Assembly: GCA_001464425.1 (NCBI GenBank)
Contig: LNEK01000044.1
Span: 5,001 to 69,000, forward strand
Source: Alphaproteobacteria bacterium Ga0077535
GTDB lineage: Bacteria; Pseudomonadota; Alphaproteobacteria; Caulobacterales; Aquidulcibacteraceae
DNA length: 64,000 nucleotides
Reading direction: 5' to 3'
Positions 1 through 64,000 of the stretch are shown piece after piece. The notes under the pieces were generated by a model. The model worked only from the letters and a program-made list of their open reading frames with translations, ran no database searches and was not told where the DNA came from. Each line of letters starts with the position of its first letter. Positions within the stretch are counted from its first letter, which is position 1. A program made the position numbers and the translations under genes.

Positions 1-729
1 ACCGGGCAGATATTTGACATCGCCGGCGATCCAAAAGCGGCGTCTTACGGCGCGGGGGTCGCCGCTTTCGCGCTGGCGCTCGCGGGGCGTTCTACGGGCG
101 CCGCAGTCGTAGGCCTTGTCTTCATCGCGCTCGGCGATTTCGCTGATCGTGAATGGTTTGCAGGATCTGAATCCGAAGCGCCTTGGATGCTCTTGTTTGC
201 GCCACTGGCAGGGTACCTCGCGCTGCGTTGGGCCTCGGCGCCGCTCGCGCACGTCGCAGCGTTAGGTATCTTGTACTGCTTCGGCTGGTTCACTGCGCGC
301 TTTGAAGTGGACGCCGGCGCCGCGTTCTTTCTCTCCATCATCTTGGGCGGCATGGCTGCAGGCGCACGCTGGCTTTACACGCAAGACCGCCCGTTCGCGG
401 GAGTGTTTTATGGCTGGTTCGCGTGGGGCGCCCTTCTGCTTTTCGCCATCGCCGGCTACGTGCCAATCAGCGACGAAACCGGTCAAAACGCTGGCATTTT
501 GCATCGTATCGTGTGGCTCGCAGCCTCCGGCGGATTGCTGGCGCTCGGTCGCTTTGACCGCCACAGCCTCGTCACCACGGTCGGTGTCTTAAGCATTATC
601 GGCGCGATTTGCGCGCTGCTCAGCGATCTCGGTCTCGACCTTCTGGCGGCAGCTGGCGTCTTCTTATTGTGCGCTGTCGCAGCTTTGATCGGCGGCCTGA
701 TGCTGCGGCGGAAAGCGAAGACATCATGA
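1..729 (+). CDS. DUF2157-like multi-pass membrane protein (5' partial)
   Basis: The frame is open from the first base of the window, so the N-terminus lies upstream. The visible ~242 residues are almost entirely hydrophobic, with about seven or eight membrane segments and a short basic tail (LMLRRKAKTS). The pairing with a GDYXXLXY-type protein directly downstream (ATGA overlap) is typical of the DUF2157/DUF4401/GDYXXLXY operons, whose function is unknown. The family call rests on this context and the C-terminal pattern of hydrophobic stretches, so it is moderate. An inner-membrane location is inferred. Confidence 0.7.
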   Translation, partial: TGQIFDIAGDPKAASYGAGVAAFALALAGRSTGAAVVGLVFIALGDFADREWFAGSESEAPWMLLFAPLAGYLALRWASAPLAHVAALGILYCFGWFTARFEVDAGAAFFLSIILGGMAAGARWLYTQDRPFAGVFYGWFAWGALLLFAIAGYVPISDETGQNAGILHRIVWLAASGGLLALGRFDRHSLVTTVGVLSIIGAICALLSDLGLDLLAAAGVFLLCAVAALIGGLMLRRKAKTS

Positions 730-1304
730 AGGTGAACGCTGCTCCTCGCATCTTGATCGTTGCCGGCCTTTGCGCCGCGGCGTTGATCGGCCTCGTCGTA
801 AGCGAAGGCTTTGCGCGCCAGAGCGGCGAAGAAGTCTTGCTGCCCATGGAAGCGGTCGACCCGCGCTCGCTGCTCAGCGGCCATTATGTTCTGCTTAACC
901 CTGCTCAGCGGCTCGAGCCTGGCGAGACCTGCCCCACCGGCGGCGATCTCGAGTGGGTCGCGCTTCAGCAAAGCGGAGACATCTATGTTGTCGCCGGCGG
1001 CGCGGAGTCGCGCGAACAGGCGCAGTTGCTTGGCCTGCCTGTTAAGGGACACTTCACCTGCATCGAACCGGGCGAGGCGCTACCCGGCGTCGAAGCGACT
1101 CCTGGATTGGTGACGCTTTCTCTCGGCATTGACCGCTTTCACATCAACCAAACCGAAGCGCTGCGCGTCGAACAAGTGCTGCGCGAGCAGAACGTGGACG
1201 CCGCCTCGCGCGCCTTTGCAATCGTCTCTATCGGGCGCGATGGACGCGGGCGATTGAAGGGATTGGTGGTCGACGGCGAGCGCCTTGAACTCACCTGGCT
1301 CTAA
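726..1304 (+). CDS. GDYXXLXY domain protein
   Basis: A 192-residue protein whose ATG overlaps the stop of the preceding membrane gene (ATGA), so translation is probably coupled. One N-terminal membrane anchor spans about residues 8-27; the rest should be periplasmic. The segment DPRSLLSGHYVLLNP (about residues 46-60) matches the motif that names the GDYXXLXY family, with SGHY replacing the usual RGDY. Two cysteines (in ETCPTG and FTCIEPG) could pair. Members occur next to DUF2157/DUF4401 membrane proteins; biochemical function is not known. A farther upstream start is possible but would cover the neighbour needlessly. Confidence 0.75.
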   Translation: MKVNAAPRILIVAGLCAAALIGLVVSEGFARQSGEEVLLPMEAVDPRSLLSGHYVLLNPAQRLEPGETCPTGGDLEWVALQQSGDIYVVAGGAESREQAQLLGLPVKGHFTCIEPGEALPGVEATPGLVTLSLGIDRFHINQTEALRVEQVLREQNVDAASRAFAIVSIGRDGRGRLKGLVVDGERLELTWL

Positions 1305-1347
1305 GTTTTCGCCTGACACGCGCCATATCGGCACGCTGATCGCCTTT

Positions 1348-1363
1348 ATTTCCGCGGCTTAAC
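1348..1363 (+). promoter_or_regulatory. Weak CtrA-like half site upstream of hfaA
   Basis: ATTT-N7-TTAAC about 95 bases before the hfaA start. The 3' half is an exact CtrA half site, the 5' half is degenerate. Cell-cycle control of holdfast genes is known in Caulobacter, which makes the position plausible, but a single half site is weak evidence. Confidence 0.2.
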
Positions 1364-1457
1364 TACGATCGTCCAAACTCAGCGCGAAAACTCGCGCAGC
1401 AACGTGGCACGCCCGTTGCTTTCTCGCTTGGCAGACGAATTGTCGGAGCGAAATCCC

Positions 1458-1823
1458 GTGCGGAAGTTCATCCTTATCAGTACAGCAGCCATGGCGTTCG
1501 CCACGCCATCGTTTGCTGATCCGATCCCAGGCGGCGCCGGCGACTTTGGCGGCGCGTTCGGCATGGGCTGGGAAAGCTTCGACACGCCGATCAACCCAGC
1601 GACCCGCGATGAGAACGGCAACCGTGTCATCGTCAACGGCCGCATGGAAATCGAAGGCAGCCTCTCGGGCGGCCTGCAAGACAGTTTCTCCGGGGGCATT
1701 GGCTCAGCCCAAGCCATCGGCAACCAACTCAACGTGGTCACCCAGGGCAATTACAACACGGTGATCGTGGACTCGACCCAAATCAATAACGGCGATGTCA
1801 CCGCCGTGATCGGAGACGATTGA
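1458..1823 (+). CDS. hfaA: Holdfast anchor protein HfaA (curli-like subunit)
   Basis: Secreted 121-residue protein with signal peptide (RKFILISTAAMAFATPSFA) and a C-terminal region rich in N, Q, G and V (AIGNQLNVVTQGNYNTVIVD), reminiscent of curlin repeats. In Caulobacter HfaA is surface exposed and, with HfaB and HfaD, fixes the adhesive holdfast to the cell pole. The GTG at 1458 is chosen because GGAG sits at 1445-1448 and the signal peptide begins immediately after it; the longer reading adds a charged non-signal stretch. It is first in an hfaA-hfaB-hfaD operon with only two bases to hfaB. Recognition rests on gene order and sequence character. Confidence 0.88.
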   Translation: MRKFILISTAAMAFATPSFADPIPGGAGDFGGAFGMGWESFDTPINPATRDENGNRVIVNGRMEIEGSLSGGLQDSFSGGIGSAQAIGNQLNVVTQGNYNTVIVDSTQINNGDVTAVIGDD

Positions 1824-1825
1824 TC

Positions 1826-2815
1826 ATGCGCGCGCTGAAGACTCTCGCTGCGGTTCTCGCCGCTACCACGACGCTGACCGCGTGCGTCACGCCGAACTCC
1901 GGCAATGACGGCATGTACGCGTTGCCGATCGGCGATGCGCCGGTCACCGCGAACCCGACGGCTTACACGCCGGCGCTGAACTGTTTGGCCGGCTATGCCC
2001 GCACCAACAACATCAGCGCGCCGCGCATCGCCGTTGGCCGCATCCTTGATTACACCGGTTCGGTGTCGGAAGAAGGCGGCCGCCGCATCACGCAAGGCGC
2101 CTCGCTGATGGCGATGTCGGCGTTCTCGAAAGCCGGCGCACGCCTGGTCGAGCGCTTCGATACGTCGGTCACCGAACTCGAGTTGCGCTACGCCAACAAC
2201 CGCTTGATCGGCCAAGAAGGCGACGAGAACGTTCGCCGTATCTATGCCGGCCAAATGCCGGGCTCCGACTTCTATTTCGTCGGCGGCATCACCGAGCTCA
2301 ACTACAACATCCGTTCGATGGGCGTTGACGCCCAGGGCGGCCACACCGACGCTCGCGACGGTGTCGGCAACCTCGGCGCCCGCCTCTACGTGATGAACAT
2401 CGCGCTCGATTTCCGCCTGATCGACACGCGCACGCTCGAAGTCGTCGACGTGATCTCGTACCAAAAGCAAATCATTGGCCGCGAAGTCCGCGCCGGCGTG
2501 TTCTCGTTCTTTGACGATACGCTGCTCGACATCGCCGCTGGCGAACGTGCCCTTGAGCCGGTTCAACTCGCGGTCCGCGCCGGCGTGGAACGCGCCGTCG
2601 TTGAGGTGATGAGCCGCTTCTACCGCGCCGACAGCGCAGCCTGCGCCGAAGCCATCGCCGCCCAAGGCGATCCGATGGGCCCGGGCCAAGAAGGCGCAGC
2701 GCCACAAAGCGCCGCCGCCACCTTGATCCAGCAAGAGCAAGCGCGCCGCGAAGACACCGACGCCTGGCACGCCCGCCGCGACGACAACATCACCGATCTG
2801 CGTGGCCGTTCGTAA
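1826..2815 (+). CDS. hfaB: Holdfast anchor secretion lipoprotein HfaB (CsgG-like)
   Basis: Outer-membrane lipoprotein of 329 residues with lipobox LTAC (Cys20) and a CsgG-type body (RIAVGRILDYTGS, GASLMAMSAFSKAG, FYFVGGITELNYN). CsgG proteins form the curli export channel; HfaB is the Caulobacter counterpart needed for surface display of HfaA and HfaD. The C-terminal ~70 residues are a Q/A/E-rich extension. ATG 1826 is preferred over the TTG at 1820 because GGAG (1812-1815) has better spacing to it and it begins the signal peptide. It lies between hfaA and hfaD in one transcription unit. Confidence 0.93.
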   Translation: MRALKTLAAVLAATTTLTACVTPNSGNDGMYALPIGDAPVTANPTAYTPALNCLAGYARTNNISAPRIAVGRILDYTGSVSEEGGRRITQGASLMAMSAFSKAGARLVERFDTSVTELELRYANNRLIGQEGDENVRRIYAGQMPGSDFYFVGGITELNYNIRSMGVDAQGGHTDARDGVGNLGARLYVMNIALDFRLIDTRTLEVVDVISYQKQIIGREVRAGVFSFFDDTLLDIAAGERALEPVQLAVRAGVERAVVEVMSRFYRADSAACAEAIAAQGDPMGPGQEGAAPQSAAATLIQQEQARREDTDAWHARRDDNITDLRGRS

Positions 2816-2834
2816 GCCACTAGGAGCACACACC

Positions 2835-4025
2835 ATGCGCGCCGCCCTCTTCCTTAGCGCAGCTTTGCTGACCACGCCCGCCTTCGCGCAGGTGAACGAT
2901 CAGCTGCAGCTGCGCGACACGACCTCGATCACCGATGTCGAAGTAGGCAGCGCGTATGATGTCGGCGCCACGTCCGTCGCCAGCGGCAACGTGGTGACAG
3001 CGGTCGCAGACGACGCGGATGCAGCGTTCGACAACACCCAACACATGGACGGCGACACCACCGCCCACACCGACGCCACGGTGTGGAATGCGGGCGGCAC
3101 CGTTGCTGTGACGTCGGCTGCAGTCGGCAACGGCGGCACCGCCGAACTGCGCGGCAGCAATGTTGATATCAACTCGACCCAACTCGCGCACGGCGACGCC
3201 AACGCCAGCGTGAACTTTACCGGCGGCAACGCGGGCCACGCCGCAACTTCGGCCTCGGCCAGCGGCAACGTCGCTGCGGTGTCGGCGCAAGACAGCGAAG
3301 TTCGCTTCATCTCCAATCAAGAGAGCACAGGCTCGACCAGCGCCGTCATCGAAGCCGATCACGGCGCGGTTGGCGGCCAAGTCGTTTCCGGCGCGATCGC
3401 CAGCGCCAACAACCTCACCGTCGGCAGCGAAACCGCCACCGTACTCACCGACACGCGCCAAACCGCGACCGGCGACAGCGTCCGCGCCAGCGTCGATGTC
3501 TATGCCGGCTACGCGACAGACGTTTCGGGCAACGCCACCGCGAACGCCAATGCCGTCACCATCGACAACCAATGGGGCTACGTGAACAGCCGCATCGACC
3601 AATCCTCGACCGCGAACGTCAATGCTGACAGCTACGTCACGCTCGGCGGCGAGTTCGCGGGCTTTGCATCGTCTGGCGCGTACGGCGTCGGCAACCAAGC
3701 CATCGTCTCGAACGTCGGCTCGGATACGGTGATGGACGTCACGCAAGCAAATGGCGGCGACATCACCGCGAACGCTGCAATGAGCGGCGAAGGCGGCCAA
3801 ATGGCGCTCGCCTCCTCCGCGGCCTACGGCAACAGCGTGTCAGGCGCGCTCTGCGCCTATTGCGACACCAACGTGCCGAGCCTCAGCGCCAGCGCAAATC
3901 AAGTGAACGACGGCAACGTCACGTCCACGGCGACGGTGAACACGCCGTACGCCACCACCGTTGCAGCCACGTCCACAGCGATCGGCAACGCTGGCACCTA
4001 TTCCGTGCGCGGACCGGGCGGCTGA
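2835..4025 (+). CDS. hfaD: Holdfast anchor protein HfaD (repetitive surface adhesin)
   Basis: Secreted 396-residue protein with a clear signal peptide (cleavage near AFA|QV, residue ~18). The mature chain is very low in Lys and Arg and is built of imperfect repeats of about 40-45 residues containing ASGN or GN-x-V turns alternating with Q-x-G-D/N motifs, consistent with a beta-solenoid. HfaD is the second surface component of the Caulobacter holdfast anchor. TAGGAG at 2821-2826 supports ATG 2835. Its last 28 bases overlap the end of the convergent DUF4166 gene. The ABC-ATPase gene hfaC found after hfaD in Caulobacter is absent here. Confidence 0.9.
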   Translation: MRAALFLSAALLTTPAFAQVNDQLQLRDTTSITDVEVGSAYDVGATSVASGNVVTAVADDADAAFDNTQHMDGDTTAHTDATVWNAGGTVAVTSAAVGNGGTAELRGSNVDINSTQLAHGDANASVNFTGGNAGHAATSASASGNVAAVSAQDSEVRFISNQESTGSTSAVIEADHGAVGGQVVSGAIASANNLTVGSETATVLTDTRQTATGDSVRASVDVYAGYATDVSGNATANANAVTIDNQWGYVNSRIDQSSTANVNADSYVTLGGEFAGFASSGAYGVGNQAIVSNVGSDTVMDVTQANGGDITANAAMSGEGGQMALASSAAYGNSVSGALCAYCDTNVPSLSASANQVNDGNVTSTATVNTPYATTVAATSTAIGNAGTYSVRGPGG

Positions 4026-5683
4026 GGCGTTAGCCAGCCCTGGTACCGGACAATTAGTCCAACCAGTGGGTGAGAGATTTCCACGAAGAAATGAAACACG
4101 CCGCCATCGGCGCTTTCGTGCGCCCTTGAACGCGGCGCTAGCCAGAGCGGAAGCGCCACGCCAAATGCGCTCCAGCGCCGTAACACTAGATTCAGCCGCT
4201 CCCCGTCGAGCACCAGCGCCATCGAGAACGCAACCACGCCGAAGCGCTCGACGATCAAACGCTCGGACGCGCCTCGGCCTTCGTATTGATAGCTGGAGAA
4301 GGATTGGGTGGCGAATGACCGCGTCCACACCTCTCCGGCAGGGCGCGGATCGAAGCGCACGCTGACGTCCAGATCCTCACCGGCGCGCGGAAACCGCAGC
4401 ACCGACGCCGCGAACCACGCCAGCGGATTGCGTCCACGCTCCACGCGCCCTCTGCCGCGCGCGAATGCAACACCATCGTGCATCTCGCGCACTGCAGGCG
4501 GCAGCTTCTCCCAAGCAGCGCCCAGGATTCGCTGATACACAAACGCCCGGCGCGGCGGATGCGTGCGCACGCCAGTGTAGATAGTCCGCGTAACGAGCAG
4601 GCGTTCGTAGTCCTCCAGCTCAACGTCATCCACACACGCGCGCGCACCCGGCCGCGGCGGCGCGCCAGCGAGATGCTTGAGCACAATCGCCTGCACCGCC
4701 ATTGACGGAATAAGCGGTCCGTCCGCGCCCTCAGCCAGCAAATGCCATGAGCGCGTGATCGGCGCGCCCTCCGCATCGGCGCCCTGGACTTCCACGAACA
4801 TGCCGCCGCGATGCTCGCCCCAACGCAGGCGGTTCGTAGCCCAATGCATGAGCGGCGCGAGTGGCGATAGCGAACGCACCGCGCCGATCGCCACGAGCCA
4901 CGCGCAGAAGATCAGGGCGCGATGCAGTATCTCCGGGACGGGGCCAGCGCCCATCCAAACCCGCCTGACCTGCGGCCATAGCTCCGACAACGCCCTGAGA
5001 TCTGGCACATCGACCAGCGAAAACATCGTGCTGCGCAAAGGCAACCGCCCTGGCGGCGCGATTGTGTAGCGGCGCTGCTGGGTGAAGGGACGCCCAATGA
5101 TCTTTGCAGTGCGCCCGAGATAGGCGACCGGCTGGCCGGCATAGCTCGCGATAGCGCGGACCACATTGGCGCCAACCCCTGCGTAGGGCGAAGGCGCAAT
5201 GCCGCCGGCAATATCATCAACGCGCGTCATGCTTGCGGTAAGCTCGCGCACGACGGCAGCGGTCAAAACCGGAAAGCTTGAGACGCCGGAAAGCGCATAG
5301 ACACCAGCTTCACGCGCGGCTTCATCATAGGCAGCAACGCCTGCAACAAAATCGGACCCGTCCGCTAAGTCCAGATAGTGGATTCGTGCGCGAACGCAGG
5401 CTTCGATCAAACGGAATGCTGCGCCGCCATACGCTTGGAATGGTCCGCTGGCGTCGATGACAAGATCTGGCGCCTGCCTCTCCAGTTGCGCGTCGAGATC
5501 GCCTTCGCGATCGAAATATGCAGGCGTAAGCGTTGCGCGCGCGTGCGCCCTGCTCGCACAGAAAGTGCGCGCGGAGGCCACTGAACGCCCCGCAACCACT
5601 AGCGTTAGCGCGCTTTCGGACTCCAGCAGCTCGACGATCCGTCCACCGAACGTGCCGTAGCCGCCGACGATGAGCAGCTTCAT
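3998..5683 (-). CDS. Saccharopine dehydrogenase-like protein with DUF4166 domain
   Basis: A 561-residue two-domain protein. Residues ~1-380 are a Rossmann-type NAD(P) domain (LLIVGGYGTFGGR at 3-15, then LVIDASGPFQAYG) of the saccharopine dehydrogenase family, including a hydrophobic segment around residues 255-275. The C-terminal ~180 residues match DUF4166. Substrate is unknown. Its start overlaps the stop of the upstream DCC thiol oxidoreductase gene (ATGA), so the two form an operon. Its 3' end runs into hfaD from the other strand. Confidence 0.85.
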   Translation of the reverse strand: MKLLIVGGYGTFGGRIVELLESESALTLVVAGRSVASARTFCASRAHARATLTPAYFDREGDLDAQLERQAPDLVIDASGPFQAYGGAAFRLIEACVRARIHYLDLADGSDFVAGVAAYDEAAREAGVYALSGVSSFPVLTAAVVRELTASMTRVDDIAGGIAPSPYAGVGANVVRAIASYAGQPVAYLGRTAKIIGRPFTQQRRYTIAPPGRLPLRSTMFSLVDVPDLRALSELWPQVRRVWMGAGPVPEILHRALIFCAWLVAIGAVRSLSPLAPLMHWATNRLRWGEHRGGMFVEVQGADAEGAPITRSWHLLAEGADGPLIPSMAVQAIVLKHLAGAPPRPGARACVDDVELEDYERLLVTRTIYTGVRTHPPRRAFVYQRILGAAWEKLPPAVREMHDGVAFARGRGRVERGRNPLAWFAASVLRFPRAGEDLDVSVRFDPRPAGEVWTRSFATQSFSSYQYEGRGASERLIVERFGVVAFSMALVLDGERLNLVLRRWSAFGVALPLWLAPRSRAHESADGGVFHFFVEISHPLVGLIVRYQGWLTPQPPGPRTE

Positions 5684-6135
5684 TGCACGAACCGCGCAGC
5701 GTCCGCGGGGCTTGGCACGTAGCAGGTGTCACGCACGCCGAACCAGCCCACGCGGTTGCGCGCTACAAAATCATAGAGCCCGTCGCGGAACCAACGCGGG
5801 AGGGCGTGGCCAACACTCAGCAAAGACCACGGCAGCCCCAGTTTCACAAAAATGCGAAGCGCCGCGCTCGACTTGACGCGCACCGCGCCGCTCTCAAGCA
5901 GCACATAGGTGTCGAAATCGCCGTAGCTCAGGCCGAAATGGCGATAGAGCGCCTCACCCAAAGGCGTTTGCGCGGCCAGCAATCGTAGGCGCCCGCGTCG
6001 ATCGTGTCGCAATACGAATTGCGCAAAACCCGCACAAAGCACGCACTTTCCGTCAAAAATGATGATCGGCAGCGTGTCGTCAAACGCTGGTACGGCGGCA
6101 TCGCGCCGATAGGCGTACGGCTCCAAACGAGTCAC
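5680..6135 (-). CDS. DCC family thiol-disulfide oxidoreductase (DUF393)
   Basis: A 151-residue protein with the family signature FDGKCVLC at residues 27-34, giving a CxxC pair (C31/C34) that is the predicted redox centre. A second cysteine near the C-terminus (DTCYVP) is also common in the family. DCC proteins are thioredoxin-fold-like and of unproven substrate. Length is normal. It is the first gene of a two-gene unit with the DUF4166 dehydrogenase-like gene, joined by a 4-base overlap, which suggests a shared redox role (inference). Confidence 0.88.
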   Translation of the reverse strand: MTRLEPYAYRRDAAVPAFDDTLPIIIFDGKCVLCAGFAQFVLRHDRRGRLRLLAAQTPLGEALYRHFGLSYGDFDTYVLLESGAVRVKSSAALRIFVKLGLPWSLLSVGHALPRWFRDGLYDFVARNRVGWFGVRDTCYVPSPADAARFVQ

Positions 6136-6187
6136 GCACAGAGCTTACGCCTTTGTGCGCGTCCAAGCAGTGGACACACCGCCGCGC

Positions 6188-7000
6188 CTACTCGATGCGC
6201 TGGTCCATTACTTCCGCGGGCTTGACGCCTTCGCAACACGGCCCGCCGACGGGTTTGGCCGGCACGCCGGCGACGGTGCAGCGCGGCGGTACGTCTTCCA
6301 GCACCACCGAGCCGGCGGCGATACGCGCATCTTCGCCGACTTCGATATTGCCCAGCACCTTTGCGCCGGCGCCGATCATCACGCCGCGGCGGATCTTGGG
6401 GTGGCGATCGCCGCCCTCTTTGCCGGTGCCGCCTAGCGTCACTGAATGCAGCATCGAAACATCATCATCCACCACGGCGGTTTCACCGATGACGATGCCA
6501 TGAGCGTGGTCAATGAACACACCCGCGCCAATCTTGGCATTGGGGTGGATGTCGACCGCAAACAACTCCGAGATGCGGCTCTGCAGGTGATAGGCAAGAA
6601 TGTTGCGCTCTTGCTTCCACAGCCAGTGCGCGATGCGATAGGCCTGCAGGCCGTTATAGCCTTTGAAGAATAAGAACGGCTGCAGATACGTCGTGCAGGC
6701 CGGATCGCGCTCACGCACGACGCGCATGTCGCGCAAGGCTTGCAGCGCGAGCTGCGGATCGGAATCATAAGCTTCGCGCGCGACTTCTCGCAATTGCAGG
6801 GCGGGTAGATCGCCATGCCCGAGCTTTTGCGCCAGATGATACGACAGTGCGTCGTCAATGCGATCGTGGTGCAGGATCGAAGCGTGCAGATAGGACGCCA
6901 GCAACGGCTCTTCCGCCGCCGCCTGCATGGCTTCGACGCGCAATTGCGACCAGACCCCGCCGGACGCCTCGAACACGCGCGGCTGACTATCGCTCGCCAT
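6188..7000 (-). CDS. cysE: Serine O-acetyltransferase
   Basis: Makes O-acetylserine from serine and acetyl-CoA, the committed step to cysteine. The 270-residue protein has the helical N-terminal domain followed by a left-handed beta-helix of hexapeptide repeats (GVFIDHAHGIVIGETAVVDD, with the active-site DHAHG) and a C-terminal tail usual in CysE. ATG 7000 is chosen because GGGAGAG lies just before it; a GTG at 7006 overlaps the stop of the NUDIX gene but has almost no spacing from the SD. Either way the two genes are translationally coupled. Confidence 0.95.
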   Translation of the reverse strand: MASDSQPRVFEASGGVWSQLRVEAMQAAAEEPLLASYLHASILHHDRIDDALSYHLAQKLGHGDLPALQLREVAREAYDSDPQLALQALRDMRVVRERDPACTTYLQPFLFFKGYNGLQAYRIAHWLWKQERNILAYHLQSRISELFAVDIHPNAKIGAGVFIDHAHGIVIGETAVVDDDVSMLHSVTLGGTGKEGGDRHPKIRRGVMIGAGAKVLGNIEVGEDARIAAGSVVLEDVPPRCTVAGVPAKPVGGPCCEGVKPAEVMDQRIE

Positions 7001-7002
7001 GC

Positions 7003-7614
7003 TCACTCTCCCTTGCGGCCAAGCATTGCCTCGGCCAGCGCCTGCGGCAATGCGCCGGTCACCGCCATGTGGTGGGCCCGCAGCACTGCGGCAACCGTCA
7101 GGCTATCGCGAATACGGCCGTCAACGACGCGCGCGAGCACGTCTTGGAAGTGCGCACGGCGGTGGCGCAACACCTCGGTGGCCTCCGGTTGCGCGGCGCC
7201 TGCCGTGAGGTCGGTGGCGAGATAAATGACTGCGCGCTCGTCGGTGAGGGAGTTGGACATGTCCATTTCGAGCACAAGCTCAAATGACCCCGCCCGCAAT
7301 CCGGTCTCTTCCTCGAGTTCACGCCTAGCGCAGTCTAGCGGCGGCTCACCCGGTTCGGCGCCGCCCTCAGGCATCTCCCAAGAATAGCGCCCGAGCGGGA
7401 ACCGCCATTGGCCGACTAGGTGCACAAATCCATCCGGCTCGATCGGGAGCACGCCGACGGCCAGCCTGCGCGGGCGCATCACACTATAGGTACCGGGCGC
7501 GCCGCCAGGGTGGATGACGGCATAGCGATCAATCACCATCCAATCGTTCTCGAAGGGACGTGTGACGCTTTCGACGGTCCAAGGATCGCCGTCTTCTTCC
7601 CAAGTATCGCTCAT
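7003..7614 (-). CDS. NUDIX hydrolase (ADP-ribose pyrophosphatase-like)
   Basis: A 203-residue NUDIX protein with a complete box at about residues 84-106 (GGAEPGEPPLDCARRELEEE then TGL), i.e. GX5EX7REUXEEXGU, which coordinates Mg2+ for cleavage of nucleoside diphosphate-X compounds. The N-terminal part with beta strands and the WEMPEGG lead-in resemble ADP-ribose pyrophosphatases; the exact substrate cannot be read from sequence. It sits immediately upstream of cysE with overlapping ends. Confidence 0.88.
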   Translation of the reverse strand: MSDTWEEDGDPWTVESVTRPFENDWMVIDRYAVIHPGGAPGTYSVMRPRRLAVGVLPIEPDGFVHLVGQWRFPLGRYSWEMPEGGAEPGEPPLDCARRELEEETGLRAGSFELVLEMDMSNSLTDERAVIYLATDLTAGAAQPEATEVLRHRRAHFQDVLARVVDGRIRDSLTVAAVLRAHHMAVTGALPQALAEAMLGRKGE

Positions 7615-7659
7615 CTTATGTGTCTAGCGCTGGGCGCGCGCGTGCGCCATGGAGTCGAG

Positions 7660-8289
7660 ATGCCCCTTCCCCTATCCGCCATTCCCGCTTCTCCGCTCGA
7701 AAACGAACCGGCGAATGCCGTGAAGGAAAGCGTCGAGACGCTGGCGCTGCTGGCGCGGCGGCGATCGAGCAAGCTGATGCATCTGGCGGAGCCAGCGCCT
7801 TCGAGCGCAGAGCTCGATGCATTGGTGGCGCTCGCTGCGCGCGTTCCTGACCACGGCAAGCTGGGGCCCTGGCGGTTCGTGATCATCGAAGGCGAAGCAC
7901 GCGCACGTGCGGGCGCCGCGTTGGCGGACGTGATCAAGAATGACGAGGGCGTGGACGAGAGCCGGCTAGAATTCGTGCGCGGCACTTTCCTGCGCGCGCC
8001 AGCTTGCGTGATGATCGTGTCGGCGCCGCAGCCGAGCAAGAAAGTGCCCGAGTGGGAGCAGCAACTCTCCGCGGGCGCAGTCTGCTACAATCTTCTGATC
8101 GCCGCGCATGCGCTGGGCTATGCGGGCTGCTGGCTGACCGAATGGCACGCGTTCGACACACGCGCGGCGAAAGCGCTTGGCCTCAACGAAAACGAACGCA
8201 TCGCGGGCTTTGTCTATCTCGGCACGCCAAGCGTTGGCGCCGCAGAGCGCGTGCGCGCGGACGTGACAACGCGCGTGTCGCGCTTCTGA
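7660..8289 (+). CDS. Nitroreductase family protein
   Basis: FMN-dependent oxidoreductase of 209 residues. The motifs ARRRSSKLMHLAEPAP near the N-terminus, ARVPDHGKLGPWRFVII (about residues 65-81) and AAHALGYAGCWLTEW (~145-160) are those of the small YdjA-like nitroreductases. ATG 7660 follows GGAG at 7651-7654; a much longer reading overlaps the divergent NUDIX gene and is rejected. It is transcribed away from the NUDIX/cysE pair; the intergenic region is only about 45 bp. Confidence 0.88.
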   Translation: MPLPLSAIPASPLENEPANAVKESVETLALLARRRSSKLMHLAEPAPSSAELDALVALAARVPDHGKLGPWRFVIIEGEARARAGAALADVIKNDEGVDESRLEFVRGTFLRAPACVMIVSAPQPSKKVPEWEQQLSAGAVCYNLLIAAHALGYAGCWLTEWHAFDTRAAKALGLNENERIAGFVYLGTPSVGAAERVRADVTTRVSRF

Positions 8290-8291
8290 GA

Positions 8292-8675
8292 CTAGGCTTT
8301 ACCCATTAGTTCCGAGGGCCAGCCAATGCGCACAAGGAGACCGTCGGGGCCGGCAATCCCGACTTCGTAAATGCCCCATTCGCGGTGGCGAAGAATTCCG
8401 CCGGGGCGGATGATCAAGTCGTCGACCCGCGCGGCGATGGCATCGACATGCGGCGTGCGAATGAAGACACCAAAGGGGTTGTGATCCGCTGGCACGCGCC
8501 ACGGGCCTTCACCAGCTTGCGTGAGATGTACCTCGCAGTCCCAACCTGTCATGATGACGTAGTGGCGATCGCCGCCGGTGATGGCAAAGCCCAGGCGCTC
8601 CCAGAACGGAAGCGCGGCGGCCAAATCGTTACTTGGCACGATGGCGAATGCGCCGATGGCGGGATGCTCAGACAT
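8292..8675 (-). CDS. VOC family protein (glyoxalase/bleomycin-resistance fold)
   Basis: A 127-residue single-domain protein with the paired beta-alpha-beta-beta-beta pattern of the vicinal-oxygen-chelate superfamily (AIVPSNDLAAALPFWERLGF at the N-terminus, then a second half ending IYEVGIAGPDGLLVRIGWP). Similar proteins are annotated as bleomycin-resistance-like or glyoxalase-like, but no specific substrate can be assigned. It converges on the nitroreductase gene, two bases apart. Confidence 0.85.
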   Translation of the reverse strand: MSEHPAIGAFAIVPSNDLAAALPFWERLGFAITGGDRHYVIMTGWDCEVHLTQAGEGPWRVPADHNPFGVFIRTPHVDAIAARVDDLIIRPGGILRHREWGIYEVGIAGPDGLLVRIGWPSELMGKA

Positions 8676-8713
8676 CTAGCGATCTCTATGTCTTTTGAGC
8701 GGCTTTGGCCGCT

Positions 8714-9175
8714 TTACCCACGCCCCCGATACGTCGCGACACCTTGATCCGGGAGCCAAAGGCCGGCCGGCGCCTCACCGGTTTGCCAGAACACGTCGAT
8801 CGGCATGCCGCCGCGCGGATTCCAATAACCGCCGATGCGCAGCCATGTCGGCGCGATGGCTTCGACGATGCGTTTGGCGACGCCGACGGTGCAATCCTCA
8901 TGGAAAGCGCCGTGATTGCGGAAGCTTTGCAGAAAGAGCTTCAGGCTCTTTGACTCCACGATCCAGTCGGCCGGCGCATAGTCGATCACCAGGACGCCAA
9001 AATCCGGCTGCCCGGTGACCGGACAGATCGAGGTGAATTCCGGCGCCGTAAAACGCGCCAGATAAAGTGAGCCGGCATGCGGATTGGGCACGCGCTCAAG
9101 CGTGGCGGCGTCTGGGCTGGCGGGAATGGCTGCGGCGCTGCCGAGTTGGGTCAGGCCTTTGGGATCGGTGCTCAT
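8714..9175 (-). CDS. queF: NADPH-dependent 7-cyano-7-deazaguanine reductase QueF
   Basis: Reduces preQ0 to preQ1 in queuosine biosynthesis. The 153-residue length is that of the short (unimodular, Bacillus-type) form. Catalytic Cys51 lies in [13 protein letters not shown] with Asp58 following; the QueF signature [16 protein letters not shown] is at 74-89 and FHED at 91-94. ATG 9175 starts the conserved protein; twelve further codons upstream are open but not needed. No other queuosine gene lies in the window. Confidence 0.95.
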
Positions 9176-9375
9176 CGGCGGAGCTTTGATATCCCCAGGG
9201 CGCGCTGGCAAGGCGCCTCATCGGCTTGGTTTGGCCACCAACGCTAGGGCAGCATGCGCATCTAAGCAGCGACGGCCTGCTTGGCCGCCCAAGTTTGAGG
9301 CGCATACAGCGATCGTAGCGTCCCAGACACACGCTGAGCTTTTGGCGCCCGCAAATCAGGCCACACTTCGTTTGC

Positions 9376-9390
9376 TTAACCAAACGTTCA
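9376..9390 (+). promoter_or_regulatory. Near-consensus CtrA-like site before the porin gene
   Basis: TTAA-N7-TTCA, seven of eight conserved bases of the CtrA box, about 62 bases before the TorF-type porin start. Plausible by position in a Caulobacterales-like genome but weak on its own. Confidence 0.25.
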
Positions 9391-9451
9391 CGCGAAGGCG
9401 TGAGCCTCGCCAAGCGCGGCGAGAACCGCGGGGAAAATTAGGATGCGTAAT

Positions 9452-10135
9452 ATGAAGAAGATCATTGGCCTGGCCATGCTGGCCAGCGCCGCGACGGTTG
9501 GCGCCGCGAATGCGGAAACGACAGCCTCGGTGTCTTTGACCACGGACTATGTGTTCCGCGGCATCACCCAATCGGACGGCGGCGCCGCCATTCAAGGCAG
9601 CTTCGATTGGAGCAACGATCAGTTCTATGCCGGCGCCTGGGGCTCGAGCGTCAACTTCGGCGCAAGCGCGCCGACTGAAACCGCATCCATGGAGCTCGAC
9701 CTCTATGTTGGCTGGACACCCACCACCGGTCCGATCAGCTGGGACGTGAGCCTCGTCGGCTATTTCTATCCGAACGGCGATGACGAAATCACCGGCGGCG
9801 GCGAGATGGACTATTTCGAAGGCATCGTTGGCGGCGAAATCGAAATCGCGCCGCAATGGACGCTCGGCGGCCAAGTCGCTTATTCGCCGGAATTCTTCGG
9901 TGAGACTGGCGATGCCGTGTACTACGAAATCAACAGCGGCTACGCGTTCAGCGATGCGTTCGCGATCTCGGGCGCCTACGGCAACCAAGACGTCGACGCT
10001 GCTGGCGACTACGACACGTGGAATATCGGCGGCGCTTACGCGACGCACGGCTTCACGCTCGATCTGCGCTATCACGATACCGACATTGCTGGTCTCGACT
10101 CGATCGTGAACTTCACGATCAGCCGCGAACTCTAA
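9452..10135 (+). CDS. TorF family putative outer-membrane porin
   Basis: A 227-residue protein with signal peptide (MKKIIGLAMLASAATVGAANA) followed by alternating beta-strand sequence rich in G, Y, W and D (TTDYVFRGITQSDGGAAIQG), which is the hallmark of the TIGR02001/TorF family of putative porins. The C-terminus ends with a beta-strand-like segment. ATG 9452 has AGGA (9440-9443) eight bases before it; the ATG at 9443 is within that SD. An intrinsic terminator follows at 10158. Transported substrate unknown. Confidence 0.88.
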   Translation: MKKIIGLAMLASAATVGAANAETTASVSLTTDYVFRGITQSDGGAAIQGSFDWSNDQFYAGAWGSSVNFGASAPTETASMELDLYVGWTPTTGPISWDVSLVGYFYPNGDDEITGGGEMDYFEGIVGGEIEIAPQWTLGGQVAYSPEFFGETGDAVYYEINSGYAFSDAFAISGAYGNQDVDAAGDYDTWNIGGAYATHGFTLDLRYHDTDIAGLDSIVNFTISREL

Positions 10136-10157
10136 ATCTCGGATCACCCATTCAGGG

Positions 10158-10191
10158 AAAGGCCGTCGCGGCGACGCGGCGGCCTTTTCTT
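10158..10191 (+). terminator. Intrinsic terminator after the TorF porin
   Basis: Ten-base stem (10161-10170 with 10175-10184, one G-U pair), loop GCGA, then TTTTCTT. Confidence 0.85.
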
Positions 10192-10804
10192 ATGCAGCGC
10201 GTAGGCGAGTACCGAGATAGAGCGCACACGCCGCGACCCAGATCAGCATGCTGGCTTCCAGCACACGTTGCGCGACGCCGACATATTCATAATCAGGCGA
10301 GAGAAACGCGAGCGCGATCAAAGCTATCGTGGCGCAAACGAAACCCAGGATGTTGATGTGCCGCGCTTTTGGCCAATTGCGTGCAGCAACGCCAAGCAGC
10401 GCCAGCGTAAGCGGCGCTAGAAAATACCCCGGAAGGCCCAGGAGATAGTGCATCGTTTGCGAAAACGTCGGCTCTTCGGGGCGGCAACCATAGTCGCACG
10501 GGAAGAACGCGGAGCCCGCGTATCCGAAGGCGAACAAGAACACGCCAACAAATCCGATCGCCGACCAGACGGACTTGGGCGCGGCCAACCAGCCGAGCAC
10601 AGCAAACGAGCAGACGAGCACCCCAGCCGGCAAAAAACCGGCCCAGCTCACGAGTTGGCCCTGCGGCGCGCCGGTTGCGCCAAGTTCACTAATGAATTGC
10701 GTCGCGTGGTCGTAACCGGGAAACGTGGCGCCGCCATAGAGCACGAGGGCGAGCACCCAAAGCGCGCCAAGCACGCCGCAGACCATTGCGAGTTTGCCGC
10801 TCAT
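10190..10804 (-). CDS. DUF998 domain membrane protein
   Basis: A 204-residue integral membrane protein with about six hydrophobic segments, starting with VCGVLGALWVLALVLYGG and carrying DHATQFISELGATGAP, the loop characteristic of DUF998 proteins. Function unknown. ATG 10804 has GAGGG immediately upstream and lies 20 bases after the stop of the HMG-CoA lyase gene, so it is the last gene of a TRIC channel, HMG-CoA lyase, DUF998 unit. Confidence 0.8.
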   Translation of the reverse strand: MSGKLAMVCGVLGALWVLALVLYGGATFPGYDHATQFISELGATGAPQGQLVSWAGFLPAGVLVCSFAVLGWLAAPKSVWSAIGFVGVFLFAFGYAGSAFFPCDYGCRPEEPTFSQTMHYLLGLPGYFLAPLTLALLGVAARNWPKARHINILGFVCATIALIALAFLSPDYEYVGVAQRVLEASMLIWVAACALYLGTRLRAA

Positions 10805-10823
10805 TGCCGCCCTCTGTCTCTTA

Positions 10824-11720
10824 CTAGCTCGGCCATTTCGGCGCGCGGCTGACCATGCCCGGCGTTGTGCGCCCGAGCACGCCGCCAATGAAGTGCGCGC
10901 CTTCGACTGCCGCGTCGAGATCAATGCCGGTGTCGAAGCCCATGCGATTGAACATGTAGATCAAATCTTCTGTCGGCACATTGCCTGCCGCGCCCGGCGC
11001 GAACGGGCAGCCGCCGATGCCGCCAAGCGATCCATCGAGAATGCGCACCCCCTCTTCCACGGCCGCGACGGCATTCGCGAGCGCGGTGTTGCGTGTGTTA
11101 TGGAAGTGCGCGCGCAATTGCACATGGGCCGGGATCGCAGCTTTCACCGCGCGGAAGCGCTCATGCACATCGCTCGGCGCGGCGACGCCGATAGTGTCAC
11201 CTAGGCCAAGCTCGAAAATGTCTTGCGCCACACAGCGCTCTGCAACTTCAACAACCCGCCGCACCGGCACTTCGCCGTCGAACGGGCAACCGAACGCGGT
11301 CGAGACAATCGCCGACAAGCGGGCGCCGCCAGCCTTCGCGGCAGCCGCAACTTCCGGCCAAACCGCAAACGTCTCTTCGACCGTGCCGCCGTTGTTGCGG
11401 ACGGAAAAACCATCGGAGGCGCAGAAAACGTAATTGATCTCCTTGGCGCCCGCCGCGAGTGCGCGTTCCACACCGCGCAAATTGAGCGCAAGCGCGATGA
11501 ACGTGACGTCATCACGCTGAGGCAGTCCGGCGAACACGGCATCGCCGTCCGCCATCTGCGGCACCTTCTTCGGGTTGACGAAACTCCCGGCTTCGAGCCT
11601 GCGAAATCTCGCCGCGATGATGTGATTGATCAACGCAAGCTTATCGGCGGTGGAGACGATGTTCGGTTCGTTCTGCAGCCCGTCGCGCGGGCTGACTTCC
11701 ACGAACTCAAGCTTTTCCAC
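10824..11720 (-). CDS. mvaB: Hydroxymethylglutaryl-CoA lyase
   Basis: Splits HMG-CoA to acetoacetate and acetyl-CoA, the last step of leucine catabolism. The 298-residue TIM-barrel shows EVSPRDGLQNE near residue 8 (metal and substrate binding), HFHNTRN and the signature GGIGGCPFAPGAAGN with the catalytic cysteine. GTG 11720 is chosen because GGAG precedes it and conserved sequence starts at once; the start lies inside the 3' end of the TRIC gene (14-base overlap). The LiuC-like hydratase at 35663 and acyl-CoA carboxylases elsewhere in the window fit the same pathway. Confidence 0.93.
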   Translation of the reverse strand: MEKLEFVEVSPRDGLQNEPNIVSTADKLALINHIIAARFRRLEAGSFVNPKKVPQMADGDAVFAGLPQRDDVTFIALALNLRGVERALAAGAKEINYVFCASDGFSVRNNGGTVEETFAVWPEVAAAAKAGGARLSAIVSTAFGCPFDGEVPVRRVVEVAERCVAQDIFELGLGDTIGVAAPSDVHERFRAVKAAIPAHVQLRAHFHNTRNTALANAVAAVEEGVRILDGSLGGIGGCPFAPGAAGNVPTEDLIYMFNRMGFDTGIDLDAAVEGAHFIGGVLGRTTPGMVSRAPKWPS

Positions 11721-12342
11721 GCTTCGCTCCGAATGCAGGCAACGCCCAGCCATAATGTATGGCCCCGGCGCGCAAACCGAAACCCGCCACCCCTCCGGCG
11801 ATACCAGCCCAAAGCGGCTGTAGGCCGGAAGAGAACAAGGCGACGTAGCCCGCAGCGGCTAGCAGCGCCGCGGAAATGGTGATTTCGCGCTTCAGCAGCG
11901 CCGAAGGCTGGCCGGCGAGTACGTCGCGGATGACACCACCGAAGCACGCCGTCAGCACACCCATCGCCACCGAGATCAGTGGATCAACGCCAAGCGCCAA
12001 CGCTTTACCCGCGCCGATCACCGCGTAAGCAGCCAAACCCAACGCGTCGAGCCAGATCAAAGTTTTTGCGCGCTCGAGGTACGGCGCGAGAAACCATACA
12101 GCGAGCGAAGCCGCGAGCCCGATGCCGAGATAAGTCGCATCGCCAATCCAAAACACCGGCGCGCCAATAAGTAGATCGCGCAACGTGCCGCCGCCAACAC
12201 CCGTCGCCACGGCGAAAAACCAGAACGTGATGATGTCTTGTCGATCGCGCGCAGCGGCGAGCGCGCCGGTCAGCGCAAAGATTGTGACGCCCGCGTAATC
12301 AAACGCAGGCGGCAGCGCGGGGAGAGACTCAGGAGGAACCAC
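11707..12342 (-). CDS. TRIC/UPF0126 family membrane cation channel-like protein
   Basis: A 211-residue protein with seven hydrophobic segments arranged as two similar halves, each holding the family glycine motif (GVGGGTLRDLLIG and ACFGGVIRDVLAG). This is the bacterial UPF0126 family, related to trimeric intracellular cation channels of animals. Physiological ion in bacteria is uncertain. First gene of the unit with HMG-CoA lyase and DUF998. Confidence 0.9.
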   Translation of the reverse strand: MVPPESLPALPPAFDYAGVTIFALTGALAAARDRQDIITFWFFAVATGVGGGTLRDLLIGAPVFWIGDATYLGIGLAASLAVWFLAPYLERAKTLIWLDALGLAAYAVIGAGKALALGVDPLISVAMGVLTACFGGVIRDVLAGQPSALLKREITISAALLAAAGYVALFSSGLQPLWAGIAGGVAGFGLRAGAIHYGWALPAFGAKRGKA

Positions 12343-12415
12343 AGAGCAACTCTGCTGCGCATGGTGTGAATCAGTCCACCTTTACGCTATCGGCTAGCCG
12401 AAAGTGGAGACCGCG

Positions 12416-12655
12416 ATGTTTTTCGCCGAGACTCTGGGCCCCGCCCTAAACCAAAGCAGCGCCGCCGCGATGTACGACCACGTGCTGAGCAAAGTGGACG
12501 GCCGAAAGAAAGTTTCGGCCGCGGAACTGCACGCCGCGGTGAAGGACTTCCTGATCCACCGCGATAACACCTCGTCACCCGACATGGCGATCGCGTTCCT
12601 GAAAAAGCTTGGCCGCATCGCGGACGACGCTGGCGGCTATAAGCTGGTGGCTTGA
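12416..12655 (+). CDS. Small hypothetical protein
   Basis: A 79-residue predicted helical protein not recognised. GGAG (12406-12409) is well spaced to ATG 12416, codon use is like the neighbours, and the sequence is compact with a basic C-terminal third (AIAFLKKLGRIADD), so it is probably real. It lies alone between the TRIC operon and tRNA-Leu; no membrane segment or signal peptide. Confidence 0.6.
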   Translation: MFFAETLGPALNQSSAAAMYDHVLSKVDGRKKVSAAELHAAVKDFLIHRDNTSSPDMAIAFLKKLGRIADDAGGYKLVA

Positions 12656-12658
12656 AGC

Positions 12659-12735
12659 CGGCGTAAGCCGCCAAAGCCGCGCGGGTCAAATCGGCTTCAA
12701 ATCGGCGTAAGCCAGCCGAAGCTGCGCGCTGAATT
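12659..12735. repeat. Imperfect 44-bp tandem duplication
   Basis: CGGCGTAAGCC occurs at 12659-12669 and again at 12703-12713, each followed by a similar A/G/C-rich segment. It sits between the small hypothetical gene and the tRNA-associated palindrome; no coding content seen. Confidence 0.4.
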
Positions 12736-12765
12736 GCACAGCCCTCCTTAGCCAAGGCTTCGGAG

Positions 12766-12805
12766 GGCAGCCTTCGCTCCGCTCCGCGCAGCGAAGGCTG
12801 GTGCG
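12766..12805. repeat. 40-bp repeat, copy 1, palindromic, at 3' end of tRNA-Leu(UAA)
   Basis: Contains a ten-base inverted repeat (AGCCTTCGCT and AGCGAAGGCT, loop of 11) and runs into the CCA end and first discriminator-side bases of the tRNA. The identical 40-mer is found at 46925-46964 beside the tRNA-Leu(GAG) fragment. It may act as a tRNA 3' processing or termination structure, or be a REP-like element; there is no T-run. Confidence 0.8.
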
Positions 12806-12885
12806 AGCGGCGGGACTTGAACCCGCACCGCCTTGCGGCGAACGGATTTTAAGTCCGCTGCGTCTACCGGTTTCGCCACGCTCGC
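12799..12885 (-). tRNA. tRNA-Leu (anticodon UAA)
   Basis: Complete class II tRNA of 87 bases including an encoded CCA. Acceptor GCGAGCG pairs with CGCTCGC, D-loop GGTAGACGC, anticodon loop with TTAAAAT, long variable arm, T-arm GGTTCAAGTCC. A73 fits leucine identity. Confidence 0.97.
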
Positions 12886-12945
12886 GCCGGGCGGGAGATA
12901 AGGGCCTTTGCCCCGGCTAGGCAAGGCGCGCTAAAACATCGGGCT

Positions 12946-13626
12946 GTGACCACCCACCCCCTCGATAATCCGATCTGGAACGCCCTAGGCTCGCGCCTTG
13001 CACATTTCGGCGAGGGCGGCGCAGAGGCAAAGCGCTTCGTCGCCGACGTCAGCCCTTTCGCGGCGGCGCGAGATTCTTCGCCCGGAGCGGTTGCGTCGTT
13101 AGGCGCGCTCGTGCCTGAGGACGGCGAAGTCTCCCTGCTTCAAGTCGCGCCACCCACGCCGCCGCCAGGCGTTCGGGTGGCGATGAGCGCGCTCGGCCTG
13201 CAGATGACGGCGCGCGCAATGACGAAGAACGAAAAGAGCTTTCCCATCGAAGCGCTCGGCGATGACGACGCCGCCGAGATGCTCGCTCTCGCAACACTCA
13301 CACGCCCCGGCCCTTTCCGCGCGCGCACGCACGCACTCGGGCGCTTCGTTGGCACACGCGACCATGGCAAGCTCGTCGCTATGGCTGGCGAGCGGCTGCA
13401 GATGGACGGTTTCATAGAGATCAGCGCGGTCTGCACGCACCCTGACTATCGCGGCCGCGGCTATGGGGCGGCGCTGATGCGCACAGTCGGCGCACGCATT
13501 CTAGCGGAAGGCGCAACGCCGTTCCTGCACAGCTATGCCGACAACACGACCGCGATTGGGCTCTACAAAAGCCTAGGCTTCGAGCCGCGTTGCGAAGTCA
13601 TCCATGCCGTCTGGAGCCGAACCTGA
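12946..13626 (+). CDS. GNAT family N-acetyltransferase (FR47-like)
   Basis: A 226-residue protein whose C-terminal half carries the acetyl-CoA binding motif of GNAT enzymes, HPDYRGRGYGAALM (R/Q-x-x-G-x-G/A), preceded by ISAVCT and followed by HSYADNTTAIGLYKSLGFEP. The N-terminal ~110 residues are poorly conserved. The substrate is unknown. GTG 12946 has no obvious SD and lies close to the divergent tRNA gene, so initiation may be leaderless or begin at an internal start. Confidence 0.85.
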   Translation: MTTHPLDNPIWNALGSRLAHFGEGGAEAKRFVADVSPFAAARDSSPGAVASLGALVPEDGEVSLLQVAPPTPPPGVRVAMSALGLQMTARAMTKNEKSFPIEALGDDDAAEMLALATLTRPGPFRARTHALGRFVGTRDHGKLVAMAGERLQMDGFIEISAVCTHPDYRGRGYGAALMRTVGARILAEGATPFLHSYADNTTAIGLYKSLGFEPRCEVIHAVWSRT

Positions 13627-13650
13627 TGGGATGGCTGGCGGCGGGATTAT

Positions 13651-14415
13651 TCAGCTAGCCTCGGTGACGTCTTCCGGCTCGGCGCCACAGGCGCGGATCA
13701 TTGCTTTCATATCTTCGCCTGCTTTTTGCAGCGCCGCGCTGTCAGCCGAGCGCGCGACCAAGTGCAGGCCGAAGCCATCCGGCGTGAACCACGGATAGGA
13801 ACCGAACGACACGCCGGGCGCCGCCGCTTCGAGGGCTGCGAGCCCCGCCGCGATGTCGCCCTCGCGCACGCCTTTGCCGCGTATCGTCAGCGCACGCACC
13901 ACAGCACCGCCCTCGAGCCGCGGCCCGACATCCTGCAGCATGCCGCGCATAATCGATGGGACGCCGGCCATAACGAAAACGTTCTCCATCTGAAATCCAG
14001 GCGCCTTCGAAACGGGATTGGCAACCAGCAGTGCGCCGTCCGGGATGCGCGCCATTCGCAGGCGCGCTTCATTCAGAGGTTGTGCGCCCTTGTAGTGCGC
14101 CTCAAGAATGGCGCGCGCATCATCTCGCACATCAATGCCTACGCCGAAGGCAGCCGCGATTGCGTCGGCTGTTTTGTCATCATGCGTCGGTCCAATTCCG
14201 CCCGTTGTGAAAACGTAATCGTACTTACGACGTAATTCATTGACCGCGCCGACGATCTCATCCGACACATCAGAGACGACGCGCGCTTCAGCGATTTGCA
14301 CACCGAGCGGCGCAAGGAATTTTGCGATTGTTTGCAGGTTCACATCCTGCGTGCGGCCGGAGAGTAGTTCATCGCCGATAAGCAAGACGGCGGCTTTGAC
14401 TTCGCGTTGGGTCAT
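13651..14415 (-). CDS. CinA N-terminal / molybdopterin-binding domain protein
   Basis: A 254-residue protein with the MoCF/CinA fold: LLIGDELLSGRTQDVN near residue 12, VFTTGGIGPTHDDKT at ~68-82 and VFVMAGVPSIM at ~146. In full-length CinA this domain (COG1058) is an ADP-ribose/FAD-type pyrophosphatase in NAD repair; the C-terminal nicotinamide-nucleotide deamidase domain is absent here, as is usual for alphaproteobacterial short forms. It converges on the GNAT gene and diverges from the thioesterase gene. Confidence 0.9.
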   Translation of the reverse strand: MTQREVKAAVLLIGDELLSGRTQDVNLQTIAKFLAPLGVQIAEARVVSDVSDEIVGAVNELRRKYDYVFTTGGIGPTHDDKTADAIAAAFGVGIDVRDDARAILEAHYKGAQPLNEARLRMARIPDGALLVANPVSKAPGFQMENVFVMAGVPSIMRGMLQDVGPRLEGGAVVRALTIRGKGVREGDIAAGLAALEAAAPGVSFGSYPWFTPDGFGLHLVARSADSAALQKAGEDMKAMIRACGAEPEDVTEAS

Positions 14416-14450
14416 AGGCGCATCATAGCAGTGCTGCGTTGGAGAGTCAG

Positions 14451-14870
14451 ATGAGCGGGATCGATTACGTCGGCCAGTTGACTGAGCGCCAGCAAGGCGC
14501 GCTTCCCGATCACCTGGGGCTCGAATGGGAAGAAGCCCGTCCCGGCTTCGTCCGCGGCCGCTTCGAGGTGAAACCCCACCACATGGCGCCCAACGGCTTC
14601 CTGCACGCCGCCAGCGTCATCGCCTTGGCCGACAGCGCTTGCGGCTATGGCTGCGTGATCTCAAAGCCCGCTGAGGCGGTGGGGTTCACCACCATCGAAC
14701 TGAAGACGAACTTCCTGGGCACCGCCCGGGAAGGCGCTGTCGCCTGTGTCGCGCAACTGACCCATGGCGGGCGAACGACTCAGGTCTGGGACGCCATCGT
14801 GACCGACGAGCGGACGGGCAAAGCCATCGCGCTCTTCCGCTGCACGCAAATGCTGCTTTATCCGAAATAG
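14451..14870 (+). CDS. PaaI/hotdog-fold thioesterase
   Basis: A 139-residue hotdog protein: NGFLHAASVIALADSACGYG holds the central helix and catalytic acidic residue, followed by TTIELKTNFLGTAREG strands. Such proteins hydrolyse acyl- or phenylacetyl-CoA thioesters. ATG 14451 follows GGAGAG at 14441-14446; a TTG four codons upstream is inside the SD. Specificity not predictable. Confidence 0.88.
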   Translation: MSGIDYVGQLTERQQGALPDHLGLEWEEARPGFVRGRFEVKPHHMAPNGFLHAASVIALADSACGYGCVISKPAEAVGFTTIELKTNFLGTAREGAVACVAQLTHGGRTTQVWDAIVTDERTGKAIALFRCTQMLLYPK

Positions 14871-14940
14871 CGCCGCGCAAACAAAAGGCAGGGCCTATCG
14901 CCTACTGCCCGTTGCCAATCGCTCTAGCGAGAAGCGCTGC

Positions 14941-15108
14941 TTACTTAATCTTGCCTTCGACGAACTCGACGTGCTTGCGCACGACCGGGTCATACTTGTT
15001 CATCTTGAGCTTCTCGGTCTTCGTACGTGGGTTCTTCTTGGTCACGTAGAAATAGCCCGTGTCCGCCGTGGAGTTGAGGCGGATTTTGATGACAGTCGGC
15101 TTAGCCAT
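14941..15108 (-). CDS. rpmG: 50S ribosomal protein L33
   Basis: A 55-residue basic protein read as [20 protein letters not shown], then [14 protein letters not shown] and [18 protein letters not shown]. This is the cysteine-free form of L33 typical of proteobacteria. It is part of the large ribosomal subunit near the E site. The neighbouring NUDIX gene upstream on the same strand is a frequent companion in related genomes. Confidence 0.97.
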
Positions 15109-15170
15109 GGGTCGGGCCCGGAATTCTCAAGGTTGAAGGACGCGGGAAAATACGGGCCAACGCCCCAAAG

Positions 15171-15848
15171 TCAACTCGTAAGGCGCTCTAAAGAGTGCGC
15201 GCCCCGGCTCCAGCGCAGGAAAGGCGGCAAAACCGCCTCCCCGGCCAGCCGCGCGCGGACCTCCTTAAGCACGAAACGGGTGATCGAAGGCAGGTCCAGC
15301 GCCTCCGCCTCATCGAGGCTAAACCACCGTGTATGCAGCAATTCTTCGCCCATGACCGGCCTATCGTCGGCCAAGACCTCCTCCGCGTCCGCCAGGAAAA
15401 AGCGGGCGTCGAAGCGCCGCGGCCGATAGGGGGGCGTAATTGCGCGGGCGACGAAGCGGAGCTTGGAAAGATCCGGCCCGGCGTCACCACCTAGGATCAG
15501 CCCTGCCTCTTCCCGCGTCTCCCGCGCCGCCGCCAGGGCAAACGCCCGCGGCGGCCGGCGCACCACCCCGCCCTTGCGGAGCAACGCCTCCGTCTCGGGT
15601 GTGAGTTCACAGGCGGCAGGTAGGCGGGCATCACCCGGATCAACGCGCCCGCCCGGAAACACCCATTTGTCCGGCATGAAGACGTGCCCCTTGGCGCGCT
15701 GCCCCATCATCACCTCGCGTCCGCCACGGACGAGGATCAACGTCGCGGCATCGCGCGGCTTAATGGCTTTGGGCTTCACCGCGTCCGGCGGATCGAAGGG
15801 CTTCTCTTCGTCCGGGTTCAGCTGGAATTCGTTTGGGCTCTTGGTCAC
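15171..15848 (-). CDS. NUDIX hydrolase (NUDT19-like)
   Basis: A 225-residue protein with KPRDAATLILVRGG and MPDKWVFPGGRVDPGDAR at the start of the fold, and a NUDIX box remnant AALAAARETREEAGL-type (here ALAAARETREEAGLILGG, about residues 104-121) separated from the upstream glycine motif by an insertion of ~40 residues. That layout is typical of NUDT19/CoA-diphosphatase-like members. The N-terminal 30 residues are charged and proline rich. Upstream of rpmG on the same strand. Confidence 0.85.
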   Translation of the reverse strand: MTKSPNEFQLNPDEEKPFDPPDAVKPKAIKPRDAATLILVRGGREVMMGQRAKGHVFMPDKWVFPGGRVDPGDARLPAACELTPETEALLRKGGVVRRPPRAFALAAARETREEAGLILGGDAGPDLSKLRFVARAITPPYRPRRFDARFFLADAEEVLADDRPVMGEELLHTRWFSLDEAEALDLPSITRFVLKEVRARLAGEAVLPPFLRWSRGAHSLERLTS

Positions 15849-16059
15849 AGGCTACATTCTAGCACATAGCCAAGGCTTGCTTGGAAGCGCCGCCGCATGC
15901 GCCTATCGTCGCTCCGTTGAGAGGGGAAACGCGATTGCGCCGCGGAAACTGGATGCCGGCTACCGCAAAACTTTCCAAGCCGCGATGCTGAAGTACATTC
16001 CGCGAGGATATCCGCAGCGCTAATCCGCAACGTCCAATCCCCCGCCTGAAAGTGAATTC

Positions 16060-16494
16060 ATGAGTCTGCACGGCGTCTACGATAAGAACAATTTGTTCGC
16101 CAAAATTCTGCGCGGCGAAGTGCCGGCGGTGAAGGTCTACGAGGACGACACCGTGCTGGCGTTCATGGATCTCTATCCGCAATCGCGCGGACACGTGCTG
16201 ATCATTCCCAAAGGCGTCGAAGCGCGCAATTTTTTGGAACTGCCGGACAGCAAGGTCGCACCGCTCATGTGGCACGTGCAGCGGCTCACCAAGGCCGTGG
16301 ATAAAGCGCTGAAGCCGGACGGCATTACGGTGACGCAGTTCAATGGCGCGCCTGCCGGGCAGACCATCTTCCACCTGCACTGGCACATCATCCCGCGCTA
16401 CGAAAACGTACGGCTTGCTGGCCACGGCCACACAACACGCGCTGACATCGCCGAGTTGCAGCAAATCGCGACGGATATCGCCGCGGCGCTCTAG
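16060..16494 (+). CDS. HIT family protein
   Basis: A 144-residue histidine-triad nucleotide-binding protein. The triad FHLHWHIIP (H-phi-H-phi-H) lies at about residues 105-113, with FAKILRGEVPAVKVYEDD at the N-terminus and the GHVLIIPK strand at ~48. Such Hint-like enzymes hydrolyse adenosine phosphoramidates or acyl-adenylates. Followed by a strong bidirectional terminator shared with clpA. Confidence 0.92.
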   Translation: MSLHGVYDKNNLFAKILRGEVPAVKVYEDDTVLAFMDLYPQSRGHVLIIPKGVEARNFLELPDSKVAPLMWHVQRLTKAVDKALKPDGITVTQFNGAPAGQTIFHLHWHIIPRYENVRLAGHGHTTRADIAELQQIATDIAAAL

Positions 16495-16548
16495 GATTCA
16501 CGTCGCACTCGGCGCGATCAGTTGGGGCGCGTCCATCGCCGCGCCAAC

Positions 16549-16585
16549 AAAAACGGCGGCCGCTCTACGCGACCGCCGTTTCTTT
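16549..16585. terminator. Bidirectional intrinsic terminator between HIT gene and clpA
   Basis: Nine-base stem (16551-16559 AAACGGCGG with 16573-16581), with T-rich tails on both strands. Confidence 0.88.
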
Positions 16586-16607
16586 AGCACGAAGCAGACT
16601 ATACCGC

Positions 16608-18926
16608 TTATGCCTTCTCGGGTTTGCGCCCGAAGCTCAGCAGACCGCGCGACTCCGGCTGATAGTTGAACTTCAGCTTGTCCGGGTCGTTCGGATCGAG
16701 GTCGATCTTGACGATACCGCCCTCTTTCAACTTGCCGAACAGCAACTCGTCCGCCATCGGCTTTTTGACGTGCTCGTTGATCAGCCTGGCCAGCGGACGG
16801 GCGCCGAAGCTCTCGTCGTAGCCGCGCGTCGCGATCCAATCGGCGGCGCGATCGGTGATCTCGATCTGCACGTTGCGTTCCGAGAGCTGCGCTTCGAGCT
16901 GGATGATGAACTTCTGCACGACACTGCGCACCACTTCCGGCGGCAAGCCGGCGAAGTGAATCGAGGCGTCAAGGCGGTTGCGGAATTCCGGCGAGAACAG
17001 ACGTTTGATCGCCTCTTCGTTCTCTTCGTCCTTCTTGCCGCGGCCGAAGCCGATGCCCTGACGCGCCGCATCAGCCGCGCCAGCATTCGTGGTCATGATC
17101 AGGATGACGTTCCTGAAATCGACCTTCTTGCCGTTCGCGTCAGTGAGCGAGCCGTGATCCATCACTTGCAGCAGGATGTTGAAAAGATCCGGGTGCGCCT
17201 TTTCGATTTCGTCGAGCAACAGCACGCAGTGCGGATGTTGATCCACGCCATCGGTTAAGAGGCCGCCCTGATCGTAGCCGACATAGCCGGGAGGCGCGCC
17301 GATGAGGCGGCTCACGGTGTGGCGTTCCATGTATTCGGACATATCGAAACGCAGAAGCTCGATGCCCATAACGTTGGCGAGCGAGCGAGCGACTTCGGTT
17401 TTGCCGACGCCGGTGGGCCCTGCGAACAGGTACGAGCCAATCGGCTTTTGCGGTTCGCGCAGGCCCGCACGCGCCATTTTAATGGCGGCCGCGAGTTGAT
17501 CGATCGCATCATCCTGGCCGAACACAACGCGCTTCAAGTCCGCCGGCAGCGAGGCCAGCATCTCTGAATCGTTCTTCGACACCGATTTCGGCGGTATGCG
17601 CGCCATGCGCGACACCGTTTCTTCGACTTCGGCGATGTCGATGATGTTCTTACGATCCTTCGGCGCAAGCAGCATCATCGAAGCGCCGCTCTCGTCGATC
17701 ACGTCGATAGCTTTGTCCGGCAACTTGCGATCGCCGATGTGGCGCGCCGAAAGCTCGACCGCCGCTTTGATCGCTTCGTCCGTGTACTTCACCTTGTGAT
17801 AGTCTTCGAAGTACGGCTTCAGACCGGCGAGGATTTTGATCGCGTCCGGGATCGACGGCTCGTTGACGTCGATCTTCTGGAAGCGCCGCGCCAGCGCACG
17901 ATCCTTTTCGAAGTGCTGGCGATATTCCTTGTACGTGGTCGACCCCATGCAGCGCAGCTGGCCGTTTTGCAGCGCCGGCTTCAGGAGGTTCGATGCATCC
18001 ATCGCGCCGCCGCTGGTTGCGCCAGCGCCGATGACGGTGTGGATTTCGTCGATGAACAGGATCGCCTTCGGGTGGTTCTCCAGCTCCTTCATCACGCTCT
18101 TCAGGCGCTCTTCGAAGTCGCCGCGATAACGCGTACCCGCCAGAAGCGAGCCCATGTCGAGCGAGAAGATCGTCGCCTCGGCCAGAACTTCCGGCACCTG
18201 CTTTTCGTTGATCTTGCGCGCCAAGCCTTCAGCAATCGCCGTCTTGCCAACGCCCGGATCGCCAACGAGCAAGGGGTTGTTCTTGTTGCGGCGGCAAAGG
18301 ATCTGGATCGCCCGCAGTACTTCAGGCTCGCGCCCGATGAGCGGATCGATTTTGCCTTCCTTGGCCTTCTTGTTGAGGTTCACGCAATAAGCCGCGAGCG
18401 CCTCGCTGCCCTGCTTCACAACGCGTTCGCCGTCTTCGCCTTCTTGCGCGCCGCGCACGGGGCGCGGCTGTGCTGCGCCGGTGCGCTTCGGCAAGCCATG
18501 AGCGATGAAGTTCACCGCGTCATAGCGCGTCATGTCCTGCTCTTGCAGGAAGTACGCAGCGTGGCTCTCGCGTTCGCTGAACAGTGCGACGAGAACATTT
18601 GCGCCGCTGACTTCGCGGCCGCCGCTTGAATCGACATGCAGCATCGCGCGCTGCAGCACGCGCTGGAAACCGGCGGTGGGGCGCGGCTCTTCGTGCTCGC
18701 GATTCTGGACGCGCAGGCTTTCAAGCTCGTTGCGGAGATACGAGTCGAGATTGAGCCGCAGCTTATCGAGATCGACTTTGCAGGCGTGCATCACACCGGC
18801 GGCGTCGTCATCGTCGATCAGCGACATCAAAAGGTGCTCGAGCGTCACGTACTCGTGCTCGTGCTCGTTGGCGAGCGAGAGAGCACGGCGCAGCGTGTGT
18901 TCGAGCGTGCGGGAGAAAGTCGCCAT
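16608..18926 (-). CDS. clpA: ATP-dependent Clp protease ATP-binding subunit ClpA
   Basis: AAA+ unfoldase of 772 residues that feeds ClpP. The N-terminal Clp-N repeats (HTLRRALSLANEHEHEYVTL) bind ClpS. Walker A of the first ATPase domain is GDPGVGKT (~225) and of the second GPTGVGKT (~502); sensor and arginine-finger regions are intact. An IGF tripeptide near residue 622 is the likely ClpP-docking loop. Downstream of clpS on the same strand with six bases between them, the standard order in alphaproteobacteria, where ClpA-ClpS serves the N-end rule pathway. Confidence 0.97.
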   Translation of the reverse strand: MATFSRTLEHTLRRALSLANEHEHEYVTLEHLLMSLIDDDDAAGVMHACKVDLDKLRLNLDSYLRNELESLRVQNREHEEPRPTAGFQRVLQRAMLHVDSSGGREVSGANVLVALFSERESHAAYFLQEQDMTRYDAVNFIAHGLPKRTGAAQPRPVRGAQEGEDGERVVKQGSEALAAYCVNLNKKAKEGKIDPLIGREPEVLRAIQILCRRNKNNPLLVGDPGVGKTAIAEGLARKINEKQVPEVLAEATIFSLDMGSLLAGTRYRGDFEERLKSVMKELENHPKAILFIDEIHTVIGAGATSGGAMDASNLLKPALQNGQLRCMGSTTYKEYRQHFEKDRALARRFQKIDVNEPSIPDAIKILAGLKPYFEDYHKVKYTDEAIKAAVELSARHIGDRKLPDKAIDVIDESGASMMLLAPKDRKNIIDIAEVEETVSRMARIPPKSVSKNDSEMLASLPADLKRVVFGQDDAIDQLAAAIKMARAGLREPQKPIGSYLFAGPTGVGKTEVARSLANVMGIELLRFDMSEYMERHTVSRLIGAPPGYVGYDQGGLLTDGVDQHPHCVLLLDEIEKAHPDLFNILLQVMDHGSLTDANGKKVDFRNVILIMTTNAGAADAARQGIGFGRGKKDEENEEAIKRLFSPEFRNRLDASIHFAGLPPEVVRSVVQKFIIQLEAQLSERNVQIEITDRAADWIATRGYDESFGARPLARLINEHVKKPMADELLFGKLKEGGIVKIDLDPNDPDKLKFNYQPESRGLLSFGRKPEKA

Positions 18927-18932
18927 TCGACG

Positions 18933-19268
18933 TTATTCCTTTTCCATCGTGCATTGCAGCGGGTGTTCATGCCGCCGCGCGAGATCCAGAACCTGGGCGA
19001 CCTTGGTCTCGGCCACCTCGTAGGTGAAGACGCCGCACAACCCCACGCCGTTCTGATGAACGTGGAGCATGATCGTGGTCGCCTCTTCCCGGGTTTTTTG
19101 GAAGAACCGCTCCAGCACATAAACGACGAATTCCATCGGCGTGTAATCGTCGTTCAGCAGGAGCACCCGATAGAGCGAGGGCTTTTTTGTGCGGGTTACA
19201 GTTTGGGTGCCGACGCGGCCATCCGCGCCGTCCTGGTCGTTCTCGTCATCCCAGGGTTGGCCACTCAT
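18933..19268 (-). CDS. clpS: ATP-dependent Clp protease adaptor ClpS
   Basis: N-recognin adaptor of 111 residues that hands N-degron substrates to Clp[19 protein letters not shown] (about residues 32-49) contains the N-degron pocket Asn/Asp pair, and [19 protein letters not shown] the conserved histidine. The N-terminal ~28 residues are the acidic flexible extension that inserts into ClpA. Directly upstream of clpA. Confidence 0.97.
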
Positions 19269-19406
19269 ATAGTCCGCATATCCATTTTCGCCGACTCACG
19301 GCGCGCCTGCCCCGAGCCTTCGCTCTTATGCTGAACAATTTATGGACCGAATTGCCGCTGGAAAGGGCTTGAATTGTTGCGCTGAGCAGTTTGGCGCCCG
19401 CTGCAC

Positions 19407-19450
19407 AGAAAACGGGCCCGGCTCGTTGGAGCCAGGCCCGTTCTTTTTTC
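19407..19450 (-). terminator. Intrinsic terminator downstream of the phasin gene
   Basis: Stem of ~14 bases with one mismatch (AACGGGCCCGGCTC with GAGCCAGGCCCGTT) and a T-rich tail on both strands; placed to end the phasin transcript. Confidence 0.85.
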
Positions 19451-19481
19451 AGCCCCTCGGCGCGGACGCCGAAGTCGATTT

Positions 19482-19943
19482 TTAGCGAGCGGCGCCGTTC
19501 TGGATGAACTGGCCAACCGCGTTCACGCGATCGTTGATCGGCGCGAGGGTTTCCTTGGTGACGCCTTGGACGAGGTCAGAAACCGTCGTCAGTTCAGCGA
19601 CATAGGCTTCAAACGCGCCCTTGGCGTAGTCGTTTTGCTTTTCAGCGAACTCTTGCACGCTCTTCGAAGTCATCAGCGACTTGGTCGCTGCGACATGGTT
19701 CTCAAGAGCGGCCTTTTGGAAGGCGACGGCGCGAGCCGAAAGGGTTTCAAAGCCCTTCTGAGCGGCGGCGGCGGCGGCAACCCAGGCTTCCATGTTCTGC
19801 TTGCCGAAAGCCGAGGCTTCCGACAGGGCAGCGAGGCTGCGGTCGATATTTTCACGGACCGTTTCGCTCGACGCGGAGGTCATGGTTTCAAAAGCCTCGG
19901 TCGCGGTCTTGGCGGCGCGGGGGGCGGTCTTCGCAGTGGCCAT
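19482..19943 (-). CDS. Phasin family protein
   Basis: A 153-residue, alanine-rich, entirely helical protein with no signal peptide, matching the alphaproteobacterial phasin pattern (FGKQNMEAWVAAAAAAQKGF, then KSLMTSKSVQEFAEKQNDYA). Phasins coat polyhydroxyalkanoate granules, so the organism probably stores PHA. Lys-Ala-Thr-rich N-terminus (MATAKTAPRAAKTA). The upstream region holds repeated CTGC/GCAG elements that look like a PhaR operator. Confidence 0.9.
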   Translation of the reverse strand: MATAKTAPRAAKTATEAFETMTSASSETVRENIDRSLAALSEASAFGKQNMEAWVAAAAAAQKGFETLSARAVAFQKAALENHVAATKSLMTSKSVQEFAEKQNDYAKGAFEAYVAELTTVSDLVQGVTKETLAPINDRVNAVGQFIQNGAAR

Positions 19944-20028
19944 TTGGGTCTCCTTTTGTGGGGCCGGAACCCCATAGCTGTTGCGGACTGCCGGCCGAAC
20001 CGGCGAATCTGAGACCCTATATGTTATG

Positions 20029-20074
20029 CTGCACCTGCGAAGTCAACCCAAAAATGCTGCACTGCACCATGCAG
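20029..20074 (-). promoter_or_regulatory. Candidate PhaR operator upstream of the phasin gene
   Basis: CTGC occurs at 20029-20032, 20057-20060 and 20062-20065, the last facing GCAG at 20071-20074 across five bases. The PHA-responsive repressor PhaR of Paracoccus binds CTGC-N3-4-GCAG, so this is close but not exact. The 345-bp stretch between the phasin and carboxypeptidase genes shows nothing else firm apart from a CtrA-like half site (TTAA at 20209). Confidence 0.45.
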
Positions 20075-20289
20075 TCCATGCCTAGGTTTTGACACCTATA
20101 TCCGCCTTTATTCATCGGACGTTAACCACGTTTTCCACAGCCTACAGGTGAAATAGGCAAATCATCTGGATGGCTAAAGCCCCTTTACCCTGGACTGCAT
20201 ACGGTCGCTTAACCCGGGCTAAGGAATCTGTAAGCTGCGCGGCACGCGAATTGCCTGAATTGTCTGTGTTTGTGCGGGATCAGACGTCG

Positions 20290-21354
20290 ATGAGATCAGC
20301 AGGTTTAGGCGCCCTTCGGGCAATTGGGGCGGCTTTCGCGGTTGCGATGGCGGTAGGCGTCGCTACGCCGGCTGCCGCGCAGGACCGGTACGCGGCCTTC
20401 GTGATGGACGCCCGCACCAATGAGGTGCTGCTTGAGGACCAGGCGAACGAGATTCGTTTTCCCGCCTCGCTCACCAAAATGATGACCCTCTACATGCTGT
20501 TCGAGGCGCTGGAGCGCGGCGACCTCAGCATGGACACGCGGCTGACGGCGTCCCGCAACGCCACACGCCAGCCCCCCTCACGCCTCGGCCTAGCGTGCAC
20601 GCGTCGGCGTGGCTGCGATAGCCTGACGGTCGAGCAAGCGATCAACGCTTTGGTCGTCCAATCCGCCAATGACGTCGCGACTGTTGTGGCTGAGCGCCTC
20701 GGCGGCACCGAAGCCCGCTTCGCCGCCAATATGACGGCGCGCGCCCGCGAACTCGGCATGACCGAGACGCGGTTCGCCAACGCCAGCGGCCTGCCGGATT
20801 CGCGCCACCGCACGACGGCGCGTGACATGGCGGTGCTGTCGCAAGCTTTGTGGCGCGATTTTCCTGAGCGTTATGAAACCTTTCAGCGCACCAGCTTCAC
20901 TTGGCGCGGACGCACGATCCGCGGCCACAACCGCCTGCTCGGCGCCGTTGAAGGCGTCGATGGCATCAAGACTGGCTACACCCGCGCCTCGGGCTTCAAC
21001 CTCGCGACCATGGCTGAACGGGGCAATCGCCGCGTGATCGTGGTCGTGCTCGGCGGCGAAACCGCAGCCGCGCGTGACGCGCAAGTCGCTTACCTGGTGG
21101 AAGGCGCGTACGAAGAGTTTGCACGTCGCGGTGATCCCAACGCGGCTCAGTACGCCAGCATGCCGCTCCGCCGTCTGGACACCCAACTCGCGCCGGGCGC
21201 CATCTCGTCGACCACGGCATCAGCGCGGCCGCTGCCGCCTTCGTCGCCGTACGACACCTATCAAGGCATGGTCGTCGAGACGCTGTCGCCAGTGCGCCTG
21301 CCGATCGAGCCTGTCGGCCAAGGCGACGAGAGCGAACTCTCAACCGAAGAATAG
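20290..21354 (+). CDS. D-alanyl-D-alanine carboxypeptidase (penicillin-binding protein, DacA family)
   Basis: Periplasmic serine peptidase that trims the terminal D-Ala of peptidoglycan stems. Signal peptide MRSAGLGALRAIGAAFAVAM ... ATPAAAQ; catalytic FPASLTKMM (SxxK), VVQSANDVA (SxN) and GIKTGYT (KTG). Length 354 fits, with a Pro/Ser-rich C-terminal tail but no amphipathic anchor obvious. LGLACTRRRGCDSLTVEQ is an unusual insert with two cysteines where relatives have LGLKPGQ-type sequence. ATG 20290 is chosen because it starts the signal peptide; an open stretch of 40 codons upstream lacks a reason to be coding. Confidence 0.93.
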   Translation: MRSAGLGALRAIGAAFAVAMAVGVATPAAAQDRYAAFVMDARTNEVLLEDQANEIRFPASLTKMMTLYMLFEALERGDLSMDTRLTASRNATRQPPSRLGLACTRRRGCDSLTVEQAINALVVQSANDVATVVAERLGGTEARFAANMTARARELGMTETRFANASGLPDSRHRTTARDMAVLSQALWRDFPERYETFQRTSFTWRGRTIRGHNRLLGAVEGVDGIKTGYTRASGFNLATMAERGNRRVIVVVLGGETAAARDAQVAYLVEGAYEEFARRGDPNAAQYASMPLRRLDTQLAPGAISSTTASARPLPPSSPYDTYQGMVVETLSPVRLPIEPVGQGDESELSTEE

Positions 21355-21359
21355 AAGCT

Positions 21360-21788
21360 CTAGCGCTTCTTCCTGAGCAACCGATCCCGCGCAGCCGTTA
21401 GGCGCGCGGCTTCGGCGTTTGAGCCTCCCCGATCAGGATGGGCTGACGCCATCTTGGCGCGATAGGCGCGGCGGATGTCCGATTCTGATGCAGTGACTGT
21501 CACCCCGAGAATCGCACGGGCCTGAACGTCCTGCGGATCCTCCGCGGCAACCGAATCGTATTTCCGCAGCCGCCTGTTGAACGCCGGCCACAGCACCCAA
21601 GCTCCGATCGCCAGCACACCGAAGCCAAGGCCGGGCCAAACTGCGCCCCGCGCCAAAAGCACCAATGCTGCACCTGCGAATGCCAAAGCCGGCCAACGCT
21701 CGACCAAAACTAGGCGATACGCGCCCCCCATGCGGAGCACGAAGAGAAGGACAAAGACCGCGGAGAGAATGAGGAGGATGGGGAGCAC
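21360..21788 (-). CDS. Membrane-anchored J-domain protein
   Basis: A 142-residue protein with two N-terminal membrane segments (ILLILSAVFVLLFVL, and LAFAGAALVLLARGAV with the following GFGVLAIGAWVLW) and a C-terminal J domain (ARAILGVTVTASESDIRRAY, HPDRGG with the HPD loop). This is the arrangement of Pam18/TIM14-like and DjlA-like co-chaperones that recruit DnaK to the membrane. Convergent with the carboxypeptidase gene. Confidence 0.88.
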   Translation of the reverse strand: MLPILLILSAVFVLLFVLRMGGAYRLVLVERWPALAFAGAALVLLARGAVWPGLGFGVLAIGAWVLWPAFNRRLRKYDSVAAEDPQDVQARAILGVTVTASESDIRRAYRAKMASAHPDRGGSNAEAARLTAARDRLLRKKR

Positions 21789-21829
21789 GTCGCGCGGACC
21801 CTACCCGTCCCAAGGTTGCAGGAACATGC

Positions 21830-22696
21830 TCAGAATTTGAGGGGCTCGCCGTCGAGACCGGGCAGCTTCAAGGTGATGAAGAGATCGCGCAGCTCCTGGC
21901 GGGCGGCCAGATGCCCCATCTTCATCTCACCATCGCCCTCGCCATCGAGGTCGAGCATGGTCAGCCCCTGCGGAAAAAGCTCGCGGTAGATGACCCGTTC
22001 GGAGAGGCCAGGCGCCAAGCGAAAGCCAATCCGCTGCGAGAGCGTTTTCAGCGCCTCGCCGACCCGCTGCTTGTTCTTGGCTTCGATCCGGCTCGTCGAC
22101 GTCCGGTTGCGCAGCACAACCCAATCGATCGGCGTGCGCACGGCCAGCGCCTTCTTCTTGCGGCTGTCCCAGACCATCTCGCTGTAGATCGAAGGCCGCA
22201 CGATATCGGCGCAGTTCTCGTCGAATGAGCCGAGAAGATCGAAATCCACGAAACTGTCGTTCAGCGGCGTGATCAGGGTGTCGGCCCAGGTATGGGCGAG
22301 CCGGGCCATGAAGGAATCGCCGCCAGGGCTATCGATGACGATGAAGTCGCAGGTCTCGGACAAGCGCCGAAGCGCCGCCCGAAAGGCAGCTTCATCCTCG
22401 GCTTCGGCGAGATCGAGCGAGCGCTGGGCGCTTTCGTGAAGTTCAAATATCTGCGGCGCCGGCAACTTCGCGCCGCGCGCCGCGATCCAGCGGCCGCGGT
22501 TTTCGATGTAGCGAGTGAGCGAACGCTGGCGGACATCAAGATCGAGCGCACCGGTGCGACGACCCATCCGCATCAGAGCGACGATGATGTGCATGGCGAC
22601 GGTCGATTTGCCGGCCCCGCCCTTTTGGTTGCCGACGACAATCACATGCGCCATGCGCGGCGCCGAGACCGGCGTGGGGACGTACGCGACGCTCAT
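21830..22696 (-). CDS. mipZ: MipZ-type division-plane positioning ParA ATPase
   Basis: A 288-residue deviant-Walker P-loop ATPase: VIVVGNQKGGAGKSTVAMH, then LDLDVRQRSLTRYIENR, which is characteristic of Caulobacter MipZ rather than ParA, and DFIVIDSPGGDS. MipZ forms polar gradients with ParB and blocks FtsZ assembly except at midcell. Adjacent to panC, as in Caulobacter. ATG 22696 gives a 14-residue leader before the usual start MAHVIVV (22654); either is possible, no strong SD is visible. Confidence 0.92.
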   Translation of the reverse strand: MSVAYVPTPVSAPRMAHVIVVGNQKGGAGKSTVAMHIIVALMRMGRRTGALDLDVRQRSLTRYIENRGRWIAARGAKLPAPQIFELHESAQRSLDLAEAEDEAAFRAALRRLSETCDFIVIDSPGGDSFMARLAHTWADTLITPLNDSFVDFDLLGSFDENCADIVRPSIYSEMVWDSRKKKALAVRTPIDWVVLRNRTSTSRIEAKNKQRVGEALKTLSQRIGFRLAPGLSERVIYRELFPQGLTMLDLDGEGDGEMKMGHLAARQELRDLFITLKLPGLDGEPLKF

Positions 22697-22779
22697 CGCC
22701 CGCCCACACGAGCGGACGCCGCGAGCTCGAAAAATGCCGCAACGCCAGAATACATAAGGTTGAAAGTCGTTGATCTAGG

Positions 22780-22794
22780 TTAAGGCGCGCTTAA
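22780..22794. promoter_or_regulatory. Perfect CtrA-type box between mipZ and panC
   Basis: TTAA (22780-22783), seven bases, TTAA (22791-22794): an exact match to the CtrA recognition sequence, in the 137-bp divergent region. It lies 40 bases before panC and 84 before mipZ. Confidence 0.6.
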
Positions 22795-22833
22795 GCCGCT
22801 TGACGCACGAACGTCACAAGGGGATGCGAAGCC

Positions 22834-23685
22834 ATGGCCGATTCCTCCCTCCCCATCGTCCGCGACGTCGCCGGTTTGCGCGCGCAGATCAGCGCTTGGC
22901 GTGGACAAGGGCTGCGCGTCGGTTTGGTGCCGACCATGGGCGCGCTGCACGACGGCCACCTCTCTCTCGTTCGCGCCGCCAAAGAAAAGTGCGACCGCGC
23001 GGTGGCGACTTTGTTCGTCAACCCGAAGCAGTTCGCCCCCAACGAAGATTTCGAACGCTACCCGCGCGATGAAGCGGGAGACGGCGCGATGCTGGCGAGC
23101 GCGGGCTGCGACCTGCTCTACGCGCCGGAACGCACGATCATGTACCCCGACGGCTTCGCTACCAGCGTGATCGTAACGAGCGTGTCGACTCCGCTTGAAG
23201 GCGAGTTTCGTCCGCACTTCTTTGGCGGCGTAGCGACAGTGGTGACGAAGCTCTTGCTGCAAGCGCTGCCGGACGCCGCCTTCTTCGGCGAGAAGGACTA
23301 CCAGCAGCTGCAAGTGATCAAGCGCATGGCGGGCGATCTCGATATCCCCGTCGCGATCGAAGGCTGCGCGACAGTGCGCGAAAGCGACGGGCTCGCGATG
23401 TCATCGCGCAACGCGTATCTCAGCGCCGACGAACGACGGATCGCGGCACGGCTCAACCACATCCTGCACGATGCGATCAAAGCGGTTCATGCCGGCGAGC
23501 CGATCGCACAGGCGGAAGCCGAAGCTGCGCGCCACCTCAGCGCCGCCGGCTTCACCAGCATCGATTACGTCGCCATCCGCGATGCGCAAACGCTGCAACC
23601 GGTCACCGACTCTTCCCGCCCTGCGCGTATTCTCGCGGCGGCCTGGCTCGGCAAAACACGGCTGATCGACAACATGGCGGTCTAG
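22834..23685 (+). CDS. panC: Pantothenate synthetase
   Basis: Condenses pantoate with beta-alanine using ATP, last step of vitamin B5 synthesis. The 283-residue protein has GLVPTMGALHDGHLSLV with the HIGH-like motif, FVNPKQFAPNEDF, FGEKDYQQLQVIKRM and the KMSKS-like region near AMSSRNAYL. Length is normal. Divergent from mipZ across a region holding a CtrA-type box. panB is not next to it. Confidence 0.97.
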   Translation: MADSSLPIVRDVAGLRAQISAWRGQGLRVGLVPTMGALHDGHLSLVRAAKEKCDRAVATLFVNPKQFAPNEDFERYPRDEAGDGAMLASAGCDLLYAPERTIMYPDGFATSVIVTSVSTPLEGEFRPHFFGGVATVVTKLLLQALPDAAFFGEKDYQQLQVIKRMAGDLDIPVAIEGCATVRESDGLAMSSRNAYLSADERRIAARLNHILHDAIKAVHAGEPIAQAEAEAARHLSAAGFTSIDYVAIRDAQTLQPVTDSSRPARILAAAWLGKTRLIDNMAV

Positions 23686-23693
23686 CGCCTAGT

Positions 23694-23714
23694 CTCCCCG
23701 AAACGGGCGGGGAG
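23694..23714 (+). promoter_or_regulatory. Hairpin burying the permease ribosome binding site
   Basis: Perfect seven-base stem CTCCCCG (23694-23700) with CGGGGAG (23708-23714), loop AAACGGG. The right arm contains most of the GGAGG at 23711-23715 that serves the TTG start at 23721. No T-run follows, so it is not a terminator; it should lower translation of the permease. Confidence 0.5.
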
Positions 23715-23720
23715 GCTCAT

Positions 23721-25145
23721 TTGAATTTTCTGACACGGCGCAAGCCGATCGAGTTGCCGGCGCACGCCGAACTCAAGCGCACTCTGTCGTGGCCCCATCT
23801 GGTGGCGCTCGGCGTTGGCGCGATCGTCGGCGCAGGGATTTACGCACTGATCGGCCAAGGCGCCGGCATGGCCGGCCCGGGTGTCATCGTATCATTTGGC
23901 GTTGCAGGCTTGGTCTGTGCGTGCGCGGCGCTCTGCTACGCTGAGCTCGCAACGATGATGCCGGCTTCCGGCAGTGCTTACACCTACACTTATTCCTCGA
24001 TCGGCGAGCTTGCGGGCTGGATCGTCGGCTGGGCGCTCATTCTGGAATACTCAGTCGTCGTCAGCGCCGTTGCAGTCGGCTGGTCAGGCTACGCGTCCGG
24101 ACTGCTGACAGGCTGGGGCCTCGACGTGCCGCAAATGGTCCAGTTCGGCGAGGTTGCAGGCCATGCGCTGCACTTCAATCCGCTGGCGGTTTTCATCATC
24201 TTCGTCGTCGCCGGCTTGCTGATCCTCGGCACGCGCGAAAGCGCTTGGATCAATTCGATCCTGGTCGTCGCCAAGATCGCGGCTTTGATCCTCTTCCTCG
24301 CGATCGCGCTTCCCGCGTTCGATATCTCGCGCTTCACCCCGTTCGCACCGTTCGGCTGGGGCTCAACTCCGACTGAGACCGGCACGAACATCGGCATCAT
24401 GGCCGGGGCGGCTGTGATGTTCTTTGCGTTCTACGGCTTCGACGCAGTCTCGACCGCAGCCGAAGAAACCAAAAATCCTGGCCGCGATCTCGCCATCGGC
24501 ATCATCGGCTCGATGGTGATCTGCACGCTGCTCTACATGGCCGTCGGCGCGGCCGCGATCGGCGCGATGGATTTCCGCGACTTCGCCGCCAGCGGCGAGC
24601 CGATCGCGCTGATCGTGCGCACCCTCGGCCAACCCGAAGCCGCGGCCATCATTGGCGGCGTCGCGTCGATCGCGATCCCAACCGTGATCCTCGCCTTTCT
24701 CTACGGCCAAACGCGCATCTTCTACGTCATGTCGCGGGACGGCCTGCTGCCGCGCTCATGGGGCCGCGTGCACTCCAAACTCGGCACGCCGATCTTCATC
24801 ACGCTGCTGACGGCGTTCGTGACCTCAGTGCTGGCGGGCCTGCTCACGCTTGGTGAGATCGCATCGCTCGCCAATGCCGGCACCCTAGCGGCGTTCATCG
24901 CCGTCGCAATCTCGGTGATGGTGCTGCGCCGGCGCGAGCCAGCACGCGAGCGTCCGTTCCGCACACCGTTCGCGTGGGTGGTTGCGCCACTGGCGATCGT
25001 TGGTTGCCTCTATCTTTTCGCCAGCCTCAACACCGGCACCATCCAGCGCTTCTTCATCTGGATGGCGATCGGCATCCCCGTCTATCTGCTCTGGGGCGCG
25101 CACCAGAGCGCGCTGGCGAAGAAGGGCTGGCGTCAGAAGCGATGA
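23721..25145 (+). CDS. APC family amino-acid permease
   Basis: A 474-residue transporter with about 12 membrane segments. The N-terminal WPHLVALGVGAIVGAGIYAL carries the GAIVGAGIF-type motif that binds substrate backbone in CAT/APC transporters, and GFDAVSTAAEETKNPGRDL is the signature of the cationic amino-acid transporter subgroup. Substrate not assignable. Start is TTG at 23721, five bases after GGAGG; that SD lies inside a hairpin. Its end overlaps the convergent signal peptidase gene by 13 bases. Confidence 0.92.
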   Translation: MNFLTRRKPIELPAHAELKRTLSWPHLVALGVGAIVGAGIYALIGQGAGMAGPGVIVSFGVAGLVCACAALCYAELATMMPASGSAYTYTYSSIGELAGWIVGWALILEYSVVVSAVAVGWSGYASGLLTGWGLDVPQMVQFGEVAGHALHFNPLAVFIIFVVAGLLILGTRESAWINSILVVAKIAALILFLAIALPAFDISRFTPFAPFGWGSTPTETGTNIGIMAGAAVMFFAFYGFDAVSTAAEETKNPGRDLAIGIIGSMVICTLLYMAVGAAAIGAMDFRDFAASGEPIALIVRTLGQPEAAAIIGGVASIAIPTVILAFLYGQTRIFYVMSRDGLLPRSWGRVHSKLGTPIFITLLTAFVTSVLAGLLTLGEIASLANAGTLAAFIAVAISVMVLRRREPARERPFRTPFAWVVAPLAIVGCLYLFASLNTGTIQRFFIWMAIGIPVYLLWGAHQSALAKKGWRQKR

Positions 25146-25792
25146 TCGACGCGGCCGAGGACGTTCTCGACCGGCACGAAACCAACGACCGATGGCACCC
25201 GGCTGTCCGCTGAATTGTCGCGATCGTCGCCCATGACAAATACGTGTCCCTCAGGCACGATGAGTTCGCGCGTGTTGTCGAGTTCAGTCTCGCCGCGCTC
25301 CACTGTGAGATAGCTCACGCCGTTCGGGAGCGTTTCGCGCACCGCGGCAAACGTCTGCGGCCCGCTATAGTCTTCAACCTGCACCTCGCCTTCGGGCGCA
25401 CGCTCAACGGCGACCCCATTGATATGCACCACGCCGCTGATCATTTGGATGCGATCACCCGGCAAGCCAATCACGCGCTTGACGAAGTGTCGGTCAGGTT
25501 CGGGCACAGGCTCGAACACAACGATGTCGCCGCGCTCCGGTGTGCGCACGCTCCACTCACGCTCCGGCAAGTAGACGCCTAACGGTCCGAAAGATTGGGC
25601 CGTGTAGCCGTAGGCCCACTTAGACAAAGCGAACATTTTCCCAGCCTGCAGCGTCGGCTGCATCGAGCCCGACGGCTGCCTGAATAACTGGAAAGCAAAA
25701 ATATGGTTCAGCGTCAGCGCCAAGATTATGAGCGCCGGTAGCGTCCAGATAAACCAGGGCGCCCCGCGTTTGCGCTTGGGTTCTTCGCTCAT
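25133..25792 (-). CDS. lepB: Signal peptidase I
   Basis: Membrane serine protease that removes signal peptides. The 219-residue protein has one N-terminal membrane segment (FIWTLPALIILALTLNHIFA), catalytic Ser in FRQPSGSMQPTL and catalytic Lys in VKRVIGLPGDRI, with the family end motif GDDRDNSADSR. ATG 25792 has GGAGGGGA five bases upstream; a longer reading adds no conserved residues. It is shorter than E. coli LepB, as usual for one-anchor forms. A second, main copy may exist elsewhere. Confidence 0.93.
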   Translation of the reverse strand: MSEEPKRKRGAPWFIWTLPALIILALTLNHIFAFQLFRQPSGSMQPTLQAGKMFALSKWAYGYTAQSFGPLGVYLPEREWSVRTPERGDIVVFEPVPEPDRHFVKRVIGLPGDRIQMISGVVHINGVAVERAPEGEVQVEDYSGPQTFAAVRETLPNGVSYLTVERGETELDNTRELIVPEGHVFVMGDDRDNSADSRVPSVVGFVPVENVLGRVDHRF

Positions 25793-25893
25793 GCCATCCC
25801 CTCCCGCCTTCACGCTAGCGTGCGATGCGACAACGGTCACCACCCTTCAAGTCCGGCCAAATCCTGCTTAGTCTTTCGCGTGGGAGACCGTTC

Positions 25894-27441
25894 ATGGGCT
25901 GGGACAAGGACATCGAAGAACTGCGCCGGCGCGAGGCGCTGGCTGAGCAGATGGGCGGCGAAGAACGCGTCGCGCGGCAGAAGGCGTCCGGCAAGTTGAC
26001 GGCGCGCGAGCGTGTCACCGCGTTGCTCGATCCAGGCTCATTCCACGAAACCGGGAAGATCGCCGGCCGCGCAGGCTATGGCGCGGACAACGAGATGGAG
26101 AGCTTCCTGCCGACGCCCTTCGTCGTCGGCCGCGGCGCCATCGACGGCCGGCCCGTCTCCATCCAAGCCGACGATTTTTCCGTGCGCGGCGGCGCGGCCG
26201 ATGCTGGCATCTGGCAAAAACTCGTCTTCGCCGAGCAGATGGCCAACGAATATCGCATGCCGATCGTGCGCATGGTCGACGGCACCGGCGGCGGCGGCTC
26301 GGTGAAGATGCTGGAGAAAGACCCGCGCACCTACATTCCGCAAACGCCCGGTTGGGAATGGGTCGTCGCGAATATGGCGAGCGTGCCGGTCGTCGCGCTC
26401 GCGCTCGGCCCATGCGCCGGTTTGGGCGCGGGCCGCGTCGCGGCCAGCCATTACAGCGTGATGGTGCAGGGTTTGAGCCAAGTTTTCGTCGCCGGCCCTC
26501 CGGTGGCGAAAGCGATCGGCGAAGATGTTTCGAAGGAAGAACTCGGCGGCGCCGAGATCAACGGCAAGAACGGCGTGGTGGACGATATCGTCGCCAGCGA
26601 AGCGGAAGCCTTCGCCGCCGCGCGCAAGTTTCTCTCCTATCTCCCCGCCTCGATCCACGAACTGCCGCCGCGCGTTAGCAACGGCGATCCGGCAGAGCGG
26701 CGCGACAAAACACTGATCGATGTCGTCCCGCGCGACCGACGCGTGCCATACAAGATGAGGCGCATCGTTGAGGCGTGCGTCGATAGCGGCACGTTCTTCG
26801 AGACCGGCCGGCAATGGGGTCGCGGCCTGATCACCGGCCTTGCGCGCATCGATGGGCATAGCGTTGCGGTGCTTGCGGGCGATCCGATGTTTCTCGCCGG
26901 CGCATGGACGGCGGATGTCTGCCGCAAGTTGATCAAACACGTCGACATGGCGCAGACCTTCCATCTGCCCGTGGTGCATTTCGTAGACTGCCCCGGCTTT
27001 GCTGTCGGCGTGAAGCACGAGCGCGCGGCGACAGTGAAGCTCGGCGTGCAAGCAATGGCCGCAGTCTATCAAGCAAAAGTGCCGTGGTGCTCAATCGTGG
27101 TGCGCGCAGCGTTTGGGCTTGCAGGTTCAGCAATGATGAACCCGACGCGGACGAAGGTGCGCTATTGTTGGCCGTCCGGCGATTGGGGCTCGCTGCCAAT
27201 GGAGGGCGGCATCGAAGCCGCCTACAAGCGCGAGATCGAAGCCCATCCCGATCCGGAAAAGCGTCTGGCGGAAATCCGCGCTTGGGCGGAAGCCTTGCGC
27301 TCACCCTTCCGCACAGCGGAGAGCTTCTACGCCGAAGAAATCATCGACCCGCGCGACACGCGCCCGCTGCTCTGCGAATGGGCGAACCTCGCGCAACGCA
27401 TGAACGAGACAGGGCCGAGCAGCTTTGGGATGCGGCCTTAG
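25894..27441 (+). CDS. Acyl-CoA carboxylase beta subunit (carboxyltransferase)
   Basis: A 515-residue biotin-dependent carboxyltransferase with the two crotonase-like halves of the family (GKLTARERVTALLDPGSFHE at the N-terminus, AGLGAGRVAASHYSVM in the first half, FVDCPGFAVGVKHERAATVK in the second). The diagnostic residues for propionyl- versus methylcrotonyl-CoA cannot be settled by eye; the sequence is not a close match to classic PccB. No biotin carboxylase is adjacent, but PccA is encoded at 55316. ATG 25894 follows GGGAGA. Confidence 0.88.
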   Translation: MGWDKDIEELRRREALAEQMGGEERVARQKASGKLTARERVTALLDPGSFHETGKIAGRAGYGADNEMESFLPTPFVVGRGAIDGRPVSIQADDFSVRGGAADAGIWQKLVFAEQMANEYRMPIVRMVDGTGGGGSVKMLEKDPRTYIPQTPGWEWVVANMASVPVVALALGPCAGLGAGRVAASHYSVMVQGLSQVFVAGPPVAKAIGEDVSKEELGGAEINGKNGVVDDIVASEAEAFAAARKFLSYLPASIHELPPRVSNGDPAERRDKTLIDVVPRDRRVPYKMRRIVEACVDSGTFFETGRQWGRGLITGLARIDGHSVAVLAGDPMFLAGAWTADVCRKLIKHVDMAQTFHLPVVHFVDCPGFAVGVKHERAATVKLGVQAMAAVYQAKVPWCSIVVRAAFGLAGSAMMNPTRTKVRYCWPSGDWGSLPMEGGIEAAYKREIEAHPDPEKRLAEIRAWAEALRSPFRTAESFYAEEIIDPRDTRPLLCEWANLAQRMNETGPSSFGMRP

Positions 27442-27442
27442 C

Positions 27443-28240
27443 TTAGCGTGACGGGAGTAAGCGGCGTTCAACAGTGGTCGTCGTGACGGTGCGCTCCCTT
27501 GCGCCGTCCGCTTGCACAACTTCCACCTCTCCGACCGTAACTCGCCTCCCTGCGCGGCCATCCTCGTCGAATTCAAAGCGCGTAGTGATCGTCCCGGACA
27601 CTTGCTCCGACGATCGGGCCTGCAGTGCAGCCTCCAAGGTCAGCGGCGGCTCACCCGTCATTTGCGCCACAGCGATATCCGTTTCTGCGCGCTCGCGCCG
27701 CAAATCCGCGGGATCAAGTTGCACCACACCAGCCGTCAAATCGCTTGGCCTAATGTCGAACGCTTGCAATGTCCCAAGCACCGATTGCGGATCGCATTCG
27801 ATCTTGATTGCGGTCCAAGTGAAAACCCAGCGGCCGCATGCAGCCTCAGGGATTTGGACATTCTCAAGCCACGTGCGCACGCGCGCTTCCAAATCCGGCG
27901 CATTCAGCAACTCCAAAGTCCCGTGCTCGGAGCGGAACACACGCGCTGGAAATTGCCAGCTCCGCGCGCGAGCTTCGACGCTCGCATCGTCGGGCAGATC
28001 AAATTCCAACTCCGAGCCGTCGTCACGAACTGCAATCACGCGCTCAACTATCGTGAAGCCGGAACTTGAACTCCCCGAAGACCGATCCCCGCGCGTCTCC
28101 GACACGCGCTCAAGGCTGATTTCATAGCGGTCACCGGCGCGGTCTGCGGCGAACGAATCCGCGTGAGCGGAGTGCGCCGACAACACCACGGCTGTAGCCA
28201 ATGCGACTATGGCGACCTGTTTGAATGCACTTCTTCGCAC
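27443..28240 (-). CDS. Hypothetical exported protein
   Basis: A 265-residue protein with a signal peptide (VAIVALATAVVLSAHSAHA), then charged beta-rich sequence with no membrane segment. Two cysteines (EAACGRW, IKIECDP) could form a disulphide. No family recognised. It converges on the acyl-CoA carboxylase gene and is followed upstream by a terminator belonging to another gene, so it is probably monocistronic. Confidence 0.65.
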   Translation of the reverse strand: MRRSAFKQVAIVALATAVVLSAHSAHADSFAADRAGDRYEISLERVSETRGDRSSGSSSSGFTIVERVIAVRDDGSELEFDLPDDASVEARARSWQFPARVFRSEHGTLELLNAPDLEARVRTWLENVQIPEAACGRWVFTWTAIKIECDPQSVLGTLQAFDIRPSDLTAGVVQLDPADLRRERAETDIAVAQMTGEPPLTLEAALQARSSEQVSGTITTRFEFDEDGRAGRRVTVGEVEVVQADGARERTVTTTTVERRLLPSR

Positions 28241-28285
28241 TGCGACCTCCGCCAGATGCGACTATGCAGACACTGCACTAAAACA

Positions 28286-28320
28286 AAAAGGCCGCTGGCT
28301 TTCGCCAACGGCCTTTTCTT
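28286..28320 (-). terminator. Intrinsic terminator after the GyrI-like gene
   Basis: AAAGGCCG-type stem with a TTTC loop and T-runs on both strands, 19 bases past the stop of the 28339 gene. Confidence 0.85.
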
Positions 28321-28338
28321 CAGTCTCAGCGCTAAACG

Positions 28339-29397
28339 TTACGGCGTGGTCGCCGGCGCAGGCGTTGCGGCCGGCGCTTCCGTCGTCGCTGCGGGCGCAT
28401 TGGCCGGAACTGCAACCGGCGCGGACGCCGGTGCAATGCGGGTCAGCGCGCTGACATCGCCTTGCACGACGTAATAGATTTCGCGGTTACGCGAACCACC
28501 GGCTTGCGTCGGATCATCGTTATAGACTTCGTACGTCGCCCAATCGTCTTCACGCGTGGCCGGGTTGTCGAGGTGAGCTGCGGCGAGCAGCGCATCCATC
28601 GGATCGTACACTTGCGCGATCACGTCATCTTCCGTCCCGGTATAAACGATGCGCAGCGCTTGGCCGCTCGGCGTCTGGCCGGACTGAATCAACTGGCCAA
28701 GCACCGAGCCCGGCGCGCGGCCGGTGTACGGATAGCCAATCTGGAAGCAGTACTGACCTTCGACGACACGCGGCTCAACCGCCATAAGCGGGCCAGCTTG
28801 CTGCAGGCCACGCGAGCGCATGAGCGGTTCGATGGCGGTCTTTGCGTCGGCGATCAACGTGGTGATCGTGTCCGGCTCGTTCGGCACGCAGCTTTGCGCG
28901 AAGAAGAACGGACGCGCCGTGATGTCGACGACGCTGTATTGCAGGCCCTCGAAGCTCGCGTTCGGCAATGCGTCGAGATCGGTTTGCACGGCGGTGGCGG
29001 CTGACGCCATCAACGGGGCGACATCACCGCCGGTGATCACTTGAAAGCGATCAAGCGGGTTGGCGCCGAGATCTTGCTCGAGCTTCACGCGCACTTGGCT
29101 GCCTTCGCCCTGCGGCGTGACGGTGTAAACCACGCGGCCCGTTGCGCCATCGGCGAACGTGACCGGCGCGCTGACGGTGTCGCCTTCAACGGTTGCGGCT
29201 TCGGCGATAGTGACGCCTTCAACCACCGTCGAGCCGACCGGTGCTGATGACAGGCGGGCCAGCACGGTCGGCGCCGGACGCGCGATTTCGAGCGTCTGCG
29301 TGCGCGATGCCGTCTTCGGGCCCAAGAAGTAGCCGGCGCCTGCAATCAGCAGCACGACGACCACGATAATTCCTATTGTACGTCCCAGTGCGCCCAT
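28339..29397 (-). CDS. Membrane-anchored SRPBCC / GyrI-like effector-binding protein
   Basis: A 352-residue protein with an N-terminal membrane anchor (TIGIIVVVVLLIAGAGYFLG), a polyketide-cyclase/SRPBCC-like region (residues ~30-160) and a GyrI-like or AraC effector-binding region (~165-320: YSVVDITARPFFF, GLQQAGPLMAVEP, RIVYTGTEDDV). The C-terminal ~30 residues are Ala/Pro/Thr repeats. ATG 29397 follows GAGGAGG. Ligand unknown; the fold calls are by pattern and moderate. Confidence 0.7.
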   Translation of the reverse strand: MGALGRTIGIIVVVVLLIAGAGYFLGPKTASRTQTLEIARPAPTVLARLSSAPVGSTVVEGVTIAEAATVEGDTVSAPVTFADGATGRVVYTVTPQGEGSQVRVKLEQDLGANPLDRFQVITGGDVAPLMASAATAVQTDLDALPNASFEGLQYSVVDITARPFFFAQSCVPNEPDTITTLIADAKTAIEPLMRSRGLQQAGPLMAVEPRVVEGQYCFQIGYPYTGRAPGSVLGQLIQSGQTPSGQALRIVYTGTEDDVIAQVYDPMDALLAAAHLDNPATREDDWATYEVYNDDPTQAGGSRNREIYYVVQGDVSALTRIAPASAPVAVPANAPAATTEAPAATPAPATTP

Positions 29398-29564
29398 GGC
29401 CCACCCTCCTCGGCTTCTGCCCCCAACGGGACGTTCACCTACCAAAACCCCACCGCACACCAAACCCCTAAATAGAGCCGCCCGCCCCGCGCGCGCCTGG
29501 GAGCGGCTTTTCCCCATGGGGCGCCCATGCTTTAAGCTCGTGATTCAACGGAGGAAGCAGCCCC

Positions 29565-30356
29565 ATGGGCGAGGAAGTCACGTATGGCGGCTATCTGCGC
29601 CTCAAGGAACTTTTAGGGGCCCAGCAGCCGCGGACGGGCGAGCACGACGAGCTGCTGTTCGTGATTCTCCATCAAACGATGGAGCTGTGGATGAAGCAGG
29701 CCATCCACGAAATCGGCGCCGCGCAGGAGGAAGTGCGGAGCGGCAATCTGGTGCCGGCCTACAAACACCTGGCCCGCGTCTCCCGCATCCAAGCGGTGAT
29801 GACCCAAACCTGGGACATTCTGGCGACGATGACGCCGGCCGACTATCTCAACTTCCGCGGGCAGCTCGGCACAAGTTCTGGGTTTCAATCGGCGCAGTTT
29901 CGCGTGCTCGAAGCCAAGCTCGGCCTGAAAGATGCGAGCTTCCTCAAATATCACCCCGAAGGCGGCGACGATCACGCCTTGCTCGCGAACGCACTCGCAG
30001 CGCCGAGCCTCTATGACGATGCGTTGTCACAACTCGCGACAGCCGGGTTCGATATTCCAAAGAGCGCCTACGAGCGCCCGGCTGGCGCGCGCTATGAACC
30101 TATCGAGGCGGTGGAGAACGCCTGGCTCACAGTCTATCGCGACACTCAGAAATACTGGGCGCTCTACCAACTGGCGGAAAAGCTGATCGATCTCGACGAC
30201 GCTTTTCTCACCTGGCGCCACAAGCACGTCATCACCGTCGAGCGCATTATCGGCATGAAGCGCGGCACCGGTGGCACCGAAGGCGTTGGCTATTTGCAAA
30301 AGACGCTGGCGCGGCGCGCTTTCCCGGAACTCTGGTCGCTGAGGACGAAGCTTTGA
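29565..30356 (+). CDS. kynA: Tryptophan 2,3-dioxygenase
   Basis: Haem enzyme opening the indole ring of tryptophan to N-formylkynurenine. The 263-residue protein has YGGYLRLKELLGAQ, HDELLFVILHQTMELWMKQA with the distal-pocket residues, FRGQLGTSSGFQS and a C-terminal MKRGTGGTEGVGYLQKTL, all family signatures. The proximal haem histidine lies in WRHKHVITVERI. It overlaps the downstream kynureninase-like gene. No formamidase gene is beside it. Confidence 0.97.
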   Translation: MGEEVTYGGYLRLKELLGAQQPRTGEHDELLFVILHQTMELWMKQAIHEIGAAQEEVRSGNLVPAYKHLARVSRIQAVMTQTWDILATMTPADYLNFRGQLGTSSGFQSAQFRVLEAKLGLKDASFLKYHPEGGDDHALLANALAAPSLYDDALSQLATAGFDIPKSAYERPAGARYEPIEAVENAWLTVYRDTQKYWALYQLAEKLIDLDDAFLTWRHKHVITVERIIGMKRGTGGTEGVGYLQKTLARRAFPELWSLRTKL

Positions 30357-31522
30357 AAAGCTACAAGCATCTGTTCTCACGCGCGCTCGCGGCATCGCCC
30401 GGTCGCATCCACTTCGCCGCGCATTCGCACCATCTTTGGCCCGACGCGTCCTACGAAGGCCACATGCAAGCCTGGGAAGACGCCGCCACCCTGGCGGATC
30501 GCAAGTGGGACAAGATATTCGGCGAAGTGATCCCGCGGGCGCAGGCCAACGTGGCGGCAGACCTGCGCCTGCCAGATCCACGCACCATCGGCTTTGCACC
30601 GAACACGCACGAATTGCTGATGCGGATCTTCTCCGCACGCAAGCCGGGCAAGCTCGATGTGCTCACGACCGACGGCGAGTTTCACTCATTCCGCCGCCAA
30701 GCGCAGCGCTGGGAGGAGGAAGGCTGGATCAGCCGCCGCGTTGTGCCGTGCGAACCGTTCGAGACGTTCGGCGAGCGCTTCCTCGCAGCCATGCGCGAGA
30801 AGCAGCCGGACATCGCGTTTCTGAGCCACGTCATGTTCCGCAGCGGGCTGCGCTTCGACGGCGCCGAAGAACTCGCATCGTATGCGTCACCTGACGGCAC
30901 ATGGATCGCGCTCGATCTCTACCATTCGTTCATGGCGATGCCGTGCGATTTCAGCGCCGTGGCGGATCGCTTGTTCTTGCTCGGCGGCGGCTACAAATAC
31001 GCAATGGCCGGCGAAGGCGCGGGCTTCATCCATGCACCGCCCGGCTATGCGGAGCGGCCCAGCTTCACCGGCTGGTTCGCCGATTTCGGCGCCATGGAAA
31101 AGAAGCAGGGTGAAGTTGCTTACAGCGAAGACGGCGGCCGTTTCCTGGGCGCGACGTACGATTCAACCGGGCTCTATCGCTTCAACGCGGTGCAGGCGAT
31201 GCTTATGGAGCAAGCGCTCGACACCGCCGCCATCAGCGCCCGCGCGGCGACCCTGCGGGCCATGATGGATGACGCCATCGCCAGCGGCGAAGCTGGCGCG
31301 ACGTTGCGCACAGCCGAGGTGCTGCACCCGAACGCGACAGGGCATCAGCCCCGCTTTCTCTCGCTACGCCATCCCAACGCCACGGCTTGGAAATCGTCGC
31401 TCATGAGCGCGAATGTCATTACCGACGCGCGCGACGATATCCTGCGCATCGGCTTTGGCCTTTATCAGGATCAGGCCGACGTGCCGGCCTTCTGCGACGC
31501 TGCGAAGAAAGCTCTCGGCTAA
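30353..31522 (+). CDS. Kynureninase-like PLP-dependent enzyme (aminotransferase class V)
   Basis: A 389-residue PLP enzyme. PLP-lysine lies in LLGGGYKYAMAGEGAGF; ALDLYHSFMAMP replaces the DCAHAAG-type motif of classic kynureninases. Context strongly suggests kynurenine cleavage: the gene begins at a TTG that overlaps the kynA stop (TTGA). The divergence from classical KynU leaves the reaction open; similar alphaproteobacterial genes are paired with kynA. The TTG is at 30353; no other in-frame start lies near it. Confidence 0.8.
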   Translation: MKSYKHLFSRALAASPGRIHFAAHSHHLWPDASYEGHMQAWEDAATLADRKWDKIFGEVIPRAQANVAADLRLPDPRTIGFAPNTHELLMRIFSARKPGKLDVLTTDGEFHSFRRQAQRWEEEGWISRRVVPCEPFETFGERFLAAMREKQPDIAFLSHVMFRSGLRFDGAEELASYASPDGTWIALDLYHSFMAMPCDFSAVADRLFLLGGGYKYAMAGEGAGFIHAPPGYAERPSFTGWFADFGAMEKKQGEVAYSEDGGRFLGATYDSTGLYRFNAVQAMLMEQALDTAAISARAATLRAMMDDAIASGEAGATLRTAEVLHPNATGHQPRFLSLRHPNATAWKSSLMSANVITDARDDILRIGFGLYQDQADVPAFCDAAKKALG

Positions 31523-31523
31523 C

Positions 31524-31955
31524 TCACCAAGCGCCAAGCTCAACCAATTGCCGGCGCAAATGCTCCGGCAAGTCCGCGCCGCCTTGCGCTTCGCCAAGAT
31601 CAGCCGGCGCATCGTTCGGCTCAAGATAACGCCAGCCCTGAAACGCGCGCCGCGGCTGCGGCACGGTGCGGTGCAGATGCGCATCGAGATAGAGTCCGCA
31701 ACGCTCGCCGTGATTGTCCGTCACGTGATCCACCGCGATGATGCGCTGGCGTACGCTAATGACGCCCTTGATCACCCAGTAAAGCGAGCCGCCCGCCAGC
31801 ACGTCCTCCACCCGCTTTGGCCACATGCGCGTTCCGCACACCGGATTGGGCCGCAGCTTCGCCGCCTTGGCGCGCTTGATCTGCCCGATCTGCCATTCGG
31901 CCAAATCTTCAACGCTATCGGCGCCGACGCAGAGTTTGACGATGTGGATGGTCAT
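31524..31955 (-). CDS. DUF1489 family protein
   Basis: A 143-residue soluble protein beginning MTIHIVKLCVGADSVEDLAE with the long conserved stretch CGTRMWPKRVEDVLAGGSLY typical of DUF1489, a family restricted mainly to alphaproteobacteria. Function unknown. ATG 31955 starts the conserved block; 13 codons upstream are open but unconserved. Convergent with the kynureninase-like gene, one base apart. Confidence 0.9.
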   Translation of the reverse strand: MTIHIVKLCVGADSVEDLAEWQIGQIKRAKAAKLRPNPVCGTRMWPKRVEDVLAGGSLYWVIKGVISVRQRIIAVDHVTDNHGERCGLYLDAHLHRTVPQPRRAFQGWRYLEPNDAPADLGEAQGGADLPEHLRRQLVELGAW

Positions 31956-32054
31956 TGCACCGTTATGCTTAGCCTGACTCCCCACGCGCACCAACGCTTC
32001 CCGGCGAAGCGTGCGCAGGGCGTGCCGAGTGGCAGACGGTCGGGAGGCGTGGGT

Positions 32055-32665
32055 TTAGTTTCCGTTGGGGTCGTCTGAAAGGGCGCGCTCCGCGCGCATA
32101 AGCTCCGCCACTTCCTTCGCCATGGGCTCACCGCTTGCCGCAAGCCCGCAGGCCACACCGACGAAGTCCGCTTCATTCTTGTTCTGCGACAGCTTACGTT
32201 TGGCCTCGATGCGCTCCGCCGTCAGCGTCACGCCGACGATGCCTCGCATCAACGCGTCAACATAAGGCCGTGGCGCATCGGACATAGCCCAAGGCTCGGC
32301 GCGATCTCCAGCCGCACCGCATCCTCGAACCACTCGACCGCGCCACTAATGTGCACCGCCTCATAATTCCAAGTCGGCACCGCTTTGCCGTGCTCGGCCT
32401 TGGAGGGATACCAAGTGGGCGTGACGTAAGCTTCGGGTCCGCTCAGCACGATCAGCCCTTTCGCAGCCCCCTGCTTCCATTGCGGGTTGGCGCGGGCGAT
32501 GTGGCCGGTGGCAATGCGCTTCTCTGCGTCCCAGAGAATCGGCATGTGCGTGCCGACAGGCATACCGGCTTCATCTACGGTCACCAGCACGCCAGCCCAG
32601 CGGCGCGCTAGGCGCGCAATGAGGCCGTGCGCATCATCCGTCGCGAAATGCGCTGGGACGTACAT
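32055..32665 (-). pseudogene. paiB: Broken FMN-binding negative regulator (PaiB family)
   Basis: The first reading frame (32665 leftward) gives MYVPAHFATDDAHGLIARLA through VPTWNYEAVHISGAVEWFED, the N-terminal two thirds of PaiB. Near 32300 the match jumps to another frame: DRAEPWAMSDAP, then KRKLSQNKNEADFVGV, the family C-terminus. The linker region of about 15 residues between the two parts is missing, so an internal deletion that shifted the frame is the simplest explanation. A sequencing error alone would not explain the missing residues. The ATG of the first part overlaps the end of the sterol desaturase gene (TAAATG). Confidence 0.8.
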
Positions 32666-33616
32666 TTACTCGGCCGGAACGGCGGCGCTCCGCTGTTGCG
32701 CGGCCCAGGCTTGCTTGATTGAGCGCGACGTTTTGCGCGAACCGTCCGGGCTCCAACCCGGTGGGCCGAAGACGTAGCCGAGCACTTCGCGCAAAGACTT
32801 TGCCCCTCGCACGTCGCGCCAGATGCCAACCCATTCATGAACCGCCACGCGAAATGGGTTGAACGTGCCGAGTTGGCTGATGATGCCGTAGCGCGGCTTT
32901 TCCTTATCGTCCTCGGACACGAACGTGCCGAAGAGTCGGTCCCAAATAATCAAAACACCGGCATAATTCGCATCGAGATACTTCGCATTTGTCGCGTGGT
33001 GCACGCGGTGGTGTGAGGGTGTGTTTAAAACCCACTCAAGCGGCCCCATTCGCCCAATCAGTTCGGTGTGAATCCAGAACTGATAAACTAGACTGATCGC
33101 CGAGAACATCAGCACCATGAGCGGCGGAAAGCCGATCAACACCAGCGGCAGCCAAAAGATGAAGTTGAGGCCAAGCGTGCCGGTCCAGGTTTGGCGCAGC
33201 GCCGTCGTTAGATTGTAGTGCTGCGAGGTGTGATGGACGACATGGCTTGCCCAGAAGAACCGCCGTTCGTGCGCGATGCGGTGAAACGCGTAGTAAGCAA
33301 GGTCTTCGGCAAAGAAGCACGCGACCATCACCGGCCACGTCCAGCCGAGATCAAATAGGCGGAATTGGTAAGCGCCGAGATAGGCGGCGAACGCGAGGCC
33401 GCCGAAGGCGATACCCATGATGCGATTGCCGAGCCCCATCGCCAAACTCGTTGCGCTGTCGCGCATCTCGTAGCGGCCGCGCTTGGTCGCCTTCACCACG
33501 ATCATCTCGATCAGGATCAGCAGCACGAACGCCGGCACCGCATAGGTGATGATCGGCGGGATATCGAACGGCGGCTGGTAGGCCGGCATCGTCAAGGAAG
33601 TGACAGGCGCGGTCAC
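32666..33616 (-). CDS. Sterol desaturase / fatty acid hydroxylase family protein
   Basis: A 316-residue membrane di-iron enzyme with the histidine boxes HRIAHE (H-x3-H), HVVHHTSQHYN (HxxHH) and HHRVHHATN, and four or more membrane segments. The family hydroxylates or desaturates sterols, fatty acids or carotenoids; hydroxylation of a lipid is the safest prediction. It lies directly upstream of the paiB pseudogene and after a small membrane protein with which it overlaps by four bases. Confidence 0.9.
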   Translation of the reverse strand: MTAPVTSLTMPAYQPPFDIPPIITYAVPAFVLLILIEMIVVKATKRGRYEMRDSATSLAMGLGNRIMGIAFGGLAFAAYLGAYQFRLFDLGWTWPVMVACFFAEDLAYYAFHRIAHERRFFWASHVVHHTSQHYNLTTALRQTWTGTLGLNFIFWLPLVLIGFPPLMVLMFSAISLVYQFWIHTELIGRMGPLEWVLNTPSHHRVHHATNAKYLDANYAGVLIIWDRLFGTFVSEDDKEKPRYGIISQLGTFNPFRVAVHEWVGIWRDVRGAKSLREVLGYVFGPPGWSPDGSRKTSRSIKQAWAAQQRSAAVPAE

Positions 33617-34032
33617 ACGGGCTCTCCCGCAAGTTCAGCCAGCCAAGACGGCGGCGCTTGCAACCGCATATGTAGCGGCGGGAACCCCAGGTCTGCAAAT
33701 CGCGCGCTCAGCTTGCCCTTTCGGAACGCCACGTGGAGCGCGCCCGCTGGTGCGATACGTGCGCTGACATCGGCCCCCATGACGCGCGCCACCATAACTC
33801 TGCCGCCGCTGAGGCGCGCCAAAGCCTGACGTGCATTCGGCGCAATCACGCTGTCCTCGACGTGCGCACCTTCCGCTTCTGCCAGCCGCGCAAGTTCGAG
33901 CGCATCGATCTTTGCGGTGTTGCGAAATCCAAGCAGCGCCGCGACCGCGACCATAAACACAACCACCGCCGCAGAGCCGGCAAGCACCGGCGCCTCGGCA
34001 ACCCATTGTGCGAAATAGGCTTCCAGGTTCAT
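33613..34032 (-). CDS. Hypothetical membrane-anchored protein
   Basis: A 139-residue protein with a single N-terminal membrane segment (PVLAGSAAVVVFMVAVAALLGF) and a soluble C-terminal region with SGGRVMVARVMGADVSARIA. No family recognised. It overlaps the desaturase gene by four bases and is three bases from the DUF3667 gene upstream, so the three are probably co-transcribed. Confidence 0.7.
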   Translation of the reverse strand: MNLEAYFAQWVAEAPVLAGSAAVVVFMVAVAALLGFRNTAKIDALELARLAEAEGAHVEDSVIAPNARQALARLSGGRVMVARVMGADVSARIAPAGALHVAFRKGKLSARFADLGFPPLHMRLQAPPSWLAELAGEPV

Positions 34033-34035
34033 CGC

Positions 34036-35253
34036 CTACCCCGCCAGCCCGAGGATCACGATCAGCACCAGAAAAATGGAGAATACAAATATCGCGAAGA
34101 ACAGCATGAAGAATGTGCGCCACGCCGCCGACCACCAGCTGAGCGCATAGGCGCCCTTCAAATGGAAATAGGTGTGCACGGGCAGTCCTAGCAGCAGCAA
34201 CGTGCCGGGCAGCCACACCAGCCACGAGACCATGCCGGTAAAGATCATCGTCACGAACAGAAGCGCCGCGAAGGAAAGCGCATAGAGAGCGTAGACGATA
34301 TGATCGTACATCGTGGTGCCGCGCTTCCAGAGAAACAGCAGCATGATGAAGGGCAGCGAGAGGGGCGCGAGCAGGAATGAAAACTTCGAAGCAGCTTCCT
34401 GGATTCGGTAAAGCGCCAGATCCGGGTTCAGAAAGCTTCGCCGCACACGCTCGTTCAATTCTGGCATGCCAGATACGACGACGAAGTCGCCGTCCTCCGC
34501 CATCCGCCGAAGCCCGTCCTGCCAAGTTTCGCCTGGTTCGAAGTTGAGCCCGTCAGCCTCCCCTCGGCTGATCTGCACCGCGGCAGGCGCATCGCTCGTG
34601 GCCGGCTGTCCGTTCACCGCCGCTTCGCGCGCCGCGATGGCCGCATCAAAACGCGCCACGGCTTGTTCGCGCCGCTCGACCTCTGCCCGCGCGAGCCCGA
34701 CGGCTTGATCCGCCAATTGTATCTCTAAGTCAGGCGGGGTGCCGTCCGTGGGCGGAGGCGCCTCACGCGCAGCCGCAAGTTCGCGCTCCGCCTCCTCAAC
34801 ACCAGCGCGCGCCTCCGCTAAGCTTTCCGCCAGCGCTGCGCGCTGTTCAGCGGGCGTGCCGCCGATCTCAACCGGCGCATCGATGAACGACACGGCGAAG
34901 AACATCAAAAAGATCGAGAACAGAAACAGCGCCAGCGGAGAAATGTAGCGCGCGCGTTTGCCGTAAACGTAATTGCGCGTCAGCGTGCCGGGCCGAAAGA
35001 TCGCCATCGGCAATGTGCGCCAAAGCTTCGTATCGAGATGAAAGAGGCTGTGCAGAAACTCTTCGGCCAGGGTGAAGAGTTTGCGATTGGCGTGCGTGGC
35101 TTGCCCGCAATTGGAGCAGAACGGCCCTTCGACTTTGGCCCCACAATTGAGGCATACGCCATCGCCGGGCTTACCGGGTTCGCGCCCTTCGATCGCGCCT
35201 GCGACCAGACCCGCCGTCGCCATGGCGCCGGCTGCTTCAAGTTCCCCGCTCAT
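34036..35253 (-). CDS. DUF3667 membrane protein with N-terminal zinc ribbon
   Basis: A 405-residue protein. A zinc ribbon (CLNCGAKVEGPFCSNCGQ, two CxxC pairs, residues 34-51) precedes the DUF3667 core (HLDTKLWRTLPMAIFRPGTL, YVYGKRARYISPLALFL). Between the first membrane segment and the last four there is an unusual charged insert (~140-250) rich in Ala, Glu and Arg that should form a coiled coil. Function of DUF3667 is unknown. A short inverted repeat GTCCCG/CGGGAC lies just upstream of the start (35267-35284). Confidence 0.85.
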   Translation of the reverse strand: MSGELEAAGAMATAGLVAGAIEGREPGKPGDGVCLNCGAKVEGPFCSNCGQATHANRKLFTLAEEFLHSLFHLDTKLWRTLPMAIFRPGTLTRNYVYGKRARYISPLALFLFSIFLMFFAVSFIDAPVEIGGTPAEQRAALAESLAEARAGVEEAERELAAAREAPPPTDGTPPDLEIQLADQAVGLARAEVERREQAVARFDAAIAAREAAVNGQPATSDAPAAVQISRGEADGLNFEPGETWQDGLRRMAEDGDFVVVSGMPELNERVRRSFLNPDLALYRIQEAASKFSFLLAPLSLPFIMLLFLWKRGTTMYDHIVYALYALSFAALLFVTMIFTGMVSWLVWLPGTLLLLGLPVHTYFHLKGAYALSWWSAAWRTFFMLFFAIFVFSIFLVLIVILGLAG

Positions 35254-35285
35254 GATTTGGGTTGTCCCGCGCTAACGGGACGCGA

Positions 35286-35675
35286 TCAAGCCCGCGCGTC
35301 GCGCCGCGATGGGCCCTCAGCACTGGTTTCGCCATCGAGGCGCGGCAGAAAGCCCAGTTCGGTGCGCGCTACCGCCGCCGGGATGCGCCGGGGCGCGGCG
35401 GCTGGCGGCGTCTTTTTGGCGTCTGCGGTCAGCGTCGTCAGGCCCTCTTCTTCGAGCGCCAGCACGGCGAGCCCCTCGGCCTCTTCAATCGTGCGCGCCC
35501 AGACGAACACGGCGGTTACCGCCGACCCAAACTTACGCGGCCACTTCTTCGAACGGCCCTCGAGCCGCGCTTCGACCACGACACGCCAAAACGGCATGTG
35601 CGCCCGCACCAGTTTCATTTGGTAGAGGGCGGGCCAAATTCTGCTCAGGCCGCGTTTTAGCTTCACGTATTCCAC
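35286..35675 (-). CDS. Hypothetical protein
   Basis: A 129-residue basic protein with no membrane segment or signal peptide. Its N-terminal 90 residues (MKLVRAHMPFWRVVVEARLE, then FGSAVTAVFVWARTIEEAEG) look like a compact alpha/beta fold; the C-terminal 35 residues are low complexity (Pro/Arg/Ala). Not recognised. It overlaps the enoyl-CoA hydratase stop by 13 bases, indicating co-transcription. Confidence 0.6.
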   Translation of the reverse strand: MEYVKLKRGLSRIWPALYQMKLVRAHMPFWRVVVEARLEGRSKKWPRKFGSAVTAVFVWARTIEEAEGLAVLALEEEGLTTLTADAKKTPPAAAPRRIPAAVARTELGFLPRLDGETSAEGPSRRDARA

Positions 35676-36460
35676 TCCGGCTTGCGCTTCTCAAGAAACG
35701 CGGCGAGGCCTTCACGGCCCTCCGCGGAGACGCGGCGAGCAGCGATCCGGCGGGCCGTCTCCTTGGCGAGCCCGTCATCGATCTTATGACCGGCGACGTA
35801 ACGCACCAGCGCTTTTGCATCGGATACGGCGCCCGGTGCAGCAGCAAGTGTTAACTCTGACAAATGTTCCATGATCGGCCGCAGGCCCGCAACGTCGTCG
35901 ACGGTGTACTGCGTAAGGCCGATCTTCTCGGCATAGGCGCCATCGAAATTCTCCGCAGTGGCGAAAAGCGCCTTGGCGTGGCGCGGGCCGATAGCTTCGA
36001 TCACGTACGGCGAAATCGTTGCGGGGGTGAGCCCGAGACGCACTTCCGAGAAGCGGAACTTCGTGTCCTTCACAGCAACGGCGATATCGCACGCAGCGAC
36101 GAGCCCCGCGCCGCCGCCCATCGCCGCGCCGTGCGCAAGCGCAACCGTAAGCTGCGGCAGCTCGTGCAAATGGCGGAGCATGCGCGCCAGCGCTAATGCA
36201 TCCGTCTCGTTGCCAAGCTCGGAGAACTCCGCGGCGCGGCGCATCCAGTCGATGTCGGCGCCAGCGCAAAAGCTTTCGCCCTCGCCGCGCAGAAACACGA
36301 TGCGCACCTTGTCGGCGCCTTTGAGCGTCTCGAACGTATCGCTAAGGCCTGTGATCATCAGTTCATCGAACGCGTTGCGCTTTTCAGGGCGATTGAGCGT
36401 GACGATGGCGACGCCTTCAGCGGTGACGTCGAGCAGAACGGGATCGGCGGATTGAGACAT
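35663..36460 (-). CDS. Enoyl-CoA hydratase/isomerase, methylglutaconyl-CoA hydratase-like (LiuC)
   Basis: A 265-residue crotonase-fold protein. The motif EGESFCAGADIDWMRRAAEF (about residues 61-80) and AMGGGAGLVAACDIAVA match the LiuC/methylglutaconyl-CoA hydratase subgroup better than FadB-type hydratases. EVRLGLTPATISPYV follows. This reaction precedes HMG-CoA lyase (10824) in leucine catabolism, though the two genes lie 25 kb apart. It overlaps the TIR gene upstream (TAATG) and the hypothetical gene downstream. Confidence 0.88.
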   Translation of the reverse strand: MSQSADPVLLDVTAEGVAIVTLNRPEKRNAFDELMITGLSDTFETLKGADKVRIVFLRGEGESFCAGADIDWMRRAAEFSELGNETDALALARMLRHLHELPQLTVALAHGAAMGGGAGLVAACDIAVAVKDTKFRFSEVRLGLTPATISPYVIEAIGPRHAKALFATAENFDGAYAEKIGLTQYTVDDVAGLRPIMEHLSELTLAAAPGAVSDAKALVRYVAGHKIDDGLAKETARRIAARRVSAEGREGLAAFLEKRKPEWNT

Positions 36461-37617
36461 TAAATGGATCCTAACGCGCTTACGAACGCCTGCGGGCGCT
36501 CCGCCTCCGGCGTTTCAAACAGATTGAGCCGTTGTACGCCGGCGAAAAAGTATTCGAAATCCTCCGGCGGCTCGACCGCCTCCAGATAAACCGGCACCAA
36601 TTTCTTCTTGTACCGATCAGCGAGATAAATCTCCCGCTTTACATGGTCGCTCTCGAACGCGGCTTGCGAACACATCACGGTCACGCTCTTGGCGCCGCGA
36701 ATGGCGCGTACGATCTCGCCCGCCCAGCCCTCGCCGGCTTTCAGGCCCTGTTGATCGAGCCAGAATTTGCGCCCTGTCTGCTGGGCCGCTTCGATCACCG
36801 GCAGCACTGCGCCCTCATTGGCGCGTGCGTAAGAGACAAACATCGTCTCGCTCTGCTTGACCGGTTCCGCCGCGCTCGGTGCGGTGTTTGGCGGTCTGGC
36901 GGAGCGCCTCGGCTTGGAGAATAAGCGCAATACGCCAAACGCCACGATGGCGAGTGTCAGCAAAATAGAAATCGCAAACAGCGCCTCGGTCGCAATCGGA
37001 GGCAATCCAAAACGTCCGCCGAATGCGCCGATGCCGGCGCGCAATTCCGGCCAGCCGCCGGGCGTCGGGCCGATGCGGTTCGCAAGCCAAATCGAAACGG
37101 CAGCGGCAATCGCCATCACACCGGGAAATGCGAGCAGCGGCAACAGCACGGCCGCGGCTATGCCATGTGAGCGCGATCGTTGACGTGAGGGCGGCGGCGC
37201 GCTCGTCGCGGCGCGGTCAGGTGCCTCAGCGGCTTGCGGCGAGGGCGACGGCGCGCCGAGTTTCTGACGTATCTCGTCAGCCACTTCGCCCCACTTGAAC
37301 TCACGCTGCGCTTCGAAGCTGGCGTCGATCGCGGGCAGATCGCGCAGGCCCACCGGCGCAAAGCCATTGTCGAGCTTCACGACGATGAGGCGCCCTTCGG
37401 CCCACGCGTCGAGCGCGCGCTGCTCCAGCCGCAGCCGCGCCGTGGCGAAGGTCAAAGCCTGTGAAACCAACAGCACAAAGACGTCGCCCTGCTGCACCGG
37501 ACGCAGAGCTGTCTGCCCATCGTCCAACTCGGTGAATTGGCCGCGGCGCTCGATTGCCCGCTCCAACGCCTCGGCATGAGGGCGGTCGGCAGGCGCGTGG
37601 GCGATAAAAACGGTCAT
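36460..37617 (-). CDS. Membrane protein with TIR domains at both ends
   Basis: A 385-residue protein in three parts. Residues 1-115 form a divergent TIR domain (MTVFIAHAPADRPHAEALER, then VFVLLVSQALTFATARLRLE with candidate Glu65). Two membrane segments lie at ~152-180 and ~209-233, joined to the ends by Pro/Ala/Ser-rich linkers. Residues 257-385 form a second, more typical TIR domain (MFVSYARANE, FWLDQQGLKAGEGW, SQAAFESDHVKREI with candidate catalytic Glu329). TIR domains with this Glu often cleave or cyclise NAD. Both TIRs should face the cytoplasm. Its end overlaps the hydratase start by one base; upstream, across 108 bp, is the divergent patatin gene. Function unknown. Confidence 0.85.
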   Translation of the reverse strand: MTVFIAHAPADRPHAEALERAIERRGQFTELDDGQTALRPVQQGDVFVLLVSQALTFATARLRLEQRALDAWAEGRLIVVKLDNGFAPVGLRDLPAIDASFEAQREFKWGEVADEIRQKLGAPSPSPQAAEAPDRAATSAPPPSRQRSRSHGIAAAVLLPLLAFPGVMAIAAAVSIWLANRIGPTPGGWPELRAGIGAFGGRFGLPPIATEALFAISILLTLAIVAFGVLRLFSKPRRSARPPNTAPSAAEPVKQSETMFVSYARANEGAVLPVIEAAQQTGRKFWLDQQGLKAGEGWAGEIVRAIRGAKSVTVMCSQAAFESDHVKREIYLADRYKKKLVPVYLEAVEPPEDFEYFFAGVQRLNLFETPEAERPQAFVSALGSI

Positions 37618-37725
37618 GCGCCCTCTTAAGCCCGCCCCTAGCGGGCGGCAAACCGGCGGGCGCAGACCGCCCACAGGCGTTCTCATTGCGCCTTAACAAT
37701 CGCCGCCTACACTTGCTTCAAAGCA

Positions 37726-39522
37726 ATGAAACCCAGTCTTTCCGAGATCCCCACCCTGCAAGATGCGCCCAGCGACGTGCTGGCGGCGCTCGATGCCGTG
37801 GCGGAATGGTTCTCGATCCCAGCCGGCTGGCCCCTGATCCACGCGGGCGAGCCGCCGGACGGCGTCTATTTCCTGATCTCGGGTTCTCTGGCGGCGTTCA
37901 AGCCTGGCGAACGCGGTGGCCACAGCCTGCTCGGCTACATCCGCCACGGCGAACCGGTCGGCGAAATGGCCATGATCGCGCGCGAGCCGCACTCAGGCAG
38001 CGTCTTCGCCATGCGCGACAGCGAGGTGCTGAAACTGCCGCCGATGGCGTTCGATCTGCTGGTGCATGCACACCCGCCAATGATGGAGCACATCGCCCGC
38101 ATCATGCTGACGCGGGCGCGCGCCACTGGCCGCAATAGCCCGCGCTCCGATCCACGTGTGTACGCCCTGATCTCGACCTCGCAGACGATCGACATCATGC
38201 TCCGCGCCCGCACGCTTCAAGCTGCACTTAAGCGCCTCAACTGCCGCGCCGTGATCGTCACCGAGGACGATCAGCATCAGATGAATGGCGCCGGCATGAA
38301 CAGCGCTTGGTTCGATACGCTCGAAGCCAAGAACGACGCTGTCTTTCTCGTTTCCCCGATCGCCGACACGCCGTGGTTTCGCACCTGCATCCGGCAAGCC
38401 GACCGCATCTGGTTTTTCGCGCGCGCCGATGCACGGCCCTCGCTGCCGTTGCTGCCGCCGGAGGAGCCTTCCCCGGCGCGCCAATTCAGGCTGGTGGACG
38501 TCGTTCTCCTACACCACGGCATGGATCGCAAAGCCGCGACCACCAACGAATGGCGCGTCGCCTGCGAAGCTTCGCGCCTTTTTCACTGGCGCGGCGTCGA
38601 AGACGAAGATGCAGCGCGGCTAGCGCGCGTCATTGCCCGGCGCTCCATCGGTCTTGTTCTATCCGGCGGCGGCGCGCGCGCCTACGCGCACATCGGCGTC
38701 GTGCGCGCTTTGCGCGAAGCTGGACTGCCGTTCGACATTATCGGCGGCACGTCGATGGGCGCGATCGTCGGCGCCTGCGTCGCCATGGGCTGGCCGGATG
38801 ACGAGATCGAACACCGCATCCGCAAATCGTTCGTCGAGTCCAATCCGCTTGGCGACTACGTCATCCCTGTTGTCGGCCTCGTGCGCGGACGGCGCGTCGA
38901 GGATCGCTTGCAGGAGCATTTCGGCGAAACGCTGATCGAAGACTTGGGCGTGCCGTTTTTCGCCGTCTCCACCGACCTCGTTGCCGGCGACATCCGCGTG
39001 CATCGCGGCGGCAGCCTGCGCAAAGCGCTGCGCGCCTCAATTTCGCTGCCCGGCATTCTACCGCCCGTGATTGACGGTGAGAACGGCCTGCTCGTTGACG
39101 GCGCCGTGTTGCGCAATTTTCCGGTCGATGTGTTGAAGGCCATGCACCGCGGCCCAATCATCGGCGTCGATGTTGCGCGCCGCGACGGCATCGATCTCGA
39201 AGACTTCCGCGATCCGCCAGGCTTCATGGGCTGGGTCGCCGCCCACGGCTTTCAGTCAGCGCCGCCGATCGCATCTTTGCTGATGCGCGCAGCAACTTTG
39301 GCGATCGATCCTTGGGAAGGCCGATCCGGCGCCGATGTTCTGATCGCGCCAGAGATGGGCGACATCGATATGCGCGACTGGAAGCGCTTCGATGAGACTG
39401 TCGCAGCTGGTTACGAATCAGCTGTTGCTGCGCTGCAGCGTCCGCATGGACTGTTCCACGCGCCGACCGAGGATGCGATCGGCGACATGGCGGGCTCAAG
39501 CTCTCTCGAAATAGCCGAATAG
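37726..39522 (+). CDS. Patatin-like phospholipase with N-terminal cyclic-nucleotide-binding-type domain
   Basis: A 598-residue protein of the NTE/RssA type. Residues ~15-130 are a cNMP-binding fold (FLISGSLAAFKPG, VGEMAMIAREPHSGSV); the Arg usually contacting the cyclic phosphate is replaced by His. A linker of ~170 residues follows. The patatin domain has the oxyanion motif SGGGARAYAHIG (~314), the nucleophile elbow GGTSMGAI (~340) and the catalytic Asp in VDGAVLRNFP (~457). It hydrolyses membrane lipids in relatives. Divergent from the TIR protein gene. Confidence 0.92.
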   Translation: MKPSLSEIPTLQDAPSDVLAALDAVAEWFSIPAGWPLIHAGEPPDGVYFLISGSLAAFKPGERGGHSLLGYIRHGEPVGEMAMIAREPHSGSVFAMRDSEVLKLPPMAFDLLVHAHPPMMEHIARIMLTRARATGRNSPRSDPRVYALISTSQTIDIMLRARTLQAALKRLNCRAVIVTEDDQHQMNGAGMNSAWFDTLEAKNDAVFLVSPIADTPWFRTCIRQADRIWFFARADARPSLPLLPPEEPSPARQFRLVDVVLLHHGMDRKAATTNEWRVACEASRLFHWRGVEDEDAARLARVIARRSIGLVLSGGGARAYAHIGVVRALREAGLPFDIIGGTSMGAIVGACVAMGWPDDEIEHRIRKSFVESNPLGDYVIPVVGLVRGRRVEDRLQEHFGETLIEDLGVPFFAVSTDLVAGDIRVHRGGSLRKALRASISLPGILPPVIDGENGLLVDGAVLRNFPVDVLKAMHRGPIIGVDVARRDGIDLEDFRDPPGFMGWVAAHGFQSAPPIASLLMRAATLAIDPWEGRSGADVLIAPEMGDIDMRDWKRFDETVAAGYESAVAALQRPHGLFHAPTEDAIGDMAGSSSLEIAE

Positions 39523-39574
39523 AGAGTGGCGCACGCGCAGGCGCGGGCTATGGTCTCGGAATCGAGGAGTCCGC

Positions 39575-40141
39575 ATGCGCCATTGGATTGGAATTTTCGC
39601 GGCGCTCGCGCTCAGCGCGTGCGGTCAAAGCGACGACGCCAGTGTAGCGCAAAACGGCTGCGCACGCACGGCGACGCACGACGTCACTTGGTCGCGCACC
39701 GATGCGCCAGATGTGATCACAACCAGTTCGCAAGGGCCGACCTGCGCGCAAGCCGTGGTGACGTTCGTCGCGCGTGATGCTTCAGGCAATGCGCTCTGGG
39801 CCTTCTCGTCGACCTATTACGACCTGGTCGTCGGCGGCGAGCCGCCAGAAGACGCGACTGAGGTGACCGCCGAACAAGTGGATACATTCTTGCGCGGGTG
39901 GGCGGATGTCACCGTATCGCGCACGAGCACCTTGCCAGAATGGCGCGCCGACGCCGCCACCCTGACCGAAAGCGCCAGCGTCTTCGCCTACGATACGCCG
40001 TTTGAGCGCGAGACTTATGAGATGCTGCGCCAACGCGATCTCGCAACCATCTGTTACGCCGCCGCAGCTGAAGCAACACAATGCCTCATCATCGATCCTG
40101 TATCCCAGTCGCCAACAATGATCGTGGCCTACGGTCCGTGA
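39575..40141 (+). CDS. Hypothetical lipoprotein, tandem paralogue 1
   Basis: A 188-residue lipoprotein (lipobox LSAC, Cys16) with four further cysteines placed as in the next two genes. The pattern TCAQAVVTFVARDASGNALW is followed by a region with FLRGWADVTVS, and near the end ICYAAAAEATQC. No known domain recognised. GTGA overlap with the next gene shows an operon of three related genes. Confidence 0.75.
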   Translation: MRHWIGIFAALALSACGQSDDASVAQNGCARTATHDVTWSRTDAPDVITTSSQGPTCAQAVVTFVARDASGNALWAFSSTYYDLVVGGEPPEDATEVTAEQVDTFLRGWADVTVSRTSTLPEWRADAATLTESASVFAYDTPFERETYEMLRQRDLATICYAAAAEATQCLIIDPVSQSPTMIVAYGP

Positions 40142-40662
40142 GGCTTCTTCTTGTGGCGGCTGTCGCTATCGTCGTCAGCGCGTGCGCGCGTGCGCCGGTG
40201 CAAGCGAGCTGCGAATTCCAATCAGCGCACGAACTTGCCTTCACAGCGCCGGACGCTGCCGACACCATCGTTGCAGAATCGCTCGGCGAGGCGTGCGACA
40301 AAGCCGTGGGCCTCTTGGTGATCCGCGCCGCCGATGGATATCCGATCTGGTCGTGGAGCGCCCCGCTCTCGCATCGCTTCGGCAACGTGTTCGCGCCGGA
40401 CGACACCGAACATATGGTGTCTTTCCTGGAAGCGTGGGCGCAACCCGAGATTACCACCACACAATCAGCGCCGGCCTGGGACACGCTCGTGCCCGCGCAA
40501 ACCACGCTCGATCAACTCACATATGAAGACGTACGTGCGCGCGATCTGCCGATGTTATGCCACTTTTCAGGAACAGCACGGCAGACGTGCGTGTTCTGGG
40601 AGCCTGCCGCCGGCGGCGCGGGCCACATGCTAGATCGCGACGCAGAGGAACCCGAAGAATGA
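40138..40662 (+). CDS. Hypothetical lipoprotein, tandem paralogue 2
   Basis: A 174-residue lipoprotein (VVSAC, Cys16) related to the flanking genes: ACDKAVGLLVIRAADGYPIW matches the same segment in paralogue 1, and FLEAWAQPEITTTQ and MLCHFSGTARQTCVFWEP follow in the same order. Start is GTG 40138 overlapping the previous stop; its own stop overlaps the ATG of paralogue 3. Function unknown. Confidence 0.75.
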   Translation: MRLLLVAAVAIVVSACARAPVQASCEFQSAHELAFTAPDAADTIVAESLGEACDKAVGLLVIRAADGYPIWSWSAPLSHRFGNVFAPDDTEHMVSFLEAWAQPEITTTQSAPAWDTLVPAQTTLDQLTYEDVRARDLPMLCHFSGTARQTCVFWEPAAGGAGHMLDRDAEEPEE

Positions 40663-41231
40663 TGAGACGCGCTGGACTTGCTGTTATCGCCCTTGGCCTC
40701 GCGGCTTGCTCGCCGCCGGCGCCGGCCACGACGACAGCCGAGATCCCGTCGACGCCGGCGAATGCTCAAAGCGGATGCAACGCCGAAACGTCGCGCGACT
40801 GGTCAGCCGTTGGCAGCCAATATTATGTCATCGAAGCGGAAGCGCACGGCGAAACGTGCCGCGATGCTGTAGCCACGCTTCGCATCAAATCTCTTGACGG
40901 CGCGGTGCTGTTCACGCGCGAGTACCCGACAGCGCAAGTACCGCTCGCCTTCAATCCCAACAGCGATCAAACCGGTCTGCGCGCTGAGCTTGACGGCTGG
41001 ATCGTCAACACCGCCGAGCCCGCCACAGCCGACATACTCCCGGCGTGGCCCAATGGCGCCGCACGCCCCCCAGGCTTTGAGCCGGCCGTTGCGCGCAACC
41101 GCTACGAAGGCGCGCGCGGCGCGCAAGGCCCGCTCTTTTGCTTCCCCGATGGAGGCGAGAGCAACGCCTGCGTTTCGCTCGCGGGCGACACCGCAACACT
41201 GCTTGGCTCGCTCACGCCCGAGCGCCCATAG
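40659..41231 (+). CDS. Hypothetical lipoprotein, tandem paralogue 3
   Basis: A 190-residue lipoprotein (lipobox GLAAC, Cys17) of the same family: TCRDAVATLRIKSLDGAVLF aligns with the equivalent parts of the two preceding proteins, and LDGWIVNTAEP and LFCFPDGGESNACVSLA complete the shared order. ATG 40659 overlaps the previous stop (ATGA); a second ATG follows at once. A terminator begins 110 bases after the stop. Confidence 0.75.
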   Translation: MMRRAGLAVIALGLAACSPPAPATTTAEIPSTPANAQSGCNAETSRDWSAVGSQYYVIEAEAHGETCRDAVATLRIKSLDGAVLFTREYPTAQVPLAFNPNSDQTGLRAELDGWIVNTAEPATADILPAWPNGAARPPGFEPAVARNRYEGARGAQGPLFCFPDGGESNACVSLAGDTATLLGSLTPERP

Positions 41232-41341
41232 CCGCCGCAGATTCGCCTTATGTGCGTCGAGAGCACAGCGGCCACGCCTCTTACAGCATGAATTAGCTAT
41301 GGCGCTTTTCAGACGCCGCGACGCATCCTATCTTGATGCTT

Positions 41342-41368
41342 CCGGCGGCTCATCGCCGGTTTGTTTTT
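41342..41368 (+). terminator. Intrinsic terminator upstream of the micro-ORF
   Basis: Six-base stem CCGGCG/CGCCGG, loop GCTCAT, then TTTGTTTTT. It probably ends the lipoprotein operon transcript, just before the strong ribosome binding site at 41370. Confidence 0.75.
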
Positions 41369-41369
41369 G

Positions 41370-41383
41370 AAAGGAGGTGATCC
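41370..41383 (+). promoter_or_regulatory. 14-base Shine-Dalgarno, full complement of the 16S rRNA tail
   Basis: AAAGGAGGTGATCC is the exact reverse complement of the 3' end of bacterial 16S rRNA (GGATCACCTCCTTT), six bases before ATG 41384. A match this long is unusual for an ordinary gene. GAGGTG within it can alternatively pair with CACCTC at 41428-41433 inside the micro-ORF. Confidence 0.8.
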
Positions 41384-41452
41384 ATGTCTCATTGTCACGC
41401 GTTAGGGGCACTGTCGCAGGCTTGGACCACCTCGCAGGTGGCGCGCTCCTAA
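41384..41452 (+). CDS. Micro-ORF of 22 codons behind an extreme Shine-Dalgarno
   Basis: Reads MSHCHALGALSQAWTTSQVA followed by RS and TAA. The evidence that it is translated is the 14-base SD with ideal spacing. The 3' part contains a perfect hairpin CCACCT (41427-41432) CGC AGGTGG (41436-41441), whose left arm overlaps CACCTC that could pair with the SD, so two exclusive structures are possible. It is bracketed by terminators on both sides and no gene follows on this strand, so it may be an independent small RNA with a translated peptide. Not recognised. Confidence 0.5.
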   Translation: MSHCHALGALSQAWTTSQVARS

Positions 41453-41481
41453 ACGATCGCCCCATCGGGGTTTGACAATGG

Positions 41482-41520
41482 AAGGGCCGTGGAGCGTAAG
41501 CTCTGCGGCCCTTCGATTTA
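41482..41520. terminator. Strong hairpin terminator between micro-ORF and DUF3008 gene
   Basis: Fourteen-base stem 41482-41495 with 41500-41513 (two G-U pairs), loop GTAA, moderate T content on either side. Preceded by a weaker CCCC-ATC-GGGG-TTT hairpin at 41460-41473. Confidence 0.75.
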
Positions 41521-41850
41521 TTGGCGCGTACGTTTGGCTTTCGCCTGCTTGCGCGGCGGCGCTTTTTTCACGGCTTTCTTCGCCTTCGGCTTAGACGTTT
41601 TCTTTGCGCTGCGCGGGCGCGATTTCACCGCGCGCTTGGCCGAGGACTTGGCCGCCGATTTGCGCCCGTCTTCGACATGTTCTGGTTTGCCCTTACGCTT
41701 GGTCGAGGCGAGATCATCGAGCTGGGTCTCATTCATGGTTTCGAACATTTGCCGCGAAGCGCCCTTCAGCGCGCCGGTTTTAGTCTCGCCGCGTTTGGCG
41801 GAGAGTGCGGCGCCAGCGGCTTTCTGCTGCGCCTTAGATTTTGCAGGCAT
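41518..41850 (-). CDS. DUF3008 family protein with lysine-rich tail
   Basis: A 110-residue very basic protein. Residues 1-65 (MPAKSKAQQKAAGAALSAKR, then MFETMNETQLDDLASTKRKG) match DUF3008, small proteins of unknown role. The remaining ~45 residues are Lys/Ala/Pro/Arg repeats (KKAVKKAPPRKQAKAKRTRQ) like the histone H1 tail, suggesting nucleic acid binding. ATG 41850 opens the conserved region. Confidence 0.88.
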   Translation of the reverse strand: MPAKSKAQQKAAGAALSAKRGETKTGALKGASRQMFETMNETQLDDLASTKRKGKPEHVEDGRKSAAKSSAKRAVKSRPRSAKKTSKPKAKKAVKKAPPRKQAKAKRTRQ

Positions 41851-41978
41851 GTGCGCGTAACTCCGTTGCGAGTTCGAACAACGCTGCGTTTGGAACCGCT
41901 GTTCCAGGCGCGCGCGCAAAGAAAGAGGGCGGGGATTGCTTCCCGCCCCTCAAGGTCACCAGCGTAAACTTAAACCGA

Positions 41979-43118
41979 TCAGGCCGTGCGCGGCGTGCGC
42001 CAGAAGCCATAGGCGGCCATCGCGGCGGCGAGAACGCCGGGCACTGCGACGCCGGCAGCGGCGGCGACTTCGACAACACCGCCCTCAGCGCCAAACAACA
42101 GCGAGCCGCCAAGCGCGATCAGGCCAAGGCCAAACACCAGCAACGCAGCAAGGCCGACCTGCTCGAAGGAGAAATAACTCATCAGCTTTTCCGCTTGAGC
42201 CCGGCGGCGCATGTCACGCAGACGACGATCCGGCTTGATCGCCGGGCCGGCGTCACGGCTCTTGAACAGCGTGAAGCCGGATTTTGCCTTGCCGACGTTC
42301 TGCTCGTCATAGGCGCGGCGGGTCGCAGCGCGGACATCGTCGAGCGTACGGGCGACCGGCTTGGCGTGCGCCGTAACGATCTCGCCTTCATCGTCGAAGT
42401 CGGAATCGTTTGCGACTTGCGTCAGCAGCAGCGCTTCGGTTGCAGGCTCAGATTTCAGAATCTCGGTGAGGCGGACAGCCGGTTCAAACACCGGGGTTTC
42501 CACGAACCCAGCAACCGCGACAGCGTCAGCGTCGATCACCAGCGATGACGTGGTCACCAAGCGCACGACCGGCGCACTGCGCGGCGTGTTGCTGTTGACC
42601 GGCGCACCCAGGATCGATGCAGCATGATCAAGCAATGCGCGATGCAACACGGAAGGCGCGGCCGTTACCGGCACGTCCTGCATGAAGAGCGCCTTTTCCG
42701 TCGCGCGGCGGCGCACGAGAGCGGGTGAAACTTCAAGCTCGCCATCCACCTCGGCCTTGCGCCAAGCATCCATGGCGCAAGCGGCGGCGACGAAATCGCC
42801 GCCATTGACCCGGCGCAGCACTTGGCTGCCAGCGAAGGCGTCGAGCCCGATGGAGAAGGCGAACGATACCAGCGCATCAAATTGGTTTTGCGTGAGCGGT
42901 TGGGTAACCAGCACGTTCACCACGCGCTCAACCGGCGCCACGTCCATAATCAGCAGATCTGCCGCTTCGGACTGGGACACCGGCTCGCCAGCGTCGCCGG
43001 CGCGCACGTGGCTGTAGCCAACGACCCAGCTGCCGTCTGCGAGTGACGTGGGTTCGGCGCGGAAGCCTTCGAACGCCTGGATCAGGGCGAGGCCGGCGGG
43101 AGAGATAGCGTGCGTCAT
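41979..43118 (-). CDS. GH24 lysozyme-type muramidase with C-terminal membrane segments
   Basis: A 379-residue protein. Residues 1-150 form a T4-type lysozyme domain (LIQAFEGFRAEPTSLADGSW with catalytic Glu16, WVVGYSHVRAGDAGEP, and QNQFDALVSFAFSIGLDAF). A linker of ~140 residues rich in Val/Ala/Asp follows, then two hydrophobic segments (~310-365). There is no signal peptide, so the lysozyme part is predicted cytoplasmic unless exported by a holin-like route; similar fusions occur in Caulobacterales. Not obviously prophage: no phage genes adjoin. Confidence 0.82.
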   Translation of the reverse strand: MTHAISPAGLALIQAFEGFRAEPTSLADGSWVVGYSHVRAGDAGEPVSQSEAADLLIMDVAPVERVVNVLVTQPLTQNQFDALVSFAFSIGLDAFAGSQVLRRVNGGDFVAAACAMDAWRKAEVDGELEVSPALVRRRATEKALFMQDVPVTAAPSVLHRALLDHAASILGAPVNSNTPRSAPVVRLVTTSSLVIDADAVAVAGFVETPVFEPAVRLTEILKSEPATEALLLTQVANDSDFDDEGEIVTAHAKPVARTLDDVRAATRRAYDEQNVGKAKSGFTLFKSRDAGPAIKPDRRLRDMRRRAQAEKLMSYFSFEQVGLAALLVFGLGLIALGGSLLFGAEGGVVEVAAAAGVAVPGVLAAAMAAYGFWRTPRTA

Positions 43119-43372
43119 AGCTCGTTGCCTTTCGGGCGAATGATTCACGTCGGCCGTGCCGTTTCGGGGCTGTGGCGGCGGCGGACTTCCCCTTTCAGGC
43201 AAGTGCGGCGCCACGCACGCGCGCTGAGGGTGAACCGGCATTAGCCATGCAACGCAGAGGTGTTGCCGGAAAGCTTGGTGAACCGGCGTGAACTGCGTTG
43301 CGCCGCACGCGCGCTGTTCGCCGCTTAGCCCAGCGCGTAAACTCCCCGGCAGAATCAACTGAGGGCGCTCGC

Positions 43373-43567
43373 ATGGCTGACCAGACCACGATCGTTTCTT
43401 GCACGTGCGGCGTCCGCTACGAGCGCCGCGAGGTCGCGTTGCCGATCAAGGATGTCGGCTGCTTCGATTGCGATGAATGTGGCACGCGATTGGAAATCTG
43501 GTCCGGCCGCAAAGTGCCGGCTTTCAAGCGCCTGCCGAGCGAAGAGCGCGAGGCCAAACGCGCTTAA
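43373..43567 (+). CDS. Small zinc-ribbon-like protein
   Basis: A 64-residue protein with cysteines CTCG (10, 12) and CFDCDEC (29-35), fit to bind one zinc; C-terminus basic. GAGGG precedes the ATG. Function unknown; it converges on mgtE with three bases between them. Confidence 0.75.
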   Translation: MADQTTIVSCTCGVRYERREVALPIKDVGCFDCDECGTRLEIWSGRKVPAFKRLPSEEREAKRA

Positions 43568-43570
43568 GCG

Positions 43571-44962
43571 TCAGACGAACAAGATCAGCGTCGCTAGGCC
43601 AAGGAACGCCAGAAAACCGACCACGTCGGTCACGAACGTCACGAACACCGACGAACTCACAGCCGGATCGGCGCCGTAGCGGCGCAGCGTCAGCGGCACA
43701 AGAATACCAGCAAGCCCAGCGCAAGCGAAATTGATCACGATGGCCAACGCCATCGCCGACGCCAGCAGCACGTCCTGGAACCAAACCGCGACGACGACGG
43801 CGAGCACCAGCGCAAAAATAAAGCCGTTGGAGATTGCGGTCAGCGCTTCGCGCAGCACGTAACGCGGCGCATTGCCTTCAGTCAGATCGCGCGAAGCGAT
43901 GGCGCGCACCGCCACCGCAAGCGCCTGCGTGCCGGCATTGCCGCCCATCGAAGCCACGATCGGCATCAGCACGGCAAGCGCCACCAGCCGATTGATCGAA
44001 CCTTCGAACGCGCTGATCACAGTGGACGCCACCACTGCCGTCAGCAAATTCACCAGCAGCCAGGGCGCCCGCGCCTTGACTGACCGGAAGACGCTGTCGG
44101 TTTGCGCAGCTTCACTAACACCGGCGAGGCGCAGCAAATCCTCTTCGTTCTCTTCACTGATAACGTCGACGATGTCGTCGACCGTCACCATACCCGTCAG
44201 CCGCCCCGCCTCATCCACGACCGGCGCCGAGACCATGTGATACTTCTGGAAGGTCTGAGCGACCTCTTCCTGGTCCATTTCGGGGCGGATCAGGATCAGC
44301 GGCGAACGCATGATCTCGGTCAGCGGCGTCTCGCGCTTGGTGCGCAGCAGGCTCGACACCCGCACCGCCCCGATTGGGCGCATTGCGGCGTCGACAATGT
44401 AGATTTCGAAGAACTCGTCCGGCAGTTCGGCGGAATCCACCCGCATGCGGTCGATCACATCGCCGACCTTATCGCCCTCAGGCGCAGCGACGTATTCGCG
44501 CTGCATGAGACGGCCGGCCGTCTCCTCCTCGAACGACAGCGCCTCCTCGACCGCGAGGCGGGTGTCATCGTCGGCGGCGGCGAGCACCCGGCCTAGCTGC
44601 TCCTCGTCAATATCGGCGGCGACCGCGGCGGCGTCGTCAGTGTCGAGTTCGCCCAGCACCCGGCTGACGTAATCGTCCGGCAGCTCGGTCAGGATTTCCT
44701 CGCGCCGCTCCCAGGAGAGATCGGCCAGCAATTCCACCGGCAGTTCGCTGCCAATCAGGCGCGCGATCGTCAGCGCCGTTTCCAGCGGCACGTGCTCGAT
44801 CACGTCGGCGAGGTCGGGCGTCCCAAGCGGCGCGATCATGCGGCGCAGAAGCGGCGCATCATGATCGCCCGCGGCGCCTATGATGCCGGCGATGAAGTGC
44901 GGATCTTCGGAGGGCGCGCGGCGCGTGTTGTCGGCGGCCGCCGGTTCGTTCTCGGTGCTCAT
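43571..44962 (-). CDS. mgtE: Magnesium transporter MgtE
   Basis: A 463-residue Mg2+ channel. The N-terminal superhelical MgtE_N domain (ADVIEHVPLETALTIARLIG) is followed by two CBS domains (MQREYVAAPEGDKVGDVIDR and LTEIMRSPLILIRPEMDQEE) that gate by Mg2+, then five membrane segments ending GFLAFLGLATLILFV. PIVASMGGNAGTQALAVAVR is the pore-lining signature. Length and order normal. No riboswitch is visible upstream. Confidence 0.95.
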   Translation of the reverse strand: MSTENEPAAADNTRRAPSEDPHFIAGIIGAAGDHDAPLLRRMIAPLGTPDLADVIEHVPLETALTIARLIGSELPVELLADLSWERREEILTELPDDYVSRVLGELDTDDAAAVAADIDEEQLGRVLAAADDDTRLAVEEALSFEEETAGRLMQREYVAAPEGDKVGDVIDRMRVDSAELPDEFFEIYIVDAAMRPIGAVRVSSLLRTKRETPLTEIMRSPLILIRPEMDQEEVAQTFQKYHMVSAPVVDEAGRLTGMVTVDDIVDVISEENEEDLLRLAGVSEAAQTDSVFRSVKARAPWLLVNLLTAVVASTVISAFEGSINRLVALAVLMPIVASMGGNAGTQALAVAVRAIASRDLTEGNAPRYVLREALTAISNGFIFALVLAVVVAVWFQDVLLASAMALAIVINFACAGLAGILVPLTLRRYGADPAVSSSVFVTFVTDVVGFLAFLGLATLILFV

Positions 44963-45118
44963 CGGCCGTCGCTTCGCGTTGGAGAAAGCTTCGCCTCCCC
45001 AAACGCCCCACAGGCGCCCGCGTCAAGCTTTGATTTCTGCCGCGTCAATCCGCTGCTAGCAATTTCGCGCTTTAACGGCTGAATGAAAGCACACCGAACT
45101 CAGAACGAGGACGCAACG

Positions 45119-46453
45119 ATGCTCCGCTACGCCGCGCCCGCCGCACTGCTCATGCAGGCCTCGCCCGCACTGGCGCAAGATCCGCACTCCGGCCACGAGG
45201 GCCACGCGCCGCCGCAACAAGCGCAGCCTGTGGACCCGCACGCGGAACACGCGGCGCCCGCACAGCCCGCTATGGATCACAGCGCCCACACGATGGGCGG
45301 CATGACCGGCCTCCTCGGCGCCTACCCGATGGGCCGCGACGCATCCGGCACCTCTTGGCAGCCAGACGTCTCAACGCACGGCGGCGTCCACGCCCAGAGC
45401 GGCGATTGGATGCTGATGGGCCACCTCACGCTGAACGGCGTCTATTCCTGGCAGGACGGCCCCCGCGGCGACGAGAAGGCGTTCGCCGCCGGCATGGTGA
45501 TGGGCGCGGCCCGCCGCGACTTCAGCCAGGGCACGCTCAATCTGCGCGCCATGCTATCACCCGACCCGTTCATGGGCGCGAACGGCTATCCGCTGCTGTT
45601 TGCGGCAGGCGAGTCCGCCAACGGCGTCGATCCGCTGATCGATCGCCAGCACCCGCACGATCTCTTCATGGAACTCTCGGCTTCGTATTCGCACCGGCTC
45701 GATGCGAATTCGTCGGTGTTTGTATATGGCGGACTGCCGGGCGCGCCTGCGTTCGGGCCGCCCGCCTTCATGCACCGCATGGCCGCGATGGATTCGCCGG
45801 AAGCGCCGATCACGCACCACTGGTTCGATTCCACGCACATCACCTTCGGCGTGCTGACCGCCGGCTACGTGCGCGACAATTGGAAAATTGAAGCCTCCCA
45901 ATTCCGCGGCCGAGAGCCTGACCAAGATCGCTACGATATCGAGACCGGCGAATTGGATTCCACATCGCTCCGCCTCTCCTGGAACCCGACCGAGAACTGG
46001 GCGCTGCAAGCGTCGTGGGCCGATGTCGAAAGCCCCGAAGCGCTGCACCCGGATGAAGACGAGGAGCGCTGGTCCGCCAGCGGCATCTACACCCGCCGCG
46101 TAGGCGAGGAAGGCTGGTGGTCGACCACACTCGCCTTCTCCAACAAGGAACGCAGCGACGGCGTCTCGCTCGATGCCTGGCTGGTGGAGGCAGCGTTGCA
46201 TCCGAACGACCGCTGGACCTTCTTCGCCCGCGGCGAAGCCATCGAGACGGACGAACTCGGCGCCCACCACGGCCCGGTCGAAAGCGTCTCGCGCATCAGC
46301 CTCGGCGCCATCCGCGATTTCCGCATCAATGAGAACACCGTCTTCGGCGTCGGCGCTTTAATGCAGCAGCATTTCGCCAGCAGCGCGCTCGAACCCAGCT
46401 ATGACGGCGACCCGCAAGGCGCGATGGCGTTCGTCCGCCTGAAGATCGGTTGA
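45119..46453 (+). CDS. Histidine-rich exported beta-barrel-like protein
   Basis: A 444-residue exported protein. After a signal peptide (LRYAAPAALLMQASPALAQ) comes a His/Pro-rich segment (DPHSGHEGHAPPQQAQPVDP, EHAAPAQPAMDHSAHTMGGM) likely to bind metal such as copper. The rest is beta-strand rich with aromatic periodicity and ends in a short hydrophobic strand (MAFVRLKIG), consistent with an outer-membrane barrel. The family is not certain; similar genes accompany copper-resistance loci. ATG 45119 is preferred (CGAGGA upstream) over the farther ATG at 45083. Precedes a DoxX gene by ~57 bp. Confidence 0.75.
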   Translation: MLRYAAPAALLMQASPALAQDPHSGHEGHAPPQQAQPVDPHAEHAAPAQPAMDHSAHTMGGMTGLLGAYPMGRDASGTSWQPDVSTHGGVHAQSGDWMLMGHLTLNGVYSWQDGPRGDEKAFAAGMVMGAARRDFSQGTLNLRAMLSPDPFMGANGYPLLFAAGESANGVDPLIDRQHPHDLFMELSASYSHRLDANSSVFVYGGLPGAPAFGPPAFMHRMAAMDSPEAPITHHWFDSTHITFGVLTAGYVRDNWKIEASQFRGREPDQDRYDIETGELDSTSLRLSWNPTENWALQASWADVESPEALHPDEDEERWSASGIYTRRVGEEGWWSTTLAFSNKERSDGVSLDAWLVEAALHPNDRWTFFARGEAIETDELGAHHGPVESVSRISLGAIRDFRINENTVFGVGALMQQHFASSALEPSYDGDPQGAMAFVRLKIG

Positions 46454-46510
46454 CCGGCGCCATGTAGGATCGCAGCCTCCGCCCTCGTCCTAGGGGCGGA
46501 GGATGTGATC

Positions 46511-46894
46511 ATGAAGGCTATGGTTTGGACCGGGCGCGTGCTGTCCGGCTTGTTTGTGCTGTTCATGCTGGGCGCATCCGTCGCGCCGAAGCTGATGGGC
46601 ATGCCGATCGCGGAAGACACGCTGACCGGCCTCGGCTGGCAGCCTGGCAACGCGTTCTGGATCGGCATCGTCGAGCTTACGCTCGTGCTGCTCTACCTCT
46701 TCCCGCGCACCAGCGTGCTCGGCGCCATCCTCTTCACCGGCCTGCTCGGTGGCGCGATGGCCACGCACATCCGCGTCGACAGCCCGCTCTTCAGCCACAC
46801 GCTGTTCAGCGTCTATCTCGGACTATTTATGTGGGGCGGCCTGTGGCTGCGCGATGAGAAGCTCCGCGCGCTGTTTCCGTGGCGGGGCAGTTAA
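46511..46894 (+). CDS. DoxX-like family membrane protein
   Basis: A 127-residue protein with four hydrophobic segments (VLSGLFVLFMLGASVAPKLM, FWIGIVELTLVLLYLF, ILFTGLLGGAMATHIR, SVYLGLFMWGGLWLR) in the DoxX-like pattern. Role unclear; often near stress or metal genes. ATG 46511 is eight bases after GGAGG (46498-46502); the GTG at 46505 is too close. Same strand as the His-rich gene. Confidence 0.88.
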   Translation: MKAMVWTGRVLSGLFVLFMLGASVAPKLMGMPIAEDTLTGLGWQPGNAFWIGIVELTLVLLYLFPRTSVLGAILFTGLLGGAMATHIRVDSPLFSHTLFSVYLGLFMWGGLWLRDEKLRALFPWRGS

Positions 46895-46924
46895 GGCCCG
46901 CCTTCGCCCTTCGGGCTTCGGCGA

Positions 46925-46964
46925 GGCAGCCTTCGCTCCGCTCCGCGCAGCGAAGGCTGGTGCG
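46925..46964. repeat. 40-bp repeat, copy 2, palindromic, at the tRNA-Leu(GAG) fragment
   Basis: Identical to 12766-12805, with the same inverted repeat (AGCCTTCGCT/AGCGAAGGCT), and again continuous with the CCA end of a leucine tRNA sequence. Confidence 0.8.
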
Positions 46965-47015
46965 CTCGAGAGGACTCGAACCTCCACGATGTTACTCGCT
47001 GCCACCTCAAGGCAG
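46958..47015 (-). pseudogene. 3' fragment of tRNA-Leu (anticodon GAG)
   Basis: Contains the anticodon arm CTGCC TTGAGGT GGCAG, the variable arm, T-arm GGAGGTTCGAGTCCTC and acceptor 3' strand CGAGCGCACCA. The D-arm and the 5' acceptor strand GCGCTCG are absent: homology stops at the 5' edge of the anticodon stem and is replaced by unrelated sequence. A fragment like this is what integration into a tRNA 3' end leaves, but no integrase is near. It cannot fold as a functional tRNA. Confidence 0.75.
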
Positions 47016-47042
47016 TGGCCGGGGGGTTAGCAGACCCGCCCC

Positions 47043-47073
47043 AAACGAACAAGGGCCGGGAATGTCCCGGCCC
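47043..47073 (-). terminator. Intrinsic terminator after the 47103 lipoprotein gene
   Basis: Nine-base stem GGGCCGGGA/TCCCGGCCC with a T-containing tail on the minus strand. Confidence 0.75.
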
Positions 47074-47102
47074 CTGCCCGGATTTCCGGTCTCCGCCAGG
47101 CC

Positions 47103-47594
47103 TTATTGGCTGGTGAGTTCGGAGATGTAGAGCCGCGCCGGCTGGGCCGCGCCGGACGAGTACGTGCCGACCCAGATCTCGTAGCGGCCGGTTTGCGGGC
47201 TGCTGAACCGGATCGACGGGTTGAGGCCGTCGCCGCCGTCGTCGTCGCAATACCACGACCCGTCCGGGGCGTTGATCACGAGCGTCGTGTCGGATTGCGA
47301 GTCGGCGGAAATGATCAGCGGCAGAATGGTGCTTGCGGAATAGACCAAGCGCACGTCCGGCGCGGACGTGATCGAGCCGCGGCAACCGGCGCCCAGACCG
47401 GACGCGTCAATCGTGCCACCCGCTAACAAAGCGACGATATGCGGGTCCGGCTGATAGCCGGAGCTAAGCGTCACCGTGCCGTAGTTGGGCCGAGCGTTAT
47501 AGTCGAGCGCGCCGCCATTGTACGGCACGGCCGTAGCGCAAGCGGAGAGCGCCAGCGCCGCGCCAATCGCGGCGATCATGCGAGTAAGCTTCAT
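47103..47594 (-). CDS. Secreted PPC-like lipoprotein (paralogue A)
   Basis: A 163-residue lipoprotein (LSACA, Cys19) with a beta-sandwich-like domain: DVRLVYSASTILPLIISADS, then LVINAPDGSWYCDDDGGDGL and YEIWVGTYSSG. The D-rich CDDDGG strand and overall shape resemble bacterial pre-peptidase C-terminal domains. No catalytic domain attached. It is about 45% like the next gene upstream (47679) and each has its own terminator, so they are a duplicated pair of separate transcripts. Confidence 0.72.
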   Translation of the reverse strand: MKLTRMIAAIGAALALSACATAVPYNGGALDYNARPNYGTVTLSSGYQPDPHIVALLAGGTIDASGLGAGCRGSITSAPDVRLVYSASTILPLIISADSQSDTTLVINAPDGSWYCDDDGGDGLNPSIRFSSPQTGRYEIWVGTYSSGAAQPARLYISELTSQ

Positions 47595-47624
47595 TCGTTT
47601 CCCCCAGTGCTAAATCCGAACAAA

Positions 47625-47657
47625 CGAAAAAGGGCCGGAGGATGAACCCCGGCCCTT
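47625..47657 (-). terminator. Intrinsic terminator after paralogue B
   Basis: AAGGGCCGG/CCGGCCCTT stem with a TTTTT run on the minus strand. Confidence 0.85.
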
Positions 47658-47678
47658 TCCGTCAAGCGTTGCGCTTGA

Positions 47679-48161
47679 TTAGTGCGTGTAGAGCTCAGAG
47701 ATGCTCAGCACGGCTTGCTGGTTCGTCGCGCTGCCGTAGGTGCCGATCCAGATGTCGTACTGGCCAGATTGCGGCGAGCCGAAGCGCAGCGACGGGTTCA
47801 TGCCCGTGTTGCCGCCATCGTCATCGCAATACCATTGACCATCCGGGCCGTTGACGACGAGCGTCGTGTCGGCGCTCGAGTTGACCGAAAGGATCAGCGG
47901 CAGCGAAGTGCCGGCGCGATAGTTGAGACGCACATCCGGAGCTTCAGCGATAAAGCCGCGGCAGCCGTTGAAGCGCGTCGCAGCGTCGATGCGGCCGCCG
48001 GAAAGAACGTTGACGTTGACCGGATCAGGCGTGAAGCCGGCGGTGAGGTTCACCGTGCCGTAGGCCGGCGCGAGGCCGTAGTTCTGCGCCGCGGCGACAC
48101 CGGCAGTGGCGACAGCGACGAGCGCCGCACCGGCGGCAAAAATACGTGCGATAGGCGACAT
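47679..48161 (-). CDS. Secreted PPC-like protein (paralogue B)
   Basis: A 160-residue protein with a normal signal peptide (IFAAGAALVAVATAGVAAAQ) rather than a lipobox. The body repeats the motifs of paralogue A in the same order (DVRLNYRAGTSLPLILSVNS, WYCDDDGGNTGMN, YDIWIGTYGSA, LSISELYTH). The GCRGF and WYC cysteines could form a disulphide. Function unknown; periplasmic or secreted. Confidence 0.72.
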   Translation of the reverse strand: MSPIARIFAAGAALVAVATAGVAAAQNYGLAPAYGTVNLTAGFTPDPVNVNVLSGGRIDAATRFNGCRGFIAEAPDVRLNYRAGTSLPLILSVNSSADTTLVVNGPDGQWYCDDDGGNTGMNPSLRFGSPQSGQYDIWIGTYGSATNQQAVLSISELYTH

Positions 48162-48280
48162 TTGATTTCCCCGATTAAGCGCGTAGGGCTCTTACGCGCG
48201 ATAGGCACTTTGATGTCCCGCGCCTGAGCCGAACATGAACCGGGTCGTAAGATTGCGTCTAGTCCAATTTTTATTTTTGG

Positions 48281-48538
48281 CTACGCGGCGGCGTTAAATT
48301 CGTGCACGTCGGCAGCTTCGGTCACCGTAATACAGAGGCGTTCGCCCTGAATGGTGATTTCACCCCGGGCGATCGGGTGACCGGCCGCCAGAATCCACAA
48401 CTGGTCCGATTCCTTGGTATCCAGGGGAATAACCGCGCCCCGGCCCATGCGCAGCAATTGCTGCATGGGCATCTGGCAGCGCCCCAGCACAACCGAAAGT
48501 TCGATGTCGACGCGGTGGACTTGGCTTCTATCGGACAC
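48281..48538 (-). CDS. SpoA/FliN domain protein
   Basis: An 85-residue stand-alone SpoA domain: VDIELSVVLGRCQMPMQQLL, RMGRGAVIPLDTKESDQLWI, PIARGEITIQGERLCITVTE match the C-terminal domain of FliN/FliM and SctQ proteins of the flagellar C-ring. The N-terminal extension of flagellar FliN is missing and no flagellar gene lies nearby, so it may be an accessory FliN or a repurposed domain. Divergent from lipB. Confidence 0.85.
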   Translation of the reverse strand: MSDRSQVHRVDIELSVVLGRCQMPMQQLLRMGRGAVIPLDTKESDQLWILAAGHPIARGEITIQGERLCITVTEAADVHEFNAAA

Positions 48539-48591
48539 GTGACGTCCCCATCTGATTCCGCTCTAGTCGAACCTGAAAGGGTTGCCGGGCA

Positions 48592-49272
48592 GTGAACGAG
48601 GCAGAGCGCATAGGCTGGGCGATCTCGCCGGGCTTGGTCGATTACCAAGCCGCCGTCGCGGCGATGGAATCACGCGCCGCCGCGATCGCCGCCGACGAAG
48701 CGGGCGAACTCGTTTGGCTTCTAGAACATGCGCCGCTTTACACCGCCGGCGTCAGCGCCAAGGAAACGGACTTACTCGCGCCGGAGCGCTTTCCGGTTTT
48801 CCGCACGGGCCGAGGCGGCCAGTTCACCTATCACGGCCCCGGTCAGCGCGTGGCGTATGTGATGCTCGATCTGCGCAAGCGTGGACGCGATGTCACTCGC
48901 TTCGTCGCCGATCTCGAACGCTGGATCATCGGCGCACTCGCAGACTTCAACGTCAGAGGCGAAGTGCGCGAAGGCCGCGTCGGCGTCTGGGTGGAACGCA
49001 AAGGCCCAGGCTGGGCGCGCGAAGACAAAATCGCCGCCATCGGCGTGCGCCTGCGCAAATGGGTGAGCTTCCACGGCATAGCGTTCAACGTAGAGCCAGA
49101 TCTGGAGCATTTCTCCGGCATCACGCCATGCGGAATAAGCGCACCGGAATATGGCGTGACCAGCCTCGTCGATCTCGGCTTGCCCGTCACGATGAGCGAC
49201 GCCGACGCTGCATTGCGCGCTTCATTTCACAAGGTGTTCGGCGCCACTGTGGACGCTTCACCTCCGGCTTAG
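48592..49272 (+). CDS. lipB: Octanoyl-ACP:protein octanoyltransferase
   Basis: Transfers octanoate from ACP to lipoyl domains. The 226-residue protein shows [20 protein letters not shown] (residues ~73-92), [17 protein letters not shown] with the catalytic lysine, and [18 protein letters not shown] with the catalytic cysteine. GTG 48592 starts the conserved sequence; SD is weak (CGGGCA). Divergent from the SpoA gene with ~50 bp between them. Confidence 0.95.
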
Positions 49273-49542
49273 ACCGCCTGTGCTAGTTGCATCTAAATGC
49301 AGCGTCGCCATCATCTCATCACAAGTGACAAGTGAATCGACGCCATGATGAACATCCCTGCCGACAGAATCGCCAAGCGCACCAGCGCCGAGAACGTGCT
49401 CGTTCGCAGCAGTGTCATCACGCTTGTGAGAACCCACTATCCTGCACATTTGCCGCCGCCTGGCGACCGCATCGCCGTCCGCAGCTAGCACTGTGTTCGC
49501 CAGCAGATAGCGAGACTCAGGCGTTGGCGGTAACCAACGTTC

Positions 49543-50871
<1,329 letters not shown>

Positions 50872-50961
50872 GAATTCGAACGCGCTCCTGCGTCCAAATC
50901 CGCATCGGCCCGCATCTGTGTCTGCAATGGGGCAAAGTCCCCGGTGCTATGGAGCCGACCG

Positions 50962-51369
50962 ATGGAAGCCGATGTCTTTGTCCCGTTTGTGTTTTTCGCT
51001 TTTCTAGGCGCGATTATTCTGGTGCCGGTCCTGGCCAAGGAGCGCACCAAGCGTTCGGCGCATGACCTGATTGCCCAGGCTATGTCGCGCGGCCAGCCGC
51101 TTGAGCCGTCGCTCGTTTCGCAACTCACGCAAAGCATGCTCGAAGAAGGCAATCGCGCCCGCCAAAGCCTCGGCAGCGGTGTGATCTTGCTGGCCCTGGC
51201 CGGCGGCTTCGTGGCGGCCGGTTTCGTTATCGAGGGCTTCGACCATCACGACGGCGACGTCATCCGCGGCTTTGCAGTTCCGGCCGTGATCCTCGGAACC
51301 GTAGGCGTCGCGTTCCTCTTCCTCGCCATCATCGACTACGCGTCGCGCAAGAAGCACACGTCAGCCTAA
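50962..51369 (+). CDS. Small two- or three-TM membrane protein (DUF6249-like)
   Basis: A 135-residue protein with an N-terminal membrane segment (FVPFVFFAFLGAIILVPVL), a cytoplasmic charged stretch (KERTKRSAHDLIAQAMSRGQ) and two C-terminal segments. The shape fits DUF6249-like proteins found with signalling genes in alphaproteobacteria; function unknown. GGAG precedes ATG 50962; a strong terminator follows. Confidence 0.75.
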   Translation: MEADVFVPFVFFAFLGAIILVPVLAKERTKRSAHDLIAQAMSRGQPLEPSLVSQLTQSMLEEGNRARQSLGSGVILLALAGGFVAAGFVIEGFDHHDGDVIRGFAVPAVILGTVGVAFLFLAIIDYASRKKHTSA

Positions 51370-51394
51370 GGCGCAGACCTCACAGCAGAATTTA

Positions 51395-51430
51395 AGAAGG
51401 CCGCCCCAACGCGGCCTTCTTTATTTTTAA
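51395..51430 (+). terminator. Strong intrinsic terminator after the small membrane protein gene
   Basis: Ten-base perfect stem AGAAGGCCGC/GCGGCCTTCT, loop CCCAAC, then TTATTTTT. Confidence 0.92.
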
Positions 51431-51449
51431 GCTGAGCCCGAACATTGCG

Positions 51450-52622
51450 ATGAGGCGGCTGATGAGAACTCTGTTCGTGGTTGCGGCGCTGGCGCTGATG
51501 GCGTGCGGCGGCAACGAGGTGGCGACGGCCACACCCGTCGCTGCGCCCCTCACACGCGAAGCCAGCAGCGCCTGGACTGCGTTCACGCCGCAACCCGTCG
51601 AGATCAACGGCGAAACCTTCACCGCCACCTGCTCCGACGCGCCCGGCGCGGATCCCGCGTTTCAATTTTGGGCGCGGCGCGGCATCTCGAACAATCTCGT
51701 CATCTTCTTCGATGGCGGCGGCGCCTGCTGGGACGATCTCACCTGTTCAGTCCCGCGCCTCAAAGCGAACACACGCGAGGAAGACGGCTTCTTCAAAGCC
51801 GAGATCATCCCCGGCGACGATCCCACCAACATGAGCGGCATCTTCGACCTCACCAACGCGCGCAACCCGGTGCGCGATTGGAGCTTCGTGTTCGTGCCGT
51901 ATTGCACAGGCGACGTACACGTCGGCTCGGCCACCACCACCTATACCGATCCTGACACCGGCGAGAGCTTCCAAATCCAACACCGCGGCGCAGACAATTT
52001 CCGCGTCGTGCTCGAATGGATCCGCCAGAACTTCGATGCGCCTGATCAGATCGTCGTCGCTGGCTCCAGCGCTGGCGCTTACGGCGCAGTCACGCACTTC
52101 GCCAGCGTCCGCGACGCTTTCCCAACTGGCCGCGCACTCATGCTCGGCGATGCCGGCCAGGGCGTCACGCCGCGCGCCTTCCTCCCCCAGCGCAACGGCA
52201 ACTGGCAGTACCATTTGCCGACCAGCGTGTTCGGCGCCGACGCTGATGTCACCGCTGACGAGGATGTGCTCGGCATTCTCGCCGCGCATTATCCAAACGA
52301 CCGCTTCGCCCAATACACGACGACGCAGGACATAACCCAGACCGCGTTTCTAGCGCTGATGGGCGAACCAGGCGCCTGCCGCGGCTGGACGACGAAAATG
52401 GCGTCCGACTTGAGCCGCCGCCAAGCCGCGCCGAACTTCCGCTCCTATCTCGCCAGCGGCCAGACGCACACGATCTTGCGCTCGCCGCTCTTCTACTCGC
52501 AGCGCAGCGGCGGCGCGCCGTTCGCCGAATGGATGGCGGCCGCGATCAGCGCCGACGGCGAGGACTGGGAGAACCGTGTTTGCCGAAACTGCCTGCGCCC
52601 GCCCGAGCGCTGTCCGTTCTAG
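51450..52622 (+). CDS. Pectinacetylesterase family lipoprotein
   Basis: A 390-residue esterase with lipobox LMAC (Cys19). LVIFFDGGGACWDDLTCSVP, with its GGGACW oxyanion-type motif, and VVAGSSAGAYGAV (nucleophile Ser in GSSAG) are those of the plant-type pectinacetylesterase/NOTUM family. Several cysteine pairs (CTGDV, ACRGW, VCRNCLRPP) fit disulphides. It should be attached to the outer membrane and remove acetyl groups from polysaccharide or another acyl ester. Monocistronic. Confidence 0.9.
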   Translation: MRRLMRTLFVVAALALMACGGNEVATATPVAAPLTREASSAWTAFTPQPVEINGETFTATCSDAPGADPAFQFWARRGISNNLVIFFDGGGACWDDLTCSVPRLKANTREEDGFFKAEIIPGDDPTNMSGIFDLTNARNPVRDWSFVFVPYCTGDVHVGSATTTYTDPDTGESFQIQHRGADNFRVVLEWIRQNFDAPDQIVVAGSSAGAYGAVTHFASVRDAFPTGRALMLGDAGQGVTPRAFLPQRNGNWQYHLPTSVFGADADVTADEDVLGILAAHYPNDRFAQYTTTQDITQTAFLALMGEPGACRGWTTKMASDLSRRQAAPNFRSYLASGQTHTILRSPLFYSQRSGGAPFAEWMAAAISADGEDWENRVCRNCLRPPERCPF

Positions 52623-52660
52623 CTTGACGGCGAAGGCGCGTTGCCGGCTCTGATGCGCGC

Positions 52661-53110
52661 GTGACAACGCCCACGATCTTCGTCGATGCCGACGCCTGCC
52701 CGGTGAAGGAAGAAATCTACCGCGTGGCGCGCCGCACCGGCTGCCCGGTGCAGGTCGTCGCCAACATGTTCATGCGCACGCCGCCGGACGTAACGCTGAC
52801 CGTGGTCGATGCCGGCCCCGACGCAGCCGATGATTGGATCGCCGAGCGCGTGCAGCCGGGCGACATCGTCATCACCAACGACATCCCACTCGCGGATCGC
52901 ACCCTCAAAGCCGGCGGCGCAGCGCTGGGCGCAACCGGCAAAGCCTTCACCGAAAGCTCGATCGGCGCCGCTTTAGCCCAGCGCGAACTCATGGAGCACC
53001 TACGCTCTTTCGGCGAAGGCGGCGGCGGGCCAAAGCCGTTCTCGCCGCAGGATCGTTCGCGCTTTCTATCGGCCCTCGATGCAGCAGTGATGAAGGCGAA
53101 GCGGCGTTAG
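52661..53110 (+). CDS. YaiI/YqxD family protein (UPF0178)
   Basis: A 149-residue PIN-like protein with FVDADACPVKEEIYRVARRT at the N-terminus and DIVITNDIPLADRTLKAGGA in the middle, diagnostic of the DUF188/UPF0178 family. Nuclease function is suggested by the fold but unproved. GTG start. Short gap to the pectinacetylesterase gene. Confidence 0.92.
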   Translation: MTTPTIFVDADACPVKEEIYRVARRTGCPVQVVANMFMRTPPDVTLTVVDAGPDAADDWIAERVQPGDIVITNDIPLADRTLKAGGAALGATGKAFTESSIGAALAQRELMEHLRSFGEGGGGPKPFSPQDRSRFLSALDAAVMKAKRR

Positions 53111-53747
53111 CCAATACTTCTCGCTTTGACGAGACCGAGAAATGGCGCTCTATCCCCCAGCAAACACCCCCCGCGTCCAGCAAAATCAAGCCTCGCGCAA
53201 AAACGTATCCCACACCCAAAAAGCTGAGCGATACTACGCGCATCCCTCGCATGGGAGTTCTCGTTGCTAGCCGAGCAATTCAGAAGCGAGGGATGCGATT
53301 GAGCGTGAAGGTGCTGTCCGTGACGCGTCCGGCTACCCGGAAGCGGCGGCGCGAAACCAGAGGGGGCGCCCTCGACATTCGCGCAGCAATTTCGTCAGCA
53401 ATGACGACGACAGAGCACACCGAAGCCCGCGGGATAGCAGCGTAAGGCGCGAACCGCGGGAGGACACAGGGCTTAAAGGCAAAGCCCGCACGGGGTCGGG
53501 GTACCTATCCAGGAGAGTGAAAAACCTCCCCGTGACGGCCCGATCGAAAACGATTGCAACGGGGCGCGTGCGACGCGCAGCGTTGGTCAGCGCGCTTCCC
53601 ACGCGCCCCGTCTCCCTTCTTCGGGGATCGGTTATCGGGACTCGGGTATCGAGAAACGGCGGCGTTCAGCAACGCGCGCTGCGTATTCGGCCGCGCCCCG
53701 ATAACCGATCCCCGACCCCCGACCCCCGATAACAGCTTGGCGCGAGC
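53111..53747. other. 637-bp gene-poor region with repeat-like sequence
   Basis: No convincing gene. Short readings on either strand lack SD, conserved sequence and consistent codon use. The sequence is rich in short direct and inverted repeats, includes a perfect 17-bp inverted repeat (53623-53713) and a CCCGACC-type tandem stretch at 53711-53730. A reading around 53320-53420 (RRRETRGGALDIRAAISS) resembles spurious products I associate with intergenic repeat elements of other alphaproteobacteria, which would need a genome-wide search to confirm. Boundary between YaiI and arr. Confidence 0.5.
53623..53713. repeat. Perfect 17-bp inverted repeat with 57-bp spacer
   Basis: GGGGATCGGTTATCGGG at 53623-53639 faces CCCGATAACCGATCCCC at 53697-53713; a tandem CCCGACC motif follows the right arm. 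No T-run. Looks like an intergenic palindromic element rather than a terminator. Confidence 0.8.
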
Positions 53748-54164
53748 TCACTCGTCGATCGCTTCGATACCCTGGCGCTTCAATCTCTCGACGCTGTCCT
53801 TCATGGCCTGCAGCACTTCGGGACTGTGCCCCTGCCATTCCGCGACTTCCCCGATGATGCGAAGCGGATCGCGCGTGCGGTACGATTTGGTCGGGTTGCC
53901 TGGGAATTTCTTGTCGGTGAGATTGGGATCGTCTTCGATCGGACCGGTGGGCTCGACGATGTAAATGCGCTCGCGCCCTTCACCGACCGCGAGTTCCGCG
54001 CCCCAAATCGCCGCCTCAAGCGTCGCGCTCAAATAAACGAAGTTCGCCTTGCGACGGCTGCCATAATTGGAGGTGAAACCCGCCGCAATGAGATCGCCGA
54101 CGCGAAGATCGGCGCGGGTGCCATGATAGAAGATTTGCGGGTTGCTTTGATCGGTCGGTGTCAT
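53748..54164 (-). CDS. arr: NAD+--rifampin ADP-ribosyltransferase Arr
   Basis: Inactivates rifamycins by ADP-ribosylating the ansa-chain hydroxyl with NAD. The 138-residue protein shows FYHGTRADLRVGDLIAAGF, the Tyr in TSNYGSRRKANFVYLSATLE, the ERIYIVEPTGPIEDDPNLTD block and GNPTKSYRTRDPLRIIGEV, all as in Arr enzymes. It has no mobile elements next to it, so it is probably chromosomal and intrinsic. Substrates other than rifampicin are possible. Confidence 0.94.
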   Translation of the reverse strand: MTPTDQSNPQIFYHGTRADLRVGDLIAAGFTSNYGSRRKANFVYLSATLEAAIWGAELAVGEGRERIYIVEPTGPIEDDPNLTDKKFPGNPTKSYRTRDPLRIIGEVAEWQGHSPEVLQAMKDSVERLKRQGIEAIDE

Positions 54165-54299
54165 CGGGCGCTGCCACCTCTCATCGGAAAGAGGCGGCGA
54201 TTTGGTTCAAAACGGACCAGGAGACAATTCTTGAAGATAACTCTTTCGTCACCACCTTAGTCATGGCGAGGAACGGAGCGGCGCTAGGCGCCCGTGAGC

Positions 54300-54836
54300 C
54301 TAGTCATTCGAGCGGAAGCGCAGGCGCTGATAGTCGGCCGGCGATTTCCAGTCCGCGAATTGGACCTGTGCGGACGCGGCTAGCGACGGCGTTCGCGCCT
54401 CCAAGCGCTCTGCCAGCCACTGGAACCATTCGAAGAGGTTCGAAAATCCGTTCGCGCGTTGCTCCTCAGTATAGCGGCGCAACTTGTGCCAACACAGCAC
54501 CGTCGCGCCGCGATAAAAGTCCGCGTAATAATCGATCGAGAGATGCCCGCGCGCGATCAACGGTCCCATGCTTTCGAACACCGCGCAGAGGTAAAGCACG
54601 TCCGCGAACTTATCCCCGGTCGCAGCCTTCAGCTCAGCGGTTGAGAGATTGTCAGGGAGTTCTACGACCATCAGCGCCGTGCTGGCGGTCAACGGCGATT
54701 GCATGGAGCGCAGGAGCTCAGCGCCCGTCTGTATCTCCCGCTGCAATCGCATTTGGCGGAGCTGATCGACCGCGAAGAGGCCGCCAACAACAACCGCGAG
54801 CGTTTGAACGATCTGCAGGATCAGCTCGATTGTCAT
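54300..54836 (-). CDS. DUF4760-like membrane-anchored protein
   Basis: A 178-residue protein with one N-terminal membrane helix (ILQIVQTLAVVVGGLFAV) and a helical soluble domain (LRQMRLQREIQTGAELLRSM, then FADVLYLCAVFESMGPLI and YYADFYRGATVLCWHKLRRY) as in DUF4760. Function unknown. ATG 54836 begins the conserved sequence. It follows the DUF805 fragment on the same strand. Confidence 0.75.
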   Translation of the reverse strand: MTIELILQIVQTLAVVVGGLFAVDQLRQMRLQREIQTGAELLRSMQSPLTASTALMVVELPDNLSTAELKAATGDKFADVLYLCAVFESMGPLIARGHLSIDYYADFYRGATVLCWHKLRRYTEEQRANGFSNLFEWFQWLAERLEARTPSLAASAQVQFADWKSPADYQRLRFRSND

Positions 54837-54876
54837 GCGGGCCCCAAAGCGGCGATGGCGCGAAGCGCGAGTGAGG

Positions 54877-55320
54877 TTAGGGCCACCAACCCGCCGCGGG
54901 CGGTGGACCATAATCGTTGGCAGTGGGAGCGCCAGGCGCAAATGCAATCCAGAGAAACACCAAAGCAATTAGCAAACCCAGCCACTCGAGCAGCGCGCGA
55001 TAATCTGGGAACACGGAGAGCATTGCCGAAAGCAAGCAAGCAGCAGCAAACCAAGCAAGCACAAGCCAGCCAGAGTGGTCCAGGTCATGAACGCGAAGGA
55101 CTAGCATTGACGCCTGGAATGGAATTGCAGGTAAGGCACTGAACATCATCACCTGGTTAACTCGGTCCGTGGCGCGATATCCGCTTCCTGCCATGTCCTC
55201 CGAGGCCAGAATTGGAAGAAGGACATACGACAATACGAACGTCACGAGGGCCAGCCCGTGAAGGCCGAACAAAAACTGGAGACGATTTAGTCGCCCCTTC
55301 CAGCTCCAAAGGAACTCACC
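54877..55320 (-). pseudogene. DUF805-like membrane protein lacking a start codon
   Basis: From an in-frame stop at 55321-55323 the frame reads GEFLWSWKGRLNRLQFLFGL and continues into a four-segment membrane protein with VHDLDHSGWLVLAW, the classical DUF805 RxHDxxxSGW motif. WKGRLNR is the conserved N-terminal motif, yet no ATG, GTG or TTG precedes it; the first possible start (TTG 55272) comes after the motif. The stop of pccA lies directly upstream. Either a 5'-truncated remnant fused against pccA, or a gene with an unusual start. Confidence 0.55.
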
Positions 55321-57316
55321 CTAGCTCAATCATAACCTCGTCCGCTGCAACGCTCGCGCCGGCCGCAACATGCACGGTGGCGATCACACCATCACGCTCC
55401 GCGCGAATGATGTTCTGCATCTTCATCGCTTCAACCACCGCGACGCCTTCGCCGCTTTTCACGTCCTGCCCCGGTTTCACATCGACCGAAATCACCAGCC
55501 CCGGCATGGGCGACACGATCAACTTCGACGTATCGGCCTTCACCTTCTCCGGAATTTTCTTGTGCAACTCCGCGCCGCGCGGCGTCGCCACTTGCGCCAA
55601 CACCGTCACGCCGCGATGCCGCAACGTATAACCGCCCGGCGCAGTTTTGATCTTCACCGAGAACGGCTTGCCTTCGAACGCGCCACTAATGATCCGCGCG
55701 CCAGGCCGCGCCGCCGTATCGATGCGATACTTCTTACCGTCGATGCTGACAGTGGCGCCGGCATCGTCGAGATCGACGCTGGTGTCGTGGTGAACCTTAT
55801 CGAGGATCACCACCCAATCCTTCTGCCAACCCTCGGCCGCGCCATTGACTTGGCCGCTGATCGTCCGCGCCCGCCGCGCCGTAAAGCAGCGCGCAATCGC
55901 CGCCGCTGCGATCAGAAGCTTCTCCTGCTGCGCCGTCGGCGGCACGCCCTGGAAGCCTTCAGGGAAGTGATCCTTGATGTACGCAGTGGTGAAATCGCCC
56001 TTGCGGAAATCCTTCTCCTCCATCACCGCGCCAAGGAACGGGATGTTGTCAGCGATGCCGTCGATGAGAAAATTGTCCAGCGCCGCCGCTTGCGCATCGA
56101 TCGCCGCAATACGCGTCGGCGCGTGCGTGATCAGCTTGGCGATCATCGGATCGTAGAACATAGAAATCTCGTCGCCCTCGCGGACGCCGGTTTCGTTGCG
56201 CAGCGTAACCTCGCCGGTCTTGCCTTCGGCAGGCGCTTGGTAAGCGCGCAGGCGACCGATGCTGGGCAAAAAGTTGCGGTATGGATCTTCGGCGTAGATG
56301 CGGCTCTCGATCGCCCAGCCTTTGATCTTCAGATCTTTCTGCTTGAACTTCAGCGGCTCGCCGGCGGCTACGCGGACCATTTGCTCGACCAAATCAAGCC
56401 CAGTGATCATCTCCGACACCGGATGCTCAACCTGAAGCCGCGTGTTCATCTCGAGGAAGTAAAAACTCTTGTCCGCGCCGGAAGCCACGAACTCGACCGT
56501 GCCAGCGCTATCGTACTGCACCGCTCGCGCCAACGCGCACGCTTGCTCGCCCATCGCCATTCGCGTTTTCTCATCAAGCAGCGGCGACGGCGCTTCTTCG
56601 ATGACCTTCTGATTGCGGCGCTGGATCGAGCATTCGCGCTCGAACAAATGCACGACATTGCCGTGCTTATCGCCCATCACCTGAATTTCGATGTGACGCG
56701 GCGCCGTGACGAATTTTTCGATGAAGATGCGATCGTCGCCAAACGCGCCCTTGGCTTCGGCGCGCACCGCCGGGAAGCCTTCTTCGACGTCCTTGCGATT
56801 AAACGCGACACGAATCCCTTTGCCGCCGCCACCGGCGCTCGCCTTGATCATCACCGGATAACCAATCTCTTCCGAGATCTGCACTGCATGATCGACGCCG
56901 CTGATTTCGCCGATGAAGCCCGGCACGCACGACACGCCCGCGGCAGCAGCTGCCTTCTTCGACTCAATCTTATCGCCCATCGCCCGGATCGCGTGCGGGT
57001 TCGGGCCGATGAAGGTAATCTTCTCCGCCAACAGCCGATCCGCGAACTCGGCCTTCTCAGAGAGAAAGCCAAAGCCCGGATGGATCGCCTGCGATCCGGT
57101 TTGGCGCGCCGCGTCGACGATCTTGTCGATCACAAGATAGCTCTGCGCCGCTGGCGAGGGGCCGATGAACACGGCCTCGTCCGCCATATCGACCGCCAAG
57201 CTATCGCGGTCGGCCTCGGAATAGACGATGGCCGTCTTGATCCCGAGCCGACGGGCGGTGCGGATGATGCGGACGGCGACTTCGCCGCGATTGGCGATCA
57301 GAATTTTATCGAACAT
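55316..57316 (-). CDS. pccA: Propionyl/acetyl-CoA carboxylase biotin carboxylase subunit
   Basis: A 666-residue alpha subunit. Biotin carboxylase domain (FDKILIANRGEVAVRIIRTA, KASAGGGGKGIR ATP grasp, EMNTRLQVEHPVSEMITGLD) spans ~1-450, a BT linker domain follows, and the BCCP domain ends with VEAMKMQN (biotinyl Lys ~631). Matches alphaproteobacterial PccA that partners with PccB for propionyl-CoA carboxylation. The only carboxyltransferase subunit in the window is the 25894 gene, which may or may not be its partner. Confidence 0.94.
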   Translation of the reverse strand: MFDKILIANRGEVAVRIIRTARRLGIKTAIVYSEADRDSLAVDMADEAVFIGPSPAAQSYLVIDKIVDAARQTGSQAIHPGFGFLSEKAEFADRLLAEKITFIGPNPHAIRAMGDKIESKKAAAAAGVSCVPGFIGEISGVDHAVQISEEIGYPVMIKASAGGGGKGIRVAFNRKDVEEGFPAVRAEAKGAFGDDRIFIEKFVTAPRHIEIQVMGDKHGNVVHLFERECSIQRRNQKVIEEAPSPLLDEKTRMAMGEQACALARAVQYDSAGTVEFVASGADKSFYFLEMNTRLQVEHPVSEMITGLDLVEQMVRVAAGEPLKFKQKDLKIKGWAIESRIYAEDPYRNFLPSIGRLRAYQAPAEGKTGEVTLRNETGVREGDEISMFYDPMIAKLITHAPTRIAAIDAQAAALDNFLIDGIADNIPFLGAVMEEKDFRKGDFTTAYIKDHFPEGFQGVPPTAQQEKLLIAAAAIARCFTARRARTISGQVNGAAEGWQKDWVVILDKVHHDTSVDLDDAGATVSIDGKKYRIDTAARPGARIISGAFEGKPFSVKIKTAPGGYTLRHRGVTVLAQVATPRGAELHKKIPEKVKADTSKLIVSPMPGLVISVDVKPGQDVKSGEGVAVVEAMKMQNIIRAERDGVIATVHVAAGASVAADEVMIELG

Positions 57317-57369
57317 GGGCGCGGTGTTAGCGGGGTTTCCCCCGCGTGTCAGCCGGGTAAGCTCGCCGC

Positions 57370-58359
57370 ATGAATCGCAGAGAGCTCCTCATTAGCGCCG
57401 CCGCCCTCACGGCCTGCTCGCAGGACGCGCGCAGCCAAGCGACTGCCGCGCAGGCCCCGCTGTTTCCGATGCGCCGCGGCGTCAATCTCGGCAATGCGCT
57501 CGAAGCCCCCAACGAAGGCGACTGGGGCTTCCAGATCGAGGACGAGCACCTCGACATTATCGGCAATGGCGGCTTCGATGGCATCCGCCTCCCCGTGCGC
57601 TGGGACACGCACACGGCGGCCACCGCGCCTTACACCATCGATCCGCGCTTCCTTGGCCGCGTCGAGGAGGTCGTCACCGGCGCGTTACGGCGCGGGCTCT
57701 ACGTCCAGCTTGACGCCCACCACGATCCCATTGGCGAACAACCCGAGCGCTTCGCCGCCATCTGGCGCCAGATCGCACATCACTTCCGCAATATGTCTGA
57801 CAAGCTCCTGCTCGAACCGTTCAACGAGCCGAACGGCGATCAGTTCACAGGCGCGCGGCTCAGCTCAATTCAGGCCGGCCTCCGCGACTCCATCAACACC
57901 GCATCGCCAAACCGCCTCGTCGTGCTCGGCCCCGGCAATTGGCAAAACATCGACGCACTACGCGATTGGGAGCCGCCATCGACGGAGAGCGTCGCCGTCA
58001 GCGTCCATTATTACGAGCCGCACGCTTTCACGCATCACAGTGCCGAATGGCTAGGCGCCGATGCGCCACGCTACAATGGCGTGTGGGGCGCCGATGCGCA
58101 TATCCGCTTGGTGCATCAGCACATCGAACAAGCAGCCCAATGGGGCCGCCGGCGCGGCGTCGCCATGCAGCTGGGCGAGTTTGGCGTGAACAGCGCGGTC
58201 AGTCTCGATCAACGCGTGCTGTGGACGCGCACGGTGCGCGAGGCCTGCGAGGCTCAGCAAATGGGCTGGTGCGTCTGGGATTTCGCTGGCGCTTTTCCGC
58301 TCTGGCATCGCGAAAATCGGCGTTGGATCGAGCCGCTGCGCCAAGCGCTGATCAGCTAG
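57370..58359 (+). CDS. Glycoside hydrolase family 5 (endoglucanase-type) lipoprotein
   Basis: A 329-residue secreted enzyme. The N-terminus MNRRELLISAAALTAC is a lipobox with RR, possibly Tat-dependent. The (beta/alpha)8 barrel has RGVNLGNALEAPNEGDWGF, IRLPVRWD, LLEPFNEPNGDQ (acid/base Glu ~151), HYYEPHAFTHH and MQLGEFGVNSAV (nucleophile Glu ~269). It probably cleaves beta-1,4 glucans or mannans. Divergent from pccA. Confidence 0.92.
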   Translation: MNRRELLISAAALTACSQDARSQATAAQAPLFPMRRGVNLGNALEAPNEGDWGFQIEDEHLDIIGNGGFDGIRLPVRWDTHTAATAPYTIDPRFLGRVEEVVTGALRRGLYVQLDAHHDPIGEQPERFAAIWRQIAHHFRNMSDKLLLEPFNEPNGDQFTGARLSSIQAGLRDSINTASPNRLVVLGPGNWQNIDALRDWEPPSTESVAVSVHYYEPHAFTHHSAEWLGADAPRYNGVWGADAHIRLVHQHIEQAAQWGRRRGVAMQLGEFGVNSAVSLDQRVLWTRTVREACEAQQMGWCVWDFAGAFPLWHRENRRWIEPLRQALIS

Positions 58360-58802
58360 TAATCGAACATCCTCTCATCGCGCTCGGCGCGGCGTTTGGC
58401 TTGCGCGACGATGTGAGCCACGAGTTCGGCCTCATCCATAGCCGGCGTCTCACCTGCCGGATCGAGATTGTTTTCTTCAACCAGCGCACGCAGCGCCGCA
58501 GTGTCCAGCGCCACAAGCGCCGCCGTCAGCGCATCCTCGCCGTCTTTCTTATAAACGCCTGCCGGATTGAGGGCTGGCGCTTTCGCCGGCGGCGCCGCCT
58601 CAACGACAACCGGTTTCACGGGCTTCGCCTTCTTCACCGGCGCTTCGTCCGGCGCCACATCGTCCATCACCTCGTCGGACACATCGCGGCGCGAGTCGTG
58701 GCGTTGCAGCACAGCGTCAAGCCGATCCGCGAAGTCGGGATTGCGCTTCGCCTCGCGGCGAATTTCATCGAACAGGCGATCGAGCGTCTTGTTGAGGCTC
58801 AT
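58356..58802 (-). CDS. Hypothetical helical protein paired with ParA-like ATPase
   Basis: A 148-residue soluble protein of two helical parts joined by a Pro/Ala/Lys linker (VKPVVVEAAPPAKAPALNPA). The C-terminal half (DTAALRALVEENNLDPAGET) resembles SAP/HeH-type helices. The ATG overlaps the stop of the ParA-like gene, so it is its cognate partner. Perhaps an adaptor or DNA-binding factor; not recognised. Confidence 0.7.
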   Translation of the reverse strand: MSLNKTLDRLFDEIRREAKRNPDFADRLDAVLQRHDSRRDVSDEVMDDVAPDEAPVKKAKPVKPVVVEAAPPAKAPALNPAGVYKKDGEDALTAALVALDTAALRALVEENNLDPAGETPAMDEAELVAHIVAQAKRRAERDERMFDY

Positions 58803-59671
58803 AGAGACGGCGCCAGCTCCACCTTGCTCTGGAATTCTTCGCCGAGCGTTTTGATCACTTTCGACATCGCGCCGTACTTCTGCTCGAACGTGCGCGGCGT
58901 CTCCGACCATTCAGCGGCTTTCGCGATATCAACGTTCTGCGGGATGCGCACATCGAACATGGCTTCGCCGAGATTGTCCTTCAGCAGCTGCGCCTCAGAG
59001 CGGTGCAGCGAGAAGCCCTCTTCGTACTTGGTCGCCAGCACCATCAACTGCGAAGGCCCGCCGCGGCGTTCATTGATTAGACGCAACGCGCGCTTGCGGA
59101 AAGTGATGAGACCGAGCCGCGAAACGTAATCCGGGATCGACGGCACCAGGATGCAATCGGCTGCAATCAAGGCCGCTTCCGCGAATAGCGAAATGCCGGG
59201 CGGGCAATCGATTAGGATATAGTCGTAATCGTTGATAACGTTCTTCAAGCCATTGGCGAAGCGCTCAAGAATCCACTTCTGAATCTGATCGATCTGGAAG
59301 CCGCGCTTGACGAAGCTCTCGATCATGTCGCGTTCGACAATGCGGAATTCCGGCGCCGAAGCGCACAGCGCCACGTCCGGCTTGCCCTTGAGATCGCTGA
59401 CTTGCTTTTCGATCAGCGTCTTGAACGGCTTGGCCTTCTGCTGAACGATGTAGCTCTCGAAGTAGAAATCGAGCGTGCGCTCGGCTTCGCGCATCGCGTT
59501 CCACTTGTCCGGTCCCGCGACCATGATCGACGCGTTGGTTTGCGGATCGAGATCGATGACCAGAATGCGCCGACGCTGGTGATGCGCCAGCGTTTCAGCC
59601 AGCGAAACGGTCGTCGTGGATTTGCCCACGCCGCCCTTCATGTTGATCACCGAAACGATGCGCGCGGGCAT
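58799..59671 (-). CDS. ParA-family ATPase (orphan)
   Basis: A 290-residue ParA/MinD-superfamily ATPase with the deviant Walker A MKGGVGKSTTTVSLAETLAH, Walker A' LDPQTNASIMVAG and Walker B ILIDCPPGISLFAEAALIAA. No parB or parS is adjacent, so it is not the chromosomal parABS system; cargo-positioning roles are the known alternative. It is in an overlapping operon with a 148-residue helical protein. The ATPase core is complete. Confidence 0.9.
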   Translation of the reverse strand: MPARIVSVINMKGGVGKSTTTVSLAETLAHHQRRRILVIDLDPQTNASIMVAGPDKWNAMREAERTLDFYFESYIVQQKAKPFKTLIEKQVSDLKGKPDVALCASAPEFRIVERDMIESFVKRGFQIDQIQKWILERFANGLKNVINDYDYILIDCPPGISLFAEAALIAADCILVPSIPDYVSRLGLITFRKRALRLINERRGGPSQLMVLATKYEEGFSLHRSEAQLLKDNLGEAMFDVRIPQNVDIAKAAEWSETPRTFEQKYGAMSKVIKTLGEEFQSKVELAPSL

Positions 59672-59823
59672 GCTGCCCCCTTCTTCTTCTCAAGCGTATC
59701 CGAACACCGGACGGTCTGCCGGGAGGGTTAGTTTTTGGTGAATCTGGGTCAAGTGACGGACGCAGCCGTGGCGTCCGGCAATTCCGGATAAAATTGATCC
59801 GCCCACGAAATAAGCGTTGCGTT

Positions 59824-61209
59824 TCAGGCCGGCGCTTCGTTGTCGTGCGCGATCGGCTCGCCCATCAGCACCAATTCTTCCGCCGCGGTGGGATGGACGG
59901 CGCACGTTGCGTCCCATTGCGCTTTGGTCAGCCCCGCCTTCACCGCAATGGCGGCAAGCTGAATAAGCTCCGGCCCCTCAGATCCAGCGATATGCACACC
60001 CACAACACGATCGCTGTCGGCGGCCACGATAAGCTTCATCAAAACGCGCTGCTCATTGCCGGCCAGAATATTCTTCATGGCGCGGAAATTGGTGCGGAAG
60101 ACCCGGATCTTGCCGACCTTTTCGCGCGCCTGCTCTTCCGTCAGCCCAACGGAGCCAACCGCCGGCCGCGAGAACACTGCGCTGGCGACATCGGCGTGAT
60201 CGAAACTCGTCGGCCGTCCCATGAATTCGGTTTCGACAAACGCCACCGCTTCGCGGATCGCCACCGGCGTTAGATTCACGCGATCCGTCACATCGCCAAT
60301 CGCCCAAATCGAGGGCACGCTGGAGCGCGAAAACTCATCCACCGCAACCGCGCCGCGTGCGGTGAGCCGAACGCCTGCCGCCTCCAGCCCCATGCCATTC
60401 GTATTCGGCTCGCGCCCAATCGCCCACAGCACATGATCCGTCTCAATCCGCATCGAGTTTGAGAGCGTCACCAGCTTGCGGTTCTCGCCAATCGCCTCAA
60501 CGCCGGTGATCGTCGACCCGCACATGATGTGGACACCCGTACGCTGCATATCCGCTTGCACGTGTGCGCGGATGTCATGGTCGAAACCACGCAAAATCCG
60601 CTCGCCGCGATAGACGACGGTGGTCTCAACGCCGAGACCCGAAAAAATGTTGGCGAACTCAAGTGCGATGTAGCCGCCGCCCGCGATCACGACGCTCGAC
60701 GGCAGTGACTCCAACGTGAAGCAATCCGTCGACGTGATGCCGAGCTCTTGGCCGGGAATATCCGTTGGCCGCGTCGTATGCCCGCCAACCGCGATGAGAA
60801 TACGCTCAGCGGTGAACTCGCGCCCATCACCCGTCAGCCGCACCCGATGCGGATCAACGACGATGGCGCGATCCTCGATCATTTCCACCGAGGCGGCATC
60901 AAGATTTTTCTGATAAAGACCGCTCAAGCGGTTCACTTCCGCCTGCACATGGTCGCGCAATGTCGCCCAGTCGAAGCGCGCCCACTCAACCGTCCAGCCA
61001 AAGCCCTTCGCGTCGCGAAACGCCTGGCCAAACTCCGCGCCATAAACGAGCAGCTTCTTCGGCACGCAGCCGCGCAGCACGCACGTGCCCCCCACCTGCA
61101 CCTGCTCGGCGATCGCCACGCGCGCGCCGGCCTTCGACGCCAGCCGCGCCGCGCGCACCCCGCCCGAGCCGGCGCCAATGACGAAAAGATCGTAGTCGTA
61201 TTGGGGCAT
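59824..61209 (-). CDS. gor: Glutathione-disulfide reductase
   Basis: NADPH:GSSG reductase of 461 residues. FAD-binding GAGSGGVRAARLASKAGARV, redox CVLRGCVPKKL (Cys pair), NAD(P) motif VIAGGGYIALEFANI and C-terminal HPTAAEELV with the catalytic His. The alphaproteobacterial GR pattern is complete. It lies 15 bases after purL on the same strand and may be co-transcribed. Confidence 0.95.
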   Translation of the reverse strand: MPQYDYDLFVIGAGSGGVRAARLASKAGARVAIAEQVQVGGTCVLRGCVPKKLLVYGAEFGQAFRDAKGFGWTVEWARFDWATLRDHVQAEVNRLSGLYQKNLDAASVEMIEDRAIVVDPHRVRLTGDGREFTAERILIAVGGHTTRPTDIPGQELGITSTDCFTLESLPSSVVIAGGGYIALEFANIFSGLGVETTVVYRGERILRGFDHDIRAHVQADMQRTGVHIMCGSTITGVEAIGENRKLVTLSNSMRIETDHVLWAIGREPNTNGMGLEAAGVRLTARGAVAVDEFSRSSVPSIWAIGDVTDRVNLTPVAIREAVAFVETEFMGRPTSFDHADVASAVFSRPAVGSVGLTEEQAREKVGKIRVFRTNFRAMKNILAGNEQRVLMKLIVAADSDRVVGVHIAGSEGPELIQLAAIAVKAGLTKAQWDATCAVHPTAAEELVLMGEPIAHDNEAPA

Positions 61210-61224
61210 AGGCCCTCCGGACGC

Positions 61225-63456
61225 TTAGTGCGCCTTCTTCATATAGGTAGGCAGCCAGCTTTCATAAGCCTTGCGCAGATCATCGAGGCTGACGCGCTCG
61301 CGCGCACCGGCGCCGCCAAGATAGCTAATCTCACGCCCACCAACGTCGCCAACGACCAGATAGCTCACGCCAGCGGCGCGGGCGCGCTTGTCGAACGCAT
61401 CCATCTTTGCCGCCGGCAGCGCGATCAGATAGCGCGCCTGATCCTCGGCATAGAGGAACTCAGCATCGCTCAGGTCGCCCTGATAGCCGAGTGAAACGCC
61501 AACATCGGACCCAAGTGCCATCTCGGCTGCTGCAATCCCCAAGCCGCCATCGCTGAGATCGTGCGCCGCGCGCACCGTGCCGTCGGAAATCAGCCCGCGC
61601 ACGAAATCGCCGTTCTTTTTCTCGACCGCGAGATCGACTTTCGGCGCTGCGCCGCCCAGCTTGAACAGATCGCGTGCATAGACGCTCTGCCCGAGATGAC
61701 CGGCAGTTTCGCCGACCAACACAAGCGTGTCGCCCTGTTGGAGACGATCGGCCGTCGCGCGGCGCTCCATGTTGTCGATAATGCCGACGCCACCGATGGC
61801 TGGCGTTGGTAAGATCGCCTGACCATTGGTCTCGTTATAAAGCGAGACGTTGCCGCTGATCACCGGGAACGAGAGTTCGCGGCAGGCTTCAGCGAGGCCC
61901 TCAATGGCATACACAATCTGGCCCATCACTTCGGGACGCTGCGGGTTGCCGAAATTGAGATTGTCCGTGACCGCCAGCGGGCGTGCGCCCGTAACGGTGA
62001 GATTGCGCCAAGCTTCCGCAACTGCCTGCTTGCCGCCCTCGTATGCATCCGCCTCGACATAGCGCGGCGTCACATCGCACGTCATCGCCAGCGCGCGCTG
62101 CGAGCCATAGAGGCGCACGATCGCGGCGTCACTGCCGCTATCAGCCAGCGTGTCACCCATAACGTGGCGATCGTATTGCTCCCAAATCCAGCGCTTTGAG
62201 GCTTGGTCCGGCTGCGAGAGCAAAGTCGTGAGCGAGATAGCGAAACCCGGATACTCGCTGCTCAAACGCTGCTGCTCAACGTCAGTCAGCGGGATCGCCT
62301 TGAGCGGCTGCACGTACGGACGCTCGTATTTCGGCGCTTCGTCCGCCAACGGCCCGAGCGGGATGTCGCAGACGATCTGGCCGTGCCAGCGCAGTGTGAG
62401 ATTGCCCGTGTCGGTGGTCTGGCCAATGACGGCAGCATCCAAGCCCCACTTTTCGAAGATGCGCTTGGCCTCTTCTTCGCGGCCGGGCTTCAGCGTCATG
62501 AGCATGCGCTCCTGACTTTCCGACAGCATGAACTCGTACGGAGTCATCCCCTCTTCGCGCGCCGGCACAGCGTCGAGATCGAGCAGGATGCCGGCTTCGC
62601 CTTTCGACGCCATCTCAACGGACGACGACGTGAGGCCGGCGGCGCCCATGTCCTGAATGCCGATGATCGCGTCCGTCGCCATCAGTTCGAGGCAGGCTTC
62701 AATCAACAACTTCTCTAGGAACGGGTCCCCGACTTGCACCGTCGGGCGCAATCCATCTTCGCCTTCGATGAACTCGGCAGAAGCCATCGTCGCGCCGTGG
62801 ATGCCGTCGCGGCCAGTTTTGGCGCCGACATAGACGACAGGGTTGTTTGCGCCTTTAGCGGCGGACGTGAAAATCTTGTTCTTGTCGGCGATGCCGAGGC
62901 AGAACACGTTGACCAGGATGTTGCCGTTGTAGCGCGCGTCGAAATTGGTCTCGCCGCCAACGGTCGGCACGCCGACGCAATTGCCGTAAAAGCTGATGCC
63001 GCTGACGACGCCGTCGACAAGCTTGCGTGTCTTTGGGTGATCCGGCTCGCCGAAGCGCAGCGCGTTCATGATCGCCACGGGCCGAGCGCCCATGGTGAAG
63101 ACGTCGCGCAGAATGCCGCCGACGCCCGTCGCCGCGCCCTGGAACGGTTCGATAAAGCTCGGATGGTTGTGGCTTTCCATCTTGAAGATGGCGGCGAGCC
63201 CCTCGCCGATATCGATCGCGCCCGCATTCTCACCCGGCCCGTAAATCACGTGCGGCGCCTTGGTCGGGAATTTGGCCAGATGAAAGCGGGTGGATTTGTA
63301 CGAGCAATGCTCGCTCCACATCACCGAGAAGATGCCAAGCTCGGTCACGTTCGGGGTGCGGCCAAGCTTCTCCAGCACGAGATCGTATTCATCGCGGGAG
63401 AGGCCGAATTCTTCGGCGAGGGCCAGTGTGCCTGGCGCGAGCGGATCAAGGGACAT
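61225..63456 (-). CDS. purL: Phosphoribosylformylglycinamidine synthase subunit PurL
   Basis: ATP-dependent synthetase of purine biosynthesis; glutaminase PurQ and PurS are separate. 743 residues is the small-PurL length. [40 protein letters not shown] and the two AIRS-like halves ([38 protein letters not shown]-type region, [11 protein letters not shown]) are present. Divergent from the MaoC-type gene across ~150 bp. Confidence 0.96.
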
Positions 63457-63605
63457 GGGCGGGGATTACCTTGTGTCGGTAAGCCCCGCAATTGGCCGTC
63501 CTGGCGCATGTCCGCAAGGCTCCTGCCCGGCTGGAACGCCACGGCAACTCGACAACCGCCAGCGCCGGCCTTACTCCCAGCCGGACGGCCCAAGGAGACC
63601 TCCCC

Positions 63606-64000
63606 ATGCGCGAAATTCCGCTGTCCGAAATTCAGAGCCTTGTGGGCCAGGAAATCGGCGTTTCCGATTGGCTGGAAATCACCCAGGACCGGGTCAATCG
63701 TTTCGCCGACGCGACGGGCGACCACCAATGGATCCACGTCGATGTCGAGCGCGCCACCAAGGAACTCGGGGCCCCTATCGCGCACGGCTATCTGGTTGTG
63801 TCGCTGATCCCGTTCCTGAACAAGAACATTGCCTCATTCCAAGGTGTCAGCCGCGGCATCAATTACGGGTCGAACAAGGTCCGCTTCACCAACATGGTGC
63901 CGGTCGGTTCGCGCATCCGGCTCCGCTCGCAAATGCTCTCGTGCGAGCCGCGCGGCGGCGGCTTTCAAGTGGTGAACCAGTTCACGATCGAGATTGAGAA
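63606..64000 (+). CDS. MaoC family dehydratase (3' partial)
   Basis: An (R)-specific enoyl-CoA hydratase-type hotdog protein of which the first 131 residues are visible. DWLEITQDRVNRFADATGDH followed by QWIHVDVERA holds the catalytic Asp-His pair, and GAPIAHGYLVVSLIPF the second conserved strand. It runs off the end of the window. AGGAGA precedes the ATG. Confidence 0.92.
   Translation, partial: MREIPLSEIQSLVGQEIGVSDWLEITQDRVNRFADATGDHQWIHVDVERATKELGAPIAHGYLVVSLIPFLNKNIASFQGVSRGINYGSNKVRFTNMVPVGSRIRLRSQMLSCEPRGGGFQVVNQFTIEIE

Follow-up and report, generated by a model that had tools for sequence, protein, structure and literature searches.

A divergent homolog of the Caulobacter sRNA CC2171 with a long Shine-Dalgarno sequence, a maintained short frame and a long-range helix

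The element at positions 41342-41520 of the window (the whole 64,000-nt stretch of Alphaproteobacteria bacterium Ga0077535 that was analysed) is, judged from its sequence, a divergent homolog of the Caulobacter sRNA CC2171 (Rfam RF01867). We hold this identity, together with the anatomy listed below, with high confidence. The best reading of the element is a standalone, probably translated RNA that acts via ribosome capture, to which we give a probability of about 60%; ribosome capture as the purpose of the RNA is, taken by itself, a tentative proposal. The earlier note on this DNA had described a 14-base Shine-Dalgarno (SD), a 22-codon ORF, a hairpin within the ORF and a terminator, and each of these is confirmed in the sequence. 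The features are as follows.

41303-41307 and 41329..41334, + strand: putative promoter, an upstream CGCTT and a -10-like TATCTT, conserved as cgcTT and ccTATcTT in the 23-copy genus alignment
41342..41359, + strand: 5' hairpin CCGGCGG-CTCA-TCGCCGG, conserved as CCGGCg...cGccGG in 23 genus copies, terminator-like by scan
41361..41511, + strand: match to RF01867 (CC2171), model positions 1-159 of 159, 65.4 bits, cut-off 75
41370..41383, + strand: 14-nt SD AAAGGAGGTGATCC, complementary to the 16S rRNA tail
41384..41452, + strand: 22-codon ORF MSHCHALGALSQAWTTSQVARS, ATG at 41384, stop TAA at 41450-41452, 22 aa
41390..41397, + strand: 5' arm of the long-range helix, CATTGTCA, within codons 3-5
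41427..41441, + strand: ORF hairpin CCACCT-CGC-AGGTGG, arms at 41427-41432 and 41436-41441
41428-41433, + strand: CACCTC within the ORF hairpin, an alternative partner of GAGGTG in the SD
41473..41480, + strand: 3' arm of the long-range helix, TGACAATG
41481..41514, + strand: intrinsic terminator stem of 15 pairs, followed by GATTTATT (terminator scan)

The duplex of the SD with the 16S tail has 15 pairs and -29.7 kcal/mol, against -8.4 and -14.5 kcal/mol for two made-up ordinary SDs. The 12-mer AAGGAGGTGATC has a single occurrence in the element's own 3.96-Mb assembly; because the 16S tail would also contain it, the assembly seems to be without a complete 16S 3' end. The element region folds 4.1 SD (standard deviations) below dinucleotide shuffles. 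This folding, the single occurrence of the 12-mer and the presence of homologs in all but three of the 30 genus genomes (see below) place the original observation beyond chance. The terminator scan gave three terminator-like sites, against 1.8 +/- 1.5 in shuffles, and by itself does not exceed chance. What supports the terminator-like stems is conservation: a script called such a stem in 136 of 137 homolog records. The earlier note had the ORF bracketed by terminators. The downstream one holds, and the upstream one is more likely the RNA's own 5' hairpin. In the 23 genus copies the promoter-like cgcTT...TATcTT lies a few bases 5' of the CCGGCG...CGCCGG hairpin, and from this position just 3' of a conserved promoter-like motif we read the hairpin at 41342-41359 as probably the 5' stem of the transcript and not the terminator of an upstream gene. 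A sigma-70 scan reported no promoter at the element.

It had also been proposed that initiation is self-controlled, with the left arm of the ORF hairpin pairing with the SD. Such alternative pairing is possible in the window copy, whose ORF contains TTGGACCACCTC, a sequence close to the 16S tail itself. The proposal did not carry over to the family. The CCACCT/AGGTGG hairpin is present in L001 and, among close relatives, only in some (for example L002 and partly L004), and is not general in the family. Class-wide, the longest SD complement inside the ORF region averages 5.2 nt vs 4.9 nt in shuffles (at least 6 nt in 30/96), and SD accessibility is 0.43 in the real sequences vs 0.39 after interior shuffling. 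With complementarity near the shuffle level and accessibility not reduced, an SD/anti-SD switch was rejected as a family trait.

The window copy matches RF01867 over the full model with 65.4 bits and an E-value of 4.9e-13, which is significant and full-length, and yet falls below the curated cut-off of 75 bits. It also has the long-range helix (CATTGTCA/TGACAATG) and the terminator (stem 41481-41514) of that family. At gathering thresholds, a search of the window with Rfam returned nothing but one tRNA. Relatives do exceed the cut-off: five of 20 relative loci tested (L030, L052, L093, L097, L098), including L052, which belongs to a different genus within the window's family, and two genomes of family f3 in the same order (G042 and G046) also reach it. 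It is the combination of a whole-model match below the cut-off with relatives above it that leads us to call the element a divergent homolog.

By BLASTN, DNA homologs are found in 27 of the 30 genomes of the genus, its own included, the three misses being 65-82% complete; outside the genus just 3/31 genomes have one. The RF01867 model reaches further. At E <= 0.001 it matches 85/385 genomes of the class, 13 above the cut-off, under strict filters that lose weak matches, and one of 14 control genomes, which is Caulobacter vibrioides. At E <= 0.01, 29/41 relatives match, as does a second control, Deinobacterium chartae, below the cut-off. The element is conserved among relatives. The pattern AGGAGGTGATCC-N(0-8)-TGTC, chance matches counted in, occurs in 152/299 genomes of the order and 70/385 of the class; the reversed AGGAGGTGATCC-TGTC pattern occurs in one genome among the matches listed in the class search. 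Because the patterns used to gather most copies demand an SD, part of the constancy of the SD in this collection comes from how the copies were selected. RF01867 matches lacking the exact 12-mer had GGAGGTG[A/G]TC in 9/9 inspected, although the SD is also part of the model.

With a tighter pattern, one that leaves out the type present in the window, at least 119 stretches were found in named genomes. The matches listed are Alphaproteobacteria by name, save one Gemmatimonadetes MAG and one record labelled only Pseudomonadota. They comprise many Sphingomonadales, Mesorhizobium and other Hyphomicrobiales, Azospirillum, Hyphomonadaceae, Oceanicaulis and others. The match in the MAG labelled Gemmatimonadetes (L188) is an SD plus TTG and may be contamination, transfer or chance. 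SD-based patterns also have a source of false matches in AGGAGGTGATCCTGTC, which recurs inside long reading frames that are often KEVILSGGA-like (L456-L468).

The short frame is maintained across the family. Among 96 representatives, which were taken from 133 records and are pairwise below 80% by our own score, the start codon is ATG in 50, GTG in 42 and TTG in four. C was not among the first bases that the script accepted (A, G or T), and CTG was checked apart: 13 C-start pattern matches (among the matches listed) all lie in open frames of 113-233 codons and all lack the family GAAAGG, and were rejected as chance matches. One base separates the ATCC of the SD from the start in 82/96 and none does in 13; the remaining one is an SD variant. 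Frame 0 meets no stop for at least 18 codons in 94 representatives, against 44 and 54 for the other frames and a mean of 68 (maximum 84) over 200 rounds of shuffling. It is closed before the terminator in all 96, against 71 and 75 for the other frames and a shuffle mean of 55 (maximum 66). The shuffles are the fairer control, since the early stops of frame +2 are in part due to a shared TCTAGTGA/TCGAGTGA motif, which puts a stop there. The frame is 14-36 codons long, with a median of 24; three loci with 55-56-residue frames (L075, L177, L178) were left out of both the 133 records and the 96 representatives.

Without translation, it is difficult to see why a short frame should be maintained, and we consider translation of the family RNA very probable. 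The reading under which the sRNA is purely non-coding, as Rfam has it, and its SD-like stretch and open frame are incidental would agree with the typing of RF01867 as an sRNA gene and with a helix that is an RNA-level feature. It leaves unexplained why start codons are kept and why the frame closes before the terminator in 96/96 against a shuffle mean of 55, and we regard it as highly improbable. The element resembles a dual-function sRNA, in that an ORF is kept on an independent small transcript. That transcript is predicted here; in Mesorhizobium huakuii, the RF01867-annotated MH_s33 was sequenced as a 215-nt transcript (PMC5596092).

It was also suggested that the ORF might be a small peptide gene. 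In its usual sense this did not survive a comparison of pN/pS, computed beyond the first four or five codons. In the window's genus (23 sequences) pN/pS is 0.91, with off-frames at 0.93 and 0.79, which is not the purifying selection expected of a small protein. The value is 1.06 in family f3 (18 sequences), 1.33 in the Sphingomonadales-type MSHG copies (52) and 1.32 in the Rhizobiales-type copies (18); off-frame values are lower in these three groups and in the genus, with the one genus off-frame of 0.93 as the exception. Peptides are unalike between groups, and a comparison of nine of them with Pfam and NCBIfam gave no family above noise. On these figures the peptide appears unconstrained in most groups examined.

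Some lineages differ. Two other groups have values of 0.76 (f2, 16 sequences; off-frames 0.93 and 0.95) and 0.63 (g6, seven sequences; off-frames 0.65 and 0.92), and weak constraint is possible there. Five Azospirillum copies (L214, L245, L253, L297, L299) encode 57-59 residues with a signal-like N-terminus, and their pN/pS of 0.46, with off-frames at 1.13 and 1.43, indicates purifying selection. In Azospirillum the frame has apparently turned into a protein, which would thus have arisen out of an RNA gene. The 55-56-residue frames of the three excluded loci are similar in kind. A conventional small-protein gene, whose short peptide is the product and whose sequence matters, would account for these three groups as well as for the kept frame and start codons. 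It is nevertheless improbable for the family, given the values of 0.91 to 1.33 in the four other groups, the dissimilar peptides and the empty database comparison.

A further conserved feature is a helix between codons 2-5 and the bases immediately 5' of the terminator, which in the window is CATTGTCA/TGACAATG. Its two arms vary jointly across the class, as in CATTCTC/GAGAATG, CATAGTT/GACTATG, CACCAAA/TTTGGTG and GTGAG/CTCAC, and further in GTGATT/AATCAC, GTGTTT/AAACAC, CATGGTT/GACCATG and CATGAAT/ATTCATG. When nothing but the terminator is used to place the 3' side, 98/136 records (60 distinct 5' arms) have at least five contiguous Watson-Crick pairs, and 38/136 have no such helix at the tested place; among mismatched combinations of 5' and 3' arms (differing 5' arms) 7.4% reach five contiguous pairs. 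The 136 records are 145 less eight chance or disrupted ones (L020, L051, L078, L086, L089, L139, L140, L171) and one without a terminator call (L149). The covariation score is 0.481 vs 0.187 +/- 0.026 in shuffles (0/500) and at most 0.147 when slid, in a count of 31/55 distinct sequences; these were selected by eye because their 3' anchors are clear, which biases the count towards the helix. In the same count, 69.4% vs 50.7% of helix cells are paired and 59 vs 23.8 cells are changed on both sides. Two of the five measures are weak, namely both-side-changed pairs (7 vs 6.0; 125/500) and further pair types (23 vs 19.1; 15/500). The test on 136 records is the less biased of the two. An alignment of all 55 joined sequences (A2) had a gap-free interior that was out of register, and was set aside as unusable for pair counts. 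The predicted pairing probability of the helix exceeds 0.5 in 59/96 representatives.

The helix thus covaries between codons 2-5 and the pre-terminator bases. Of peptide and structure, whose conservation in relatives the earlier note had raised as a check, structure is conserved, and the peptide, in most groups, is not. Two individual loci may be mentioned here. L051, which was dropped from the helix set, in hindsight resembles a family member. L182 (in G006) is an altered copy without the 3' arm, in which we found no helix; a GGATCACCTCC stretch resembling the 16S tail follows its short frame.

In the window, an ORF on the minus strand (41518-41919) adjoins the element downstream. We judge it to be a convergent next gene, with no close same-strand gene downstream. 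Neighbours were compared for 24 loci, with ORFs of at least 90 aa counted in flanks no longer than 1.5 kb, and three pairs shared one. Two pairs belong to the window's family, namely L001/L054, whose shared gene is upstream, and L053/L056; the third, L001/L030, spans two families. In L053/L056 and L001/L030 the shared neighbours lie on the strand opposite to the element, and no shared co-directional downstream gene was found among these 24 loci with their short flanks. A short ORF followed by a terminator is what an attenuator or leader would look like, in which translation of the ORF controls a downstream gene. With few shared neighbours, two of three pairs on the opposite strand and a convergent next likely gene in the window, this explanation is the most remote of those considered, and the earlier statement that the ORF is not an ordinary leader peptide stands. 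Three genomes (G002, G006, G007) have, as in the window, lipoprotein-type and patatin/cyclic-nucleotide-type ORFs upstream and a lysozyme-like ORF downstream, all labels being our own reading of translations. The window's 39575-41231, upstream of the RNA, holds three consecutive overlapping lipoprotein-type ORFs, an arrangement that recurs in congeners.

Mobile elements appear to use the gene in two cases. In G002 it is apparently interrupted at a TGTCTCAT core, with one half at the end of contig C109 (L181) and the other at the start of contig C55 (L033). On C109 the sequence passes from the SD to foreign DNA, which brings a new short frame MSHVSAEGMRLL, a compensating helix formed by CATGTGTC/GGCATATG and a terminator of its own, and on C55 foreign DNA is joined to the original 3' half. 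Both halves match RF01867 (E-values of 2.8e-6 for the rebuilt copy and 1.8e-9). With the two halves on different contigs, we infer an insertion. The second case is a provirus contig (L386:3866-5320), which carries a family copy and, after it, an integrase gene (phrog_1, 8.4e-15; the Pfam PF00589 match of 2.6e-4 is below its cut-off); the frame of this copy carries a local CATTGTC-ACTC-GACAATG hairpin. Both look like integration sites of the tRNA type in which the mobile element rebuilds the gene. With tRNA and tmRNA genes as integration sites, the likeness is that a mobile element apparently splits the gene and brings a replacement 3' half; the difference is that only two cases are seen here.

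A motif screen of 171 other loci gave no convincing integrase near the element, its 10 matches being judged spurious. Four viral loci resemble family copies (L342, L347, L386, L432), among the matches listed (80 viral loci and others). Two of them (L342 and L432) are of the same type as L158 and have a tRNA-Gly nearby. In L432 an integrase-like ORF (our reading) lies on the far side of the tRNA-Gly; for this reason the tRNA, and not the RNA gene, is taken as the att site. The single helix-pattern match in viral contigs (L335) lies inside a long reading frame and was dismissed as chance. A phage origin of the element was also rejected, with no BLASTN match between the window copy and 50,697 phage records.

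What might such an RNA do? A transcript of about 180 nt would arise from its own promoter, with predicted ends near 41340 and 41520, and would present a full-length SD and a start codon to the ribosome. The RNA would fold such that codons 2-5 pair with the bases immediately before the terminator. Ribosomes would very probably initiate on it and translate the short frame, the peptide being a by-product in most lineages examined. In doing so the RNA may capture initiating 30S subunits, and could either drain free 30S as a sink or sense it. We favour ribosome capture because selection preserves near-maximal SD pairing, initiation and the downstream helix. A point against titration is that a single-copy RNA would need to be very abundant. 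In a fuller and more speculative version, a dedicated ribosome-capturing RNA has a helix that reports or limits 30S engagement and a disposable peptide, and is rebuilt by mobile elements on integration. Of the options raised in the earlier note, a small regulatory RNA gains support, as a conserved small RNA of regulatory type, and a ribosome-titrating role is our preferred guess at its function.

The main rival to ribosome capture is a base-pairing sRNA or sponge, whose SD-like stretch baits anti-SD sRNAs (SisA-D/alphaR8, whose anti-SD signature is a 10-mer, or the CCUCCUCCC sRNAs) and whose translation only protects the RNA. Such sRNAs, and a sponge for SisA-D in Caulobacter, CrfA, are described in the same class in the relevant portions of two papers (PMC12559287, PMC3927594). 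Among the collected sequences no stretch is more constant than the SD, though most were collected by it. A sponge would have no need of the start codon, ORF and in-frame stop, all of which are kept; the GATCC extension of the SD falls outside the CCUCC motif, and the partner named in those portions of the literature is CrfA and not CC2171. We consider it unlikely. The peptide, leader and purely non-coding explanations fit less well than either ribosome capture or a sponge.

If ribosome capture or a sponge is right, the class would gain either an RNA regulator directed at the ribosome or, for its anti-SD sRNAs, a new partner that bears an SD. What Rfam types as an sRNA family appears to be translated, with selection acting on initiation and on the short frame and, outside a few groups, leaving the peptide free. 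Filters based on peptide conservation would overlook translated RNAs of the RF01867 kind.

We recognised no functional study of CC2171 in the open-access literature, where the relevant titles are the Rfam release and the Mesorhizobium sRNA survey. The window copy shares with RF01867 CC2171 a full-length alignment, the SD region, a TGTCTCATTGTC box, a GACAATGGA box and the terminator. It differs in scoring below the cut-off, relatives elsewhere in the class carry other 5' and 3' arm sequences, and the family is typed as sRNA in Rfam whereas an ORF is maintained here. Among other Alphaproteobacterial RNAs, Pos19 reportedly also has a short ORF on a small RNA. This likeness extends to rnTrpL/peTrpL (PMC10117765). 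These RNAs are discussed for a defined peptide or a stress role, whereas the peptide of our element appears unconstrained in most groups. The same paper, where it lists new candidates, places the 23-aa SEP1 of Sinorhizobium meliloti at the top in translation efficiency, and we note SEP1 as a lead only. Caulobacter ribosome profiling already exists, and the part of Schrader et al. that bears on ncRNAs gives two former Caulobacter ncRNAs as translated and other intergenic ncRNA regions as not, the latter a point against a translated RNA here (PMC4117421). Lastly, the extended SD sites of Staphylococcus aureus resemble the element in an SD-anti-SD pairing longer than usual (PMC13009471). There they are a general feature of start sites, and in another phylum, whereas AAGGAGGTGATC occurs once in the genome studied here.
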